Source: Candidatus Neomarinimicrobiota bacterium
Lineage (GTDB): Bacteria > Fidelibacterota > UBA2242 > B5-G15
Length of the DNA stretch: 64,000 nt
Assembly: GCA_017656425.1 (NCBI GenBank)
Contig: JACDNV010000004.1
Coordinates: 1-64,000, forward strand
Direction of reading: 5' to 3'
How positions within the stretch are numbered: position 1 is the first letter of the stretch; every line of letters starts with the position of its first letter. The notes beneath the pieces were generated by a model, which was given only the letters and a program-made list of their open reading frames with translations, made no database searches and was not told the origin of the DNA. Positions 1 through 64,000 of this stretch are shown here, one piece after another. Position numbers and translations under genes: made by a program.

Positions 1-47
1 GATTGGGGGTACCTTTCTTATTTTTATTCAAAATTTCAACAGAAAAT

Positions 48-620
48 TTAACAGATCCCAGTTGTGTTCTTATCTATAGCCACAAGTATCATATGAGACC
101 TGTAATCATCCGGGTTCAAAAAATACACATCACCTGTAGCTACCATCTCCAGTTTATACTTCATGGAAAGAGCCTGCGCTTTTCTTTCCTCGATACCACA
201 TCTTAGCTCAACAAAAAGATTCGTTTTTGGAATTACGTTAATAAGTCTTTCTATCACTCTTTCTTGATACGCGAGTACGAACAAACCCTCTCCATACCTT
301 TCAAGCAACCGAGCAATATTCCCATTTGCATCATAATGCACTTCCGTAAGAAGCCTGCACAAATTCTCATAACCCTGTTGGTTCTCCACAAGCAGCACAA
401 CCTCATCTGTATTATCCATAATAACATTTGAACCAGCAATCGGATTTATACACTCATCTTTAGCACGCTGAACAAAGTGTATAAAACCCCATATTCCATT
501 TACTTCCGTAAGAGCAAGATGAGTTTGACAAAACTCCTTTGCCCGTGCAATAAGTTCACTGGGTGAAGCAGTCCCCCTCATTTTGGAATAGGTAGAGTGA
601 ACATTAAGATGAGTAAACAT
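48..620 (-). CDS. dnaE2: DNA polymerase III alpha-type (DnaE2/ImuC-like), N-terminal PHP domain, truncated by frameshift at window edge
   Basis: The 190 visible residues are the PHP domain that opens C-family (DnaE) replicative and error-prone polymerases: a VHSTYS motif near the start, then A-SPSEL-ARAKE and LALTEVNGIWGF. The usual LTDHG metal-binding sequence reads LTEVNG, so the PHP metal site looks degenerate. Only the N-terminus lies in the window. The frame hits a TAA at 48-50, but another minus-strand frame is open from about position 73 to the left edge and reads GSVKFSVEILNKNKKG, a plausible continuation, so a 1-base indel between about 48 and 76 is likely (true mutation or sequencing error). 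It lies 23 bp downstream of the ImuB-like gene and behind lexA, which suggests the error-prone DnaE2/ImuC of an SOS mutasome. The alternative is the housekeeping dnaE; the context argues against that. Confidence 0.75.
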   Translation of the reverse strand: MFTHLNVHSTYSKMRGTASPSELIARAKEFCQTHLALTEVNGIWGFIHFVQRAKDECINPIAGSNVIMDNTDEVVLLVENQQGYENLCRLLTEVHYDANGNIARLLERYGEGLFVLAYQERVIERLINVIPKTNLFVELRCGIEERKAQALSMKYKLEMVATGDVYFLNPDDYRSHMILVAIDKNTTGIC

Positions 621-643
621 ATTCTACTTCCTTGCCCAAATCT

Positions 644-1825
644 TCAACCATACATTTCAGATGACTTTGTTTGGAAAACTTTAAGCTCAGAAGCTCTGAA
701 AATTGCTGAAAAACCGTATTTGTTTCTTATCCTGTCAACAACTATTGAAAGATTCCTATCCTTTTCAGGAAAAAAAATATTGAGCTGTCCCACATAGGGG
801 GCAAAATCCCATGCATCTATTAGAATAGACCTTATTCGATTTCGCCGATAATTTGCTCTGTGAAACAAGTCAATGCATACAGATATTACATAGCTATCAG
901 AATTTGACAAAAGCCTCCCTTTCTTCATCCCCTTAAAGCCATCAGAATAGTGAACCTCAACCTTTACACTGCGGGCAATCTGTTTCCTAATTCGGAGCTG
1001 ATATGCTACTTGTTCAGCTATACCTATGAATGCTGTCATCACACTATCTTCGTCGTTGGTATCTTCAGTTAGAACAGTCTGTTCCACTATATGCTCTTTT
1101 AAAGTCGGAGGTTTAACTGCAGAATTATCCTTACCATGGGACTCCATATAAAGCTTTCTGGAATAATTACGAAAGATAGCTTCAGAGGTCTGTCTGTCCT
1201 CTGTTATCTCCTGGATATTCTTTACTTTCTTAAGCAATAGGAAGCTTACTATTTTTTTTACATCGGGTAGAGAAACCGTGGGCAAGAAGCTGGATGCAAG
1301 AGGACTGAGAAATAGGGGTTCTTTTCCCTCCTCCACAAGATAGACATTCTCTGGTACTACAGCTGTAGAGATACAACTTACCAACTTATTTGTGCTTATC
1401 CTTATACGGCTGGACAGATTTACCTTTTCTAAAAGAGTTTTAGAAATAAGACAACCTGCGTCTACCGAACTTTTGTATATCCCATCCATTCCTGTCATGT
1501 CCACAAAAAATTGCCCATAGGAAAGTGGCTCTATTACAGGAGAGAAAGGTTTTATCATTCTGTAGATATATTCATGAATCTGAGCATACAAAGAGCGATT
1601 GAAGGGAAGAAAAATCACTCCCCTTGCAATTTTCTTTGCTGTTAATACTTTCAGTCCTGGTCTTATTCCTTCTTCCTCCGCCTCCGGAGAAGCAGACACA
1701 ACGGTACCATTCTGAGCGTTTGATGAAATAATGGCTATTGGCTTTTTACGTAGCCTTGCATCCAGCATTCTCTCTACCTGAATGCTAAAGTCTTTAACTC
1801 TTATATGAAATATCGAACGTTTCAT
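644..1825 (-). CDS. imuB: ImuB-like, catalytically inactive Y-family polymerase homologue
   Basis: At 393 residues this has the Y-family (DinB/UmuC) outline: an HIRVKDF...VER start, the LRKKPIAI segment and the SP-AEEEGIRPG finger motif. The catalytic acids are gone. The first Asp (in HVDMD-type motifs) is Arg9, and the SxDE pair is Gly104-Gln105 within SYGQFFVD. Loss of these residues is the known hallmark of ImuB, a non-catalytic scaffold that links the DnaE2/ImuC polymerase to the sliding clamp. A QLNIFF sequence at 347-352 fits the beta-clamp binding motif QLxLF and supports that role. The gene starts 3 bp after the lexA stop and is followed 23 bp later by a dnaE-type gene, so the three probably form one LexA-controlled operon. 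No imuA lies between lexA and this gene. I am sure of the family and fairly sure of the ImuB assignment. Confidence 0.8.
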   Translation of the reverse strand: MKRSIFHIRVKDFSIQVERMLDARLRKKPIAIISSNAQNGTVVSASPEAEEEGIRPGLKVLTAKKIARGVIFLPFNRSLYAQIHEYIYRMIKPFSPVIEPLSYGQFFVDMTGMDGIYKSSVDAGCLISKTLLEKVNLSSRIRISTNKLVSCISTAVVPENVYLVEEGKEPLFLSPLASSFLPTVSLPDVKKIVSFLLLKKVKNIQEITEDRQTSEAIFRNYSRKLYMESHGKDNSAVKPPTLKEHIVEQTVLTEDTNDEDSVMTAFIGIAEQVAYQLRIRKQIARSVKVEVHYSDGFKGMKKGRLLSNSDSYVISVCIDLFHRANYRRNRIRSILIDAWDFAPYVGQLNIFFPEKDRNLSIVVDRIRNKYGFSAIFRASELKVFQTKSSEMYG

Positions 1826-1828
1826 TTT

Positions 1829-2437
1829 TCATTTATATTTTCTAAAGACAAAAAGTACTACCCCAATTATTCTGAAATCATCTTCCGGTGCTACTTTTAT
1901 AATACTGTAAGCAGGATTCCTAGGATGTAGCTCTACCCCGTCTTTACTTGGATAATATCTTTTTAACGTAGCTTCTCCATTTATGAAAGCTACAACCGTC
2001 TGTCCTGGATATGCCGTGGCTCTTTTTCTTACAATGATAAAATCCCCGTCTTGAATATTATCTTCCACCATGGAATCACCTTTTACCCTAAGTACAAAGT
2101 TATCAGGATGAACATACGACAGGGGCACCTCTATATATTCCCTGTCTTCTATAGATTCAAGAGGCTTACCTGCGGATATCAAACCCAGAAGTGGCAGTCT
2201 ATAATTTTCCTCATCCTTATCCTCACTAACGTAAAGAGCCCTTTTTGCATTAAATCCACCACGTATAAGATAGCCATCTCTTTCAAGCTCCCTGACATAC
2301 CAGTTTACAGTCCCCAATGAACTAAACCCCAGTCCATTCATTATTTCAAAAAATGTCGGTGGTCTATCGTACTGTTTGATAAACCCTTTTACAAACCTTA
2401 AAAACCTTTCTTTCTTTGGCGATAATTTTCTCTTCAT
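1829..2437 (-). CDS. lexA: LexA repressor (S24 peptidase)
   Basis: The 202 residues match LexA in full. An N-terminal winged helix-turn-helix occupies about 1-70, with a PPTFFEI-NGLGFSS recognition region. The linker carries the Ala89-Gly90 self-cleavage site in LISAGKP. The C-terminal S24 domain has catalytic Ser122 in GDSMVEDNI and Lys159 in EATLKRYY. LexA represses SOS genes until RecA-stimulated self-cleavage inactivates it. It heads a minus-strand run of lexA, imuB-like and dnaE-like genes with 3 bp and 23 bp gaps, so it probably controls its own translesion-synthesis cassette. Direct and inverted repeats just upstream are candidate operators. Length and residues are normal for the family. 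Confidence 0.97.
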   Translation of the reverse strand: MKRKLSPKKERFLRFVKGFIKQYDRPPTFFEIMNGLGFSSLGTVNWYVRELERDGYLIRGGFNAKRALYVSEDKDEENYRLPLLGLISAGKPLESIEDREYIEVPLSYVHPDNFVLRVKGDSMVEDNIQDGDFIIVRKRATAYPGQTVVAFINGEATLKRYYPSKDGVELHPRNPAYSIIKVAPEDDFRIIGVVLFVFRKYK

Positions 2438-2446
2438 AATAAAACC

Positions 2447-2484
2447 CGTAAGTTTCTCGTAAGTAATATAAAAAGTTTATTACT
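2447..2484 (-). promoter_or_regulatory. Candidate LexA operator region (direct and inverted repeats)
   Basis: Immediately upstream of lexA are two copies of CGTAAGT (2447-2453 and 2458-2464), 11 bp apart, or one helical turn. They are followed by an inverted repeat AGTAATA-N9-TATTACT (2462-2468 and 2478-2484). LexA genes are normally autoregulated, so either element could be the operator. Neither matches the Gram-positive GAAC-GTTC box nor the Proteobacterial CTGT-N8-ACAG box. The assignment is inference from position. Confidence 0.4.
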
Positions 2485-2568
2485 ATTTTTCCAGCCGAAA
2501 ATTCAAAAAAATGAAAAAATATTCTTTAAAGTACCGCTGATACGAGGCGATACTTTCTATGTTATTTT

Positions 2569-3213
2569 TTATGTTGAATGAATATGCAATTTTTCCAGTA
2601 GCTTGTTATTAAACCAGCCTATCTTTTTATCCTTTAAAACTTTTGCCATAATTGTTACCACTCTACCAACATTAGCAGCATCAAGAACTCTATTTTCTTC
2701 CTCATCCAATAATCTATTAGAATTTTTATATGCAAGTGCCCATGGTGGTATAGAAAATCCCATGGAATTTAAAACAGCATATAAATTGGATATCACAGAT
2801 ATACAACCAGAATCATTCCCAGCTGCTATAATACCTGCAACTTTCCCCTCAGTAGGACAATTTCCCTCAATAAAGATTGAATTTTCAAAAATTGTCATTC
2901 TGTCAATAAGGTTCTTTACTGGAGCTGATACATTATACCAATATATTGGAGAAGCTATAATCAATCCATCAGCTTTTATAATTTCATCATACAAAAGCTT
3001 CATATCATCTTCAATTTCACACGGATATTTACACCTCAATAAATCATCGCAAAGACACCCCTTACATTGCTTTATTTCATAATCATAAAGATGATAAATT
3101 TTTGTATTAGCACCTTCATACTCCGCAGCCTTAAGAGCAACAGACAACATTTTCATCGTATTTCCATTTTTTCTTGGAGAGCCATTAAATCCTACAATAA
3201 AAACTTCAGACAT
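2569..3213 (-). CDS. Flavodoxin-like NAD(P)H:FMN oxidoreductase, possibly an iron-sulfur flavoprotein
   Basis: The 214-residue protein has the flavodoxin-fold FMN phosphate loop GSPRKNGNT at 11-19 and the ring-binding segment SPIYWYNVSAPVKNLIDR, both typical of the NADPH-dependent FMN reductase family. Five cysteines cluster at 50, 53, 55, 61 and 65. Compact cysteine motifs of this kind bind a 4Fe-4S cluster in archaeal and clostridial iron-sulfur flavoproteins, so an ISF-type electron carrier is likely. The start is supported by a GGGGGAAAG ribosome binding site. It lies 49 bp downstream of plsX on the same strand and may be read with it. The substrate cannot be told from sequence. Confidence 0.85.
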   Translation of the reverse strand: MSEVFIVGFNGSPRKNGNTMKMLSVALKAAEYEGANTKIYHLYDYEIKQCKGCLCDDLLRCKYPCEIEDDMKLLYDEIIKADGLIIASPIYWYNVSAPVKNLIDRMTIFENSIFIEGNCPTEGKVAGIIAAGNDSGCISVISNLYAVLNSMGFSIPPWALAYKNSNRLLDEEENRVLDAANVGRVVTIMAKVLKDKKIGWFNNKLLEKLHIHST

Positions 3214-3262
3214 GGCTTTCCCCCACTGAAATGTAATTAATTAGTATTAATCTAAATTAGAA

Positions 3263-4348
3263 TTATTCTTTTATTTGCTCAGTTAATTTATTATAACTGC
3301 TTATCTCATCTTTAATCTTTTCAGGAATATGCTTCATATGTGATCTTGCAGCTACAAGAATTGCATTTGTTACTGCTTTGGCTTTCGATCTTCCATGAGC
3401 TTTTATTATTATTTTCTTAAACCCTAAGATTGGTGCGCCGCCATACTCAGAATAATCTACTGCTTGTTTGATCTGCTTTAGACCACTGGAAAGAGCAATA
3501 AGACCTAACTTCCATATAAATTTTCTTTTAAAAGCATACCTTCCGAAATGACTTAGAATATCAGCCATTCCCTCAATAGTTTTCATAACAATATTCCCAA
3601 CATAACCCTCAGTCACGACAATATCAGCATATCCTTTTAAAATTTCATGCCCTTCTATGTTACCTATGAAATTCAATCCATCAAGAGACGCCAATATTTT
3701 ATATGTCCTACTCAGTATATCTCCACCTTTATATTCTTCCTTTCCTATATTTAACAGCGCGATTGTAGGATCTTTTAATCCCTTTAGTTCACCAAAATAA
3801 ATTTTTCCCATTATAGCAAATTGTACAAGGTCTTCGGGATTGCAATGAACATTAGCACCAACATCAAGCAGTAGAGAAAATGGTTCCGGTCTTGCCTGAG
3901 CATTTTGAGTTGGAAATACAGTAGCTATTGCAGTTTTTTTAACTCCAGGTATTCTCGAAATGTGTTTCGCACATGATAATACATAAGCTCCTGTATTTCC
4001 TGCCGATACTAAGCTGTCAGCTTTACCCTCATTTGTAATACTTGCAGCAATCAACATTGAAGCTTTTGGATTCCTCAAGATTCCCAGTCTGGGAGTTTCC
4101 TCATTTGTAATTCTTTGATCAGTATGTATAATATCTATCCGATTTTTTTTATATTCACACTCATCCAATATTTCTTTTATTTTCTTTTCATCTCCAACCA
4201 GTATTATGTTTACATCACTCCTCAATGTTGCATCAGCGGCACCGCGTACTATCTCACCAGGGGCATAATCACCACCCATTGCGTCGACTGCAACAATAGC
4301 ACCATTTACCCTTATATACTCCTCATTACTTTTTTTCTTATACCACAC
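3263..4348 (-). CDS. plsX: Phosphate acyltransferase PlsX
   Basis: PlsX makes acyl-phosphate from acyl-ACP for the PlsY route of membrane phospholipid synthesis. The protein shows the family signature VDAMGGDYAP near the N-terminus, VSAGNTGAYV in the middle, and the GGAPILGFKKIIIKAHGRSK segment near the C-terminus. At 361 residues it is slightly long because the only usable start is a GTG about 20 codons before the conserved core. A GAGGAG sits inside this extension, so translation may really begin nearer VNGAIVAVDAMGG, perhaps from a non-standard codon. The usual neighbours rpmF, fabH and fabD are absent here; instead it sits between tldE and a flavodoxin-like gene. Confidence 0.95.
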   Translation of the reverse strand: MWYKKKSNEEYIRVNGAIVAVDAMGGDYAPGEIVRGAADATLRSDVNIILVGDEKKIKEILDECEYKKNRIDIIHTDQRITNEETPRLGILRNPKASMLIAASITNEGKADSLVSAGNTGAYVLSCAKHISRIPGVKKTAIATVFPTQNAQARPEPFSLLLDVGANVHCNPEDLVQFAIMGKIYFGELKGLKDPTIALLNIGKEEYKGGDILSRTYKILASLDGLNFIGNIEGHEILKGYADIVVTEGYVGNIVMKTIEGMADILSHFGRYAFKRKFIWKLGLIALSSGLKQIKQAVDYSEYGGAPILGFKKIIIKAHGRSKAKAVTNAILVAARSHMKHIPEKIKDEISSYNKLTEQIKE

Positions 4349-4421
4349 TTTTAGTTTTACCTAAGATCAAAAATCCCTCTAACCGAAAATATACTAAATC
4401 CCCATGAAAATAATAAGAAGG

Positions 4422-5768
4422 TTAACTTCCACTTACTATGAGACCATCCACAAGTATGGTAGGTGAACTTATATTATCGCGGAATTCTAAATCACTCCCC
4501 ACCATCTTTATATTTTGGAGCATATCGAGTACATTTCCCGATACTGTAAATTCATGGACTGGATAACTCAGCTTCCCATTTTCAATCCATATACCTTCAG
4601 CACCTCTTGAATAATCACCTGTAACATAATTTACACCAGTCCAATGAACATGGGTTAAATATAACCCATTTTCGACTGAAGCAATAATATCTTCCTTCCT
4701 TACATCTCCCTTTTCAAGATAAAAGTTTGTAATTCCCGAAGATGGAACCGAACCTATTGATCTTACGGCACTTCCTGTTAATGGATGATTCAATTTTCTA
4801 GCTGAATAAGAATCGCACAGATAACTCCTTAAAACCCCATCCTCAACTATAACATTTTTCCTACTTACAACTCCTTCATCATCAAATGGCCTAGAACCTA
4901 ATCCAGCATGTAGTAAAGGATCATCAATGAGTTGAACTTTGTCTGTGCCTATAACTTCTCCAAGTTTATCCGCTAAAAATGAGCCTTTCATAAACACTCT
5001 GGAACCAAGCACACAGGTTGCTACAATCCCTATTAAGTCTGTAGCAACATCAGGATCAAAAACGACCGGAACCTGAGATGTCTTCGGTTTTTTTGCTCCA
5101 AGCTTTCTTATTGCTCTTTCTGCCGCCTTTTTTGCCACAGAACCAATAGACTCCAGGTTTTTATAAAATCTACTCTTTGTATACCAGTAATCGGTTTGCC
5201 TAGAACCATTTCTTTCCGCTACAAGTACTAGACTCATCGAATAATTCGTCGTGGAATACCCATCAACAAAACCTTTTGTCGAGCCTATAACTATATTGGA
5301 TACAGAATCACTCCACTGTGCTCCTTCAGAATTTTTAATTAACGGACTATATTTGAATCCTTCTTCCTCAAGCTCTCTAACCATTCTTATTTTATCTTCA
5401 GTAGGTATTACCTCAATTAACCTATCATAAGTATTTATCTCCCTTGTTGATCTGCCAATTAATTCCCCATCCGGTAAACCGACATAACTGTCCTCGCTCA
5501 TATATTCCAGCATATCTATCATTTTTAAAATTTGTTCTTTTACTTTCTCCTTTGAAAAATCATTGCTGAATGTTACACCACATTTTTTACCTTTTATTAT
5601 TCTTAAACCAATTCCCTTTGGATTAGAAAATCTTAGCTCTTCTATCTTTCCTCTTCTTATTTTTACATGATGACTTTTTGATTCAATAATTATTAAATCA
5701 GCTTCGTCAACTCCCTCACCGCGAATAACTTTTAAAACAAATTCAGCAAAATCTTTTAGTTCATTCAT
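4422..5768 (-). CDS. pmbA: TldE/PmbA, metalloprotease partner subunit
   Basis: This 448-residue protein belongs to the TldD/PmbA (U62) family and lacks the HExxxH zinc motif, as TldE/PmbA subunits do. Recognisable family segments are the RRGKIEELRFSNPKGIGLRI start, GLGSRPFDDEGV and GVNYVTGDYSRGAEGIWIEN near the C-terminus. Known TldD-TldE pairs form a heterodimeric protease in which TldE shapes the active cavity. They degrade unfolded peptides and mature some ribosomal peptides such as microcin B17. It starts 8 bp after the tldD stop, so the two are co-translated. No modified-peptide precursor is visible nearby. Confidence 0.93.
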   Translation of the reverse strand: MNELKDFAEFVLKVIRGEGVDEADLIIIESKSHHVKIRRGKIEELRFSNPKGIGLRIIKGKKCGVTFSNDFSKEKVKEQILKMIDMLEYMSEDSYVGLPDGELIGRSTREINTYDRLIEVIPTEDKIRMVRELEEEGFKYSPLIKNSEGAQWSDSVSNIVIGSTKGFVDGYSTTNYSMSLVLVAERNGSRQTDYWYTKSRFYKNLESIGSVAKKAAERAIRKLGAKKPKTSQVPVVFDPDVATDLIGIVATCVLGSRVFMKGSFLADKLGEVIGTDKVQLIDDPLLHAGLGSRPFDDEGVVSRKNVIVEDGVLRSYLCDSYSARKLNHPLTGSAVRSIGSVPSSGITNFYLEKGDVRKEDIIASVENGLYLTHVHWTGVNYVTGDYSRGAEGIWIENGKLSYPVHEFTVSGNVLDMLQNIKMVGSDLEFRDNISSPTILVDGLIVSGS

Positions 5769-5776
5769 AATTACCC

Positions 5777-7189
5777 CTAAATCTTTGTACCTCCAATAGT
5801 AATACCACTTACCTTAACGGTTGGCATTCCAATACCTACTGGTACTCTCTGATCGTTTTTGCCACATGTCCAACCTCCCTTGGAAAAAACCAGATCGTTC
5901 CCAACCATCTCAACTTTCTTCAAAATATCGGGACCATTACCAATTAACGTAACATCTCTAAGTGGGACTGTTAATTTACCATTTTCTATTAAATACGCTT
6001 CTGATACACCAAATGTAAAATCACCATTTACAATATCAACCTGCCCACCCGCAAACCTTTTTGCATATATGCCAAATTTCACAGAGGAAATTATTTCATC
6101 GGGATCATAATCCCCGGGTTTCATAAAAATATTTGTCATTCTCGGAATAGGAGGATATTTATATGATTCTCTTCTGCCATTACCAGTAGCATGCATATCC
6201 ATTAGTCGTGCGGACATTATATCATGAATATACCCTCTCAAGATACCATTCTCAATCATTACAGTCTCTTCTGGAAGAGTACCCTCATCGTCTATGTTTA
6301 TAGAACCCCTTAAATTTGGTATTATTCCACTATCTATAATAGTACATTTATCTGATGCTACTTTCTCACCAATTTTACCAGAGTAATTTGACAGCTTTTT
6401 TCTTGCAAAATCAGCCTCCAATCCATGCCCTATTGCTTCATGAAGTAGTATGCCACTCTCACCCGGACCCAGGACGACAACATGAGTACCTGCTGGTGAT
6501 GGTTTTGCATCAAGATTTGTCACAGCAATTCGAGCCACTTCCTGACCTAACCATGATGGCGAATTCTCATCAAGAGAATAAAATTCAAGCCCTACTCTCC
6601 CACCGAGCGCCAGTCCAGCTCCTTGCCTATTCCTTCCATTTTCTGCTACACAATAACAAGTCAATAAAACGAGGGGCTGTATATCTTCAAAGTATCTACC
6701 TTCAACATCAACATATATAATCTTCCTTGTTTCTTCATTAAAAGTTACGCTCACTTTAGTAATTTTGTTATCATATTTTCTAGCAGACGAATTAACTAAG
6801 TTTAGTAATTCAATTTTTGAATCAATCGATTCATCAGTCGACAATTGCTTTACACTGTATAAATTTCGTTTTCTAGTTCTTTGTATTGGAGCAATATTAA
6901 CTGAACCTCTATTCATAGCTATCTGAGAAGCATTTAATGCCGCCTCTTTTAAGTTTTTAAAATTTATCTCTTCTGTATATGAGTATCCAACCTGTTCCCC
7001 ATCCACGACTCTTATGCCCGCCCCAGCTGAGATTCCCGAGGAAACAGATTTTATTAAATCTTCTTCCATTTTTACGGTGGATGCAATCTTATATTCAAAA
7101 TATATATCTGCATGTTCACCACCACGAGACAAGGCAAAATTGAGAATCTTTTTTATCTCACTTTTCGTAATTCCGAATAACTCTTCCAT
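5777..7189 (-). CDS. tldD: TldD zinc metalloprotease subunit
   Basis: TldD is the catalytic half of the TldD/TldE protease. The zinc motif HEAIGHGLEAD is present (His250, Glu251, His255), with the downstream GTLPEETVMIENGILRGY segment and the C-terminal G-GMPTVKVSGITIGG end. I start the gene at the ATG at 7187-7189, giving 470 residues: a GGGAG ribosome binding site lies 8 bases upstream and the conserved MEELFGITKSEI begins there. An upstream start at 7231 would add 14 residues but has no ribosome binding site. The next gene downstream, pmbA, follows after 8 bp. Confidence 0.94.
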   Translation of the reverse strand: MEELFGITKSEIKKILNFALSRGGEHADIYFEYKIASTVKMEEDLIKSVSSGISAGAGIRVVDGEQVGYSYTEEINFKNLKEAALNASQIAMNRGSVNIAPIQRTRKRNLYSVKQLSTDESIDSKIELLNLVNSSARKYDNKITKVSVTFNEETRKIIYVDVEGRYFEDIQPLVLLTCYCVAENGRNRQGAGLALGGRVGLEFYSLDENSPSWLGQEVARIAVTNLDAKPSPAGTHVVVLGPGESGILLHEAIGHGLEADFARKKLSNYSGKIGEKVASDKCTIIDSGIIPNLRGSINIDDEGTLPEETVMIENGILRGYIHDIMSARLMDMHATGNGRRESYKYPPIPRMTNIFMKPGDYDPDEIISSVKFGIYAKRFAGGQVDIVNGDFTFGVSEAYLIENGKLTVPLRDVTLIGNGPDILKKVEMVGNDLVFSKGGWTCGKNDQRVPVGIGMPTVKVSGITIGGTKI

Positions 7190-7647
7190 ATCCTTAAACT
7201 CCCAACAATTAAATTGAATGACTATAAGCAATTTATTTTATCAAATTAAATGGTTTTTAACAAACACTTTATTATAACCTCACTTTTATTTAAGAAAGGT
7301 CCAAATCAGGTCTTAAAATATTCATGTGTTTTTAAACTTTTCCAATAGTATTAAAATATTGGGATTTATGTATTTATATTCTATCGTATCTATTTGGTAA
7401 CATCAGTATAATAAGTTTATCAACTCGGCAATTCCTCCATTTCTATCGGCATTATTTATATGCTATAAGGAAACAGGTTTCGAATTGATTGTGTTCGATA
7501 AAATCCCCTGGGCAATCGATAATATTCTTAATGTCAACATGTATGTTATTCTAAATTTTAAATTATAATTACTCTTTCGTTAAAACGAAAGAGTTTTATA
7601 ATTGTTACCTTATCAATAATTTAATAGATCTAAATTATGAGGTCTTT
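7190..7647. other. Divergent intergenic region
   Basis: About 460 bp of AT-rich DNA separate tldD (minus) from the GH3 gene (plus). It should hold both promoters. The only strong structure I see is the palindrome at 7571-7594. I find no open frame or RNA gene. Confidence 0.6.
7571..7594 (+). terminator. Perfect 11-bp palindromic hairpin, terminator- or attenuator-like
   Basis: ACTCTTTCGTT and AACGAAAGAGT form a perfect stem around AA, or a 9-bp stem with a TTAAAA loop, followed by TTTATAATT on the plus strand. It looks like an intrinsic terminator but no gene lies upstream on that strand. It sits 53 bp before the GH3 start, so an attenuator in the leader, the end of an unseen small RNA, or a repressor operator are all possible. 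Confidence 0.5.
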
Positions 7648-9816
7648 ATGAATAAAGTTAATTTTACTTTAATAGGAGTCATCTTTATGTTAATATTTAC
7701 CAATATTACCTACAGCAAATCGAAAGCATCAGGAGATTACAAATATTCACCATTTAATCCACCTATTAGTTACGAAGAAGCAACGAAAAGAGCTGAGCAA
7801 ATACTCAGCAAGATGAGCCTTGATGACAAAATCCAGCTCTTAGGTGGACACAAATTATTTTACGTTAAAGGATTTAAAAAATACGGTATTCCTGAATTTT
7901 ATATGTCCGATGCTACCCAGGGAGTTCATATAAGAAAAATAGTTAGTAAAAAGCTAAGAAAATCGGTTGCGTTTCCGTCTCCTATTTGTCTATCATCTAC
8001 ATGGAATCCCGAACTCGCCTATAAATATGCAAAAAGCATAGGAGAAGAGTGTCGTGCAGGCGGAATAGCAGTCTTACTTGGACCAGGTATGAATATTTAC
8101 AGGATTTCACAAAATGGAAGAAATTTCGAGTACTTTGGTGAAGATCCGTATCTGGCAGCAAGAATGATTGAAAACTATGTTGTTGGTGTCCAGAGCACAG
8201 GAACAATCGCCACATTAAAGCATTTTGTTTGTAACAATAATGAATATCACAGACGTACAACAAACGTAATTGTTGACGAACGATCTCTTTTTGAAATCTA
8301 TACTTATCCATTTAAAGCAGGCATAGATGCAGGTGCTATGGCAGTGATGACAGCATACAATAAAGTCAATGGAGAATGGTGCGGTCAAAGCAAATTTGTG
8401 GTGGATTGTCTACTACGGAAGAAACTGGGTTTCAAATGGCTGGTGATGTCAGATTGGTGGTCTACCTGGGATCCAGAAAAAACAATAAAATCTGGTATTG
8501 ACCTTGAAATGCCAGGTGATATCTTAGATGGTCACCCCGTTTTTGATCGCATTGGCGACATCACAGTGAAATCAAATACTAAAAGACTTCTCAAAGAGGG
8601 CAAAATAACCGAAAATGGCATAAATCGTATGGCAAAAAATATTATTAGAACTTTCATTGCTATGGGTTTGTATGATAGACCTGTCATGGAGAAAAAATTT
8701 TTAAAAAACTTCCCGATACATGAAAAAATTGCATTGCAAACAGCCAGAGAAGGTATAGTATTATTAAAGAATAAAAATAACATTTTGCCGATAAATAGTA
8801 GCAAAAAAATATTGTTGACAGGCAAATTTGTAAGGAAAATACCACATGGTGAAGGATCAGCTTATGTAAAAGGATACAATCGTATTTCACTAATAAAAGC
8901 GCTAAAAAGTGAATTCGGACGAAAGATAAAATATAAAAAGAACCCATCAGACAAACATATAATAAACTCCGATGTTGTTATTCTATGTATTGGAACAATT
9001 GATTCTGAGGGGAAAGATAGACCTTTTGAACTACCTGAAGAAATAGAAAAAAATATTAAAAGAATCGTTTCTCTAAATCCAAATACAGTTGTAATAGTAA
9101 ATTCAGGTGGTGGTATCAAAATGACTGATTGGGCTGATAAGGTAGGTGCAATTATATATGCCTGGTATCCAGGACAGATAGGGAACATTGCTCTCGCAGA
9201 GATACTCGCTGGTAAAGTTAATCCATCTGGGAAGCTTCCAATTACTATTGAGAAAGATTTTAAAGATTCTCCTGGGTATGGTTATATACCTGAGGGGACA
9301 GACTTGAATACTGGCTGGGGCGAAGACTTTAATATATTCTTTGAAGTAAACAATATAGAATACAAAGAAGGGATTCTTGTAGGATACAGGTGGTACGATA
9401 CAAAAGGAATAGAACCATTATTTCCCTTTGGACATGGCCTATCCTATACCACATTCGAATATAGAAATCTTGAATTATCAAAGAGTAAATTTACATCTAA
9501 AGATACTGTCACCGTCAAATTTAACTTGACAAATACAGGGAAAATGGCAGGCGCTGAAGTAACCCAACTTTACGTAAGAGATATTGAATCAAAGGTTTTA
9601 AGACCAGTTAAGGAGTTAAAGGGATTTAAAAAAGTATATCTCGAACCCGCCGAAACAAAACAGGTTGAAATAAAATTAACAAAACGTGATTTTTCCTATT
9701 GGGATCCTGACAAGAAAGATTGGTATGCAGAACCAGGAGAGTTTGAAATACTAATAGGCTCATCTTCAAAAGATATCCGACTTAAAGGAAAAGTCACATT
9801 GGTTGAAAAAAATTAA
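7648..9816 (+). CDS. Secreted glycoside hydrolase family 3 beta-glucosidase
   Basis: The 722-residue protein starts with a signal peptide (residues 1-23) and exports a GH3 glycosidase that releases sugars from beta-linked glucosides or xylosides in the periplasm or outside. The TIM-barrel domain has the LGPGMNIYR and ATLKHFVCNNNE motifs (Lys191-His192) and the nucleophile Asp269 in VMSDWWSTWD. The alpha/beta sandwich follows with EGIVLLKN. The C-terminus is the fibronectin type III-like domain (PFGHGLSYTTFEY onward). A GAGGT ribosome binding site supports the start. Its stop overlaps by 4 bp the end of the convergent Wzi-like gene. The exact sugar specificity cannot be read from the sequence. 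Confidence 0.95.
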   Translation: MNKVNFTLIGVIFMLIFTNITYSKSKASGDYKYSPFNPPISYEEATKRAEQILSKMSLDDKIQLLGGHKLFYVKGFKKYGIPEFYMSDATQGVHIRKIVSKKLRKSVAFPSPICLSSTWNPELAYKYAKSIGEECRAGGIAVLLGPGMNIYRISQNGRNFEYFGEDPYLAARMIENYVVGVQSTGTIATLKHFVCNNNEYHRRTTNVIVDERSLFEIYTYPFKAGIDAGAMAVMTAYNKVNGEWCGQSKFVVDCLLRKKLGFKWLVMSDWWSTWDPEKTIKSGIDLEMPGDILDGHPVFDRIGDITVKSNTKRLLKEGKITENGINRMAKNIIRTFIAMGLYDRPVMEKKFLKNFPIHEKIALQTAREGIVLLKNKNNILPINSSKKILLTGKFVRKIPHGEGSAYVKGYNRISLIKALKSEFGRKIKYKKNPSDKHIINSDVVILCIGTIDSEGKDRPFELPEEIEKNIKRIVSLNPNTVVIVNSGGGIKMTDWADKVGAIIYAWYPGQIGNIALAEILAGKVNPSGKLPITIEKDFKDSPGYGYIPEGTDLNTGWGEDFNIFFEVNNIEYKEGILVGYRWYDTKGIEPLFPFGHGLSYTTFEYRNLELSKSKFTSKDTVTVKFNLTNTGKMAGAEVTQLYVRDIESKVLRPVKELKGFKKVYLEPAETKQVEIKLTKRDFSYWDPDKKDWYAEPGEFEILIGSSSKDIRLKGKVTLVEKN

Positions 9817-11288
9817 AATAAGAGAGGCTTTTTTAAATCCAGCAACCACTGCAAGGCAATATAAAATTCTTTCTTTTCTTTATCCTTTTCATGTTTATAA
9901 TTATCTATTCTTTTTAATCCCAAATTTAACTTAATATAATTGCTATAGGAAAATAGGTATAAAAACCCAAATTCTGGATTTAAATTGTATTCGACAATTC
10001 CAGTAGGAAATGGCTCACTATAACCTTCTTCTACTGTTCGCTCCATCCATGGTTGATCCCACTCCTTAGATAATTCGCCCTCACCTCTTCTGATATAGTC
10101 AATGTTAAATGTCACCTGAATTTTATTTCCAATATATTTCCTTAAAAAAATGTTAATCCTATCCAGATCGCTACCGAGAGGATATCCAATTGGTACATTT
10201 CTATGTATAAACCATTCATGCTTGTTTGGTGTTTTATATGTCCTATTAGTTATTACTATATATTCAATTCCTATATAGAGACCACTTATATTAAAAATAT
10301 CAGCAGTTTCCATTCCCACTAAAAACCCTACTTCATTAGGTTCCAAATCGCCTGGTTCTTTCTTGTCGAGTTGAACATCATCTATTAAAACCTCACCATA
10401 TAATGCCCACTTATTTCCAAGATAGTCAAATGTTATATTACCTAAGGTATTACCAATAACCCCAAGGCTACCATCGTTCATCTGTTCACCATGGAAAAAG
10501 AGAAATGGATTTAGTAATGAAAAAGTAAATAGTCTATCACTGCCACCATACAATATACTTTCAGTAAAATCTACAGAGAAGTTCTTTATCCTAAATCCAA
10601 TTGTATGTGTACTCAGATATCTTCTGCTTCCATTAATTGGGTCAAGCTGGGCAAGCATAAAGGATAGAGTGAAATTTTTCCTTTTCAATTCAAACTGCAC
10701 ATTATCAAGGGGACGAATAAACCAGGAATAGGTAAGATTACCCGTTCTCCCATTCCCTTTTGAATAATAGCTTCTTCCGAAAGAGAAACGCATAAAATTA
10801 TTTTTATACATGATGTATGCTTGTTCGGTATACCCCGCAAGGCCACGCCACTGTTTTCCAATATATCCTTCCTGTTTGGTTACCCAGGGATCAATTGCCA
10901 TTACATTAACAACGGAAATATTGTTATTTATCGGTAGTAGCCCGTATGTCCTAATAGCACATCTAAATTCATTATCAATAGAGTTGAAGTTAAACTGTGA
11001 GTTTATTCCAACTAATAAATAATCATCTTTACCTTGTAAATAGAAATTGTTTATATACTTATCTGCTAAATTTAATCTGGGATTATCTATATTTTTCACA
11101 AAATCTGCTATATTACTAATATCAAATGGTTTTGTGATAAAGTCTAATGGATAAGCTTTTTTATAAATGAGTCTGTAATATCTTAAGTCCTGATATAAAT
11201 AGTCATATTGAGGCAACATATATTGAGGAAACAAATTTTTACACAGAAAGCATATGAATGTAATTATGAATAGCCTTCTAAAATTCAC
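9813..11288 (-). CDS. Wzi-like capsule-assembly family outer-membrane beta-barrel
   Basis: The protein resembles the Wzi/capsule-assembly family, outer-membrane barrels that anchor or organise surface polysaccharide. Evidence is the alternating aromatic/polar beta-strand pattern throughout, the RYYRLIYKKAYP start of the mature part, the central G-YGGSDR and FSLLNPFLFFHGEQ segments, and strands ending in aromatic residues. I choose the GTG at 11286-11288, which begins a clean signal peptide (MNFRRLFIITFICFL then a K-N-LFPQ cleavage region). A TTG at 11399 would add 37 residues before it. Neither start has a good ribosome binding site. No capsule synthesis genes are in view, so the polysaccharide partner is unknown. 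Confidence 0.6.
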   Translation of the reverse strand: MNFRRLFIITFICFLCKNLFPQYMLPQYDYLYQDLRYYRLIYKKAYPLDFITKPFDISNIADFVKNIDNPRLNLADKYINNFYLQGKDDYLLVGINSQFNFNSIDNEFRCAIRTYGLLPINNNISVVNVMAIDPWVTKQEGYIGKQWRGLAGYTEQAYIMYKNNFMRFSFGRSYYSKGNGRTGNLTYSWFIRPLDNVQFELKRKNFTLSFMLAQLDPINGSRRYLSTHTIGFRIKNFSVDFTESILYGGSDRLFTFSLLNPFLFFHGEQMNDGSLGVIGNTLGNITFDYLGNKWALYGEVLIDDVQLDKKEPGDLEPNEVGFLVGMETADIFNISGLYIGIEYIVITNRTYKTPNKHEWFIHRNVPIGYPLGSDLDRINIFLRKYIGNKIQVTFNIDYIRRGEGELSKEWDQPWMERTVEEGYSEPFPTGIVEYNLNPEFGFLYLFSYSNYIKLNLGLKRIDNYKHEKDKEKKEFYIALQWLLDLKKPLLF

Positions 11289-11392
11289 AAGAGAAATTAT
11301 TAAAAATATATAAAAGTTAAAAATGTATTGTATGTGCCAAAAATTATTATATGTTCCTCCGAAAAAATTTTCACTTACCGAGAAAAATTTCT

Positions 11393-11421
11393 TTGACAAA
11401 TATTATTTTTCTGTATATATT
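11393..11421 (+). promoter_or_regulatory. Sigma70-type promoter for the small barrel gene
   Basis: TTGACA (11393-11398), a 17-bp spacer and TATATT (11416-11421) precede the gene at 11476 and predict a leader of roughly 45-50 bases. This is close to consensus for a sigma70-class promoter and unlike the Bacteroidota TTTG/TAnnTTTG type. Confidence 0.6.
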
Positions 11422-11475
11422 AATATCAAATGAAAATTAATTTATGTCTATAAAAAATAGTTAGGGAGGGTAAAA

Positions 11476-12060
11476 ATGAAAAAAGTAGCAGTATTAACGG
11501 TAGCTCTGATGCTCATTTTTCTAATTAGCTCAGAGAGCATATTTGCCAAGCAGCCAGTAGTTGGAGCTAGCACTGGAGCAATGATGCCTCTCGGTGAAAA
11601 CATCAAAGACAAATTTGGAATGGGGATTCCATTTACTGTAACAGCAAAAGTACCAGAGCTGGTAATGTTTGGTGATATGTCACTCGCAGCAGGGCTGGAA
11701 TTAGGCTATTATATGGCAAGCGGGGAAAATGGTGGTGACGACCTAAGTGGAATTCCTTTATTAGTTGGTGGGACTCTAGATCTATCGCCCTTTTTACCTG
11801 TTGAAGGATTAATGCTCGGTATAGAAGTCAACCTCGGATTAAATATGCAAACAGTAGGAGATAATTCATACACAAATATAGGATTGTTACCTGGTATCTG
11901 CATTGGATATAATGTAATGGAAGGTCTAAATGTAGTCGCGAAGGTTCGTGGCGCAGAATTCCTGAGTAGCGAAGATGATGCCGACTTTGGTGGATCTCAA
12001 GAATGGCTTGACATAAGGGTAGGTGTTGAATACGCATTGCCAGTGGAACTACCCTTCTAA
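11476..12060 (+). CDS. Small outer-membrane beta-barrel protein of unknown function
   Basis: The 194 residues begin with a signal peptide (MKKVAVLTVALMLIFLISS, predicted cleavage after IFA-KQ). The rest is a pattern of short glycine-rich amphipathic strands (GASTGAMMPLG, AAGLELGYYM, GLLPGICIGYNV, DIRVGVEYALPV) ending in Phe, as in outer-membrane barrels of about eight strands. I do not recognise a named family. It has its own promoter and a GGAGGG ribosome binding site, and is followed directly by an intrinsic terminator, so it is a single-gene transcript, perhaps well expressed. Confidence 0.8.
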   Translation: MKKVAVLTVALMLIFLISSESIFAKQPVVGASTGAMMPLGENIKDKFGMGIPFTVTAKVPELVMFGDMSLAAGLELGYYMASGENGGDDLSGIPLLVGGTLDLSPFLPVEGLMLGIEVNLGLNMQTVGDNSYTNIGLLPGICIGYNVMEGLNVVAKVRGAEFLSSEDDADFGGSQEWLDIRVGVEYALPVELPF

Positions 12061-12085
12061 TTATACCGATTAAATCGGGTATTCA

Positions 12086-12127
12086 AACCCCTTTCCTCCT
12101 CTAAATGAGGGAAGGGGGTTGTTTTTT
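12086..12127 (+). terminator. Intrinsic terminator after the small barrel gene
   Basis: A GC-rich stem of AACCCCTTTCCTC against GAGGGAAGGGGGTT, with small bulges, is followed by GTTTTTTA. It begins about 25 bp after the stop codon at 12060. Confidence 0.85.
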
Positions 12128-12166
12128 ATAACAATTATACTTACAACTTTATACCAGAATTATTAA

Positions 12167-12184
12167 ACTTCATTAAAATGAAGT
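12167..12184 (+). repeat. Perfect 8-bp palindrome ACTTCATT-AA-AATGAAGT
   Basis: The palindrome is followed by GTGTTTTTATC and shares the TTAAAA centre with the hairpin at 7571-7594. It overlaps the first ATG of the decayed glycosyltransferase at 12178, so it may be an operator or translational hairpin rather than a terminator. Confidence 0.4.
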
Positions 12185-13770
12185 GTGTTTTTATCTTCTT
12201 TATTTCAGAAAATGACCCAAATGGAAAAGAATACAATGTAAAAAATGTAAAAAAGTGCAACATCCATCAGTGAAAATGCAACGATTACAATTTTCATAAA
12301 TGACTCTATATCAATTTATCTAGAGGAGGCAAAAAACTGCCTCATAATTAATAATGAATATAAAAATATAATGCATGCTTTAAAAATTCTTATAGAACAA
12401 TACAAGATACCATGAGATCTAATTTCTATTTTGCAACCTGGCTATGAAATAGAATTTTCAAAAAATATCGTAGATAAATTTTACCGAGCATATTCTCTCT
12501 CTGGAGCTGGATTTATAGTTTGTAATCATTATGAAATTTCAAATAACGAAAAAGAGTTGCATATTCTCAAAGATGGGCAAGACCCATCAAATATTATTGT
12601 ACCTGGTAGAGTTAATAATTCAATGCTCTTTTACCATGGCCCTTTGATTGCGATTTCAAGAAAGTACTTGAATAAGGTTATACTAAAAACTGATGTAAAT
12701 CACGCATATGATTATGCACTAAGAATGGGAGTACTCTCGCATGGCGGCACTATTTTTACCATTAAGGAGCCTTTATATTCCTGTAAAAAGCTTATCCCCT
12801 TCTATCCCGGATATGAAGCAATTAAAAAGAATGAAAATAGTAAGATACAATTCGATCAATCTAATTTTAATTATCTATCTGACCCGGGAAGATTCGAATG
12901 GTGTAATATAATTTTCAAAGATTATCTAATAAAAAATAGATATTATCTTCCGGATTGGTATTTTTCAAAACCCGCATCAGGTTACCCCCCTAACGGTTCT
13001 CATTTGTTACGCCAACATACAATAGGGAAAAGCTCATCAAATATGCTGTTAAATCTTTCATAACCGCATTTAACAAATTCTCAAAAAAGTACCAATGGAA
13101 TTAATAATCGTAGACAATGGATATGATAACACTTCCGATGTTATATCAAAATATATAAATGAACACAAGGAAATAATAAAGTACTATAAAGTTAACAATT
13201 TAACTCTCGGAGAAGTCAGAAATTTTGGAGTACAGAAAGCAAAGTATAATATCATTGGTCAGCTTGATTCCGACGATATTTTAATAGATGACCCAGTAGT
13301 TGAGATTTTTGACCAATTTAAAAGTACACATGCTGCACTAATAATTGGAACATATAGGATTGCAACAAGAGATTTAGATTCAGGTGAACTAACCATATCC
13401 GATCAGATTGTAGACCATGATGAATTCTTAGTTCATTACAACAATCCTTTGTTACAATTCTGTATACCAGGTTATGGGGCACCAAGGTATTTTAGAAAAG
13501 AAGTTTTCAATAAGGTTGGTTTTCCCACCTTTAAATTATGGAGAAGATACTATCTTTATTGATTGGATTATAAGAGATGGCTATATTATAAAAAGAAATC
13601 TATCAAAACCTAAATATCTGGTTGTAAGACACAAAGAGAACACTGACAGTAATAATATATCATACGAAATTCTTCAGGAGGAAAATAAAGCAAAATATTT
13701 TGCAAGAAAATATATCCTAGAGGAGATAAAGCATAAAATTGAAGCTGATAAATCTTTAAGAATCCAATGA
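12178..13770 (+). pseudogene. Decayed two-domain family 2 glycosyltransferase
   Basis: Several frames in order encode pieces of GT2 enzymes. From ATG 12178 the frame ends at TGA 12271-12273. A second frame (from about 12275) reads to an in-frame TGA at 12413-12415 and on to 13063; it contains the GT2-like end HGPLIAISRKYL...AYDYALRMGV and EPLYSC. A second GT-A domain then begins in another frame with SFVTPTYNREKLIKYAVKS near 13000. It continues after a one-base loss near 13090 as ELIIVDNGYDNTSD, with the nucleotide-binding QLDSDD. A further frameshift near 13545 leads into NYGEDTIFIDWIIRDGY and on to 13770. At least three frameshifts and two stops make it a pseudogene. Its end overlaps the DUF4922 start by ATGA, so the two were once translationally coupled. 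Confidence 0.8.
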
Positions 13771-14879
13771 CAGAAAATAAAAATTTTATCTCAGTAGATG
13801 AACTGAGACCATATCTCAAAGAATCTAACAACGTACTTGACTATAATAATCTGGTCAAAGCTTTAATCAAGCATCAGGAAGATTTATTAAATGGCTTTGA
13901 ATTGTTAATAAAAAACTTAAAAACCCTGGACAAATGTCAGATACAAAAAATAAAAATAGGTTCTATTGTACTAAACGTTATGCTAAATCCAGTGAGGAAA
14001 AATAGCTTACTGAGTAGTGGTTTTAAAGACAGGTTAGAAAAAGCCCAATGTAAGCTGTGTAATCTTTATCCAAATCAAAGAGGACTTCCAATTATTAACG
14101 GTAAATATATAATACGAATAAATCCCATGATGGTAACAAGAGGAGATTTGACTATAGCAACTACAGAACACTATCCACAAGTAATAAAAGGAAAATTTGC
14201 AGATATGGTTTATATTGCAAAAACGTTATCTGATTTTTCGATATTCTACAATGGACTATTGGCTGGGGCCTCCAATCCGCACTTTCATTTTCAGGCTGGC
14301 TTTAAAAATATGCTACCCGGGGAAATGCAAATTGAAAACTTTTTAAATAATATTGAAAAATATAAGGTGGAGAAAATAATAGCAAAATCTAACATTCAAG
14401 TGCTATACATTCCTGATTTTTTAAGAAAAAATATTATCGTTACCTCAACCAGCGAAGATGAATTGACCGAATTTTTTGATTTTTTTAATAATGACTTTCT
14501 TGATATAAGTAAAAATATTAAAAATTTAAACGGCGTTCCGGATTTTGGAGAATATATCGATTCTATAAAAATGAATGAATTGGAAGGCAGAATGAATTTA
14601 CTATTGAAATAGTATCCAATAACAAAAAAATATCTTCTCACGATTTTCCCAAAAGTTACAAATAGACCTTCACTGTTCTACGATAAAGAACCAAAAAGAA
14701 TTATTCTCGGTATGGCTATAAGGGAATATTTGGGACAAATAATCACGATCAGAAGTAAAGATTTCCAGAAGTTAATCTTCAATCCACTTTTAATTGAAAA
14801 AGCTTACCAAGATACGACACTACCAGATAATCTCTTTTACCAATTAGTTCAAAAACTTTCTGAATATCAATTTTTTTAA
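13767..14879 (+). pseudogene. DUF4922/HIT-like nucleotidyltransferase, interrupted by an in-frame amber codon
   Basis: The frame from 13767 encodes 281 residues to TAG 14610-14612 and then continues in the same frame for 88 more codons to TAA 14877-14879. The first part has CKLCNLYPNQRGLP, the segment INPMMVTRGDLTIAT and the HIT/GalT-like motif ASNPHFHFQAG. The continuation holds the expected C-terminal segment (TIFPKVTNRPSLF, then GMAIREYLGQIIT). This matches the DUF4922 family, which is related to GalT/GDP-hexose phosphorylases. The enzyme was probably whole before the amber mutation; whether a shortened product still works is unknown. It follows the decayed glycosyltransferase and its readthrough end overlaps the stop of the convergent TonB receptor by 4 bp. 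Confidence 0.7.
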
Positions 14880-17329
14880 AACTCTATGACAAACCCTCCA
14901 ACTGGCATGAAACTGAATTGGTAAATCTTACCTTTTTTACCATCTCCTGTGTAATAGTAATCCCAGATATTTTTTCTATTCAACGCATTTATAAAATGAA
15001 AGTAGGAAACAATTGAATATTTCTTTGTATACCACCTTCTGAGAATCATAATATCAAGTCTATTATAGCATGGCGTTCTTTCAGTATTTAAGTCTGTAGA
15101 CCACGTTATAAACCATCTCCTTAAATATGGGTTATAGCTATGTTTCGTATATGGTTTGCCATCTGAATATCGCCATCTGATTCCAATTTCCAGCTCATTA
15201 CCCGGATCTAACAACCATGCGATTGGTTTCCACCAGAATCTATTATTCAAATCAAGATACCAACTATATCTTAACATTACTATCTTATAGCCTACTATAA
15301 AAGTGAATACATTCCTGAAATCATAACTTGAAGTATAATATGCTACTTCTTTTCTTCTTAAATCAAGCCTTTTTGATATATAATGGGAGTAAGATAGAGT
15401 GAAGTTAAAGCTTTTGCTAAGTTTCTTTTGTAAAAATAGCTCTATACCCTTTGAATAGCCCTTACCTTTGCTCAACTTTTCAAAATTATAATTAGATAAT
15501 GAATCTCTTTCAACCCAAGCACGATTTGTTGCAAGATTGTAATATTTCTTATAATATATCTCAATATTCCCTTTAAAAGTGTTAGAAAAAAGATGCTCCA
15601 GACCAAAAATATACTGCTCACAGATCTCAGGTTTTAAGCTTCTATTTTTCTCTGGATTTATAGAAAAATTAAAATAGGCAGGTTGCTGAAAATGTTTCCC
15701 GTAACCAGCATTTATATAAGTTGAACTGATTATTCTATATGAAATGCCCAAACGGGGTGATATAGCATTGCTATTATTATACTCAAATTGACTAAGCCTC
15801 AAACCCATAAGAATTGTTAATCTATCAAATAGTATAAGTTTGTGTTGTAAATAAGCGGCATAGCTTCGTGTATCAATATCATTATTAATTCCCCATTCAT
15901 CAAATATTCTTTCCACTCTATATATAGAATAAGTATCAGGACTGGCTGAGTAAAAACCATTAGCATCGTAGTAGAAAGTCGTATCATAGGGATTACCATA
16001 GGGATGATAATAGTAGGAATAGATGGTATCAGCGCTTGACCAGTCTTTATGATAAAAATTTATTAGCTTTAAATTAAAGCCTGCTGATAAAGTATTGAAA
16101 TCATTTATTTTACAGGTGTAATCTCCCTTTAGTGTCCATTCACCTTCTGCATCCCTCTTTTGAAAGGTTTTATATTTTTTATTATTATTTAAGTTAAATA
16201 CATCCCATTTCCAGTAGTCTTTGACGTTTGATAATGTAACATCCATAAAACTATTTTTACTCAATAAAGATTTGAATGTTATACCTGTAGCATATTTCCC
16301 GCTCTTGACATCAACTATATCCGTTCCTGAAGGAATAGTTTCTTTTGAATAATCAATATAAATCTTTTCATCACCGAGTAGTCCATTCCAGATAATTTTA
16401 GCTCTAGGTGAAATATAGTAAATCACTTTCCATTGTGCATTCCAATACTTAGGAATAGCAGTCATGCCAAAATTTCCAATAATATATTCGAGATAACTTT
16501 TATGAATACCAAATATATATGTTATCCTATCCTTTATTATTGGTCCTTCACTTAACATTCCGATACCCGACATTCCCATATCAAAACTAAAATTACGTTC
16601 TTCCTTGTTGCCCTCTTTAAGGTGAATATCCATTACTGAAGATAATTTACCACCGTATTTTGCAGGAAAAGCACCAGCGTAAAAATCAATATCATTGATA
16701 AAAAAAGGATTTATCATTGATATTGGACCACCACCTGCACCCTGGTTTCCATAGTGATTTGGATTAGGAATTTCAATGCCATCCAATAAAAATAAATTTT
16801 CTCCAGGATTGCCTCCTCGAACTATAATTTCATTTTCTTGATCTGCACCCGATATGACAGAAGGTAAAGCCTGCATCATTCTCGGAACATCCATCATGCT
16901 ACCGGGGTCATTTATCATTTCAGTGTAATCCATATTCTTATCACTGGGGACTGGATCTCCAAGTTTTGCGAAAGCAGATGACTTTACCACAACTTCTTTC
17001 CCGCTTAATACTACTCTACTCATTCGAATATCCATTTGAGTTTGTCTACCCAATGCAACAGGGATATTTAACTTTTCAATAGTTCTATACCCTATAATCT
17101 GAAAACTGACATTGTACATTCCCGGGGTTAAATTTAATAGTCGATAGAATCCATTTTCATCCGTAATCGTACCAATAGAATCACCTTTTACAAATACATT
17201 TACACCTGCGATAGGCGATTGAGTTTCATCATCCACAATTGTGCCTACAATCCCCCCACTTTCATTCTCGGAAAATGAAAACCTAAAGAAAACAAAGGTA
17301 ACTATGAATACTATTATCAAAATTTTCAT
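14876..17329 (-). CDS. TonB-dependent outer-membrane receptor with N-terminal carboxypeptidase-regulatory-like domain
   Basis: The 817-residue protein has a signal peptide (about 1-20). A CarboxypepD_reg-like beta-sandwich follows (GIVGTIVDDETQSPIAGVNV through GFYRLLNLTPGMYNVSF). Next is a plug domain with the marks VPRMMQALPSVISG, ENEIIVRGGNPGENLFLLDG and FPAKYGGKLSSVMDI. A 22-strand-type barrel with many aromatic strands runs to a C-terminal aromatic end (GGFVIEF). It should import a ligand across the outer membrane using TonB energy. No ligand is evident: there is no SusD, heme or B12 gene beside it. It stands alone on the minus strand, 133 bp upstream of a permease. Confidence 0.9.
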   Translation of the reverse strand: MKILIIVFIVTFVFFRFSFSENESGGIVGTIVDDETQSPIAGVNVFVKGDSIGTITDENGFYRLLNLTPGMYNVSFQIIGYRTIEKLNIPVALGRQTQMDIRMSRVVLSGKEVVVKSSAFAKLGDPVPSDKNMDYTEMINDPGSMMDVPRMMQALPSVISGADQENEIIVRGGNPGENLFLLDGIEIPNPNHYGNQGAGGGPISMINPFFINDIDFYAGAFPAKYGGKLSSVMDIHLKEGNKEERNFSFDMGMSGIGMLSEGPIIKDRITYIFGIHKSYLEYIIGNFGMTAIPKYWNAQWKVIYYISPRAKIIWNGLLGDEKIYIDYSKETIPSGTDIVDVKSGKYATGITFKSLLSKNSFMDVTLSNVKDYWKWDVFNLNNNKKYKTFQKRDAEGEWTLKGDYTCKINDFNTLSAGFNLKLINFYHKDWSSADTIYSYYYHPYGNPYDTTFYYDANGFYSASPDTYSIYRVERIFDEWGINNDIDTRSYAAYLQHKLILFDRLTILMGLRLSQFEYNNSNAISPRLGISYRIISSTYINAGYGKHFQQPAYFNFSINPEKNRSLKPEICEQYIFGLEHLFSNTFKGNIEIYYKKYYNLATNRAWVERDSLSNYNFEKLSKGKGYSKGIELFLQKKLSKSFNFTLSYSHYISKRLDLRRKEVAYYTSSYDFRNVFTFIVGYKIVMLRYSWYLDLNNRFWWKPIAWLLDPGNELEIGIRWRYSDGKPYTKHSYNPYLRRWFITWSTDLNTERTPCYNRLDIMILRRWYTKKYSIVSYFHFINALNRKNIWDYYYTGDGKKGKIYQFSFMPVGGFVIEF

Positions 17330-17462
17330 AATATGAATCCCCTTATGAAATAAAACATTAACCCTAAGAGTATACTTTGTCTAATATGGTTGTCTTATAC
17401 CCTAATATTTTTTAATTAAAGTATTATCTTTTCCTTTATTATTACACAAATGAAGACATTTA

Positions 17463-17990
17463 TTACAGAATCTTATACAATCTATCGGCAATAAATCCTG
17501 CAATAGGTGGAAAAAAGAAAGTGCTTAATAAGCGGGTAAGATAAAATTTCCAGCCTACAATTGCTATCTCCATGGGCATTCTACCAATTGCCCAGAGTGA
17601 CCAGGCTGTGACAAAAGCTACCATCGTTCCAATGCTTGCTCCGGACTGTATAAGTCCTGCTATTACAGGCAAAGCTACATAAGGTCCACCCGGGGTAATA
17701 CCACCCACGATTGTCCCTATCAGGAGGCCCCTAAACCCAGCTTCCTGTCCTATCCATTTAGATATAATTTCATTGGGAATAAGAGACCTGATCATACCAG
17801 CTAATATAAAAGCAAAAATTAACAATGGTAATACATCCAGTGTCATCCTAAATGCAATTTTTAAACCAACAATATGGTTACCTTTTCCCTGAAAATAAGC
17901 AATAAGGAAAAGAATAGTGGACAGCAACGCCATTATTATTATAGAGGTTAACATACTATTATTCCCTTTCCTTTTTTCAGTTTTATTCAT
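17463..17990 (-). CDS. Half-length permease of the YraQ/ArsP (DUF318) type
   Basis: The 175-residue integral membrane protein has about five membrane segments. It contains the paired-motif region typical of the YraQ/ArsP permease family: LAGMIRSLIP, then GGITPGGPYVALPVIAGLI, and GRMPMEI. Full-length members have about 300 residues and two such halves; this one has a single half and would need to dimerise. Some family members export organoarsenicals, but no arsR or other arsenic gene is nearby, so the substrate is unknown. It starts from ATG at 17988-17990 behind a 340-bp gap. Confidence 0.7.
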   Translation of the reverse strand: MNKTEKRKGNNSMLTSIIIMALLSTILFLIAYFQGKGNHIVGLKIAFRMTLDVLPLLIFAFILAGMIRSLIPNEIISKWIGQEAGFRGLLIGTIVGGITPGGPYVALPVIAGLIQSGASIGTMVAFVTAWSLWAIGRMPMEIAIVGWKFYLTRLLSTFFFPPIAGFIADRLYKIL

Positions 17991-18328
17991 TTTCTAAATT
18001 CCTTATTCAATAATAATATAAGAACAAAACTATCGAATTAAATTAACATTCCAATCAATAATAAACAAAGAATCCTCTAAAATCATAGATTAAATCGAAA
18101 ATTACTGGTACTAAAATCATCCCTAAATCTTTACCGTGAAAACCCGAAAAATATCTCTAAAGATAAAAAAATAAGATACATTTAAATCTCTTAAATATAC
18201 AGGATTCATAAAAGGGTAACGACACTAATTATGGTTAATTAAAGATATTATCAATGAAATAATAACGGATAATCTTTTGCTTAATCTGCATTTTACCTTT
18301 GAACAATCTCAAAAAATGAATAATAAGT
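17991..18328. other. Intergenic region
   Basis: AT-rich spacer between the symporter stop and the permease start, both on the minus strand. It should contain the permease promoter. I see no gene, hairpin or repeat worth naming. Confidence 0.5.
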
Positions 18329-20032
18329 TTATTTTATATCAGGGAAAAATTTCAATATGACTTCCTTTTCAGGTGGTTTCGTCAGATTTGTAACGGTTAC
18401 AAGCGCACCAACAGAAACCAATAGTGATATATAAATACCTGGTATACCCCATGGATCTCCATTTTTCATAATCGATGGGAATAATGTCGGGATAACAAAT
18501 TCTAGAGAAAGACTTGTGGCAGCACCTGCAATAATTGAAGCAAGTCCACCGGCTTTAGTTGCTCTTTTCCAAGACAGAGCAGCTATCAAAGCTGGTGTTA
18601 TAGTCACTCCATACATTGTATATGCTACGTATGCGTATCGCAAAACACTGATACTTGATCCCCTTACAGTAGGAATGAAAATCATTAAAAAGGCACAAAC
18701 ACCTAATATTACAACAAATGTCTTTTGTAAAGCCACCATTGTTGAATGACTAGCTTTTGGATTTATAAATCTCTGATATATGTCTCTCATTATATTTGTG
18801 GTGGGCGAGAGTAAGTAGTTCATACCCGTAGAAATCACTACAGCACATGCTGCACCCCACAGCAGTAACCCGGCGATTAAACCAATTACAGACATGCTTG
18901 ATATATCTTTGGCTGCCTTTAATACAATAGAAGCAGGGTCAACTCCAGCTTTAAAATTAAGAAACTCATCTTCAGTAAAGTTTTTTGAAAGTGAACAGTC
19001 TATTCTTTCTATTAATGCTTCATACTGATTTTTCTTTAATACTCCCATTTGATAATCTTTTAATGCTAATTCATTCGCTCTGGATAATATCTCACCAGTT
19101 CTGATCTTTTTTTCAATAACTTCATGCTTTAGCCGATTTATAATTTCAAATTCCTTTATATCTACCCAGTGAGCTGAAGCCGCATATATTGCAATCGCTA
19201 CAACAATTACTTCGACTAAAATAGTACCGACAATCCAGAGAGCAACAGCTTGCTTTGCTTCCCTCGGAGATCGTGCACTATAGAATTTTTGATACATGGA
19301 TTGTATTCCCAAAAGCAAAGTTAAAGTTGCAAGGAAGTAACCACCAGCTTTTACAGCCGGATATCTCCCAAAGTCAGGAGAGAAAACCATCATATGTCCA
19401 GCTGGTAGGTGCTGAGCCGGAGCATGAAATCCTCCAGAAAATAATACAACAAGTGGAACTGCTATACAGCATGCAAGCAATATAATAATCCCATTCGGTA
19501 AATCCGTATGAGCTACAGCTACCATTCCTCCAAGAGCTGTGAAAAGGATAACAAAAATTGCCGCAAGGGTTTGACCAACTTCCACTGATACTTTACCTTC
19601 AGTTACAACATTCAAAATCAAACCCCCAGCCCTGAATTGATAAGAGACAATTGTTGTAAAAGCTATTATTATCATTATTGCACCAATTACTCTCGCAGCT
19701 TTTCCATATCTTTCCTCAAGAATATCACCGATCGTATACTGTCCAAAAGTCCTTATTTTTCCTGCCAGAAAATAAATCACTAAAATGCCAAACCAGGCTC
19801 CCGCTGGCATCCAGAGACTCGACCAACCTGCCTTTGCAGCATATTCAGCTCCTGCTATAAAAGTACCCGAACCAATCCATGTGCATATCAATGTAAATAC
19901 CATTATTTTAATATTAAGTTTTCTGCCTGCAACCATAAAATCATCCTGGGTCTTTACCTTCTTGCTGCGGTAAAAATTAAATCCAGTAAGTATTAAGAAG
20001 TATAAAAGTATTACATATAGGTACCAGCTCAT
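18329..20032 (-). CDS. Sodium:solute symporter (SSS family) with a hydrophilic insertion
   Basis: The 567-residue protein has the SSS fold: an N-terminal YRSKKVKTQDDFMVAGRKL motif, TWIGSGTFIAGAEYA, the TIGDILEERYG loop and LGIQSMYQKFYSARS. It should import an organic solute with sodium. Between two membrane segments, roughly residues 288-365, lies a charged stretch of about 75 residues (DIKEFEIINRLKHEVIEK to FTEDEFLNFKAG) that ordinary SSS proteins of about 490 residues lack. It is probably an extramembranous helical domain. The AGGAG ribosome binding site lies 15 bp after the M24 peptidase stop, so peptidase and symporter are co-expressed. A peptide- or amino-acid-type substrate is a guess from that pairing. 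Confidence 0.9.
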   Translation of the reverse strand: MSWYLYVILLYFLILTGFNFYRSKKVKTQDDFMVAGRKLNIKIMVFTLICTWIGSGTFIAGAEYAAKAGWSSLWMPAGAWFGILVIYFLAGKIRTFGQYTIGDILEERYGKAARVIGAIMIIIAFTTIVSYQFRAGGLILNVVTEGKVSVEVGQTLAAIFVILFTALGGMVAVAHTDLPNGIIILLACCIAVPLVVLFSGGFHAPAQHLPAGHMMVFSPDFGRYPAVKAGGYFLATLTLLLGIQSMYQKFYSARSPREAKQAVALWIVGTILVEVIVVAIAIYAASAHWVDIKEFEIINRLKHEVIEKKIRTGEILSRANELALKDYQMGVLKKNQYEALIERIDCSLSKNFTEDEFLNFKAGVDPASIVLKAAKDISSMSVIGLIAGLLLWGAACAVVISTGMNYLLSPTTNIMRDIYQRFINPKASHSTMVALQKTFVVILGVCAFLMIFIPTVRGSSISVLRYAYVAYTMYGVTITPALIAALSWKRATKAGGLASIIAGAATSLSLEFVIPTLFPSIMKNGDPWGIPGIYISLLVSVGALVTVTNLTKPPEKEVILKFFPDIK

Positions 20033-20047
20033 ATCTACTCCTAAACA

Positions 20048-21226
20048 CTAAATTAAAACCAACTCTTTTTGGATTTCTCCAACGATCACCACTTCCCTAT
20101 TTTTATCTACATACACATCTATCTCTGTCCTAACGCCAAGTTCACCAGGGATATAAATTCCAGGCTCAATAGAAAAACAAAGTCCTGGTAAAATTTCCCT
20201 ATCATCTTTGGTTTCAAAATTATCAATATTGACTCCATTCCCATGAACCTCTGTTCCTATCGAATGCCCTGTTCTATGTATAAAGTATTCACCATATCCT
20301 GCATCTTTTATAATTTCCCTCGCTACATCATCAACTTCATAACCGAATAATTTTTTATTTTTCTCTAACCTATTTTTGATAAAACCAATAGCTTCATCTC
20401 TAGCTTTACATACCAGTCTAAATACTTCCACATATTTTTCAGGTGGATTATCCCCCACAAAGCCACACCAGGTTATATCGTAGTAAATCGATCCTGGCTC
20501 ATCCAGCCTTGCCCATAAATCAATCAAAATCCTATCTCCATATTTAATTATATATGAATTTTCAGGTGTTGGTGAAAAATGGGGATCAGATGGATGTTCA
20601 TTAACACCAACAATTGGATGATCTCCATCATCCGTCAAGCCTTCCTCTTCAAATCTTTTTACAATAAACATTTGAATGTCAAATTCTGATATGCTTTTTC
20701 CTTTTTTTAAATTCTCTCCAATAAAACAAAATGCTTCGTCTTTTATTTTTTGTATTTTCTCTCCTGCCTGCTTATGTGTTTTAAAGGCTTCTTCATCTAT
20801 AATTGCTTCAAATGATTGGACTAAATTTGCCGATGAAACTATCTTTACTCCCAAAGACCTCACCAATTCTATAATCCCACCATCAACAACTGATATATAC
20901 GGAATATTATTCATAGGTGAATATTGCATAGCAATTTTCTTATACCCTTTCAAAATATCCTTTAGATTTTCTCTCAATTCTGACCATGTACGGTAAACAA
21001 ACTTATCACCGGGTAGGCTATCAAGCTTTGTTGATTCTACCCCGGAGACGAGCTTTTTCGGGTTCCCACTTTTTGGAATAAAATAGAACCATCTCCTCGT
21101 AGTAAAAGATTTTGGATTAAGACCAAGGATTTTATAACTGATTATATCTCTATTATGAAAATCATAAAAAAGCCATCCATCAATTCCTGATTTCAAAATT
21201 TCTCGTTGAACTTTTTCTATATTCAT
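20048..21226 (-). CDS. M24 family metallopeptidase (Xaa-Pro aminopeptidase-like)
   Basis: The 392-residue protein has the creatinase-like N-terminal domain and the pita-bread M24 catalytic domain. The five dinuclear metal ligands are visible in order: Asp in LIDLWARL, Asp in YYDITWCG, His in HRTGHSIG, Glu in FSIEPGIY and Glu in VRTEIDVY. Such enzymes remove N-terminal residues before proline, usually in the cytoplasm; no signal peptide is present. A GGAGG ribosome binding site sits in the 15-bp gap after the small membrane-protein gene, and the symporter follows after another 15 bp. The arrangement suggests uptake and breakdown of proline-containing peptides or related compounds, which is inference. 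Confidence 0.9.
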   Translation of the reverse strand: MNIEKVQREILKSGIDGWLFYDFHNRDIISYKILGLNPKSFTTRRWFYFIPKSGNPKKLVSGVESTKLDSLPGDKFVYRTWSELRENLKDILKGYKKIAMQYSPMNNIPYISVVDGGIIELVRSLGVKIVSSANLVQSFEAIIDEEAFKTHKQAGEKIQKIKDEAFCFIGENLKKGKSISEFDIQMFIVKRFEEEGLTDDGDHPIVGVNEHPSDPHFSPTPENSYIIKYGDRILIDLWARLDEPGSIYYDITWCGFVGDNPPEKYVEVFRLVCKARDEAIGFIKNRLEKNKKLFGYEVDDVAREIIKDAGYGEYFIHRTGHSIGTEVHGNGVNIDNFETKDDREILPGLCFSIEPGIYIPGELGVRTEIDVYVDKNREVVIVGEIQKELVLI

Positions 21227-21241
21227 AAATGACCTCCGGTT

Positions 21242-21397
21242 TTACCTCAATTTTTGTTCATGCTTTACTGGATATTTTCCCTCCTTGATACTCTCAAAAA
21301 CTTTTCTGAAATATAAAAAATACAAAATTGCAATAACCATAATTAACAATAATAACCTTAAAAGTCTGAAAGCTTTACTCTTTGCCCGTCGCTTCAT
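21242..21397 (-). CDS. Small single-span membrane protein, 51 residues
   Basis: A short frame from ATG 21395-21397 encodes a very basic start (MKRRAKSKAFRLLR), one membrane helix (about LLLLIMVIAILYFLYF) and a short charged tail ending KHEQKLR. The positive-inside rule puts the N-terminus in the cytoplasm. It ends 15 bp before the M24 peptidase start, with that gene's GGAGG site in the gap, so the three genes read as one unit. The size and position suggest an accessory subunit of the symporter or a membrane tether, but I recognise no family. Its own ribosome binding site (CTGGA) is weak. Confidence 0.5.
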   Translation of the reverse strand: MKRRAKSKAFRLLRLLLLIMVIAILYFLYFRKVFESIKEGKYPVKHEQKLR

Positions 21398-21643
21398 TTG
21401 TCCAGAGATATATTAAGCATTTTTAAAAATTTTACAATTAAAATTTTTTAGGATACTCTTTTATCTACAGTAATACCTATACTTTCACTTTCAAAGTTTA
21501 AACGTTAAAAATTAATAGTGACAATTCATTGTGACTCAAATGATCTATTTATGTGTTAATCAAATGGCTAAAATAGTTAAATAAAAAGGAGTACCCCGAT
21601 TTTTGAGTAAATGGGATAAAGAAAATATCTTTCTTACTTTTTC

Positions 21644-22086
21644 TGACTTTTGTAAATACCTCCTGTAAGTTATGTTTAACCGTTTAACAAACGAAGGTAT
21701 TTGCCATAAAAATAGAGAAAGCCATCATCGAGAAACTGGAAAAGTATCTGGAAACTGCCAAAACTATAAATGATTTGCTTGATAAAAATGGCGTCATCTC
21801 TCAAAAGAGATCCTTCGGAAATCCGTAGGATCCCTATTCGGGAAAAGCTTATCGAACACTTAACTATAGCAACTGTTACAGAGAGTTTCACAAGGTCACC
21901 AAAACTAAAACCATTTTCCAAACCGACACAGCACTAAAAAATACTTTATCTGGCTTATTTATGCGTCTCAAAGAAATAGATAACAACCATCAGAGACTGG
22001 ACAAAATTATTGCTCAATTGGCTATCTATTTCAAAGGAAGGTTAAACCTAAAATTCTAATGGAAATAGGTATTTACACAAAAAATT
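21644..22086 (+). mobile_element. Internally deleted IS256-family (mutator-type) element
   Basis: Inverted ends flank the relic: TTTTGTAAATACC (21648-21660) and GGTATTTACACAAAA (22068-22082), which match apart from a 2-base gap. Inside, 21703-21825 encodes an N-terminal transposase-like piece (EKAIIEKLEKYLE, INDLLDKNG). From 21838 to 22059 a second frame gives the transposase C-terminus: YREFHKVTKTKTIFQTDTAL, MRLKEIDNN and IIAQLAIYFKGRL. These correspond to the RKVTKTKxxFPTD and QLAIxFEGRL segments of IS256-type transposases. The catalytic middle is missing. The element cannot move on its own but could be mobilised through its ends. Confidence 0.75.
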
Positions 22087-22097
22087 AAACAGTATCT

Positions 22098-22140
22098 TCT
22101 CTGATAACTATGAAAAAATTTAATGTTATACAAAATTCTT
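22098..22140 (+). repeat. Copy 1 of a dispersed segment starting TCTCTGATAACTATGA
   Basis: Shares TCTCTGATAACTATGA, then TTTAATGTTAT and CA-AATT, with 24223-24262 in the same orientation. The TTATACAAAATTCTT end resembles IS256-family termini (TTTACACAAAATTCTT type), so it is probably a transposon end left beside each relic. Confidence 0.6.
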
Positions 22141-22335
22141 CGGGTAAATCCATACAGAGAGTTATCTTCTTCAATTATCTTTATCAAAGATGTCCAATTC
22201 CTTTTTACTATTCTTCTCAACCCTATAAATCTCTTATCTCTTATTCTCTCAATCTTTCTTATCTCTATCAATTCTACCAACCTCCTTAATTGTATACCAT
22301 GTGCATGAACTTTCCCGTTACAAACAATTTTTGAC

Positions 22336-22364
22336 TTGACTCAAATATATTACTTGGCTATATT
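22336..22364 (+). promoter_or_regulatory. Sigma70-type promoter for the lipoprotein gene
   Basis: TTGACT (22336-22341), a 17-bp spacer and TATATT (22359-22364) lie about 100 bp before the lipoprotein start and predict a leader of roughly 95 bases. It has the same layout as the promoter at 11393. Confidence 0.5.
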
Positions 22365-22465
22365 ATAGTAATAAATTTAGATATATGATTAAGTAGAAGG
22401 ATTTTAACAATCATTTTTTTATTCTATTGGATATAATATCAACTTTTTAAAATAAGAGGTTGTAT

Positions 22466-23722
22466 ATGAATGAAAAACAAATTATTGTTAAAATTATTAT
22501 TGCTCAAATTTTAATAGCACTTGTGAGTTGCAATAAACAACCCTTACTTAATAATGTGGATAAATCGCGAACTAAAGTAATTTCAGGTTTTGTACAAAAG
22601 GGGCCTTTTATAAAAGGATCTTCAGTGACAATACAAGTATTGGATGAACATTTGAATCCTATTGGAAAAACTTACAATACTCAAATCTTAAATTCAGTAG
22701 GGGAATTTTGTATCGTAACAAATACTGAAGATACTTTATTTGAATTTATCGCTAGTGGATACTATTTCAATGAATTAAAAAATTCTCTATCAAATAATGA
22801 ACTAACATTAAGAGCAATTGTTAAGGTAATTGAAGATACAACTATTAATATAAATACTTTAACGTATATGATAACTGAACGCATGAGATATTTAATTGAT
22901 CATGAAAGTTATACATTTGAAGATGCAAAGAAGAAAGCAGAAAGAGAGCTATTAGAGAATTTCAATATTCCTGTTGATAGTATTGATTTTCCAGATGGAT
23001 TTGAAAAGTTAGACATTACGAAATCAAATGAAGGTAATGCTGTTCTCCTTGCTATTTCTTGTACTCTGCTTGGCAATAGAACAACCGCTGAATTCATACA
23101 AATTATGGCAAATATTTTATCAGATATACGAGAAGATGGTTTAATCGATAGCTCACAAATTTTGGATGAAATTAGAGAGGATGGAAAATTAATTAATTTT
23201 TTTAAAGCCAAATATAATTTAAAAACATATTATGACTCTTTAAAGATAGATGCTTACATACCCGATTTTGAAAAATATTGTGATAATGATGGAGATGGTA
23301 TTTTGAACTATGAAGATAATGATTATGATATATTTAAAAATTTAACTAAGACAGATAAAAATGGTATTATTAAATCTATTGACGAAAATGATTGGGGCTA
23401 TAATGGAGAATATGAAGTTGGAGATACAATAAATTTAACTTTATTAAGTAATTTTCATTCTTCGGAAAAATGTACAGTACTACCACCATTTCCTAATCCT
23501 ATAAACAAAAAGAATACTTTAAATTTTTATTTTAATTTACCTATGCAAAATTATCTCAAATTTTACTTTATTAATGAAAAAGGAGATACAATGAAACTAA
23601 TAAATTCATATATGATGATGGGTTCTTATCATTTACCTATAACAATTGAACAAGTTGGTTATTACGAAGCATATTTTATTTTTGGTAACTATACTATTAA
23701 AGGTACAGTATTAGTGAATTAG
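22466..23722 (+). CDS. Lipoprotein with a calcium-loop-like motif and sorting-domain-like C-terminus
   Basis: The 418-residue protein begins with a lipoprotein signal peptide whose lipobox ends in LVSC. A short beta domain follows (ISGFVQKGPFIKGSSVTI...GEFCIVT), which looks carboxypeptidase-regulatory-like, and then a helical middle. An acidic loop DNDGDGILNYEDND (about 272-285) resembles thrombospondin type 3 or EF-hand-like calcium sites. The end (PPFPNPINKKNTLNFYFNLP onward) looks like FlgD or secretion-sorting Ig-like domains. I start at ATG 22466 with an AGAGG site; a TTG two codons earlier is less likely. I do not recognise the family. It is very AT-rich and lies between two same-direction IS256-family relics, which suggests acquisition by transposition. 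Confidence 0.75.
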   Translation: MNEKQIIVKIIIAQILIALVSCNKQPLLNNVDKSRTKVISGFVQKGPFIKGSSVTIQVLDEHLNPIGKTYNTQILNSVGEFCIVTNTEDTLFEFIASGYYFNELKNSLSNNELTLRAIVKVIEDTTININTLTYMITERMRYLIDHESYTFEDAKKKAERELLENFNIPVDSIDFPDGFEKLDITKSNEGNAVLLAISCTLLGNRTTAEFIQIMANILSDIREDGLIDSSQILDEIREDGKLINFFKAKYNLKTYYDSLKIDAYIPDFEKYCDNDGDGILNYEDNDYDIFKNLTKTDKNGIIKSIDENDWGYNGEYEVGDTINLTLLSNFHSSEKCTVLPPFPNPINKKNTLNFYFNLPMQNYLKFYFINEKGDTMKLINSYMMMGSYHLPITIEQVGYYEAYFIFGNYTIKGTVLVN

Positions 23723-23759
23723 ACATAAAATTCCAAAAGTTAAATTTGGCAATACCTTT

Positions 23760-24262
23760 AGACTATCACTATTACTGAAGAGATAGAAGAGATTGAATAA
23801 GGATTATTAAGAATTTTTATAAGCTAAGTTGACAAATGGATATACAAAGTCAAAAATAGCTAAAACATTAAAGAGTTTATGGTTAGTATCTAGTTAAGGC
23901 TCTATAGAGGATGTTAAAGAACTATTATATTAAAAAAGGATAATGAAAATATAGGATTCTGGAAGAAGGTATTTCAGGATTTAATAAGCAGAGAATTAAG
24001 TAAAATATTTGTTTTTTTAATGGATAATTTTTATGGTCTTGAAAAACTTTTAAGGAAATTCTTCTCACTATAAGATCATCAGTTATATTTTTTTATATTT
24101 ATCAAGAATCTTAAGGACAATCTATCTAAAAATAGTTGGATTCATAATCTTTTGGTCGACTAAACCTCTTCCTATTCCCAAAAGCAAAGCCTATGAACTT
24201 AAACAAATTTTCTTTATGAAGATCTCTGATAACTATGATAAATTTTAATGTTATGCACAATT
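23760..24262 (+). mobile_element. Second IS256-family (mutator-type) transposase relic
   Basis: Broken frames on the plus strand give transposase pieces in the right order. First comes AKLTNGYTKSKIAKTLKSLW (about 23822-23881), like the LYxxGxSTRxIAxTLKxLYG helix. Then NENIGFWKKVFQDLISREL, FVFLMDNFYGLEKLLRKFF and DHQLYFFIFIKNLKDNL (about 23945-24130), like the catalytic-core xFWxxxLxDLxxRG, DGxxGL and DHQxCxxHxxRN segments. Stops and frameshifts occur throughout, and the first metal-binding region is missing. Together with the other relic at 21644 it accounts for most of an IS256 transposase. Confidence 0.7.
24223..24262 (+). repeat. Copy 2 of the dispersed segment starting TCTCTGATAACTATGA
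   Basis: Second copy of the segment at 22098-22140 in the same orientation, at the downstream end of the second transposase relic. The remaining bases to the gpmI start (24263-24448) are AT-rich with no gene. Confidence 0.6.
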
Positions 24263-24448
24263 TTTTAGGCAACTTTTAAATTCTAAATTTGCAATTTTCC
24301 CTCACAACTACTTCAAATTTACTTCAAGTTTTCTTCTTCCCTTATTCATCATATCTTCATCAGTATCATCAATTTTATTTATTATGTATAAAATTTTAAT
24401 TAGATTTAGCGATAATTTTTTTATGACATTAAGAAAAAGAGGTAGAAT

Positions 24449-26002
24449 ATGAGACCTGTGGTTGTAATAGTAAGAGATGGATGGGGTTACAATGAAAATC
24501 CTGAAGGAAATGCTGTAATGGCTGCTAACACTCCAAATATTGACTACTACAAAGAAAATTATCCATGGACTTTACTGGAATGCTCTGGAGAAGCAGTAGG
24601 TTTACCAGCAGGATACCAGGGCTCAAGTGAGGTAGGACATCTTAATATGGGCGCAGGTAGGATTGTGATTCAGGAATTAAAGAGAATTGATGATGGACTA
24701 AGAGATGGCTCATTTTTCAACTCGCCAAAATGGAAAGAAGTAATTGGAAACTGGAAAAAGAACGAATCAAGATTGCATTTATTTGGACTACTTCAAGATG
24801 AAGGGGTGCATGCACATCAGGAACATCTTTTTAAAATAATGGAGAGGGCAAGAAAAGAATATCCGGAAGGAGAAATAATAATTCATCCATTTCTCGATGG
24901 AAGAGATACACCACCAAGAAGCTGTCTTGAATATATTGCAAAACTAAACAAAGTTATGGAAAAAGTTGGAAATGTCAGAATTGGATCCATCATGGGCAGA
25001 TACTACGCTATGGATAGATCAAGAAACTGGAAGCTTACAGACATTGCTTTTCGTTGTATAGTTGACGCTGAGGGAAGACATGCAAATTCAGCCGAGGAAG
25101 CAGTAAAGGAATCATATGAAAAAGATAAAACTCCCGATAATGTTGATATGTTTGATGAATATATACCACCTTATGTGATTGGAGATTATGATGGCGTTAA
25201 AGATGGTGATTCAATAATACATACCAACTATAGACAGGACAGAGCGATACAACTTTCAATGGCATTTGTAGAGCCAGACTATCCTGGAAATCTATCAAGA
25301 AGACCAAAGGTAACATATGTTGGATTAACAAGATACTACGACGAATTTAAAAATTATATTATTGAAGCTATGTCAAGCACTGGTGGCATGGAAAATATTC
25401 TGGGTGAGGTAATTTCAAACGCGGGATTAAGACAATTAAGAATATCCGAAACGCAAAAATTCAGACATGTTACAAGCTTTTTCAATGGCAAAAATACAAC
25501 ACCATTCCCACTTGAAGACCAGGTTGAAATAAAATCAAGATTTGACCCAGCCACATTTGCAAGCCACCCCGAAATGGAAGCATATAATGTAACGGATAAA
25601 TTACTGGAGATTTTAAAGGATAATTCTTATTCATTTATACTTGTTAATTATGCCAATGGTGATATGGTAGGTCATACTGGAGATTTTAATGCCGCAAAGA
25701 AGGCAATAGAGATTGTAGATGAAAATGTAGGTAGACTCGTCACCAGATTGCTCGAACTTGATGCCCATGTCTTAATTACTGCAGATCATGGTAACTCAGA
25801 ACAGATGATAGACTATGAAACTGGTATGGTAAAAACAAGCCACACAACGTTCCCTGTAGAGTGCATTTATGTATCTAATAACGCAAAAGGAAAAAAATTA
25901 AAGGACAGAGGTATACTATCAGATATAGCACCTACTGTGTTATACCTGTTAGGTCTTAAAATTCCTAAAGAAATGACTGCAGAAGTACTTATAGAAGATT
26001 AG
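24449..26002 (+). CDS. gpmI: 2,3-bisphosphoglycerate-independent phosphoglycerate mutase
   Basis: This 517-residue metalloenzyme interconverts 3- and 2-phosphoglycerate in glycolysis. Visible marks are Asp10 in VRDGWGYNE (metal ligand), catalytic Ser60 in SSEVGHLNMGAGR, the HIHPFLDGRDTPPRS-type substrate segment, NYRQDRA, ANGDMVGHTG and ITADHGNSEQM with the second metal site. Length is normal. An AGAGG site 7 bases before the ATG supports the start. It stands alone on the plus strand and ends 2 bp from the stop of the convergent macro-domain gene. Confidence 0.97.
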   Translation: MRPVVVIVRDGWGYNENPEGNAVMAANTPNIDYYKENYPWTLLECSGEAVGLPAGYQGSSEVGHLNMGAGRIVIQELKRIDDGLRDGSFFNSPKWKEVIGNWKKNESRLHLFGLLQDEGVHAHQEHLFKIMERARKEYPEGEIIIHPFLDGRDTPPRSCLEYIAKLNKVMEKVGNVRIGSIMGRYYAMDRSRNWKLTDIAFRCIVDAEGRHANSAEEAVKESYEKDKTPDNVDMFDEYIPPYVIGDYDGVKDGDSIIHTNYRQDRAIQLSMAFVEPDYPGNLSRRPKVTYVGLTRYYDEFKNYIIEAMSSTGGMENILGEVISNAGLRQLRISETQKFRHVTSFFNGKNTTPFPLEDQVEIKSRFDPATFASHPEMEAYNVTDKLLEILKDNSYSFILVNYANGDMVGHTGDFNAAKKAIEIVDENVGRLVTRLLELDAHVLITADHGNSEQMIDYETGMVKTSHTTFPVECIYVSNNAKGKKLKDRGILSDIAPTVLYLLGLKIPKEMTAEVLIED

Positions 26003-26004
26003 TT

Positions 26005-26547
26005 TCAGATTAAACCTTTTTCTTTAAGCTTACGTCTATAAATTTCAGCATTTTCACCTATTACAACAAAGTGCACCATATCAGGCACATTATTTTCTTT
26101 TAGAAAGTTAACAATCTCACTAATAGCAATTTCAGCAGCTTCTTCTAATGGATAACCATAAGCTCCAGTGCTTATTGCGGGGAAAGAAATCGATTTCAGA
26201 CCCTTTTCTTTTGCCAGTTTGAGACAATTTCTATAACACTTAGCCAGAAGTTCGGCTTCATTATTGTATCCGCCCCCATAAATAGGACCTACAGTATGAA
26301 TAACATATATTGCCTTTAAATTGTAACCATTAGTTAGGACAGCTTCTCCTGTTGGTAATCCATTTGGGAATAGTTCTCGCCTTATTTTTTTACATTCTTC
26401 AAGCAACTTTGGTCCTGCTGCCCTATGGATAGCTCCGTCTACACCCCCGCCTCCCATCAAAGAACTATTAGCAGCATTAACAATGGCATCAACATTTTCT
26501 TTTGTTATATCACCCTCGACTAAAATTATTCTTCCCTTTACTTCCAT
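26005..26547 (-). CDS. Macro domain protein (O-acetyl-ADP-ribose deacetylase-like)
   Basis: The 180-residue single-domain protein matches YmdB/MacroD-type macro domains. Marks are GDITKENVDAIVNAANSSL, the catalytic-loop GGGGVDGAIHRAAG, IHTVGPIYGGG and SFPAISTGAYGYP. Such proteins bind ADP-ribose and hydrolyse O-acetyl-ADP-ribose or mono-ADP-ribosylated residues in the cytoplasm. I begin at ATG 26545-26547 because GTGGAGGT lies 5 bases upstream; the GTG inside that sequence would give a spurious four-residue extension. It is a single gene convergent with gpmI. Confidence 0.95.
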   Translation of the reverse strand: MEVKGRIILVEGDITKENVDAIVNAANSSLMGGGGVDGAIHRAAGPKLLEECKKIRRELFPNGLPTGEAVLTNGYNLKAIYVIHTVGPIYGGGYNNEAELLAKCYRNCLKLAKEKGLKSISFPAISTGAYGYPLEEAAEIAISEIVNFLKENNVPDMVHFVVIGENAEIYRRKLKEKGLI

Positions 26548-26900
26548 GGGAACCTCCACAAATTAGTTTCAATTGTGCTATATAATATTCATACAATAAC
26601 TTTCAATAATTTTAATCTTAATACAAATTTATCCTCACTCGTTTAATATAATAAGAACACAGCCTCATTTTCATATTTAAATATGTTATTCCATATTTAA
26701 TATTGGGAAAATTTTTAATAATTTTCAACCGATTCAGATCAGAAATTTAGCAATGCCAATATTCTCAATATGTCTTTGTTTAAGATTGATTACTGAGAAA
26801 TAAAGGAAAACGAATTATATGGGCAAAGAAAATTATGATAAGGAAATTGTTACACATCTCATTTTTAGGTTCTTGGTTATGTAGAAAAATTAGGGATGGT
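26548..26900. other. Intergenic region
   Basis: About 350 bp of AT-rich DNA between the apbE end and the macro gene start, both minus strand. It must hold the macro gene promoter and the end of the long rnf transcript. I see no gene or clear hairpin. Confidence 0.5.
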
Positions 26901-27926
26901 TTAAAGACATTCCTCTTTAAATATCTTTTTCAAAAAATTAGTAAACCCATCGCTATAATTGATATAACCACTACTGTCTATCCACATCGCATATACATCA
27001 TCAAAATTTTTTAAAATTTCCCTTCCTTTTTCATATCCTGCTACGAAGAGCGCAGTTGCTAATGCATCAGCAAGTTCGGTATTTGGTGCTATAACTGTTA
27101 CTGACTGGCAGTTGGATGAAGGGAGCCCGGTAAATGGATTAAGAAGATGATGATATTTTTTCCCATTGACAATATAATAATTTTCATAATCACCTGAAGT
27201 CGCTACTGATTCACTGGAAAGATTTAAAATCCCAATAATCTCACCAGGTTTTCTCGGGTGTCTTATCCCTACTTTCCATTTTTTACCATCAGCTCTTTTT
27301 ATCAATCCAATATCACCGCCTGCATTTATTATCGCTCCCTTTATGATTGGAAAACTTGAAAGATAGTTTTTAACAGAATCAACAGCGTATCCTTTCGCAA
27401 TCCCGCCAATTGTTATTCTTAGATTATCAAATTTTTTTGAAATTCTATTACCATTCATTAATGAAAGATTATTATATCCAACTATACCGGATAAAACATT
27501 GAGACTATCAATATCTGGTTCTTTTTTTATTTCCTTACCAAAGCTATATTGGTTGAGGTATGTACCTACAGTAATGTCAAAATAACCTAAAGTCTTTTTA
27601 GATATACTTATACTCCTTTTTATCATATTATAAAAATCTTCAGGTAGTTGCATTATCACATTGTTTTTCATCATATTAACATGATAAGAATAACTTTCTT
27701 TATTTCCCTCATAGAATATTCTATCAATACTATCGATAATATTAAACGCATTATTTACGATATTTGAAACGCTATCTTTAAGTTCACTCGAAGGAAATAA
27801 AACTGTAATTTCTATAATTGTACCAATGGAAAAGTGAGTATATTTTTTTAATGAAAATTCACTTATTTTACCACAGGAAAAAAAATAGATGGAAAATATA
27901 AATATTGAAAAGGATTTTTTTATCAT
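26901..27926 (-). CDS. apbE: FAD:protein FMN transferase ApbE (lipoprotein)
   Basis: ApbE transfers FMN from FAD to a threonine of client proteins, including RnfD and RnfG. The 341-residue protein has a lipoprotein signal with lipobox YFFSC (Cys18), so it sits on the periplasmic side where RnfG and RnfD flavinylation occurs. Family marks are the TVGTYLN-type region, GGIAKGYAVDSV, INAGGDIG, the WKVGIRHPR strand and HHLLNPFTGLPSS. It lies 10 bp after the NusG-domain-II gene at the end of the rnf run, so it is very likely the dedicated flavin-loading enzyme of this complex. Confidence 0.95.
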   Translation of the reverse strand: MIKKSFSIFIFSIYFFSCGKISEFSLKKYTHFSIGTIIEITVLFPSSELKDSVSNIVNNAFNIIDSIDRIFYEGNKESYSYHVNMMKNNVIMQLPEDFYNMIKRSISISKKTLGYFDITVGTYLNQYSFGKEIKKEPDIDSLNVLSGIVGYNNLSLMNGNRISKKFDNLRITIGGIAKGYAVDSVKNYLSSFPIIKGAIINAGGDIGLIKRADGKKWKVGIRHPRKPGEIIGILNLSSESVATSGDYENYYIVNGKKYHHLLNPFTGLPSSNCQSVTVIAPNTELADALATALFVAGYEKGREILKNFDDVYAMWIDSSGYINYSDGFTNFLKKIFKEECL

Positions 27927-27936
27927 TAAGAATTAT

Positions 27937-28659
27937 TTACATAGTTATGGCATCAACATTTTTCAGTTTACCAAGCTTTACGTAAAGCCTATTTGGTGCA
28001 CATACAATATCCCCGTATCTCTTTTCCCCCTCATGAATACATAGCTTACTTCTGCAGCAAGAGTTGATCACCTTTATCTTCCTATTTTTTGTTTGAAGAA
28101 CGGATTTGCCAGCGAATCCTGAAATTATTATTTTATCGTAATCCCTCTTTAAATTTATTTTTTCAACGATTTTACCATCTACATATATCTCTGCCACATC
28201 TTTTTCTGTGTTATTAAATGAAAAAAGATTAAATAAACTATTCTTCTTTATTTCAAGGCATATTTTCCATTCCGCTTTAATACATGAACCTCTTAGGACT
28301 TCTGCCAGTCTCTTAATTTCATTCATACCCCTACTTAAAACAGGATCAATTACTCTGTCATCGTGTATAATTGTAAGCCCACCGTTGACCTGTCCGTGTT
28401 TTTCTAAATAATACAAAGCGCTATAACTTTTTATCAAATCATAAAATACAATAACATTACCTTTTTGTTTATATTGGAGTCCAAAATCTTTTGAAATTCC
28501 TTTAGTTAAGTCTATTAAACCTTTCTCAGGATTATCTGTAAAAAGAATAAATGATGTATCATCAAGTTCGTCACCAATTTCTACTTTAGGCAAAATCAAT
28601 GTAGCTCCAAGTAAACCGGCCTCCTTTAAAAATTCTCTTCTTGAAATATTACCCTTCAT
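27937..28659 (-). CDS. Tat-type exported protein with C-terminal NusG domain II
   Basis: The N-terminus has a twin-arginine-like signal (SRREFLKEAGLLGATLILP). The C-terminal 70 or so residues (IIISGFAGKSVLQTKNRKI, SCCRSKLCIH, GDIVCAPNRLYVKLG) match NusG domain II proteins that accompany Rnf and ApbE genes. The middle, about residues 30-160, matches nothing I know and contains LTIIHDDRVIDPVLSRGMNE. I start at ATG 28657-28659 with AGGAG 7 bases upstream; a GTG at 28677 would overlap the previous gene. Placed between rseC-like and apbE, it probably helps assemble the complex or keep it reduced on the periplasmic face. The cysteines could bind metal or relay electrons. Function is inference. Confidence 0.7.
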   Translation of the reverse strand: MKGNISRREFLKEAGLLGATLILPKVEIGDELDDTSFILFTDNPEKGLIDLTKGISKDFGLQYKQKGNVIVFYDLIKSYSALYYLEKHGQVNGGLTIIHDDRVIDPVLSRGMNEIKRLAEVLRGSCIKAEWKICLEIKKNSLFNLFSFNNTEKDVAEIYVDGKIVEKINLKRDYDKIIISGFAGKSVLQTKNRKIKVINSCCRSKLCIHEGEKRYGDIVCAPNRLYVKLGKLKNVDAITM

Positions 28660-28669
28660 CTCCCATCTC

Positions 28670-29122
28670 CTAATCACTTTTTATTACTCTTACAATTTTA
28701 AACATTGTTAAATCTTTTCTCGATATCTTACTAAAGATATACTTTATCAAAAACCCTGATAAAATTACTACAAAAATTCCAACACAAAAAGATATCAGTT
28801 CAGGATACCCATCTGAAATCTTTGTTTTTAATAGTGAATATGAAAGGGATATTGAGCTTATAAAAAACAGTAGGGGTATACCATACTGTATTAAAGATAT
28901 TTTTAAAATATTTTGGCCAACCTTTTCTATCTCAACCAATTCGCCACTACTGATTTGTCCGTCATATTTTATCTTTATCTTCCGTTTTCCATTTCCACCT
29001 ATGTTACATAAAAATCTTCCGGAACAATTATCACATTCACCAGTCTGAACAAGTTCAACAGTCACACTATCACCATTTTTATCAACAATAATTCCCATCT
29101 CCTTATCACTGTCCTGATTCAT
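28670..29122 (-). CDS. rseC: RseC/MucC family membrane protein (SoxR-reducing system type)
   Basis: The 150-residue protein has a short N-terminal beta domain with a cysteine motif (Cys30, Cys33, Cys39: CDNCSGRFLC), then two membrane helices (about 80-100 and 108-130). This is the RseC/MucC layout. Family members accompany Rsx/Rnf complexes and help reduce SoxR in enterics. Here it overlaps rnfB by 4 bp (29119-29122) and is followed by the NusG-domain-II gene, so it is an integral part of the rnf transcript and probably an assembly or electron-relay accessory. Confidence 0.88.
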   Translation of the reverse strand: MNQDSDKEMGIIVDKNGDSVTVELVQTGECDNCSGRFLCNIGGNGKRKIKIKYDGQISSGELVEIEKVGQNILKISLIQYGIPLLFFISSISLSYSLLKTKISDGYPELISFCVGIFVVILSGFLIKYIFSKISRKDLTMFKIVRVIKSD

Positions 29123-29940
29123 TTTTCCTTCTCCGGATCACCAACTATTACAATACATTTTGTCGGGCATTTATCCGTTGGTAATATAGGTTCCTTTGTG
29201 TATTTTTCATAGTCAACAACTGCCAGATTATCAATAACTTTAAAGCCTTCACCTCCAGTTGCTCTTTCACATATACCGCAGGAAATGCAGGCAGCGGAAC
29301 ACACACTCCTTGCAAGTCTCGGATTATCTCTATTTTTGCATAAAACAAAAACATTTCTGTTAATAGGATGGAGTTCAATAATATTTCTAGGACAGGCTTC
29401 AACACACTTTCCACAACCGGTGCATTTATCACGATCTACAACAGGAATACCGTCAGGACTCATATATATCGCATCAAATGGGCATACATCAACACAATCT
29501 CCAAAACCTATACATCCCCAATTACATGCCCTTTCTCCACCACCTACAAGATGAGCTGCAAGACAGGATTCCACTCCAATATATTCAGCTTTCTTTTTCT
29601 GGTTTTTTCTATCACCTCTACATAACACAACAGCTACATTTCTAACCTTCTCTTTTACCTCAAGTCCAAGTAGTTTTGATATTTTCTCAATACTTTCACT
29701 ATTAGCGACTGGACAACTGCTGGGCTCCATATCACCCTTCAGAATAGCCTCCGCCATCGCAGCACATCCAGCAAATCCACATGCTCCACAGTTTGACCCT
29801 GGAAGTAAATCAATAATTTCTATAAGTCTTGGATCTTCTTCAACTGACAATTTTTTACTGGCAATAGATAATCCGACAGAAAATAACGCACCCAATGCCC
29901 CCATTGTTAATATTGCATATAGTATAGTTATAACTGTCAT
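29119..29940 (-). CDS. rnfB: Rnf complex subunit B (iron-sulfur protein)
   Basis: RnfB takes electrons from ferredoxin into the Rnf ion pump. The 273 residues hold an N-terminal membrane anchor (5-27) and a Cys motif CGACGFAGC with a further Cys (51, 54, 59, 76) for a 4Fe-4S cluster. Then follow ferredoxin-type motifs CIGFGDCVDVCP and CTGCGKCVEACP, and a third set CSAACISCGIC near the C-terminus. The number of clusters is high, as in anaerobic-type RnfB. AGAGG precedes the ATG. It lies 10 bp after rnfA and overlaps rseC by 4 bp. Confidence 0.97.
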   Translation of the reverse strand: MTVITILYAILTMGALGALFSVGLSIASKKLSVEEDPRLIEIIDLLPGSNCGACGFAGCAAMAEAILKGDMEPSSCPVANSESIEKISKLLGLEVKEKVRNVAVVLCRGDRKNQKKKAEYIGVESCLAAHLVGGGERACNWGCIGFGDCVDVCPFDAIYMSPDGIPVVDRDKCTGCGKCVEACPRNIIELHPINRNVFVLCKNRDNPRLARSVCSAACISCGICERATGGEGFKVIDNLAVVDYEKYTKEPILPTDKCPTKCIVIVGDPEKEK

Positions 29941-29950
29941 ATCAACCTCT

Positions 29951-30523
29951 TTAAATCAATCCTGCAAATCCCATGAAGGCCAAAGCAAGGCAACCAGCTG
30001 TTATCATTGTGATACCAGCGCCTTTGAATGGCTCCGGTACATCAGCAATATCGAGCTGCTCACGAATCCCAGCCATTATAGAGATAGCAAGGGTAAAGCC
30101 AGCTCCCGCTCCAAAACCAAATACAATACTTTCAATAAAATTATATTCCTTTAAAACCATAAAAAGCGCCAATCCGAGTATTGCGCAGTTTGTAGTAATT
30201 AGTGGCAGATATATTCCAAGGGCATCATAAAGGGGTTTACTAACTTTCCGTACAAACATCTCAACCAATTGTACTAGACTGGCAATTACAAGAATAAATG
30301 AGACAATCTGTAGAAATTCTAGATTCAAAGGAATCAACACAAGATAATAAATCAGCCACGTTACCGTAGCAGTCATTGTCATGACGAATGTTGTAGCAAG
30401 CCCCATACTAACCGCAGGTCCTAGCTTTTTCGAAACACCCACAAAGGGGCATAACCCAAGAAAGTATGTTAATACATAATTATTAACAACTGCAGCAGAT
30501 ATAAATACCAGTAATAAATTCAT
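29951..30523 (-). CDS. rnfA: Rnf complex subunit A
   Basis: The 190-residue, six-helix membrane protein begins VNNYVLTYFLGLCPFVGVSKKLG, the conserved RnfA/NqrE start with its buried cysteine, and has the second half-repeat TTNCAILGLALFMV. RnfA and RnfE form an antiparallel pair around a membrane 2Fe-2S cluster that carries electrons across the bilayer. It lies 14 bp after rnfE and 10 bp before rnfB in the order C-D-G-E-A-B, as in clostridial-type clusters. Confidence 0.97.
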   Translation of the reverse strand: MNLLLVFISAAVVNNYVLTYFLGLCPFVGVSKKLGPAVSMGLATTFVMTMTATVTWLIYYLVLIPLNLEFLQIVSFILVIASLVQLVEMFVRKVSKPLYDALGIYLPLITTNCAILGLALFMVLKEYNFIESIVFGFGAGAGFTLAISIMAGIREQLDIADVPEPFKGAGITMITAGCLALAFMGFAGLI

Positions 30524-30537
30524 AGATTACCTCAACA

Positions 30538-31158
30538 TCATTTTTTCTCTAATCCTATCTTCTTATTTATCCAGTTTGCAAATCCAATCATTAAGCCCAA
30601 AGTCAAAAATGCTCCTGGCGGCAAGATCATAACAAGCCAGGTATCGAAGCTCTCTGGCATTACCTGGATGGAAAAAATTGTCCCTGATCCCAATAGCTCT
30701 CTTACTATACCAAGCACCGTTAGTGTAAGTGTAAAACCTATACTCATTCCCAACGCATCAGCTATCGCCATGTGTACAGGATTTTTCGATGAAAAAGCTT
30801 CCTGCCTACCAAGAATAATGCAGTTTACAACTATCAATGGAACATATGGACCAAGAGCTTTACTTATCAGTGGGAAAAAGGCAGCCATTGTCCTGTCGGC
30901 AACAGTAACAAATGTGGCAATAATAACAATGAATGTAGGAATTCTTACCTGTCTTGGTATAACCTTCCTGATTAGCGAAACCAGAATGCTGGACATTGTA
31001 AGTGTGAATATAACAGCAATCCCCATTGATAATCCATTTATAGCTGAATTGGTAACAGCGAGCGTCGGGCATAATCCAAGAAGCATTCTTAATACGGGAT
31101 TATCCCTCCATAAACCTTTTAAAAATTCGTATAAAATTGAGCTCTTCCTCGTTGCCAT
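30538..31158 (-). CDS. rnfE: Rnf complex subunit E
   Basis: The 206-residue membrane protein is the RnfA paralogue RnfE: NPVLRMLLGLCPTLAVTNSA carries the first conserved cysteine and PLIVVNCIILGRQEAFSSKN the second. These ligate the 2Fe-2S cluster shared with RnfA. Six helices are evident. It starts 3 bp after the rnfG stop, so translation is coupled. The protein is of ordinary length. Confidence 0.97.
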   Translation of the reverse strand: MATRKSSILYEFLKGLWRDNPVLRMLLGLCPTLAVTNSAINGLSMGIAVIFTLTMSSILVSLIRKVIPRQVRIPTFIVIIATFVTVADRTMAAFFPLISKALGPYVPLIVVNCIILGRQEAFSSKNPVHMAIADALGMSIGFTLTLTVLGIVRELLGSGTIFSIQVMPESFDTWLVMILPPGAFLTLGLMIGFANWINKKIGLEKK

Positions 31159-31161
31159 TTT

Positions 31162-31749
31162 TTACTCCTGATTCTCCAGAAATATTTTTCTGCTTTGACT
31201 AATTGTATTATTTAAAATCTTAACAACTGACCTAGAAGAAATTGTTGCACCTGTTATTGCCTGAATCTGATTTGGCTCTGTCGGTTTCTGATTTTTTACC
31301 CATGTTATCTGCGGTAATACCTTCAAACCTTTAAACTGATCCGAAAACCAATTCCTATCATTTGGCTTAGATGGATCGTTTACTATTTTTGTCCCCAATC
31401 CTGGCGTCTCTACCTGTTCAAGTATTTTTATTGCAAGTATTTTTTCCATATTCAAATCCATACCCACAAGTATAGATATTTTCCCTTGAAATCCATTTCC
31501 TTCTGCTAAAAAAGCAATCCCCAACTTTTTATTATCCTTTGAATAACCGACATAAAAAGTCATCCCACTCTTTTCTACTTCCTCATATCTTACAGCGCCC
31601 GGAATAACTTCGAATATAGCTTTTCTCTGCTCAGACTGACGATATTTCTGTATTTTTGGATATGTATAAAAATTATATATTGATAAAATTGCTCCGCTTA
31701 AAATAGCAGTAACTGATAATACTATAATCATCTTAGCAGTTGTATTCAT
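31162..31749 (-). CDS. rnfG: Rnf complex subunit G (covalent FMN)
   Basis: RnfG has one N-terminal membrane helix (8-28) and a periplasmic FMN-binding domain of 195 residues in total. The flavinylation motif ITGATISS is present, with Thr169 as the likely FMN attachment site, and the ETPGLG segment (114-119) is conserved. ApbE at the end of this gene run would attach the flavin. It overlaps rnfD by 4 bp (31746-31749). Confidence 0.96.
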   Translation of the reverse strand: MNTTAKMIIVLSVTAILSGAILSIYNFYTYPKIQKYRQSEQRKAIFEVIPGAVRYEEVEKSGMTFYVGYSKDNKKLGIAFLAEGNGFQGKISILVGMDLNMEKILAIKILEQVETPGLGTKIVNDPSKPNDRNWFSDQFKGLKVLPQITWVKNQKPTEPNQIQAITGATISSRSVVKILNNTISQSRKIFLENQE

Positions 31750-32768
31750 TTTCTCTCCCCAAATATCCTAGGTCTGGTATATCTATTTATTAATGGAGTA
31801 ACAGAGTTCATCAGAAGAATTGAATACATTACTCCCTCAGGCAAACCACCAAATAGTCTTATAATAATAAGGATAACACCAGCTCCTATTCCAAAAATCC
31901 AGGAACCCAAAGGGGTAATAGGAGAAGTGACCATATCCGTTGCCATAAAAAACGCTCCCAACATCAAACCACCCGATAATAGATGAAATAATGGATCTGG
32001 ATACTGCTGTGGATTTATAAGCCAGAACAAGCCCCCAAAAACTGCAACTGTTCCTAGGTAACTAACCGGAATTCTCCAATCTGCGTATTTGAGGAAAAGT
32101 ATAACCAACCCCCCGATAATAATCGCTATGGCACTGGTCTCCCCAATACAACCACCTACATTACCCCATAACAAATCAATATACGGCGTTAATGTCTTTT
32201 CAAATTTAAATGAACCTAGTGGAGTTGCAGCTGTAATAGCATCGACAGCATTTGAGGTCGCCTGAGAAACTTTATGGGCATTCATCCAGCTCTTTTGCTG
32301 AAGTATAGTTGGTGTCCATGTTGTCATTTTTACGGGAAATGACGCCTGCAGAAAAGCACGACCAATCAAAGCAGGATTAAAAATATTATATCCAAGTCCA
32401 CCAAAAACCTGTTTCCCAATTCCAATTGCAAATATTCCACCTATAATAACAGCGTAAAATGGTATTGCAGGAGGAAGCACCAAAGCTAGCAAAAGTCCTG
32501 TGATAACAGCGCTGCCGTCATAAACGGTTACCCTTTGTTTCCTCAATAGTTGTATTATAGCTTCAGTCGTTGCAGTCGCTAAAATCGAAACAAGCATGAC
32601 CCAGAGCGCCCTCAAACCAAAAAAGTAAATACCCATCGCAGATGCCGGAATCAACGTTATAACAACTGTCCACATTATCTTTGGTACACTTTCACCAGAT
32701 TTTTGGTGTGGTGATGGAGAAAGAAAAAGCAGTTTTTCCTCAAGTCTGTTTTTCTTGTTCTTATCCAT
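31746..32768 (-). CDS. rnfD: Rnf complex subunit D (covalent FMN)
   Basis: The 340-residue protein has about nine or ten membrane helices of the RnfD/NqrB fold, including VYDGSAVITGLLLALVLPP, GGLGYNIFNPALIGRAFL and the FMATDMVTSPITPLG region. The covalent FMN site is probably Thr182 in ITAATPLGSF. RnfD forms part of the ion channel of the pump. Whether it moves sodium or protons cannot be decided here. Gap to rnfC is 5 bp. Confidence 0.96.
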   Translation of the reverse strand: MDKNKKNRLEEKLLFLSPSPHQKSGESVPKIMWTVVITLIPASAMGIYFFGLRALWVMLVSILATATTEAIIQLLRKQRVTVYDGSAVITGLLLALVLPPAIPFYAVIIGGIFAIGIGKQVFGGLGYNIFNPALIGRAFLQASFPVKMTTWTPTILQQKSWMNAHKVSQATSNAVDAITAATPLGSFKFEKTLTPYIDLLWGNVGGCIGETSAIAIIIGGLVILFLKYADWRIPVSYLGTVAVFGGLFWLINPQQYPDPLFHLLSGGLMLGAFFMATDMVTSPITPLGSWIFGIGAGVILIIIRLFGGLPEGVMYSILLMNSVTPLINRYTRPRIFGERK

Positions 32769-32773
32769 CTGAT

Positions 32774-34093
32774 TTACTCTTTCTTATTTAGTCTATTGAC
32801 CATAAACTTTCCAATTTTAATATATTGAACCAAAGGAATATGGGATGGACATACATAGCTGCATGAACCACATTCAATACAGTTTAATATCCCATAATCG
32901 TTCGCTTCCTTATAAAGAGCCTTCTTAGAAAAATGAGCAATTCTTGTAGGGATTAGAAACATAGGACATACGCTGACACAGTTTCCACACTGAATGCAGG
33001 GGTAAACCTTTTCAACAAATCCCTTATCATCCTTTAAGCATAAAATACCACTTGTACCCTTTATTATTGGTACATCAAGACTTCCAAGTGCAATCCCCAT
33101 CATAGGACCACCCATTATAACTTTTATTTTATTCCCTGTAAGTCCACCGCAGTATTCTATAACATCTTTCACTAGTGTACCTATTGGTATTAAAAGGTTT
33201 TTGGGCTCTTTTATTCCATCACCTGTAATAGTCACAACTCTCTCGATAAGTGGTTTCCCATACACTACAGCGTCATGAATTGCAGCAACAGTACCAACAT
33301 TATTCACAATAACACCTACATCCATCGGTAATCCGCCTGCTGGGACTTCCCTATTCAGGATGGCTTTTATCAGCATCTTTTCGGCACCTTGCGGATACTT
33401 TGTTTTTAAAACAGATACTTCAATATTATCATAGTCCTTTATATAACCGTTTATAATCTGAATTGCCTCAAGTTTATTATTTTCTATTCCAATATAGGAC
33501 TTCCGGATACCAAGAGCTTTCATGATTATCTGTATGCCTTTGATAATTTTCTCCGGGAATTCAATCATCATCCTGTAATCAGTTGTAAGATAGGGTTCGC
33601 ATTCACAGCCGTTTAATATAAAGGTATCAATCTTTTTATTTCTTGTAGGACTGAGTTTGACATGCGTTGGAAAAGCTGCACCGCCAAGTCCAACTATACC
33701 AGCTTTCTCTATTATCGATACTATATCATCACCAGAGAGTTTATCCAAATCTCTTTTTTCTTCAATAACTTTTGATTCACCTTCTTCAGTTGCAACTATA
33801 TGAACCATTTTATCAGAATAACCAAGAGGATGAAGAAAAGTATCCACTGTTTTCACTTTTCCCGTTATGCTTGCATGTATATAGCCTGAAATAAAACCAG
33901 ATGACTCCCCTATCACCTGTCCCTTTTTGACATCCATTCCTTTTTCTACTATAGGTTTAGCCGGACTACCAACATGTTGAAACAACGGGATAAATACTTC
34001 CCTCGGTGTTGGAAATCTCTCAATTTTTTTATGTTCCGTTAACTCTTTAAATTCCTTAGGATGCACACCTTTCCTGAAAGTCAGTAATTTCAT
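32774..34093 (-). CDS. rnfC: Rnf complex subunit C (NADH-binding)
   Basis: RnfC carries the NADH/FMN site and two 4Fe-4S clusters. The 439 residues include the biotin-lipoyl-like N-terminal domain (GMDVKKGQVIGE), the flavin/NADH region GLGGAAFPTHVK with CECEP-type NGCECEPYLTTD, and the ferredoxin motifs CIQCGNCVSVCP and CIECGSCSYVCP near the C-terminus. It heads the minus-strand run rnfC-D-G-E-A-B, rseC-like, NusG-II, apbE. A GGGGG ribosome binding site lies upstream. The complex couples ferredoxin:NAD electron flow to ion transport, which fits an anaerobic fermenter. Confidence 0.97.
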   Translation of the reverse strand: MKLLTFRKGVHPKEFKELTEHKKIERFPTPREVFIPLFQHVGSPAKPIVEKGMDVKKGQVIGESSGFISGYIHASITGKVKTVDTFLHPLGYSDKMVHIVATEEGESKVIEEKRDLDKLSGDDIVSIIEKAGIVGLGGAAFPTHVKLSPTRNKKIDTFILNGCECEPYLTTDYRMMIEFPEKIIKGIQIIMKALGIRKSYIGIENNKLEAIQIINGYIKDYDNIEVSVLKTKYPQGAEKMLIKAILNREVPAGGLPMDVGVIVNNVGTVAAIHDAVVYGKPLIERVVTITGDGIKEPKNLLIPIGTLVKDVIEYCGGLTGNKIKVIMGGPMMGIALGSLDVPIIKGTSGILCLKDDKGFVEKVYPCIQCGNCVSVCPMFLIPTRIAHFSKKALYKEANDYGILNCIECGSCSYVCPSHIPLVQYIKIGKFMVNRLNKKE

Positions 34094-34227
34094 CTAAAAC
34101 ATTCCCCCTAAAATAACTTGTATTATTTTGCAAAATTAATACCATAAAATCTCTCGACATAAAATTTTAAAAACATTCTATAAATTAAAAAAGAAATTCT
34201 ATTTCATTAGAATTACGAAATCAAACT

Positions 34228-35961
34228 TTAATCAATAAACCACCACTTGACACCATATGTGTAAAGCCTATTTCTATATGGCATTAATGGAAGCGCTGAG
34301 AAAAGTCGTCCATTAAGATTATAAGTTGCATAATAAATGTAAAATGAGCTGACTTTAGCACCTATCTCTCCTGATATATATAATTTATCATTATTAAATA
34401 CATCAAAGTTTATAATGCCAATTGAATTTGTCTCTTCAAACCAGGCTACATGATCATATCCCTTTAAATACCAAACTCCACCTGAAAAATATATTTTTAA
34501 ATTCCCCTTAAATAGATAAAAATACCCATTTATTGAACTATTAGCATAAAAAGATAAAAATCTATCACTTTTATTTTTAACGGGTATAATAACCTTATTG
34601 GATAATTTTACATAATTTTCGAATTTAAAATCAAACTGTAACCGCAGGAAAAATTCGTTAATAGAAATTTCATTAAATCCTACATATCCAATATTAGGCT
34701 TGTTTTTAAAGGGTAGATAGAAGTCAGCCGAAACAAATTTTAAACCGGCATAAGAGGCAAAATATTTACTATTAAAGTTCAATTCCAGTCCCCTATCTAG
34801 AACTGAAAATCCTTTCGTCAAATCGTAATTACTTAAAGTATCCTTCATTACCTCGTATATAAGTGGATAGAAATAAAAATCCCTTGATAAGTTAAGCTTC
34901 ATTTTAAGATATTTTGACAAATTCAAACTGATATAAGAATTTATCACTGCATTTGTATTTACTAAACCTCCCCTGATAAAAAATTCAAAATACTTTGTAT
35001 TCTTCCAGGTCTGGATGCTTTGTCTTATTTCATATCTTCCATATTTACCTTCGCTAAAGAATGTATAATTCATCGCATTAATATTAATTTTCATATCCTG
35101 TTTAAAAATTCTGAAATTACGATTGTATAATATCTGATACTGACTCGATTCGCCATCCATTTTTATATCACCCAGCCTCCGCCGGTATATATTTGCACTT
35201 GTTAATAATCCTATTTTATATCCATTAATCGAATCGGGATTCTCAAGAGAAACATATCCACCAACTCTATAATTTTTATCACTCCCTGCAAAATCATAAT
35301 AAGCCGTAGACATATTATACTCTGATACACCAGGCATATATTTATTATAAAATATGCTGGACCTCAAAATCAAACCCTTCGGATAGAATTCTGTGATGAG
35401 CCTGTAATTTTGATTTAAACTCTCTCCTATAGATCTACCATATTTAGAACCATATAAATTATACCTGCCATCATAAGAAATGTTGGAAAATTCAAATCCC
35501 CATATTCCTTTTTCATAGTAGCTTCCACTTGCAAATCCATATACATTTAGAAAAGAATAATCCCCTTTTGTGTAGCCAAATCCCGTGATAGGTGTTGTCA
35601 AATAACCATTATAACCTGCTGATAATGTATTAAAATTTATCTTATTGATATAAAATCTTGACTTTCTCCATAGGTTTGGTATATCGCTAAACAAAGGATC
35701 TATTTCTATGAAACCATCCCTCTTATCCATAAAGGTATAATCTGGAAGGTTATAATATATATTTGCATTTTTAATTCCCCAGTCATCGTAATCAATTGAA
35801 ATAACATCGCTTGTGTTTTCTATCAAATCTGAAATTTTCATTGGAAATAGTGATGTATCAATACAGAACGATACATGTGAAGAATCGATCATTGAGTAAA
35901 TAGGTTGGTATATCATTAAAAATACAAATAATACAAATACTGTTATTTTCAACATTCCCAT
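34228..35961 (-). CDS. Putative outer-membrane beta-barrel protein coupled to an ECF S-component
   Basis: From ATG 35959-35961 a signal peptide (MLKITVFVLFVFLMIYQ, cleaved near IYS) leads to about 550 residues of alternating aromatic strands (DFFYPLIYEVM, GLKFVSADFYLPF and so on), ending in Trp-Trp-Phe-Ile-Asp. This is a barrel-like outer-membrane protein. A short N-terminal region (SDIPNLWRKSRFYINKINFNTLSAGYNGY) resembles a reduced plug, as in TonB-dependent or long-chain-solute channels, but no TonB box is certain. It starts 1 bp after the S-component stop, so the two are translated together and probably move the same solute across the two membranes. The family is unrecognised. Confidence 0.65.
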   Translation of the reverse strand: MGMLKITVFVLFVFLMIYQPIYSMIDSSHVSFCIDTSLFPMKISDLIENTSDVISIDYDDWGIKNANIYYNLPDYTFMDKRDGFIEIDPLFSDIPNLWRKSRFYINKINFNTLSAGYNGYLTTPITGFGYTKGDYSFLNVYGFASGSYYEKGIWGFEFSNISYDGRYNLYGSKYGRSIGESLNQNYRLITEFYPKGLILRSSIFYNKYMPGVSEYNMSTAYYDFAGSDKNYRVGGYVSLENPDSINGYKIGLLTSANIYRRRLGDIKMDGESSQYQILYNRNFRIFKQDMKININAMNYTFFSEGKYGRYEIRQSIQTWKNTKYFEFFIRGGLVNTNAVINSYISLNLSKYLKMKLNLSRDFYFYPLIYEVMKDTLSNYDLTKGFSVLDRGLELNFNSKYFASYAGLKFVSADFYLPFKNKPNIGYVGFNEISINEFFLRLQFDFKFENYVKLSNKVIIPVKNKSDRFLSFYANSSINGYFYLFKGNLKIYFSGGVWYLKGYDHVAWFEETNSIGIINFDVFNNDKLYISGEIGAKVSSFYIYYATYNLNGRLFSALPLMPYRNRLYTYGVKWWFID

Positions 35962-35962
35962 T

Positions 35963-36535
35963 TTAATTTTCACTGTAATTAATAAAAATTGCCCTGTATA
36001 AAATTCTTGAAATATATGGTACAATAAGAGCAAATATTATAGTGTTTGAGACAATATGAATGATACTGAATCCAACACCTGCTATAATCACCGCTATTAT
36101 ACCTTTTGCGTCAAAACCAGCAGTAATGGGATACGCAATTGTTGTTGCTACGTCGTAAAACAAAGTGAGAAGTAGCCCAATCAACCCTATAATTATTGAT
36201 ATTTTCTTATAATCACCCTTTAATACTCTTTTGGATAATAATCCCCCTGTAAATCCAATAATTGCACCAGAGACTGATTGAAGGACAATAAGAGGTGGAA
36301 ACATCAAACCTGAACCGAAGGGATTTAATGCAGAGAACAAAAATTCACCTATTAATCCTATAATAGCGCCCTTTAATTTTCCCATCAAGACACCAGATAT
36401 AAAAATCATAGCAATTATCATCTCAACATTTGGCACCATTATCAATGAATAGCCCAATCCTAAAATTAAGGCTATAAATAACCCTATAAACGCTATACTT
36501 TTTGTCTTTGATAAAATTTTTTCCTGCACTGCCAA
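35963..36535 (-). CDS. ECF transporter substrate-binding (S) component, substrate unknown
   Basis: The 190-residue membrane protein has six helices and the usual ECF S-component features: a short N-terminal helix with AFIGLFIALILGLG, the LMGKLKGAIIGLIGEFLFSALNPFG loop region, FPPLIVLQSVSGAIIG, and a late YDVATT motif. S-components bind vitamins or metals and couple to EcfT and two EcfA ATPases; none of these are in the window, so a shared module elsewhere is expected. It starts 3 bp after the yhaM-like gene and is followed at once by an outer-membrane barrel gene. Cobalamin, thiamin, queuosine precursors or riboflavin are all possible. Confidence 0.7.
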   Translation of the reverse strand: MAVQEKILSKTKSIAFIGLFIALILGLGYSLIMVPNVEMIIAMIFISGVLMGKLKGAIIGLIGEFLFSALNPFGSGLMFPPLIVLQSVSGAIIGFTGGLLSKRVLKGDYKKISIIIGLIGLLLTLFYDVATTIAYPITAGFDAKGIIAVIIAGVGFSIIHIVSNTIIFALIVPYISRILYRAIFINYSEN

Positions 36536-36538
36536 ATA

Positions 36539-37636
36539 CTATTCTCCGAACAATCCACCCTGAGTCTTTTCTGTCTTATCCCTTTTTTTATCTAAGGTTC
36601 TTCCTTCATCTCCCTCTTCATTACCTTTGTCTATAATAACATTGCTATCCATTACCGCAACATCCTCCGTAGTCCTTTTGTATTCCCCTTTAAACAATGC
36701 ACGATGGAAATAATTATTTTTTGATGTCCAGTTTCCTGAACTTGAGTCACAGATTATGCTATTTTTCATCTGGTACAATCTTGTATCCATCTCATCTATC
36801 TGATGTACAATCTGTGCTTCAATAAACGCTGGTTCCTTTGGAGATTGCCACTCGAACTTACCGTGATGAGAAAGGATAATATGCTCAAGTTTAAGCTTTA
36901 GCAACTCTGGAAAGTTTTTAATTTTTTTTATCTCTTCCAGTAGTATGTCTCTACCCAGCACCACATGACCGAGAAAATTCCCCTCATCGGTATATTCTGG
37001 AAAGATTTCTCCTGACAATTCTCTTATCTTGCCTATATCATGAACCAATATCCCTGCAATAAGCAAGTCACGATCAATTTCCCCTTTGTATATTTCACTA
37101 ACAGCATCTACTATTTTCAATGTTATATAAATATGCTCAAGTAGTCCCCCTCTATATGCGTGATGTAGTTTCATTGAACCAGGAAATGATTTAAGACTCT
37201 TTTCATATTTTATATAAATCCTTTTTAAAAGCTCTTTCAAAGCCTGATTACTGATACTTTCGATACTATCCATAATTTCATCCCACATTTCATCAATATT
37301 ACGACTTGTAGTCATTATAAAATCTTCATAGGTAATATTTTTTTCTGCCAATCTGTCAGGCTCAATCTTTTTCACTCTCTCCAGCTTCACTTGAACATTA
37401 TCCCTGAATCTTTCAACAAATCCAACAACTCCTATTATATCACCTCTATTTATATAATCATTTATCCGTTCTGAATTATCCCACACCTTAGCATTTATTG
37501 AACCTGTCTTATCAACAAGTTCAAGATCAAGATACAAATTTTCATTCTTCGCTACTTTTAATTCCTTCTTTTTTACCAGAAAATACCCTACGAATTTATC
37601 GCCTTCTTTTAATTCATTTATGTATTTCCTTTCCAC
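36539..37636 (-). CDS. YhaM-type 3'-5' exoribonuclease (OB-fold plus HD domain)
   Basis: The 365-residue protein has an N-terminal OB-fold (about 10-90: KVWDNSERINDYINRGDIIGVVGFVERF) and a metal-dependent HD domain. The HD marks are HHAYRGGLLEHI (His-His pair), LVHDIGKI (His-Asp) and LSHHGKFEWQSP. This is the YhaM/CBF1 family, which degrades short RNA from the 3' end. The C-terminal 50 residues are charged and low in complexity. It starts from GTG 37634-37636 with a purine-rich GAGGGAGG just before it. It heads the run with the S-component and barrel genes. Confidence 0.85.
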   Translation of the reverse strand: MERKYINELKEGDKFVGYFLVKKKELKVAKNENLYLDLELVDKTGSINAKVWDNSERINDYINRGDIIGVVGFVERFRDNVQVKLERVKKIEPDRLAEKNITYEDFIMTTSRNIDEMWDEIMDSIESISNQALKELLKRIYIKYEKSLKSFPGSMKLHHAYRGGLLEHIYITLKIVDAVSEIYKGEIDRDLLIAGILVHDIGKIRELSGEIFPEYTDEGNFLGHVVLGRDILLEEIKKIKNFPELLKLKLEHIILSHHGKFEWQSPKEPAFIEAQIVHQIDEMDTRLYQMKNSIICDSSSGNWTSKNNYFHRALFKGEYKRTTEDVAVMDSNVIIDKGNEEGDEGRTLDKKRDKTEKTQGGLFGE

Positions 37637-37855
37637 TTCCTCCCTCTCATAAATGTGGTATTAATTTAAAAATTTAATTAGAGTTTGGAAAAGATTAATT
37701 ATCAAATTTTAGCATAATTAAAAACATCTGTTATAAACCGAATTAAATATTTGAAAAATCTAAAATAAAATTACTCCAATCATTCCCCAGGTTTCATCTG
37801 ATTAAATGCTAAAATTTTAAGACCTAATAATCACAAAAATTATTTAATTTAAATT

Positions 37856-38527
37856 GTGAGTAAAATTAGGAACACGACAATTATCGTTATATCATTCCTT
37901 TTCTTGCTAATTTTACTTCTTTTAAATGATTTCATTAAAATGAAAAGATATTCACTCGATGTAACTGATAAAATTCCCATAATTGTTTTCAGCCTCGGCT
38001 GGCATACAGGGATAACAATTGAATATAAATGCATACCTAAAAGATATAAAAAATATTTTGATGATTTTAGAGACTACAAATATATCGAGATAAGCTGGGG
38101 TGATGCAAAATTTTACCAGGATCGATCACCGAGGATAAACTATCTCCTTGCTGCAAGGGCGATTCTACTGCCAACACATGGGATACTGCATATTACAGGG
38201 TTTAATCTATCTATAGAATTATTTTATAAGTACTGTTCAATAAAAAAGATCAATATTACAAACAGTGATTTCAAAAAGATGATGGATTGCATTACTTCAT
38301 ACTTTGTTTTGAATCGGCATTATCAGCCAATACGAATATCTCAAAGCCTTTATGCCTATGGTTGGTTTTATGAAAGCAGAGGTATTTACATCTTTCCGAT
38401 AACATGTAATGTTTGGACGGCACTTATATTAAAAAAAGCCGGACTTGATATAACCCCTATATTTTATCAATCAGCAACACTATTGATGTTTATGTTGGAT
38501 CAAATCCGTGAATATTCACTGGAATAA
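37856..38527 (+). CDS. DUF2459 (TIGR02117-type) membrane-anchored protein
   Basis: After an N-terminal membrane helix (about 5-24) the 223-residue protein has the DUF2459 marks FSLGWHTGITI, IEISWGDAKFYQD, AILLPTHGILHITGF and YESRGIYIFPITCNVWTALIL. A Cys and a His sit in conserved positions typical of a papain-like fold, so a hydrolase has been suggested for the family, but the function is unknown. It starts from a GTG without a visible ribosome binding site, which makes the start uncertain. It is a single gene 89 bp ahead of ribD. Confidence 0.8.
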   Translation: MSKIRNTTIIVISFLFLLILLLLNDFIKMKRYSLDVTDKIPIIVFSLGWHTGITIEYKCIPKRYKKYFDDFRDYKYIEISWGDAKFYQDRSPRINYLLAARAILLPTHGILHITGFNLSIELFYKYCSIKKINITNSDFKKMMDCITSYFVLNRHYQPIRISQSLYAYGWFYESRGIYIFPITCNVWTALILKKAGLDITPIFYQSATLLMFMLDQIREYSLE

Positions 38528-38616
38528 CTGCTTTATATAAATTTTATAGTCTATGTTGATAATAGAATATGTTTATGGTAAATTCGATTTAGATTATTAA
38601 AAGTGAGAATAATTCT

Positions 38617-39702
38617 ATGAATGAACATGAAATTCTGATGAAAAAAGCACTAAAGCTGGCTGAAAAAGGACGAGGTTATACAAGTCCAAATCCTGTAGTA
38701 GGCGCTGTGATTGTAAAAAAAGGCAAAATAATTAGCGAAGGTTATCACGATACCTTTGGCAAGCCACATGCCGAGGTAATAGCTTTGCAGAAGGCTGGAG
38801 AAGAAGCATTCGGTGCCACCTTATACGTTAACCTTGAGCCATGCTGTTTTTCTGGTAAGACACCTCCCTGCACTCAGGCTATTATTAATGCAGGGATAAA
38901 AAAGGTTGTTGTAGGGACAATTGACCCTAATCCCCGAGTAAATGGGAAAGGTATAAAAATTTTAAAAGAAAATGGTATTGAAGTAGTCGTCGGAGTTCTT
39001 GAGAAAGAGTCAAAGGAAATAAATAAGGGGTTTTTTAAATATATAACAAAAAAACTTCCATACATAACCTTAAAATTTGCCATGACACTCGATGGATTTA
39101 TTGCCGATGTTTCTGGAAACAGCAAATGGATATCATCTGATAAATCAAGAATATTAGTAAAAACAAAGCGTAAGAGCTATGACGCTATTATGGTAGGAAT
39201 TGGTACAGTACTCAAAGACAATCCGGAGCTATTACCCGCTGAGAAAGATGGCTTCATTCCTTATAGGGTTATAATTGACGATCTACTTAATATACCTATT
39301 ACAGCCAGACTTTTAAACGACAATTTCAGAAAAAGAACCATTATTGTAACAAAAAATGTTGCCAAGAATAAAAAAATAAATGAACTCAAAGGCAGAGGGG
39401 TAAAAATTGTAATTTCAAAAGAAAATGATTTTGGATGGATTGATCTGAATGATGCCCTCAAAAAACTTGCAGATTTTGGTATAACTTCTATCTATTGTGA
39501 GGGCGGCAGTCAGTTAGCTGGCAGCCTGATAAATGAAAATTTAGTGGACGAGATTGAGATATTTATTGCACCTAAAATAATTGGAAAAGGAATAAATTTC
39601 GTATCAGGTTTTTGTAAAAGTATTGACGAATACATTAAACTAAAATTTACAAATGTGGAAAAGATTGAAGAAGACCTGCATATAATAGGGAAATTCAATT
39701 AA
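38617..39702 (+). CDS. ribD: Bifunctional riboflavin deaminase/reductase RibD
   Basis: RibD performs the second and third steps of riboflavin synthesis from GTP. The N-terminal deaminase has the zinc ligands His51 with Glu53 (HAEVIAL), and Cys76 and Cys85 in EPCCFSGKTPPC. The C-terminal reductase has the TLKFAMTLDGFIA start and the IYCEGGSQLAGSLI NADPH-site segment. Length 361 is normal. It begins the plus-strand run ribD-ribE-ribBA-ribH and its stop adjoins the ribE start directly. I see no FMN riboswitch in the 89 bp upstream. Confidence 0.97.
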   Translation: MNEHEILMKKALKLAEKGRGYTSPNPVVGAVIVKKGKIISEGYHDTFGKPHAEVIALQKAGEEAFGATLYVNLEPCCFSGKTPPCTQAIINAGIKKVVVGTIDPNPRVNGKGIKILKENGIEVVVGVLEKESKEINKGFFKYITKKLPYITLKFAMTLDGFIADVSGNSKWISSDKSRILVKTKRKSYDAIMVGIGTVLKDNPELLPAEKDGFIPYRVIIDDLLNIPITARLLNDNFRKRTIIVTKNVAKNKKINELKGRGVKIVISKENDFGWIDLNDALKKLADFGITSIYCEGGSQLAGSLINENLVDEIEIFIAPKIIGKGINFVSGFCKSIDEYIKLKFTNVEKIEEDLHIIGKFN

Positions 39703-40338
39703 ATGTTCACAGGGTTAATTGAAGAGATAGGTAAAATTAAAAATTTAAAATATATAGGAAGCCTATTAAAGGTTGATATAGAATCATCTAAATGTATAGA
39801 AAACCTCAAAATTGGAGACAGTATATCTGTCAACGGAGTATGCTTAACTGTTACAGATTTAGGCAAAACCTCTTTTAGCTCAGAAGTTTCAAGGGAAACA
39901 GTTGAAAGAACTACATTTAAAATTATAAAAAAAGGTGATTATGTAAATCTTGAAAGACCTTTAACAATTAATGAAATGCTTGGAGGTCACCTTGTACAGG
40001 GACATATTGATTGTGTTGTAAAAATTTCAAATATTAAAAATATTGGGGAATCTACGGAATTCATGATAAATATTCCTAATGATTTTATCGAATATATTGT
40101 AGAAAAAGGTTCTGTTGCATTAGATGGTATAAGCCTGACAGTTGCAAGACTTATTGGAAATAATATTATAATTTCGATAATACCAGAAACGTTAAAAAGA
40201 ACAACACTTCAATATAAAAAGAAGGGTAATTATCTCAATCTTGAGGTAGATATTATTGCTAAATATGTTAAAAATTTCGTAACAAAAATTGATTCTAATT
40301 CACTAAATTTAGGCAAATTAAAATCTATGGGTTATTAG
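39703..40338 (+). CDS. ribE: Riboflavin synthase alpha subunit
   Basis: The 211-residue protein makes riboflavin from two lumazine molecules. It has two tandem lumazine-binding barrels: MFTGLIEEIGKI with SVNGVCLTVT in the first, and LVQGHIDCVVKI with VALDGISLTVAR in the second. Both carry the expected Ser/Thr-rich binding loops. It follows ribD with no gap and ends 3 bp before ribBA. Confidence 0.97.
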   Translation: MFTGLIEEIGKIKNLKYIGSLLKVDIESSKCIENLKIGDSISVNGVCLTVTDLGKTSFSSEVSRETVERTTFKIIKKGDYVNLERPLTINEMLGGHLVQGHIDCVVKISNIKNIGESTEFMINIPNDFIEYIVEKGSVALDGISLTVARLIGNNIIISIIPETLKRTTLQYKKKGNYLNLEVDIIAKYVKNFVTKIDSNSLNLGKLKSMGY

Positions 40339-40341
40339 AAA

Positions 40342-41574
40342 GTGGTAATAAACAAAATCGAAGAAGCAATTGAAGAAATAAAAAAAGGGAACATAGTAAT
40401 CATCGTTGATGATGAAAGCCGGGAAAACGAAGGCGACATGGTAATGGCAGCTTCCAAAATAACACCGGAAAAAGTTAATTTTATAACAAAATACGCTCGA
40501 GGGTTGCTCTGTGTTGGTATCACTGAAAATATAGCGAAACAGCTCTATCTTAATCCCATGGTAGAAGAAAATACAGCCCTACATAAAACAAGATTCACCG
40601 TAAGCGTCGATGCAATAAAAGGTACTACGACAGGTATATCCGCATATGATAGAGCGATTACAATAAAAAAACTTGCCGACCCAAAAGCAAAACCCGATGA
40701 TTTTGCAAGGCCAGGTCATATATTTCCAATAGTAGCAGTCGAAGGGGGAGTACTACGAAGAGCAGGGCATACAGAAGCGTCAGTGGATATTGTAAAGCTA
40801 GCTGGGCTCTATCCTGTAAGTGCCCTATGTGAGATAATGGATGAAGATGGCAATATGGCTCGCGGTGAGTCTTTAATAAAATTGGCAAATACACATAACC
40901 TAAAAACAATAACAATAGCAGATCTAATTGAATATAGAAGAAGAAAAGAAAAATTAATTAATAGAATCAGTGAAGCAACACTGCCAACAAAATATGGTAC
41001 TTTTAATATTATTCTGTATCAGGATAGTGCAAAAGGTGATGAGCATATTGCAATGGTTATGGGAAAAGTAGACGATGGAAATCCTATTCTCGTAAGAGTT
41101 CATTCAGAGTGCTTTACGGGAGATGTTTTAGGTTCAATGAGATGCGATTGTGGTGATCAATTGCATAAAGCACTTGAAATGATTAGTAATGAGGGTAAAG
41201 GAGTGCTATTATATCTAAAACAGGAAGGAAGAGGTATCGGATTAAAACATAAATTGCAAGCATATCAGCTTCAGGATAAGGGACTTGATACTGTAGAAGC
41301 CAATGTAAAACTGGGATTCAAGCCCGATTTGAGGGACTATGGTATAGGAGCTCAGATATTGGTTGATCTCGGCATAAAAAAAATGAGACTCCTAACAAAC
41401 AATCCAAGGAAGATAGTCGGACTTGAAGGATACGGATTGGAGGTCGTTGAAAGAGTACCAATTGAGGTACCACCAAACCCTATAAATATAGAATATTTAA
41501 AAACTAAACGAGACAAACTTGGTCATCTTATTCTTAATAAAAACGATAAGGAGAGCCATGGTAAAAAACATTGA
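40342..41574 (+). CDS. ribBA: Bifunctional DHBP synthase / GTP cyclohydrolase II
   Basis: The 410-residue fusion supplies both riboflavin precursors. The DHBP synthase half (about 1-200) has [15 protein letters not shown] and the [12 protein letters not shown] segment. The GTP cyclohydrolase II half has the zinc motif [16 protein letters not shown] and [20 protein letters not shown]. It starts with GTG 3 bp after ribE and its end overlaps the ribH start by 17 bp. Both halves look complete. Confidence 0.97.
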
Positions 41575-42040
41575 GGGAAGATATTTTGGAGAAAAGCTTA
41601 AAATCGCCCTAATTGCTAGTCGATTTAACGAAACTATCACAAAGAAACTCATCGAAGGTGCAGTCGATTGTCTAACAAGGCATGGCACTGATAACAAGGA
41701 TATTCATATTGTTTGGGTACCGGGAGCATTTGAAATCCCTAAGACCGCAAAGGAGGTAGCTGAATCTGGATTATACGATGGTGTGATATGTCTGGGTGCT
41801 GTAATAAGAGGAGCCACACCACACTTTGATTATATAGCAGCAGAAACTGCGAAAGGAATAGCAAAAGTGGGGATCGAAGCTGATGTACCAATTATCTTTG
41901 GTGTACTCACTACAGATACGATAGAGCAAGCTTTGGAAAGAGCTGGAACAAAGGCTGGTAATAAAGGCTGGGACGCTGCTCTCAACTTACTGGAAATGGT
42001 AGATCTATTCAAACAACTCAGGGAATTAAAGCACAAATAA
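41558..42040 (+). CDS. ribH: 6,7-dimethyl-8-ribityllumazine synthase
   Basis: RibH condenses DHBP with the pyrimidine from RibD to give lumazine. The 160-residue protein shows the family marks [42 protein letters not shown] (catalytic His region) and [21 protein letters not shown] start at ATG 41558-41560 because AAGGAG lies directly upstream and [11 protein letters not shown] fits the family start; a further upstream start inside ribBA would add 13 spurious residues. It is translationally coupled to ribBA. Confidence 0.97.
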
Positions 42041-42050
42041 AAGAAAAAAT

Positions 42051-44465
42051 TTGCGTCATAAACTATTTGCACTGTTAATAATATATTCTTTTATATATAC
42101 TCAGGTAAGGATAGGGGAATGGAAATACATTACCTCTAAGCTTTCATTCAATGACCTTGAAATACTAAATGATAAAATATTTGCTGCTACATCCGGAGGT
42201 GTTATTTCTTTTGACCCCGTAAATAATAAATTCGAGATAGGTTCATTAAGTCAAGAACTGGAGTCATACAATTTTTATAGTATAAAAAAAGATGATAAAG
42301 GATTTATATGGTTAGCAGCCGATTATCCATTTGCTAAAATTTATATTTTAGACTCAAAAAACTTAAACATAAATCAGGTTTTTGATGAGTACACCTGGGA
42401 TAAAAAACTTACCGCAATCAAAGGCTTTGCTTTTCGTGAAAATGATGCTTTCGTTATATTTCAAGATAATGTTGATTGGGGCTTAATGTATTTCACCTAT
42501 AATAAACTAAGATCACGATGGGAATATCGAGAATTATATAAGAATTTTCCAATCGATATATACAGAATAAACAATGTTTCGGTTATAAATGACACAATAT
42601 ATATATGTACCGACAACGGACTGCTATATGCTGATTTAAAAAATAATACAAATCTCATCGATAGAAATAACTGGGATATTGTCCCATCTACATTAGGGTA
42701 CAAAATCCAGAATATAAAATTATACATGGATAAAAAATTATTTAATAAATATGACCTGAACGCTAATATTGATACCCTGATAACAACAACAGATTTAGCA
42801 CACTACGAGATTTATAATACGATAGGTATGCCGATAAGGAATTTTAATGTAATGGGGGATTCTATTCTAATCTCAACTGATAGATATTTTATACTAATTA
42901 TCGCAAATAAAACTGTTAGCCTGTTTCCTGGAAATAATTTTACATGCTCAGTGGTAGATAAAGAGGGTAATATATGGGCAGGTTCTCGAATTCAAGCTCT
43001 TTTTAAAATTTCTATAGATGGTTTAGTAAAAAAATTCATCCCCAATACTACAGTTACAAACGCTTTCTCTGCACTATATGTGGATGAAAGCGGAAATCTT
43101 ATAGCTGGTTCAAGAAAAGGAATAAGCTATATTTCCAGTGACAAAATTTATAATATCGTATTTTATCCATATCATAAATCCATCAAGAACAGATTTAATT
43201 TATTATCTGATACGGTAAATTATTTTTTAGCAGATACACTGCCTGCATACTTTGGAAGTGAAGGAATTATAAATACTATAATTAAAAGAGGTAACTGGTT
43301 CTATGCTGATATGAGTCATTTAAATCTAATAGGTGATATAAATGAAGGTGGTGTACTAAAATTCAATTTTCAGAATCTTGATCAATACATTGCCTACGAC
43401 ACCACTAACTATTATGTTGCAGGTAGTGAAGGTAAAGGCGGTGAATCATCCTATGTTGTACTTGGTAGGATGACTGTCGATCATAGTGGAAATATATGGG
43501 TGTGCAATCAATTTGCAGAAAATGACAGCGTACTTTTTGCAATTACTCCAGATAACAGGTTTATTCACTTTTCTATTAGTGAATCAAAGGGAGCATTAAA
43601 CTATATATTAACAGACATTGCTATAGACAATAAAAATAGAGTATGGGTATCTTCCTATGCCCATACATCAGAGACTTCTCCCTCATCAGGTGGAATAGCA
43701 GTACTTGACCATAAAAATACTCTATTTGATAAATCCGATGACGAATGGGTATGGATCAGTACAAACAAAGGTCTGTCAAGTAACAATGTTTATTCAGTCG
43801 CCTTCGATAAAGATAATGAACTCTGGATTCTAACTGCAGATGGTATTCAAAGGGCTGGTGTAGCTGATAATTTCCCGAAGAAAATATTTAGTTATATTGA
43901 ATCGCCAGTATTAACCGGTATACCTTTCGATAAATTTTCCAGAATAAAAATTGATAACCTTGGAAATAAATGGATAACTACGTCTGGTGCTGGAGTAAAG
44001 CTCTATACTTATGAAGGTATCTGGTATAACAATGTTGAAGGGTTTACCTCTTCTAATTCAGGACTCCTATCCGATAATATTATGGACATTGCATTTTATG
44101 AACCTGATGGATTAGTGTTTTTTGCGACATCGCAAGGTATCTGTGTTTTAAAGTCAGAATTTGGATATTATGGAGAGAAATACAGAAAACTGAAAATATT
44201 CCCATCTCCCTACAAAATACCTTCTTCTGAATATATGGTAATCGATGGCTTATTGCAGGGTTCTGAGGTAAAAATTTTTACTATCGATGGGTATTTTATA
44301 AGAAAATTGACAAAGGAAGATGGCAATGTAATTGGTTCTCAAGCATACTGGGATGGTAAAGATAAACATGGAAATTATGTTTCATCAGGAGTTTACCTAA
44401 TAATGGCATATATTCGAGAAGGTCAACACACAGTTGAAAAAATTGCTATAATTAAAAATAAGTAG
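42051..44465 (+). CDS. Exported Reg_prop beta-propeller protein with FlgD/sorting-like C-terminus
   Basis: The 804-residue protein starts from TTG with a short signal peptide (HKLFALLIIYSFIYTQV). Most of it is two-component-regulator-type propeller blades, with repeating W-containing cores such as FIWLAADYP, NIWAGSRI, NIWVCNQF, RVWVSSYA, ELWILTADG and KWITTSGAG. There is no kinase part. The final 90 residues (LKIFPSPYKIPSSEYM, GSEVKIFTIDGYFIRKL, GNYVSSGVYLIMAYI) form a FlgD- or sorting-domain-like Ig fold, suggesting secretion or a surface location. It follows ribH by 10 bp, so it may be read from the riboflavin transcript although no functional link is obvious. Confidence 0.8.
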   Translation: MRHKLFALLIIYSFIYTQVRIGEWKYITSKLSFNDLEILNDKIFAATSGGVISFDPVNNKFEIGSLSQELESYNFYSIKKDDKGFIWLAADYPFAKIYILDSKNLNINQVFDEYTWDKKLTAIKGFAFRENDAFVIFQDNVDWGLMYFTYNKLRSRWEYRELYKNFPIDIYRINNVSVINDTIYICTDNGLLYADLKNNTNLIDRNNWDIVPSTLGYKIQNIKLYMDKKLFNKYDLNANIDTLITTTDLAHYEIYNTIGMPIRNFNVMGDSILISTDRYFILIIANKTVSLFPGNNFTCSVVDKEGNIWAGSRIQALFKISIDGLVKKFIPNTTVTNAFSALYVDESGNLIAGSRKGISYISSDKIYNIVFYPYHKSIKNRFNLLSDTVNYFLADTLPAYFGSEGIINTIIKRGNWFYADMSHLNLIGDINEGGVLKFNFQNLDQYIAYDTTNYYVAGSEGKGGESSYVVLGRMTVDHSGNIWVCNQFAENDSVLFAITPDNRFIHFSISESKGALNYILTDIAIDNKNRVWVSSYAHTSETSPSSGGIAVLDHKNTLFDKSDDEWVWISTNKGLSSNNVYSVAFDKDNELWILTADGIQRAGVADNFPKKIFSYIESPVLTGIPFDKFSRIKIDNLGNKWITTSGAGVKLYTYEGIWYNNVEGFTSSNSGLLSDNIMDIAFYEPDGLVFFATSQGICVLKSEFGYYGEKYRKLKIFPSPYKIPSSEYMVIDGLLQGSEVKIFTIDGYFIRKLTKEDGNVIGSQAYWDGKDKHGNYVSSGVYLIMAYIREGQHTVEKIAIIKNK

Positions 44466-44504
44466 TACGCAGATTCTTTTGGAAAAGCCTAATATTCTCC
44501 CCAT

Positions 44505-44855
44505 TTAAAAATCAATAAATTTATTCTTCTTTAGAATAAATAAGAACGTACCAAGTCGTTGGTATCTTGGTTCAACCTTTTGACCAAAATATTCATATAG
44601 CTCGTCTGCTATTTCAGCAGCATTTTTCTTACCGTCTATTTTAATCCACGCTAAGCTACCTACCTCATCAAGATGTATCCTATAACAAGGCCTTTTCATT
44701 ATAGGCAAAAGGTATCTTTTTAATATGCTTCTGGAAAATTTAGGCTTCAAAAGTACTACTCTTTCTTGCGAGTCTATTTCATGTTTAACTAAGGGACGGG
44801 GTACGATCTCTTTTAAATTTATCTCTTTTCCCCGTCCCTTATTTCCTTTCCTCAT
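44505..44855 (-). CDS. PqqD-like peptide-binding protein next to an OPT transporter
   Basis: The 116-residue protein has a basic N-terminus and a C-terminal PqqD-type fold: the YRIHLDEVGSLAWIKIDG-KNAAEIADELYEYFG pattern (hDxxgsxhWxxhDGxxtvxEIh). PqqD proteins bind ribosomal peptides and hand them to radical SAM enzymes, but no radical SAM or precursor gene is visible. It starts 2 bp after the stop of the OPT transporter, so the two are coupled. A role in binding a peptide imported or regulated by the transporter is inference. Confidence 0.7.
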   Translation of the reverse strand: MRKGNKGRGKEINLKEIVPRPLVKHEIDSQERVVLLKPKFSRSILKRYLLPIMKRPCYRIHLDEVGSLAWIKIDGKKNAAEIADELYEYFGQKVEPRYQRLGTFLFILKKNKFIDF

Positions 44856-44857
44856 AA

Positions 44858-46876
44858 TTATTTGCTTTTAGATTTAATTAGTTCTTTATATGGGTATCTA
44901 ACTAAAATATAGCCTAGAAATAGGAATACCAGCAATCCGAGCCACCAGAAACCATGAAATGTTACCGGCAGACCAACCAATTCTCTAAGATTTATATTTC
45001 CCACTACGAGACCAGCTAATATAATGCCTACCAGCGCTTCGCCGGCTACAAGACCCGAAGCAATTAAAAGCCCTGTGTTGTCAAGTGTATCTTTGTCCTG
45101 CTGGCTTTCAATTTTTTTCTTTGCAACTGCATCGACAATAAGTTTTATTAATCCACCTACAAAAATAGCTGATGTCGTATTGAAAGGCAGGTACATCCCA
45201 ACTGCAATCAACATTGGAGATGGAGAACCAATCAAAATAAGCGCAAATGAAAACAGCATGCCAGCAATAACAAGTGGCCATGCCATCTCCCCTGCCACTA
45301 TCCCTTTACTCATCATTGCCATTAAGCCTGCCTGCGGTGCCGGTAAAGCTTCGCTACCTATTCCATTTGCCTTATGGAGTAACATTATCGGCAATACTAA
45401 CACTAATGCGGCAGCAATCACTCCCAGAAGACCACCTATCTGCATTTTCCAGGGGGTACCGCCAAGGATATGCCCTACTTTCCAGTCCTGAATCATATCT
45501 CCAGCAACACCAGCAATACAACAAACTACGGACGCAACCCCCAATACTGCTGCCACGCCAGGGTCACCCTTCATACCAATAAGTACCATCAAAACTGCAG
45601 CAATCAGCAAAGTTGATAAAGTTAGACCAGATATCGGGTTTGAAGAGCTACCTATTATACCAACCAGATATCCTGCTACTGCTGCAAAGAGCAATCCAGC
45701 AAAACCCATTACAATCGCAGACAATATTGATGATCCAATATTATGTGTAAATGTTTGATATAAAAATATCATGCAAATTATTATAACACCTATTGCTATA
45801 AGCACAAAACCAAAGGGGACATCTTTCTCAGTTCTTAAGACATTATTCTCTTTTGTACCTCCTGCAGCTTTTAGATCAGCTACACCCCTTTTAATCCCAT
45901 TCGCAAGATTCTTCCTCATCTTGAATAATGTGTAAAATGCACCAACAAGCATACCGCCGACTGCTATTGGTTTGACTGTAGAGCTATAAGCCGATTTCGC
46001 AATATCAGCCCAACTGCCATCAGCAGTGAAGGGTAATAAATTATTGTACATTAAAAACATTACTATAGGCATTAAAAATAACCAACCAAAAACACCCCCT
46101 GAAAAAGTTATTGCTGCAAGCCTGAATCCGATAATATAACCCACACCAAGAAATGCTGGAGAGGCCGCCGGACTTTGCAGAAATATACCTCCCTTTTGAG
46201 AAAATTGGGCTGTTACTGTTTCTTTATTCTCGGTAAAAGCTTTCAATATCTGGCCCTTTCCATCCAGCAGACTAATTTTAGAAAGGGCAAAATGAAAATA
46301 CCCTTTCACAGTATCTTTTATAATTTGTATTCCGTTAGGATTCTTAAAGAGTTCGATAAGTGCAGCAATACCTATGCTTGAAAATACATATTTTGCTCCT
46401 GTCTGTCCACCCTGCCCGGCTTTTACAATTTCTGCACAGGCTCTACTCTCTGGATATGGTAAAGAGACATCCTCAACCATCGTTTTTCTTAACATAATGA
46501 CAAGTAATACGCCTAGAACTCCTCCGACAAGCATTAACAAAGTCGATTTGACATAATCAAAATCACTCCACACTCCGGTCATTACAAATGCTGGTAACGT
46601 AAAAATAGCTCCAGCTGCTAATGCCTCCCCTACTGCTCCAGTAGTTCTAGCGATATTTTCCTCAAGAATAGTTCCTTTAAAAGGTCTTAAAAACGCCATA
46701 GAGATAACAGCAGCGGGAAATGTAGCGGCAACAGTCATACCTGCCTTCAACCCTAAATATGCATTAGCTGCCCCAAGTACAATTGCTAAAATTACACCTA
46801 AAAACAAAGCTTTAAAAGTAAGCTCCCTCATACTGGTTTCTGGTGGAACAAATGGTTTGAACTCTTTACTAGCCAA
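44858..46876 (-). CDS. OPT family oligopeptide transporter
   Basis: The 672-residue membrane protein has about 16 helices of the OPT family. Signature segments are LGAANAYLGLKAGMTVAATFP, PYPESRACAEIVKAGQGG, GRIVGSSSNPISGLT-type IIGSSSNPISGLTLSTLL and the LPAPQAGLMAMMSKG loop. OPT proteins import oligopeptides or metal chelates with protons. A larger cytoplasmic loop (DTVKGYFHFALSKISLLDGK) is present. It is divergent from a second OPT gene across a 273-bp gap and is followed by a PqqD-like gene after 2 bp. Confidence 0.95.
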   Translation of the reverse strand: MASKEFKPFVPPETSMRELTFKALFLGVILAIVLGAANAYLGLKAGMTVAATFPAAVISMAFLRPFKGTILEENIARTTGAVGEALAAGAIFTLPAFVMTGVWSDFDYVKSTLLMLVGGVLGVLLVIMLRKTMVEDVSLPYPESRACAEIVKAGQGGQTGAKYVFSSIGIAALIELFKNPNGIQIIKDTVKGYFHFALSKISLLDGKGQILKAFTENKETVTAQFSQKGGIFLQSPAASPAFLGVGYIIGFRLAAITFSGGVFGWLFLMPIVMFLMYNNLLPFTADGSWADIAKSAYSSTVKPIAVGGMLVGAFYTLFKMRKNLANGIKRGVADLKAAGGTKENNVLRTEKDVPFGFVLIAIGVIIICMIFLYQTFTHNIGSSILSAIVMGFAGLLFAAVAGYLVGIIGSSSNPISGLTLSTLLIAAVLMVLIGMKGDPGVAAVLGVASVVCCIAGVAGDMIQDWKVGHILGGTPWKMQIGGLLGVIAAALVLVLPIMLLHKANGIGSEALPAPQAGLMAMMSKGIVAGEMAWPLVIAGMLFSFALILIGSPSPMLIAVGMYLPFNTTSAIFVGGLIKLIVDAVAKKKIESQQDKDTLDNTGLLIASGLVAGEALVGIILAGLVVGNINLRELVGLPVTFHGFWWLGLLVFLFLGYILVRYPYKELIKSKSK

Positions 46877-47149
46877 TTTGCACCTCCTTATTTTTATTAA
46901 AATTTAACTAATAAAAACTTAAAACCATAAAATGCGAATTAAACTAAGTATCTATATTTTATTAGTCAAGCAAATAAAGGGTATCATAGTATAAAGATCT
47001 ACCGAAAATTAAATCTAATAGACAGATTCATTAACATGCAATTATTTTGGAAAAGCTATTTCTTTAAACTATCATAATTACTTCCTTGTCTTATTCCTAT
47101 TTTTCTAATATTTTACCAAGTTTTATAATACTATTGGAGAAAGATTTAT

Positions 47150-49099
47150 ATGGTTAAAAAAGGTTTACCAGCTGAGGCTTACGAGAAGGTACCAGCGGAA
47201 AACTATGTACCATATGTACCATCCGATATTTCTATAACAGAATTTACCATAAAATCTTTATTGTTGGGTGCATTGTTTGGTATCTTGTTCGGAATGGCAA
47301 ATGCCTATCTCGGTCTCATGGCTGGATTAACTATATCTACTGCTATACCATTAGCCGTTATAACTATTGCCGTTGCCAAAGCGTTCGAAAAGATTTGGGG
47401 TAAGACATCTATATTAGAAAATAATATCACAAAAACAGCTGGCTCAGCAAGTTCATCTCTTGCATCAGGTATAATTTTTACAATACCTGCATTATATATG
47501 TGGAGTCACGATCCCGGACTATTGAAAATAACACTTATTGCTCTTTTTGGCGGCCTATTGGGAGTTGTTTTTATGATCCCTTTACGTAAATTCCTGATAT
47601 GGAATGAACATGGAAATCTACCTTATCCGGAGGGTATAGGTTCTGCCGAAGTACTGGTGGCCGCTGATACTGGTGGTACAAATGCAAAGAACGTCTTTAC
47701 AGGACTTGGTATTGGGCTTATATATACTTCCATAATGGATATTATTAATCTATGGACAAGAGAAATATGGATAAAGATACCATTCATTAAGAAAGCTTCC
47801 ATTGGCATGAATACTCGACCATCTCTACTGGGAGTTGGTTATATACTTGGATTTAAAATAGCACTGATTATGGCTGCCGGCGGACTTCTTTCATGGCTTA
47901 TTATAATTCCGGCTATAGCTTATATAGGTGAAAATTTTACATCACCTTTATATCCAGAAACTAATCTTTCGATAAAGGAAATGTCCCCAGATCAAATCTG
48001 GACAAGATATATTAGATACATTGGTGCAGGCGCTGTAGCCACAGCTGGATTTATTACATTAATAAAGTCAATTCCCATCATGATTTCCTCATTTAAAGTC
48101 GGAATAAAAAATATTAGAAAGAACTCTAAACTAAATCAACTCAGAACAGATACAGACCTGTCTATGAAAACTGTTCTGGCAATCATTGTTCTGGTCGTAC
48201 TCTTACTCACTTTCATTCCATACGTCTTTGACTACACCAATTCTATCATCTTTAGATTAATTACAGCACTATGGATAGTTCTATTCGCATTTTTCTTTAC
48301 AACGGTATCTTCAAGGATAGTTGGACTTGTTGGTGTAACATCAAATCCCACATCAGGAATGATTATTGCTACTTTGATACTAACCAGCCTTATATTTCTC
48401 GCTTTAGGTTTTAAAGGATTAGAGGGTAAAATTGCGGCTATAAGCGTTGGAGCAATTGTCGGATGTGCTGCTTCTATAGCTGGAGATACATCTCAGGATT
48501 TAAAAACAGGCTTTTTAATAGGAGCTACACCAAAATATCAGCAGATTGCAGAAATTATCGGAGTAATAACTACCTGTTTCTTTGTAGCTGGAAGCGTACT
48601 TATACTTGGCAAAGCCTATGGCTTTGGTTCAAAAGAATTACCTGCTCCACAGGCAAATATGATGAAAATGGTTGTCGACGGAGTAATTGGAGCAAACATA
48701 CCATGGATTTTCGTGTTAATTGGAGTGTGCATTTCTCTCTTTGTACATTTTGTGTTGAAACTACCTTCTCTCGCATTCGCTGTTGGAGTTTATTTACCCG
48801 TTTCTACAATGATTCCTATCTTAATTGGTGGTACAATTAGAAAGGTAATAGAAAAAAAAGTCAAAAATAATAAGGAACTTTTAGTAAAAAGAAGAGAAAA
48901 AGGTATATTATTTGGCTCAGGGCTCGTTGGCGGAGATGGGTTAATGGGCGTTGTTATTGGACTCCTTGTAATATTGAAAATAAGACCTGCTATACTTCCT
49001 GAAAACTGGGCAGGCAGTTTCAATATTTTAATTGCTATATTATTTTTTGCTATTTTATCTTTTTTACTAGTACAATCAACAAAAACTGAGGAGAGTTAA
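47150..49099 (+). CDS. Second OPT family oligopeptide transporter
   Basis: This 649-residue membrane protein is a paralogue of the OPT transporter at 44858. It has the corresponding segments MANAYLGLMAGLTISTAIP, LPYPEGIGSAEVLVAAD, GLVGVTSNPTSGMIIATL and ELPAPQANMMKMVVDG. Sequence divergence shows an old duplication or a different substrate, not a recent copy. A GGAGAAAG site precedes the ATG. A DUF3098-like small membrane protein follows 4 bp after the stop. The divergent layout suggests that a shared regulator could act in the gap, but I see no regulator gene. Confidence 0.95.
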   Translation: MVKKGLPAEAYEKVPAENYVPYVPSDISITEFTIKSLLLGALFGILFGMANAYLGLMAGLTISTAIPLAVITIAVAKAFEKIWGKTSILENNITKTAGSASSSLASGIIFTIPALYMWSHDPGLLKITLIALFGGLLGVVFMIPLRKFLIWNEHGNLPYPEGIGSAEVLVAADTGGTNAKNVFTGLGIGLIYTSIMDIINLWTREIWIKIPFIKKASIGMNTRPSLLGVGYILGFKIALIMAAGGLLSWLIIIPAIAYIGENFTSPLYPETNLSIKEMSPDQIWTRYIRYIGAGAVATAGFITLIKSIPIMISSFKVGIKNIRKNSKLNQLRTDTDLSMKTVLAIIVLVVLLLTFIPYVFDYTNSIIFRLITALWIVLFAFFFTTVSSRIVGLVGVTSNPTSGMIIATLILTSLIFLALGFKGLEGKIAAISVGAIVGCAASIAGDTSQDLKTGFLIGATPKYQQIAEIIGVITTCFFVAGSVLILGKAYGFGSKELPAPQANMMKMVVDGVIGANIPWIFVLIGVCISLFVHFVLKLPSLAFAVGVYLPVSTMIPILIGGTIRKVIEKKVKNNKELLVKRREKGILFGSGLVGGDGLMGVVIGLLVILKIRPAILPENWAGSFNILIAILFFAILSFLLVQSTKTEES

Positions 49100-49103
49100 T
49101 ACA

Positions 49104-49358
49104 ATGGCAAAAGAGACAAAACAGAAAAAGAAAAAAAGAAAAAATTATCATGCAAAACATTTCATTCAAGAATTTTATATTACAAAAACAAATATATTGA
49201 TCTTTTTGGTAGGACTCATAGTAATTGCTACTGGCTATATAATAATGGCAACAGGAGAAACATATAGTTTTAGTTCTTTAACCATTTCTCCTATATTATT
49301 GCTTATCGGCTACCTTGTAATAATTCCAATATCTATTTTGTATAAAAAGAAGAAATAA
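49104..49358 (+). CDS. DUF3098-like small membrane protein
   Basis: The 84-residue protein has a strongly basic start (KKKKRKNYHAKHF) and two membrane helices (about 30-50 and 60-78), with the GLIVIATGYIIMATG motif like DUF3098 family members. It starts 4 bp after the OPT gene and is co-translated with it. In other bacteria DUF3098 genes usually lie elsewhere, so a link to transport is only suggested by position. Confidence 0.6.
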   Translation: MAKETKQKKKKRKNYHAKHFIQEFYITKTNILIFLVGLIVIATGYIIMATGETYSFSSLTISPILLLIGYLVIIPISILYKKKK

Positions 49359-49367
49359 CGAAGATAA

Positions 49368-50591
49368 TTATTGTTTGGATAATACTTCCACAGTATCTCG
49401 AGCAATAACAAGTTCTTCATTTGTCGGTATAACCCAGACCTTTACCTTTGAATCTTTTTTGGATATTTCCATTTCTCTTCCAATAGCCTCGTTATTTTTA
49501 TCCTTATCTATCACTATTCCAAGATTCTCCATATCCTCCAGCGATTTATCCCTGACTCTGGGTGAATTCTCACCAATTCCCGCGGTAAATACAATCCCAT
49601 CGGCACCATTCAAAATTCCGAGGTAAGCTGAAATATATTTTTTAATTCTATAACAGAAAACTTCAAAAGCGTATTTACACTGAATATTACCATGATCAGC
49701 TTCTTTAAGGATATGTCTCATATCATTGGAAATACCTGATAGTCCAAGAAGCCCAGATTGTTTATTTAAAAGTGAGCTTGCCTCGGATAAACTCAGTCCC
49801 TCCCTTGCCATAATATAAATGACCACTTCAGGATCAAGGTCACCACATCTCGTTCCCATCACTAGCCCCTCGAGTGGTGTAAATCCCATAGATGTATCAA
49901 TTGACTTTCCATTTTTTACCGCGGTAATACTGGCTCCATTACCAAGATGACATGAAATAAGTTTAACCTTATCCAACGGTTTTTCCAGCAACCTTGAAAA
50001 CCTGTACGTAACGTAATAATGGCTTAATCCGTGAAAACCATATCTTCTTATCCCATCTCGATAATAGAAATACGTGGGTATTGCATAAAGATAAGCATGA
50101 GGTGGAATACTATAATGAAATTGTGTATCAAAGGCAGCAACATTTGGAACATTGGGAAAAATTTCCATTGCCACTCTTATACCTTCAAGATTATGCGGAT
50201 TATGTAAAGGGGCAAACCGCGAGCATTCCTGAATCACGCCGATAACTTTGCTATCAATTATTACTGACTTGTGGAAATATTCACCACCATGAACTACCCG
50301 GTGACCAATAGCGTCAATTTCATTTCTTGACTTTAATACACCAATTTTTTCATCCTCAAGTAATGTAACAGATTTATTCAATGCATCACCATGATTTAAA
50401 ATTGAGGCTACCTCATGGTAATATTTACCATTGCTATCCCAGTAGTGTACCTCAGCCCCTGGAAGTCCTATTTTTTCTATCAAACCTTTGGCTACTTCTT
50501 TATCAGCATCGATTTGCATTTGACGTAAGGATGTTTCGATCAATTTAAATTTTAATGAAGAACTACCACAATTAAGAACCAAAACTTTCAT
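49368..50591 (-). CDS. ackA: Acetate kinase
   Basis: The 407-residue enzyme converts acetyl phosphate and ADP to acetate and ATP, the energy-yielding last step of acetate fermentation. The acetokinase marks are LNCGSSSLKFKL at the N-terminus, AFDTQFHYSIPPHAY, HGLSHYYV, SCHLGNGASITAVKNG and FTAGIGENSPRVR. It is the last gene of the minus-strand run pta, fmdB-like, larA-like, ackA, 3 bp after larA-like. Confidence 0.97.
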   Translation of the reverse strand: MKVLVLNCGSSSLKFKLIETSLRQMQIDADKEVAKGLIEKIGLPGAEVHYWDSNGKYYHEVASILNHGDALNKSVTLLEDEKIGVLKSRNEIDAIGHRVVHGGEYFHKSVIIDSKVIGVIQECSRFAPLHNPHNLEGIRVAMEIFPNVPNVAAFDTQFHYSIPPHAYLYAIPTYFYYRDGIRRYGFHGLSHYYVTYRFSRLLEKPLDKVKLISCHLGNGASITAVKNGKSIDTSMGFTPLEGLVMGTRCGDLDPEVVIYIMAREGLSLSEASSLLNKQSGLLGLSGISNDMRHILKEADHGNIQCKYAFEVFCYRIKKYISAYLGILNGADGIVFTAGIGENSPRVRDKSLEDMENLGIVIDKDKNNEAIGREMEISKKDSKVKVWVIPTNEELVIARDTVEVLSKQ

Positions 50592-50594
50592 TCC

Positions 50595-51872
50595 TCAGCC
50601 TCCTATATCAATTAAACTCTTAGAGTTAAGAATGGGAATTGTTACTCCAGCATCCTTTATTACTAATATGCGAGAATTTTTCCCTTTTACTTCAATTGCT
50701 TTATTATAAGCTCTTTGAACAGTCTTAAATGGCACCATAAATACATTCTTAACAATATCATCTGATAATTCGGATACTATATAGACATCAGCATGGGTTA
50801 ATAATTCAGCAAACTTATAAGCTTTGTGATTACCAAAATCAAAACTTTTGCTCGATTTTAAAATCGCTTCATCAGGACTTTTGCTTTCCTTTAAAAAATT
50901 GTAGAAACCATCGGAACCAACCCCTGTAATACACCTTGATATTAGAACGATTATACCATTTTCTTTTAAACAGAGTTTCGCATTTTCCAGAGCCTTATGG
51001 GACTGATATAAGTTGACATCCATGGGTTCACCAACAATTGCTATTATTATGTCTGCCTTTTCTGATACCGGGACGGTATATATCTGATTAACATGATTAA
51101 CGATACTATTAAATGACGATACTAAATCACCTGAACATGCAAAACATATCCTTTTATCTTTATCAACAACTGTTTGTATTGAGAAAACCTTCTCTCTTAT
51201 ATTGAGCTTATCAATTATATCCATCATATCTTCATGAACAGGATTTCCATCAAGTTCAAGTGTCTTGGATTCAGGGCTCATTGCAAATTTATGATTCTTT
51301 GATATTGTTTCAAATCCAGCCAGTCCCGGTATAAAAGCCTTTCTGCCACCGGTATAACCCGCAAAATAGTGCGGTTCAGAAGACCCGATTACAATAATCC
51401 CATCATACTCATAAACAATTTTATTTATATAAATAGGCGTACCCCTATTTGATTCCCCTTTAAAAATAAGCTTTGATTCATCCTTACAGTCATGATATTT
51501 TAATCTATATCTTAATGTCGAATAAAACTTACCAAGCACAGCTTTTAATTCACCTTCCTTTGGAACTCTGTGGGTACCAAGAGCCATTATAAATCCCAGT
51601 TTGTGCATAGGAGTATATTCGTTTATAATCTCCAATACTTTTTCAGTTGGAGTAGGTCTTGTATAATCATTTATGATAACCAATATTTTTTCCTTGTTAT
51701 TAAGAAAATCTGAAAATTTTTCTTTTCCGATAGGGTTTTCTAAGGAATCTATAATTAACTTTTTATAATCAGTTTGGTAAAACTCTTTTGGTTGAATTAT
51801 TCCAATTATATTTTCATCGTCAATTTCCAATTTACCGTATTTTGGTTCCAATTCCCCTAAATCTATAATCAT
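50595..51872 (-). CDS. larA: LarA-family nickel-dependent racemase
   Basis: The 425-residue protein is a LarA homologue. Residues matching the nickel-pincer and acid-base sites of lactate racemase are present: His101 in ALGTHRVP, His168 in EPHYFAGYTGG, Lys178 in GGRKAFIPG and His194 in KNHKFAM. LarA racemises lactate, while family relatives act on other 2-hydroxy acids. The larB, larC and larE cofactor genes are not in this window. It overlaps the fmdB-like gene by 4 bp and is 3 bp from ackA. Together with pta this suggests a route from either lactate isomer to acetate. The substrate remains unproven. Confidence 0.9.
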   Translation of the reverse strand: MIIDLGELEPKYGKLEIDDENIIGIIQPKEFYQTDYKKLIIDSLENPIGKEKFSDFLNNKEKILVIINDYTRPTPTEKVLEIINEYTPMHKLGFIMALGTHRVPKEGELKAVLGKFYSTLRYRLKYHDCKDESKLIFKGESNRGTPIYINKIVYEYDGIIVIGSSEPHYFAGYTGGRKAFIPGLAGFETISKNHKFAMSPESKTLELDGNPVHEDMMDIIDKLNIREKVFSIQTVVDKDKRICFACSGDLVSSFNSIVNHVNQIYTVPVSEKADIIIAIVGEPMDVNLYQSHKALENAKLCLKENGIIVLISRCITGVGSDGFYNFLKESKSPDEAILKSSKSFDFGNHKAYKFAELLTHADVYIVSELSDDIVKNVFMVPFKTVQRAYNKAIEVKGKNSRILVIKDAGVTIPILNSKSLIDIGG

Positions 51873-52123
51873 TTTTTTTGCTCTTGGCTTTTCTCAACTT
51901 TTTCCTTTTCTTTTTTCGGGTTATCTCCACCGTTCCCTTTTTGCTTGTAGTCAGTAATGTAAAAGCCTGAACCTTTAAAAATCAACCCTATACCACCAGA
52001 AATTACTCTGCGTATTGTATCTTTACCACACTTTGGACATATTTTAAGTGGCTCCGATCCAATACTTTGAAATTCTTCAAATTCAAATTTACAGTTATCA
52101 CAGATATACTCATACGTTGGCAT
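51869..52123 (-). CDS. FmdB-type zinc ribbon protein
   Basis: The 84-residue protein begins MPTYEYICDNC and carries the FmdB/CxxC regulatory zinc ribbon with Cys8, Cys11, Cys29 and Cys32, then the usual GSGFY-TDY segment and a Lys/Glu-rich tail. FmdB-like proteins were first described as putative regulators of formamide/amide genes, but the role is unclear. It lies between pta and larA-like and overlaps larA-like by 4 bp, so it could regulate or assist these genes. Confidence 0.88.
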   Translation of the reverse strand: MPTYEYICDNCKFEFEEFQSIGSEPLKICPKCGKDTIRRVISGGIGLIFKGSGFYITDYKQKGNGGDNPKKEKEKVEKSQEQKK

Positions 52124-52148
52124 AGCTATACCTCCCTGTACAATATTT

Positions 52149-53129
52149 TCAAGTACTCATATTACAAAGTATCGAAGCTACATTAACTATATCATCAACG
52201 CTACATCCCCTTGACAAATCATTCATTGGTTTCGCAAGCCCTTGTATGATAGGACCGATTGCCTCACATTTACCAATTCTCTGAGCTATTTTATAACCGA
52301 TATTACCAGAATTCAGGTCAGGGAAAATCAAAACGTTAGCTCTACCAGCAACTTCGCTGTTGGGAGCTTTTTTATTTGCTACAGATTCTACAATAGCAGC
52401 ATCAAACTGTAGTTCACCGTCAATTTTTAAATCCTGTCTTCTCTGCTTTACCAATTCTGTTGCTTCTATAACTTTATCAACAAGAGGATGTTTTGCACTT
52501 CCCTTCGTCGAAAAAGACAGCATTGCTACGATTGGTTCAGTGCCTATGACTGCTTTATGAGTTTCAGCTGTAGAGATAGCGATGTCAGCCAGCTGAGCTG
52601 GTGTCGGATCGGGTATGACGGCACAATCAGCAAAGCTGTAAATAAACTCTTCACCCGGAGATATGATAAATATATCGCTTGATACAGTATTTACACTCTT
52701 AGATGGACCAATAATATGAAGAGCCGCTCTTAATACATCGGCTGTACTGGTATCAGCTCCAGCAACACATCCATCTGCGATACTCTTTTCAACAATCATT
52801 GCACCAAAGAAAATATTATTTTTAACAATCCTTGCAGCTTGATCTATTGTAATGCCTTTATTTTTTCTCTTTTGAAAATACATTTCGACAAACTCATCAA
52901 ATTTATCGTAGTTCCCTGGATCAATAAAATTGACTTTATCCAGGTCAATAGAATATTCCTTTGCCAGTTTAATTATACTATCTCTATTCCCAACCAAAAT
53001 AACATTACATATCCCTTCCTTAGTCAATATTTCACTTGCTTTCAAAACTCTTACGTCATGAGATTCTGGTAACACAATAGTTTTATTCTTTCTTGCCGCT
53101 TCAGTCCTTATCCTTTCTAGCAGTTCCAT
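52149..53129 (-). CDS. pta: Phosphate acetyltransferase
   Basis: The 326-residue enzyme makes acetyl phosphate from acetyl-CoA. It is the short Pta form (no DRTGG or BioD-like N-terminus). Marks are the start ELLERIRTEAARKNKTIVLPE, VAGADTSTADVLRAALHIIG, DCAVIPDPTPAQLADIAIS, MLSFSTKGSAKHP and NVLIFPDLNSGNIGYK. With ackA it forms the acetate-producing pathway. It starts 3 bp after coaD. Confidence 0.96.
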   Translation of the reverse strand: MELLERIRTEAARKNKTIVLPESHDVRVLKASEILTKEGICNVILVGNRDSIIKLAKEYSIDLDKVNFIDPGNYDKFDEFVEMYFQKRKNKGITIDQAARIVKNNIFFGAMIVEKSIADGCVAGADTSTADVLRAALHIIGPSKSVNTVSSDIFIISPGEEFIYSFADCAVIPDPTPAQLADIAISTAETHKAVIGTEPIVAMLSFSTKGSAKHPLVDKVIEATELVKQRRQDLKIDGELQFDAAIVESVANKKAPNSEVAGRANVLIFPDLNSGNIGYKIAQRIGKCEAIGPIIQGLAKPMNDLSRGCSVDDIVNVASILCNMST

Positions 53130-53132
53130 TTT

Positions 53133-53618
53133 TTAACTTCCTCTAAACTTTTTACGTAACATTTGATTTACAAGCTCAGGTACAAATTTGCTAACATCAG
53201 CTCCGAGCTTTGCTAATTCTTTTACTACACTCGATGATAAATAGCTATAATCTTGATGAGCCATTAAAAATATAGTATCTATATCTGGGTTTAAGTGCTT
53301 ATTCATCAATGCCATTTGAAACTCATATTCAAAATCAGAAATTGCCCTTAGTCCTCTAACTATAGCTATCGCCCCAACTTTCTTTGCAAATTCAACTGTT
53401 AGACCAGAGAACTTCTCTACTTTCACATTTTCTATGCCCTTTATTGATTTCTCTATCATCTCTAACCTTTCTTCAGAATTAAAAAGAACGTCCTTTTTAA
53501 GATTTACTGCTACAGCTATATATACAAGATCAAATATACCAGCAGCTCTTTTTAATATATCTATATGACCATTGGTAATCGGATCAAAAGATCCTGGATA
53601 TATTGCTATTTTCCTCAT
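53133..53618 (-). CDS. coaD: Phosphopantetheine adenylyltransferase
   Basis: CoaD performs the penultimate step of coenzyme A synthesis. The 161-residue protein has the nucleotidylyl-transferase start YPGSFDPITNGHIDIL, the VRGLRAISDFEYEFQMALMN segment and the SYLSSSVVKELA ATP-binding end. It overlaps rsmD by 4 bp, the usual rsmD-coaD arrangement, and precedes pta, which uses CoA. Confidence 0.97.
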   Translation of the reverse strand: MRKIAIYPGSFDPITNGHIDILKRAAGIFDLVYIAVAVNLKKDVLFNSEERLEMIEKSIKGIENVKVEKFSGLTVEFAKKVGAIAIVRGLRAISDFEYEFQMALMNKHLNPDIDTIFLMAHQDYSYLSSSVVKELAKLGADVSKFVPELVNQMLRKKFRGS

Positions 53619-54139
53619 TTTTCATAAAAGTAGACAATAGTGTCACCGATTTTGACAGAGTCGGTTTGAGTCAATTCGTTAACTAGTGGTAGAGTTACAC
53701 TCTTATTACATTCAAGAATAATTTTACACTCTCTATCAAGCTTACCGATATGAATTAGTAAATTATTGTAGGATTTATAATTGTATGGGGGATCAATAAA
53801 AATTATATCAGCCTTAAAGTTAGTTCTAAGAAATCGTAATGCATCCATACACCTTAACTCAACCTTATCAACAACTCCCAGGAGTTGTGCATTTTCATTT
53901 ATAATGTTGATCGCCCTTCTACTGTTATCCACAAATATGCAATGCGCTGCTCCTCTTGAAATAGCCTCAAATCCAAGGTTACCGCAACCGGCGAATAGAT
54001 CGACTATATATAAATCTTCAACGCTTCCAAGTTTATTGAATACCGATTCCTTGACTTTAGATAGTGTAGGTCTTAAAAATGAAAGGTCAAAGGCCTTTAA
54101 TTTACGACCTTTAAACTGCCCACCAATAATCTTAGGCAT
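53615..54139 (-). CDS. rsmD: 16S rRNA (guanine966-N2)-methyltransferase RsmD
   Basis: The 174-residue SAM-dependent methyltransferase has the family start KIIGGQFKGRKL, RPTLSKVKESVFN, the SAM motif VDLFAGCGNLGFEAISRGA and the catalytic IFIDPPYNY. It methylates G966 of 16S rRNA in the 30S subunit. It overlaps the upstream membrane-protein gene by 8 bp and coaD by 4 bp. Confidence 0.96.
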   Translation of the reverse strand: MPKIIGGQFKGRKLKAFDLSFLRPTLSKVKESVFNKLGSVEDLYIVDLFAGCGNLGFEAISRGAAHCIFVDNSRRAINIINENAQLLGVVDKVELRCMDALRFLRTNFKADIIFIDPPYNYKSYNNLLIHIGKLDRECKIILECNKSVTLPLVNELTQTDSVKIGDTIVYFYEK

Positions 54140-55139
54140 TACTTCTTACCTTCAAAATTTTCAATTCGATGGAAAATTCATAATTATTATCATCATCAAT
54201 ATTGATAATAAAAATTGAATTGTATTTTATGTTAACGGGATAGGAACCTAATTTGTCAAAGAAACTTATCAATCCAGCTAAATCAGCTTTACCTAAAATA
54301 GTAGCATTATATCCATATTCATCACTACTAGCGATCTTTATAATGGGTACCGGTATATTTGATTTGGTAGAACAATATCCAATTAATTTTGATATTTGGT
54401 TAATATTGCAATAATAGAACTGCGTTGGTTTTTTATCCAATATGTAATTAACAGAACATATAGAAATGACTTCCGTACTGCCATTATCTTCTAAGAAAAG
54501 TAAGGTGCCAATATCGGTTATTGACCTATCTGACTTTAGAGCATTCTCTATTTGTAACCTGGCGTTATTGTTTTTTAATGTACCTGAAAAACTAAAAGAT
54601 GCGTAACCTGCCTTTACATACCTAACATTGAGATATACATTAATTTTTTTTATAATTCTACCTGTACTATAAATAATTCCGTAACCATTATATAGTGATG
54701 AGTAGTATTCAGATGGTAGTGTAGTTACGAATAAGTTATCGATCCCTGCTGATTTTGGCTTTATTGGTTGTACTGGGAACTTCTTTACCACCTGAGGTTT
54801 TTCAGCCTGTAGGTTCTCATTTACAGTTGGAAGAGATTCTGGAGGAGATAGCTTGCGAGAAATATATCTATATCCAATAAAGGCAACTATGATAATAATT
54901 AGAGAGAATATAACTGTAATATATATATATATGTTTCTTCTTTTTCTCTTAGGTTCAAAGGGAGGTTTTTCCACCGATATCTTAGCCTCTATTTCTTTTT
55001 TAACTGATTCAAATTGCTTCTGGTCTATTGTCTTCTTTTCCTCGAAAACGACAGAAGATTTTTCAGGTTTTTCAAGTCTTTCTTCTTCAATACCCTGTAT
55101 TTGCAAACCAGCTTTTTTTAATAAATTAACTGAAATCAT
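54132..55139 (-). CDS. PilN/PilO-like inner-membrane protein of a pilus- or secretion-type module
   Basis: The 335-residue protein begins MISVNLLKKAG, like the MIxINLLP start of PilN. A charged cytoplasmic stretch (11-68), one membrane helix (about 69-90), a proline-rich linker and a periplasmic domain follow. The last 100 residues (ATILGKADLAGLISFFDKLG to NNYEFSIELKIL) look like the ferredoxin-like PilO/GspM fold. It starts by a 4-bp overlap with the PilM-like gene, which supports a PilM-PilN-PilO-like assembly platform merged into fewer genes. No PilQ, PilB or pilin gene is in view. Assignment is by layout and context, not clear homology. Confidence 0.5.
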   Translation of the reverse strand: MISVNLLKKAGLQIQGIEEERLEKPEKSSVVFEEKKTIDQKQFESVKKEIEAKISVEKPPFEPKRKRRNIYIYITVIFSLIIIIVAFIGYRYISRKLSPPESLPTVNENLQAEKPQVVKKFPVQPIKPKSAGIDNLFVTTLPSEYYSSLYNGYGIIYSTGRIIKKINVYLNVRYVKAGYASFSFSGTLKNNNARLQIENALKSDRSITDIGTLLFLEDNGSTEVISICSVNYILDKKPTQFYYCNINQISKLIGYCSTKSNIPVPIIKIASSDEYGYNATILGKADLAGLISFFDKLGSYPVNIKYNSIFIINIDDDNNYEFSIELKILKVRSNA

Positions 55140-56095
55140 ATACTACCATCAATATATCTTTGAATAATTCCAAACATAGCTAAAAATTGACTCATAGCTC
55201 CAGCACCATCACCATCTCCTCTGTATATATCTCCAATAGGATATTCTACGAAAGGATTTATAACCTCCATGTTTTCTATTCTATAAGTAAGAAATGTATT
55301 AAAATTATCTGAATAAATATCATCGGAATAGATATAAATTCTATCTATTGTCACAAGTTTTTCTGTCGGTGAAAATCTCATTTTATTTAGCTCATCTATC
55401 AATATTGCCATACTGTCATTACTGTCAGAGGAAAAATGTACCTTATATCCTGATTCTTGACCAAAAGTAAAGCCAGCAATAGAGTAAATCTCTCCATTTC
55501 TAACATATCCGACAATATTTGAATCTTCATTTATTTTGCATAATGCCCAGTCTTCAAACATTCTTGCCTTTGGTAGAATTTTACTCATTCCATATAAGGC
55601 ATCATAGAAGCCTATAGAAATAGCTTTTAGGTCACAACCGATCTCATTAAAAATTTGTTCAGTTTTTTTTATTATATTTTTATGTATTATCAATTCCAGA
55701 TAATATTTGTAATCATCAAAATAATATTTATCAATCCTATAAAATTGTATCTTATAGTTACCAAACTGTTCCCCAAGCCTCAATTTCTCAAGTTCATATA
55801 AAACCTCCTCTTCATAATCATCCCTGATAAATTTATCCAATCTTACTATTTTATAAGTAGCTACCCACTCGGGTAAACTAACTATAAGCTGATTGTCTTT
55901 CTCATCTCGAATTGTATCCAGTAAATTAACGATAGACTTTCTTAACACTCCAAAATCTTTTATTGTGGTGAAAGAATCATTCTTTATGTTAAGTGGAAGT
56001 GGTGCCTTTTTTATAAATTTTAAACTTTTCCAATTTCTATCATCATCTATTCTTGCATAATGTATACTGTTTTTATTCAAACTTAAAAATATCAT
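55136..56095 (-). CDS. PilM/GspL-like cytoplasmic actin-fold protein
   Basis: The 319-residue soluble protein opens with IFLSLNKNSIHYARIDDD, like the beta-strand start of actin-type ATPases such as PilM, and continues with VSLPEWVATYKIVRLDKFIRDDYEEEVLYELEK, close in pattern to the PilM LP-xxxxxRxhxhP...h-xEhxxE region. LKAISIGFYDALYGM resembles the phosphate-2 region. No clear ATP-binding Gly-rich loop is seen. PilM links PilN to the cytoplasmic side of type IV pilus machines. It overlaps the PilN-like gene by 4 bp and follows the 263-residue gene by 17 bp. Confidence 0.5.
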   Translation of the reverse strand: MIFLSLNKNSIHYARIDDDRNWKSLKFIKKAPLPLNIKNDSFTTIKDFGVLRKSIVNLLDTIRDEKDNQLIVSLPEWVATYKIVRLDKFIRDDYEEEVLYELEKLRLGEQFGNYKIQFYRIDKYYFDDYKYYLELIIHKNIIKKTEQIFNEIGCDLKAISIGFYDALYGMSKILPKARMFEDWALCKINEDSNIVGYVRNGEIYSIAGFTFGQESGYKVHFSSDSNDSMAILIDELNKMRFSPTEKLVTIDRIYIYSDDIYSDNFNTFLTYRIENMEVINPFVEYPIGDIYRGDGDGAGAMSQFLAMFGIIQRYIDGSI

Positions 56096-56112
56096 TTATA
56101 TCATCACATCTG

Positions 56113-56904
56113 TTATCTTCTTTCCCAACTCTTCTCGCCATTTTTTATATATCCGTAATTGGTGTCACTGAAAGTAAAAACAAAATATCTCCGCTCTTTA
56201 TACCCTTTCATAGGATCTTTAATTGCTATTCCACTGGAGTCTATTAAAACTAAAAATGGCTCTCCAGTTAGTGGGTTCTCAACTATTTCAGAATCAAGTG
56301 TAAACCTTCTATATAATATTTCGGTTGCAACACGTGAGGTAATCTCCGTATCAATAATAGCGCGAAACATAGGGTCCTTCAGAACTTCACCAATCCTACT
56401 TGAATGAACCCACAATGTATCAAAAGTGAATAGTTCTGCATTCCATTTTGTTATTTGATACGATGTATCTACAACAGTATCCCTGACTTCATAAGAGATG
56501 GAAAATGTTGTATCAAATGTCTTATAAAAATTTTGGACGACATCTAACGTAAAAGTACCTTCAGGAATTTTTATTACCTGTTCACCATAAAAGTTACTAT
56601 CAGCTCTTGTACTATCGCGCACTGCTGTCAATAATTTTGTGGCAAGATAAGGATTATCAAAGTATCTACCGGACATCTGATTTAGATATTTTTCTACTTC
56701 ATATAAAATTGACATCCGTTTTCTTCCGATATTACGGAAATATTCCTCTTCTTGCCATATCTTATTTGGAACGTAAATTATAATTATTAAAAGTAAGGAA
56801 AGAATAACAATTAAAACATTAAGTAACTTTACAGTAGAAGGCTTATACTCAATAGTACCTTCTTCATCACTGATAATGATCGCTTCCTTTTCTTTCTTAT
56901 TCAA
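56113..56904 (-). CDS. Bitopic membrane protein of the PilM/PilN-like module, unknown function
   Basis: The 263-residue protein has an acidic cytoplasmic start, one membrane helix (about 27-48: LLNVLIVILSLLLIIIIYVP), a coiled-coil-like stretch (IGRKRMSILYEVEKYLNQM) and a periplasmic part with many hydrophobic strands and repeated VDT/DTSY/DTT patterns. I recognise no family. The layout (helix, coiled coil, small periplasmic domain) is like PilN or PilO. It overlaps the ComEA-like gene by 8 bp and precedes the PilM-like gene, so it belongs with them. Confidence 0.6.
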   Translation of the reverse strand: MNKKEKEAIIISDEEGTIEYKPSTVKLLNVLIVILSLLLIIIIYVPNKIWQEEEYFRNIGRKRMSILYEVEKYLNQMSGRYFDNPYLATKLLTAVRDSTRADSNFYGEQVIKIPEGTFTLDVVQNFYKTFDTTFSISYEVRDTVVDTSYQITKWNAELFTFDTLWVHSSRIGEVLKDPMFRAIIDTEITSRVATEILYRRFTLDSEIVENPLTGEPFLVLIDSSGIAIKDPMKGYKERRYFVFTFSDTNYGYIKNGEKSWERR

Positions 56905-57298
56905 TTGTAACCACTCCTCTAATTTTGCTAAGAGTTTTTTCCCCTATACCTTTTATTTCTAATAATTGTTCAACAGAGTCAAATTTACCCACTTTTTCTC
57001 TATATTCAATTATTCTCAAAGCAATAACCTCTCCTACATTTGGAATTTTTTTAAGCTCCTCGATACCAGCAGTATTAATATTTATTTTTTCCATAATAAT
57101 GTCTGTATCGGAAGAGTCGTCACTCATATTTGAGCCAATCTGCATTGATTTCCGTCTAAACTCTAAAATCTGAGAGCTATAATCTACACCTTCAAAAATT
57201 CGGTATCTAATTACTCTTATAATACCGCCAACTAGAAGGAGTATAACCAATAGATAAATTACTAATCTTTCTTGTTTGGTTAGTTTTAATAAATTCAT
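56897..57298 (-). CDS. ComEA-like membrane-anchored helix-hairpin-helix protein
   Basis: The 133-residue protein has a membrane anchor (about 13-30), a short linker and a C-terminal pair of HhH motifs (ININTAGIEELKKIPNVGEVIALRI and FDSVEQLLEIKGIGEKTL, read in pieces). This is the ComEA layout: ComEA binds incoming DNA in the periplasm during natural transformation. The head position of a PilM/PilN-like run supports a DNA-uptake or pilus link. No ComEC or ComFA is in view. Other short HhH proteins of unrelated function are possible. Confidence 0.8.
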   Translation of the reverse strand: MNLLKLTKQERLVIYLLVILLLVGGIIRVIRYRIFEGVDYSSQILEFRRKSMQIGSNMSDDSSDTDIIMEKININTAGIEELKKIPNVGEVIALRIIEYREKVGKFDSVEQLLEIKGIGEKTLSKIRGVVTIE

Positions 57299-57334
57299 GT
57301 TTTAAAATAACGATTAAATTAATAATAAATATCT

Positions 57335-58483
57335 TTATTTGCTAAACTTTGTGAATCTATTAAAATTTTTATTTTCAATTGTTGCTAATTCTTCGTACAA
57401 TTTTCGTTCTTTTTCAGACAACGATTGAGGAGTTTCAATAATTACTCTAACAATCTGATCCCCTCTACCACTACCATGCAGATGAGGTATCCCTTTTTCC
57501 TTTAGCCTCAGCATTTTCCCTGATTGTATCCCGGGTGGAATAGTTAATCTTACAACACCATTTAATGTTGGTACTTCAATTTTTGAACCAAGAACAGCCT
57601 CTGATGGTGTAAGATGTATATTTAATATTACATCATCACCTGACCTTGTAAACAATTTATGCGGTTTTTCTTCGAAAAAGACAATTAAATCTCCTCGGGG
57701 ACCTCCTTTATATCCAGCGTTCCCTTCACCTCTAATTGTCATATAATTGCCAGTAGTAACTCCAGGTGGAATATTTATTTTTATTTCTTTTTCTTTCCTT
57801 ACCCGTCCCTCACCTCTACATACTGCGCAAGGTTTCTCTAATATTTTTCCTTTACCCATGCAGTTTGAACATGTCCTTACATTAACGATTTGGCCAAAAA
57901 ATGATCTTTTAACTTCTCTTATCTCACCAGTTCCATGACATACAGGACATATGATGCTTGAGCTACCGACTTGAGATCCTGTACCTTTACATTCAGTACA
58001 TACTTCATATCTACGTATCTTAATTTTCTTTTTTGTTCCTGAATATATTTCTTCAAGTGAAAGAGGCAAATTTATTTTTAGGTCAGAACCTCTTTCTGAA
58101 ACATTCCTGTGAGTTCGACTTCGCGACCGGTACCCCGTACCAAAAAACTCTTCAAATCCTGAAAACCCTCCAAAACCTTCCATAAATGTCCGCAACGCTT
58201 CAGCTAAATCAAATTCAAAATCTTTAAACCCAGTTCCGGCACCCGTACCACCCATACCACCTTTTAAACCCTCATAACCATACGTATCGTAGATTTTCCT
58301 TTTCTCATCATCACTTAATACAGCGTAGGCCTCTGCCGCCTCTTTAAATTTTTCTTCGGCTTCTTTATCCCCCGGATTCCTATCAGGATGGTATTTTAGA
58401 GCTATTTTTCTATATGCCTTTTTGATTTCTTCCTTGGTGGCATTACGAGGAACGCCAAGTATTTTATAATAATCTTTACTCAT
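57335..58483 (-). CDS. dnaJ: Chaperone DnaJ
   Basis: The 382-residue protein is a full type I DnaJ. The J domain has [22 protein letters not shown] and the HPD tripeptide in [10 protein letters not shown] Gly/Phe region with [12 protein letters not shown] follows, then four zinc-finger repeats ([32 protein letters not shown]) and the C-terminal substrate domain. I start at ATG 58481-58483, which overlaps the grpE stop; a TTG three codons upstream is less likely. It should activate DnaK, whose gene is not here. Confidence 0.97.
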
Positions 58484-59018
58484 TTCTACCAACGACTACT
58501 TTAGCGTGTCTAAGTATTCTATCCTTATATCTATAGCCCTTCTCAAATTCTTCAATCACTGTGTTATTCAGATGGTCCTTGGTTTCTTTAACCATTAATG
58601 CATGATGAACATCTGGATCAAATTCTTTTCCCAAGGATTCAATGGGTTCAACACCCAAATCTTTTAAAATTTTTAATAGCTTTTTATAAATTAATTCAAT
58701 ACCCTTTTTAAGAGACTCTTCGCTTTCATTTGAATTAACCGCTCTTTCCAGATCATCTACTATTGGCAGTATCTCTCGTAATACTTTTTCTCCACCATAC
58801 TCCTGAATTTCAAAAATTTCCTTCTCAGTTCTTTTTCTAAAATTATCATAATCAGCAAGTAATCTAAGATATTTATCTTTTAGCTCATTGATTATTAAAT
58901 CTTTATTTTTTATCTCATTTTTTAGCTCTTCTATTTGCTGAGAAAGTGTTTTTCTTTTTCTCTTTCCTTCTTTTTCCATTTGTTCAACTTTGCTATTATT
59001 TACACCATCCTTATTCAT
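58476..59018 (-). CDS. grpE: Nucleotide exchange factor GrpE
   Basis: The 180-residue protein has the long N-terminal coiled coil ([20 protein letters not shown] and so on) and the conserved [13 protein letters not shown] segment. The C-terminal beta domain with [10 protein letters not shown] and [17 protein letters not shown] follows. GrpE releases ADP from DnaK. A GAGGAA site precedes the ATG. It lies 13 bp after hrcA and overlaps dnaJ by 8 bp. Confidence 0.97.
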
Positions 59019-59031
59019 GGCCGTTCCTCAA

Positions 59032-60066
59032 TTATTTGTTAAATGCATATGAAATAACCTCAGCAAAACACTTTACTGCATTGATAGCATTCTTATAATC
59101 CATTCTTTTCGGTCCGATAACTCCAATAAAACCCTTACTTTCACCAACTCTATATTCATTTGTTATAATACTAAGATCCTTCATTGCATCTTTTTTGTTT
59201 TCCTTTCCTATCATTATCACAATGCCCGGCTTGGTAAGCCGAGCTTTATAAATATGGGCAATTATAGTGCCATTTTCTATTTTACTTACAATATGACTTA
59301 ATTTTTGCGGATCCTTAAAGTCAGGTTTCTTAAATAGATTAGTAGTACCTGATATTCTTACCTTTTCAACATATGGCATATCAAAAACAATAGGAGCATT
59401 TTCAATAATTACTTTAATTATTACGTTATCTATTATGTCTTCCATTCTTTCATGAATAGTTTCTACAATTTCAGATACTTTCACCCCAGACAATCTTTCA
59501 TTCAAAACAGAAGCAACGAGCGGAAGTTTACTCGGCTCTATCTTTGTATCTACTGTCAAAATGGCTGTTTTTACCAAGCCTGATTTCATCTCAAGGATAA
59601 CCATTATTTTATTTTCTGACACAGAAATAAGGTCTATCTTTTCCAATATACTCGATGTGTATAAAGGTGCTACGAAAACACTCAACTCATCAGTAATCTC
59701 GCTCAAGAGTTTTACTGATTTTTCAATTAGCAAGGTCATATCAACTGTTATTTCAAATAACTCTCTTTCTACTTTTTCATATATATAATCTTCAATCTCA
59801 CAGAAATTTAAAATCGAGTCTACATAGTACCTGTAACCTCTATCTGTTGGAATTCTGCCTGCGGAAATATGAGGCTGGGTTATAAAACCTTTTCTTTCCA
59901 ATTCAAACATGGTATTTCTTATCGTGGCCGGACTAATATCACTCATATATTTCTTATGTACCCTCTTTGAACTTACAGGATATGCACTGTCTATATAATC
60001 TGAAATGATTGCTTCAAGTACTTTTTTTTCCCTTTCCGTTAATATGCCCTTTATTTTTTTTCTCAT
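59032..60066 (-). CDS. hrcA: Heat-inducible transcription repressor HrcA
   Basis: The 344-residue protein has the winged-helix N-terminus (LTEREKKVLEAIISDYIDS, then PVSSKRVHKKY and SPATIRNTMFELERKGFI with QPHISAGRIPTDRGYR) and the C-terminal HrcA domain ending in the RRxDY-like GPKRMDYKNAI. HrcA represses chaperone genes through the CIRCE operator. No CIRCE (TTAGCACTC-N9-GAGTGCTAA) is visible before this gene or in the ftsE or hsp20 upstream regions, so the target site must lie elsewhere or differ. It follows ftsX by 43 bp. Confidence 0.96.
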   Translation of the reverse strand: MRKKIKGILTEREKKVLEAIISDYIDSAYPVSSKRVHKKYMSDISPATIRNTMFELERKGFITQPHISAGRIPTDRGYRYYVDSILNFCEIEDYIYEKVERELFEITVDMTLLIEKSVKLLSEITDELSVFVAPLYTSSILEKIDLISVSENKIMVILEMKSGLVKTAILTVDTKIEPSKLPLVASVLNERLSGVKVSEIVETIHERMEDIIDNVIIKVIIENAPIVFDMPYVEKVRISGTTNLFKKPDFKDPQKLSHIVSKIENGTIIAHIYKARLTKPGIVIMIGKENKKDAMKDLSIITNEYRVGESKGFIGVIGPKRMDYKNAINAVKCFAEVISYAFNK

Positions 60067-60109
60067 AGCTTTAACCCATAAGTTCTACCGACGGATAATT
60101 TAAAAAATT

Positions 60110-60985
60110 TTATCCTATTTTACTCAAAAATTTATTAATGGTTCTTAGACTTCCAATAAAACCAAATAAGAAACCTATTACTAACATACTTATATAAAAA
60201 GTCATGTCCAGATTCATCTCATAATAAAGAAACTCCCTCAGATAATTATTTATCACATATCCCATACAATAGAAAAATATTACTGCAATCATAGCTCCCA
60301 GAATTCCTTCAAGTGCCCCTTCGATAAAATAAGGTATTTTTATAAAGATATCTGTAGCACCTAAAAGTTTTAGTGTTTCTATTAAATCTCTTCGTGCAAA
60401 TATGGTCATTTTTATTGAATTCGAAACTAGAATTATCGATATTATTGTAAAAAACAAGAAAATTGAACCAGCTAAAATAAATACTACCCTTTGGTATCTT
60501 TCAAGAACAAGCAATAAGTTTTTACGGTATTTTACTTCATCAACAATTGGGAATTTCCTGATATTGGCAGCTATTCCCTCAATACTAATTAAATTTCTAT
60601 AAATTGGCTTCAGCTCAATCGTAAAAGAAGGTGGGAGTGGATTATAGTCAAGGATTGAATATATATCCTCACCAAATTCTTTTTTAAACCTCCTTGCAGC
60701 ACTGTCTTCTGATATAAACGTTGCATGTAGAACCTCAGGCATACTATCCAGTTTAGCTTGAAATGCCTCAATATCCTGCTCTGTTGATGCCTTTTTTAAA
60801 AACACCTCAAGTTCGAATTGCGCCTTAATCTTATGCACAGCAAATATTATATCTCTTGATAAGATAAAACCAAATCCAATTAGTATCAGTGAGATAGCAA
60901 TCACAAAAATTGTAAATAAGCCTGCATATTGAGACCTTATAAGATTTAGAAACCCCTCTTTAATTAAAAATAATAAAATCATCAT
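60110..60985 (-). CDS. ftsX: Cell division protein FtsX
   Basis: The 291-residue membrane protein has the FtsX layout: one N-terminal helix (about 20-45), an extracytoplasmic domain (ELEVFLKKASTEQDIEAFQ through FPIVDEVKYRKNLL), then three helices, with the ARRDLIETLKLLGATDIFI coupling loop for the ATPase. FtsEX activates cell-wall hydrolases at the division site. It overlaps ftsE by 4 bp. Confidence 0.95.
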   Translation of the reverse strand: MMILLFLIKEGFLNLIRSQYAGLFTIFVIAISLILIGFGFILSRDIIFAVHKIKAQFELEVFLKKASTEQDIEAFQAKLDSMPEVLHATFISEDSAARRFKKEFGEDIYSILDYNPLPPSFTIELKPIYRNLISIEGIAANIRKFPIVDEVKYRKNLLLVLERYQRVVFILAGSIFLFFTIISIILVSNSIKMTIFARRDLIETLKLLGATDIFIKIPYFIEGALEGILGAMIAVIFFYCMGYVINNYLREFLYYEMNLDMTFYISMLVIGFLFGFIGSLRTINKFLSKIG

Positions 60986-61641
60986 GAAATATTGACTATT
61001 CTACCTTTATCTATTTGAATAATTCTAGGATTGGGAATATAGTCAATCAACTTATAATTATGCGTTGCCATAACAATTGCAGTTCCTTCCTCATTAATCT
61101 TTTTTAATAATCTCATCAAATCAGCACTAACCTTAGGATCAAGATTGCCAGTCGGTTCATCCGCTAATAATACAATTGGAGATTTTACAAGTGCTCTTGC
61201 AATAGCTACTCTCTGTTGCTCACCACCTGATAATTCCTGTGGTTTATAATGCACCCTATGCCCTAATCCGACACTATTTAGTACATCTAATACCTTGTGT
61301 TTAATGTCTTTGTAACTAAACCTTGAAATGTATAAACTAAGTGCTACATTTTGATACACATTCCTGTCATTAAGTAGTTTAAAATCCTGAAATATCATTC
61401 CTATCTTACGCCTCAAATAAGGTATATCTCGATACTTTATTGAATCACTGTCATATTTATACACCTTTACCCTGCCCTTATCGGGGAAAATATCCATGTA
61501 GATAAGTCTTAAAATAGTGGATTTACCAGCTCCTGATGGACCAATAAGAAATACAAACTCCCCTGTATTCACACTGATATTTATATCCTTAACTCCAGCA
61601 CCTTTAGGAAATGTAGAAGTTACATTTTCAAAAACTATCAT
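60982..61641 (-). CDS. ftsE: Cell division ATP-binding protein FtsE
   Basis: The 219-residue ABC ATPase has Walker [10 protein letters not shown], the Q-loop [16 protein letters not shown], the signature LSGGEQQR and Walker [14 protein letters not shown]. It pairs with FtsX. It heads the minus-strand run ftsE-ftsX-hrcA-grpE-dnaJ with an AAGGTT site before the ATG. LolD-type lipoprotein ATPases are similar, but the adjacent FtsX decides the call. Confidence 0.95.
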
Positions 61642-61724
61642 TTAACCTTCGAGTTTAAATATCATAATATAATATTAAAAAAATTAGTGAATAAATCTAA
61701 TCATTTTATTAAAACTACCTCGAT

Positions 61725-62707
61725 ATGAAAAAATTAGTTTTTATTCCAGAAATAAAACAAATGTCTGTTCAAAACTATGCTCACTCTACGTAAATCCTGA
61801 AATAATAGATATTAAGAGTGAAATGTCGACACTAAGTTTAAAGTCTAAAAAATTAATGTACAACAGTAATACTGAGAAATAAATAGATATTGTTATTCTA
61901 TCTGAAGGCTATACAAAATATGAATTAAAAATTTAAACAAGACGTAAAACATTTTATAAATGTCTTATTCATAATACAACCCTATAAAGAAAATAAAGAT
62001 AAGTTTAATGTTTACTACATACTGGTGTTATCTAAGGAATCTGGTATAGATAATCCAAAAGAAAGTAGCCTTAAAAACTCATATTTTGATTTTTCCTACA
62101 ATACCTTCGGCATTGATAAGTATATTTTATCTTTCAGTAATAAGAAAATCATGGATGTAGCTTGCGCAGTATCTTATAATCAAATATATGCTTTGATAAA
62201 TTCTAATAAACACGATGGTGGAATATTCAATGTTTATTCAGTTTGCTTTAGTTGTTACAGCATAAAAGAAGATTTTAGCCCGGAAAATTATGTTTTTATG
62301 TATGAGTTTAGTAATTCTTTTACTAGTTTGGAAGATGAATATTCTTTCTCCAGCGTAGCTTATGAAGATTTTTATCCAGTTGGGGTTGAACCATGAGAAC
62401 CAAATTTAACTACCCTTACTGACATAAAAAATTTAAAATTGAAAAAACTTGTTAAAAAATATACACAAATACCAACTACATGGAATAAAACATTATATTA
62501 CAACATACCTGATAAAAATGAGGAAATGAAAAAGCAATTATTAAAATATATAAAAAATATTATAGATATGCAGGTACCTTTCAGGGTATCGGATACATGA
62601 GAAATAGGTTTTACAAACCTTCCCTTAATTGTATCATGTTTTCAAATCCGCTTGATAGTTTCTACCCTGTATGAAGCGAAGCAATAAATAGAATGACCGA
62701 ATACTAA
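61725..62707 (+). pseudogene. Pseudogene of M64 (IgA-type) metallopeptidase with destroyed zinc motif
   Basis: Broken plus-strand frames give the order expected for M64 peptidases. IDIVILSEGYTKYE lies near 61880 and FNVYYILVLSKESGIDNP near 62010. Within a 123-residue open frame (62025-62396) come YNTFGIDKYILS, YNQIYALINSNKHDGGIFN and EDEYSFSSVAYEDFYPVG. Further on are QIPTTWNKT and, in another frame, TFQGIGYMRNRFYKP and SEAINRMTEY. The zinc-binding HEFGHS is YEFSNS here, so both His ligands are lost. A TGA at 62394 replaces the expected Trp of VEPWEPN, and a second TGA splits FYPV-SEAI where Cys is expected. There are also several frameshifts. It is a dead gene, still AT-rich like its surroundings. 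Confidence 0.8.
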
Positions 62708-62910
62708 CCAAATAAATATTCACTAAGACAATAATTCTTTAATTCAGTCAATCAAGCATACCTTTCTGAAAAATATACGATCGCTATGAAAAAATTAAAT
62801 AATTGAATGTGAAATAGTTTCAAAAGAAACTATATGGCATACAGATTGAAAAGAATAAAAAGTGATTTTTGATGAAGTGAGAAAAATAAAAAATAGAAAG
62901 GAGGTGAGCT

Positions 62911-63357
62911 ATGGCAATCGTAAGATGGTCTCCAAGGAGAAGCTTATTAGATCTTTATAATGAAGTCAATCGTATATTTGACACCTTCTTCTCTGGAATT
63001 GAGGAGGAGGAAGACACACTGGTTACGAATTTTTATCCAGCAGTTGATATCGAGGAAAGAGAAAAAGATTATTATGTAACTGTTGAGCTTCCAGGAGTTA
63101 AAAAAGATGATGTAAAAATTACAATTAAGGACAATATGCTCACGATATCTGGAGAGAAAAAGAGCGAAAAGAAAGAGAAAGGGAAAGACTATCACAGATC
63201 TGAGAGAGTTTATGGTAAATTCCAGAGAACATTCAGACTTCCAGACATGGTTGAAACCGAGAATGTACAGGCTGAATATAAGGATGGAATTCTGCACATA
63301 ACTATTCCTAAAAAGAAAGAAGCCATGGCAAAGGAGATTGAAATTAAGGTCAAGTGA
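62911..63357 (+). CDS. Small heat-shock protein Hsp20 (alpha-crystallin family)
   Basis: The 148-residue protein has the typical short start MAIVRWSPRRSLLDLYNEVNRIFD and the alpha-crystallin domain (YPAVDIEEREKDYYVTVELPG to DGILHITIPKKKE), with the conserved GVKKDDVKI and A/G-x-L-like GILHI motif. It holds unfolded proteins for refolding by DnaK-DnaJ-GrpE. A very strong AAAGGAGGTGA site precedes the ATG, and an intrinsic terminator follows. I see no CIRCE upstream. Confidence 0.96.
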   Translation: MAIVRWSPRRSLLDLYNEVNRIFDTFFSGIEEEEDTLVTNFYPAVDIEEREKDYYVTVELPGVKKDDVKITIKDNMLTISGEKKSEKKEKGKDYHRSERVYGKFQRTFRLPDMVETENVQAEYKDGILHITIPKKKEAMAKEIEIKVK

Positions 63358-63379
63358 TTTTGATCTAATTAGCAAACTT

Positions 63380-63399
63380 AAGCCGGCTTTCGCCGGCTT
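63380..63399 (+). terminator. Intrinsic terminator after hsp20
   Basis: AAGCCGGC-TTTC-GCCGGCTT stem-loop followed by TTTATTTTTT, 22 bp after the hsp20 stop. It is the clearest terminator in the window. Confidence 0.92.
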
Positions 63400-63465
63400 T
63401 TTATTTTTTATCCTTTTAATTTACTTTTTCTTCTAATAAATTTCCTACGGCTGTTAAAGTAGATT

Positions 63466-64000
63466 ATGAAGAAATGTTTATTACAAGATGTAGTCATATG
63501 CTTTTTTATAATCATTACTTGTAGTAAATCATACCCATCAATAATAGATCCGTCCATAGCACCCGAAATCACTCCTGCTCAAGAAGCGTGGTTAATAAAC
63601 AATCTCGCTCTTGCAGAATCTCTATTTGTCGCTCAACTTGACACCGCTACTTCAAATATCTATATATTGTACTACAATCTCGCCTTTTTAAACTTTCTAG
63701 AAAAAGAATACTCTATATCCTATAACTATATAAAAAAAGCACTCAATAAAAATAGAAGATATGGACCTGCTTTATATCTTGTAGGTATGATACTTTATAA
63801 CAGTGGGGATACTGCAGATGCTATAATATTTTTTAAATCCTCGGCTGATTATTATAAATTTTCAGAACTTCCCCTTTATGAGCTTGGGAAAATATATTTT
63901 CAAAAGGGTAATATAAAAAAAGCAACTTATTATTTTGAAAAAGCTAAGAGAAAAAATAAAAAATACACAAAAATTTATCCACCACTTTCGAAGTGTTATT
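63466..64000 (+). CDS. TPR-repeat lipoprotein, cut by the right edge
   Basis: An open frame from ATG 63466 runs to the window end (178 codons, no stop). It starts with a lipoprotein signal peptide ending in the lipobox IITC. TPR-like helix pairs follow: YILYYNLAFLNFLEKEYSIS, ALYLVGMILYNSGDTADAII and PLYELGKIYFQKGNIKKATY, each followed by an FF-K or YFEKA helix. TPR lipoproteins usually scaffold outer-membrane complexes. Nothing more specific can be said without the rest. Its ribosome binding site is weak. Confidence 0.8.
   Translation, partial: MKKCLLQDVVICFFIIITCSKSYPSIIDPSIAPEITPAQEAWLINNLALAESLFVAQLDTATSNIYILYYNLAFLNFLEKEYSISYNYIKKALNKNRRYGPALYLVGMILYNSGDTADAIIFFKSSADYYKFSELPLYELGKIYFQKGNIKKATYYFEKAKRKNKKYTKIYPPLSKCY

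Follow-up and report, generated by a model that had tools for sequence, protein, structure and literature searches.

The ImuA-ImuB-DnaE2 mutasome of Proteobacteria and Mycobacteria is encoded by a LexA-linked operon and joins a catalytically dead, clamp-binding Y-family protein to the polymerase DnaE2. In the Pseudomonas putida cassette lexA2-imuA-imuB-dnaE2, as in the locus reported here, the mutasome operon has a LexA of its own; that cassette contains imuA and a true imuB and probably has a different operator sequence. Mutasome variants without ImuA were predicted in 2019 (Timinskas & Venclovas, PMC6511836). A 2026 classification (NAR, PMC12926913) names them DnaE2B-iPolY-RecA and recognises among them a gbDinB2-type group that is widely distributed across phyla. 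In these variants DnaE2 adjoins a Y-family protein that is inactive and bears clamp and RecA-NT motifs, often together with lexA, in genomes without imuA and imuB (PMC6511836; PMC12926913). These papers describe no experimental characterisation of the predicted ImuA-less mutasome. A comparable cassette is carried by the Desulfosarcina ovata plasmid NZ_AP021877 (L090 2330-8105) in the order lexA, DUF72, iPolY, DnaE2, with iPolY annotated as hypothetical. The catalytic acids are absent from this protein too (N, A, G and H at the four positions), the stretch is free of imuA, and the DnaE2 is 38% identical to an orthologue discussed below (L034). The plasmid cassette differs from ours by its extra DUF72 gene, its plasmid location and its long branch in the tree.

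In this study, we analysed a window, that is, the whole stretch of 64,000 nucleotides, which starts at base 1 of contig C4 (JACDNV010000004.1) of the assembly GCA_017656425.1; among named relatives, the closest one found was a genome of Candidatus Neomarinimicrobiota. From sequence comparison we consider it likely that the locus at its start is an ImuA-less DnaE2 mutasome operon of the DnaE2B-iPolY-RecA type, broken here by an insertion sequence (IS), in which iPolY would serve as adaptor. The cassette is probably a fresh case of an already published, predicted class, and the example in the window is probably disabled by the IS. What sets it apart from the described members is its occurrence in Candidatus Neomarinimicrobiota relatives, a conserved tandem operator served by an apparently private LexA, and the IS-broken dnaE2 of the window genome. 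The operons of the relatives extend the predicted class to a largely uncultured phylum.

All three ORFs lie on the minus strand in the order lexA (1829..2437), Y-family ORF (644..1825, 393 aa) and DnaE-type PHP ORF (48-620). Between neighbouring ORFs there are 3 bp (1826-1828) and 23 bp (621-643), the tight packing already described by the sequence-only reading. Profile searches identified LexA (8.5e-43; TIGR00498, 146 bits over the cut-off), the Y-family domains IMS (1.2e-27) and IMS_C (7.1e-8), and PHP (3.4e-21). The Y-family protein, assigned as iPolY by PF00817 and PF11799, its orthologues and the tree, is the only PF00817 match in the genome.

Alignment with E. coli DinB and a solved Pol IV places R9 and K11 (codons R9 to K11, 1793..1801, minus strand) at D8 and D10 of the D-x-D metal ligands, and G104-Q105 (1511..1516, minus strand) at the catalytic pair D103/E104. 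R9 and G104 are invariant in all 15 rows of the alignment, in which the window protein stands beside orthologues that share 41-54% identity with it; Q105 is found in 14 rows and replaced by K in the remaining one. The DinBs of sister genomes keep all catalytic acids in the same alignment. Judged by this alignment, the acids of iPolY are replaced and not displaced, as the earlier reading had proposed from the residues Arg9 and Gly104-Gln105, and since R9 and G104 are invariant in the 15 orthologues, the loss of the acids is ancestral. The protein thus lacks the D-x-D and D-E acids of a DinB (Pol IV) and has, like ImuB, a Y-family core whose catalytic acids are lost. The beta-clamp-binding motif QLNIFF, also recognised before, occupies residues 347-352 (770..787, minus strand); Q347 and F351 are invariant in the 15 orthologues, and 41 aa follow the motif up to the C-terminus.

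Other genomes of the same order and phylum also have lexA-iPolY-dnaE2, all three genes pointing the same way, with DnaE2 proteins of ~1005 aa that carry the PDIDxDF catalytic motif. In some relatives the gaps of the operon hold ORFs which, from our reading of the printed sequences, are GxxExxY-like, four-helix-bundle-like or transposase-like, and not imuA. Compared with these operons, the DnaE-like gene of the window, previously taken as the mutasome partner of the Y-family protein, is a fragment. What it retains is the PHP domain, 187 codons from the start of a DnaE2 of ~1005 aa (60..620, minus strand); a search of the assembly with a full-length orthologue (L034, 1005 aa) aligned window 60-620 with residues 1-186 at 56% identity. 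The orthologous proteins (~1005 aa) align unbroken past residue 187. The remainder of dnaE2 past residue 186 was not found in the 99.66% complete assembly, where the other matches belong to the replicative DnaE1 (1143 aa), the only other DnaE of the genome.

The terminal 59 bases of contig C4 (1..59, minus strand) are the left end of a repeated element of the IS256/Mutator family, and it is within this IS end that the 48-620 ORF meets its premature stop. At five sites (C4, C15, C20, C24 and C32), each close to the end of a contig, 26 bp of the left end are identical. Longer copies, such as that on C15, contain the gene for a transposase of the Mutator family (PF00872, E 5e-31). The right-hand ends, located separately, are on C15, C16, C32, C12 and C34, with a diverged one on C26. 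Two left/right pairs have 8-bp target duplications in common, CCATCTTA for C20-C16 and ATTTTTTT for C24-C12, and the right flank on C15 has the same low-complexity 8 bp as the latter pair. The C4 flank (ACACAACT) pairs with no right-hand flank, and no right flank of the IS encodes DnaE2. By elimination C4 may join C34, which would imply a deletion of the dnaE2 remainder; the remainder could also be in an assembly gap. A frameshift at the dnaE2 end was considered and rejected: the +1 frame is open up to the contig end but unlike the orthologues, and the IS explains the end. Hence dnaE2 was probably interrupted after codon 187 by an IS256-family element, leaving the mutasome disabled in this genome, without an intact DnaE2 polymerase. 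The two-gene minimal mutasome suggested by the sequence-only reading is not a working pair here, and the window serves as a warning that an apparent minimal mutasome of this kind can be a truncation by a mobile element at a contig edge. Probably LexA and iPolY are what a recent loss has left behind, or else only some members of the population carry the insertion. In the only other searched member of the same family (G001, 86% complete) neither iPolY nor the cassette LexA found a match, so that this family may be losing the cassette or may have lost it.

The cassette LexA is the only LexA found in the window genome and has the A-G cleavage site (SAG at 88), the serine (GDSM at 120) and the lysine (ATLK at 156). 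Upstream of lexA, directly after the -10-like element TATATT (2465..2470, minus strand), lies the tandem sequence ACTTACGAGAAACTTACGGGT (2444..2464, minus strand), a juxtaposition common to most relatives. This tandem ACTTACGAG operator is the predicted target of the cassette LexA. It is unique in the window genome with up to 3 mismatches, and exactly one copy (up to 2 mismatches) occurs in 14 of 24 relatives, across which the backward control pattern gave one match in all. Wherever the context was read, the copy immediately precedes the cassette lexA, with G003 as the exception. There it precedes iPolY, iPolY-dnaE2 being on C25; a cassette-type lexA stands apart from that contig, next to a DinB-like ORF (G003:C138:36153-37282). 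In three relatives the cassette LexA is joined by another, different LexA (36-37% identical). No hairpin was detected in the operator DNA, and a literature search on LexA in Candidatus Neomarinimicrobiota found nothing relevant. With one operator, counted in its tandem form, in the window genome and in each of the 14 relatives, at the cassette promoter wherever the context was read, the cassette LexA looks like a private repressor of its own operon. The conserved private tandem operator of the cassette LexA is new here and makes the regulation of the class testable.

When the N-terminus of the window genome's RecA was compared with iPolY, its best match was at residues 356-380 (686..760, minus strand), just after the clamp motif, at the same position and with the same look as the RecA-NT motif described for the class (PMC6511836). 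The statistics are moderate: 7 of 2000 shuffles for the window protein and 20 of 2000 column shuffles for the 15-row alignment, in which this offset is by far the best (19.0 versus 9.9). For single sequences the match is modest, single orthologues give a weaker one, and with the window genome's RecA N-terminus as query the motif was not seen in the f7 group. The presence of this RecA-NT-like motif implies RecA as a third subunit, so that the minimal set would probably not be two proteins. Taken together with the operator, these features suggest how the operon would work. LexA would repress its own operon from the private tandem operator until DNA damage leads to RecA filaments, LexA self-cleavage and expression of the operon. 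The dead Y-family protein would then act as an adaptor that contacts the beta clamp via QLNIFF and a RecA protomer via the RecA-NT-like motif and brings in DnaE2, presumably the only subunit making DNA; error-prone synthesis would be the outcome. It is this last step that is predicted to be broken in the window genome, by the IS256-family element after codon 187.

The survival here of LexA, its operator and an unbroken reading frame for iPolY, with no intact dnaE2, could be read differently. In a relative, G002 (L045), lexA-iPolY is likewise found without an adjacent dnaE2. We regard it as unlikely that a one-operator LexA and a conserved-dead adaptor with invariant Arg and Gly outlive the polymerase, here and possibly in G002; if they do, iPolY would have a DnaE2-independent role at the clamp or RecA. 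The corresponding explanation, that LexA-iPolY has a role of its own, e.g. in regulating the clamp, RecA or DnaE1, and that the loss of dnaE2 is tolerated, is rather improbable, as most relatives keep dnaE2 beside iPolY and the branch of the window iPolY (0.71), which is longer than most of its order, fits relaxed constraint.

The sequence-only reading had attributed the locus to the ImuB pattern. Its description of a LexA-linked, ImuA-less dead Y-family protein with DnaE2 holds; the assignment to ImuB does not. The genuine ImuBs, drawn from plasmid records (L091-L093, L097), have 461-507 aa and an ImuB-C domain. The HMM built for this domain finds every left-out ImuB and no iPolY, and a search for a standalone ImuB-C in the window genome gave nothing at E <= 1, a result with no positive control inside the genome. 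In the tree, one clade (100/100) unites the Desulfosarcina plasmid protein with inactive PolYs from several families of the phylum, and ImuB is a separate branch (100/100). This tree holds proteobacterial ImuBs only and does not include gbDinB2; its long branches limit finer placement. The DnaE2 proteins of the relatives group with those of Desulfosarcina and Emticicia and not with the imuA-linked DnaE2 (SH-aLRT 98-99), which suggests a DnaE2B placement in a tree that has long branches and includes the relatives' full-length proteins, the window having a fragment only.

ImuA was sought with the NCBIfam ImuA model, since Pfam (PF00154) scores nothing on true ImuAs. Over 61 genomes the cut-off was reached by none, and as the control Caulobacter also stayed below it, the cut-off is weak proof. 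In the window genome the model has two matches only, one to the RecA encoded on C14 and one to a RadA-like protein of contig C2, and its matches in the relatives likewise look like RecA or RadA-like loci. A divergent Rhizobium ImuA is detected at 1.2e-14; therefore, a comparable ImuA should show as an extra match, although a very divergent one could be missed. These searches point to a genome without imuA, extending the earlier remark that none lies between lexA and the Y-family gene, where the gap measures 3 bp. The cassette differs from ImuA-ImuB-DnaE2 in having neither ImuA nor ImuB-C and in belonging to another Y-family clade and DnaE2 group, and it agrees with DnaE2B-iPolY-RecA in that an inactive PolY adjoins DnaE2 while both ImuA and ImuB-C are missing. 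Membership in ImuB is rejected on the missing domain and the separate clade. Accordingly, we give little credence to a true ImuB mutasome that lost imuA, with the window protein as ImuB orthologue in a reduced ImuB-DnaE2 pair: the operon logic (LexA, dead Y-family protein, DnaE2), the clamp motif and the dead active site would agree with it, but the absence of ImuB-C, the position of ImuB and DnaE2 in the trees and the RecA-NT-like motif speak against it.

Finally, it is highly improbable that the DnaE fragment is no broken gene but a PHP partner that is short by nature and stands alone. Such a reading would have a parallel in the ~250-aa standalone PHP proteins near a Y-family gene in two genomes of the phylum (L051, L052), but it was rejected because the same-position orthologues run on unbroken up to ~1005 aa and because IS sequence common to four other contig ends contains the stop.

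With the ImuA-less DnaE2B-iPolY-RecA type as the favoured assignment, several neighbouring arrangements were recorded. In the f11 genomes L051 (5683-8285) and L052 (6569-9054), an apparently active Y-family gene is followed first by an SSB-like gene and next by the one for the standalone PHP protein. G028 has an active-type PolY divergent from or close to the dead iPolY (L047 6434-7675, 8236-9432), with dnaE2 1.6 kb away. In G002 (L045 7871-9773) the next gene on the side where dnaE2 would be expected is convergent, possibly marking a second dnaE2 loss. An SRAP (HMCES/YedK-type) gene directly follows dnaE2 in L036 (4852-5541; PF02586, E 1.1e-70), and look-alikes follow dnaE2 in L041 (13751-14254), L042 (7840-8538) and L043 (166-849), L036 being the one confirmed by Pfam. 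As to the IS, the transposase frame of the copies on C15 (L079 1-1450) and C32 (L082) is broken near its 3' part. Both copies carry repeated units of ~20 bp (TCCGAAGGATCTCT.TTGAGA), and one CCGAAGGATCT is also present at window 21808-21818.
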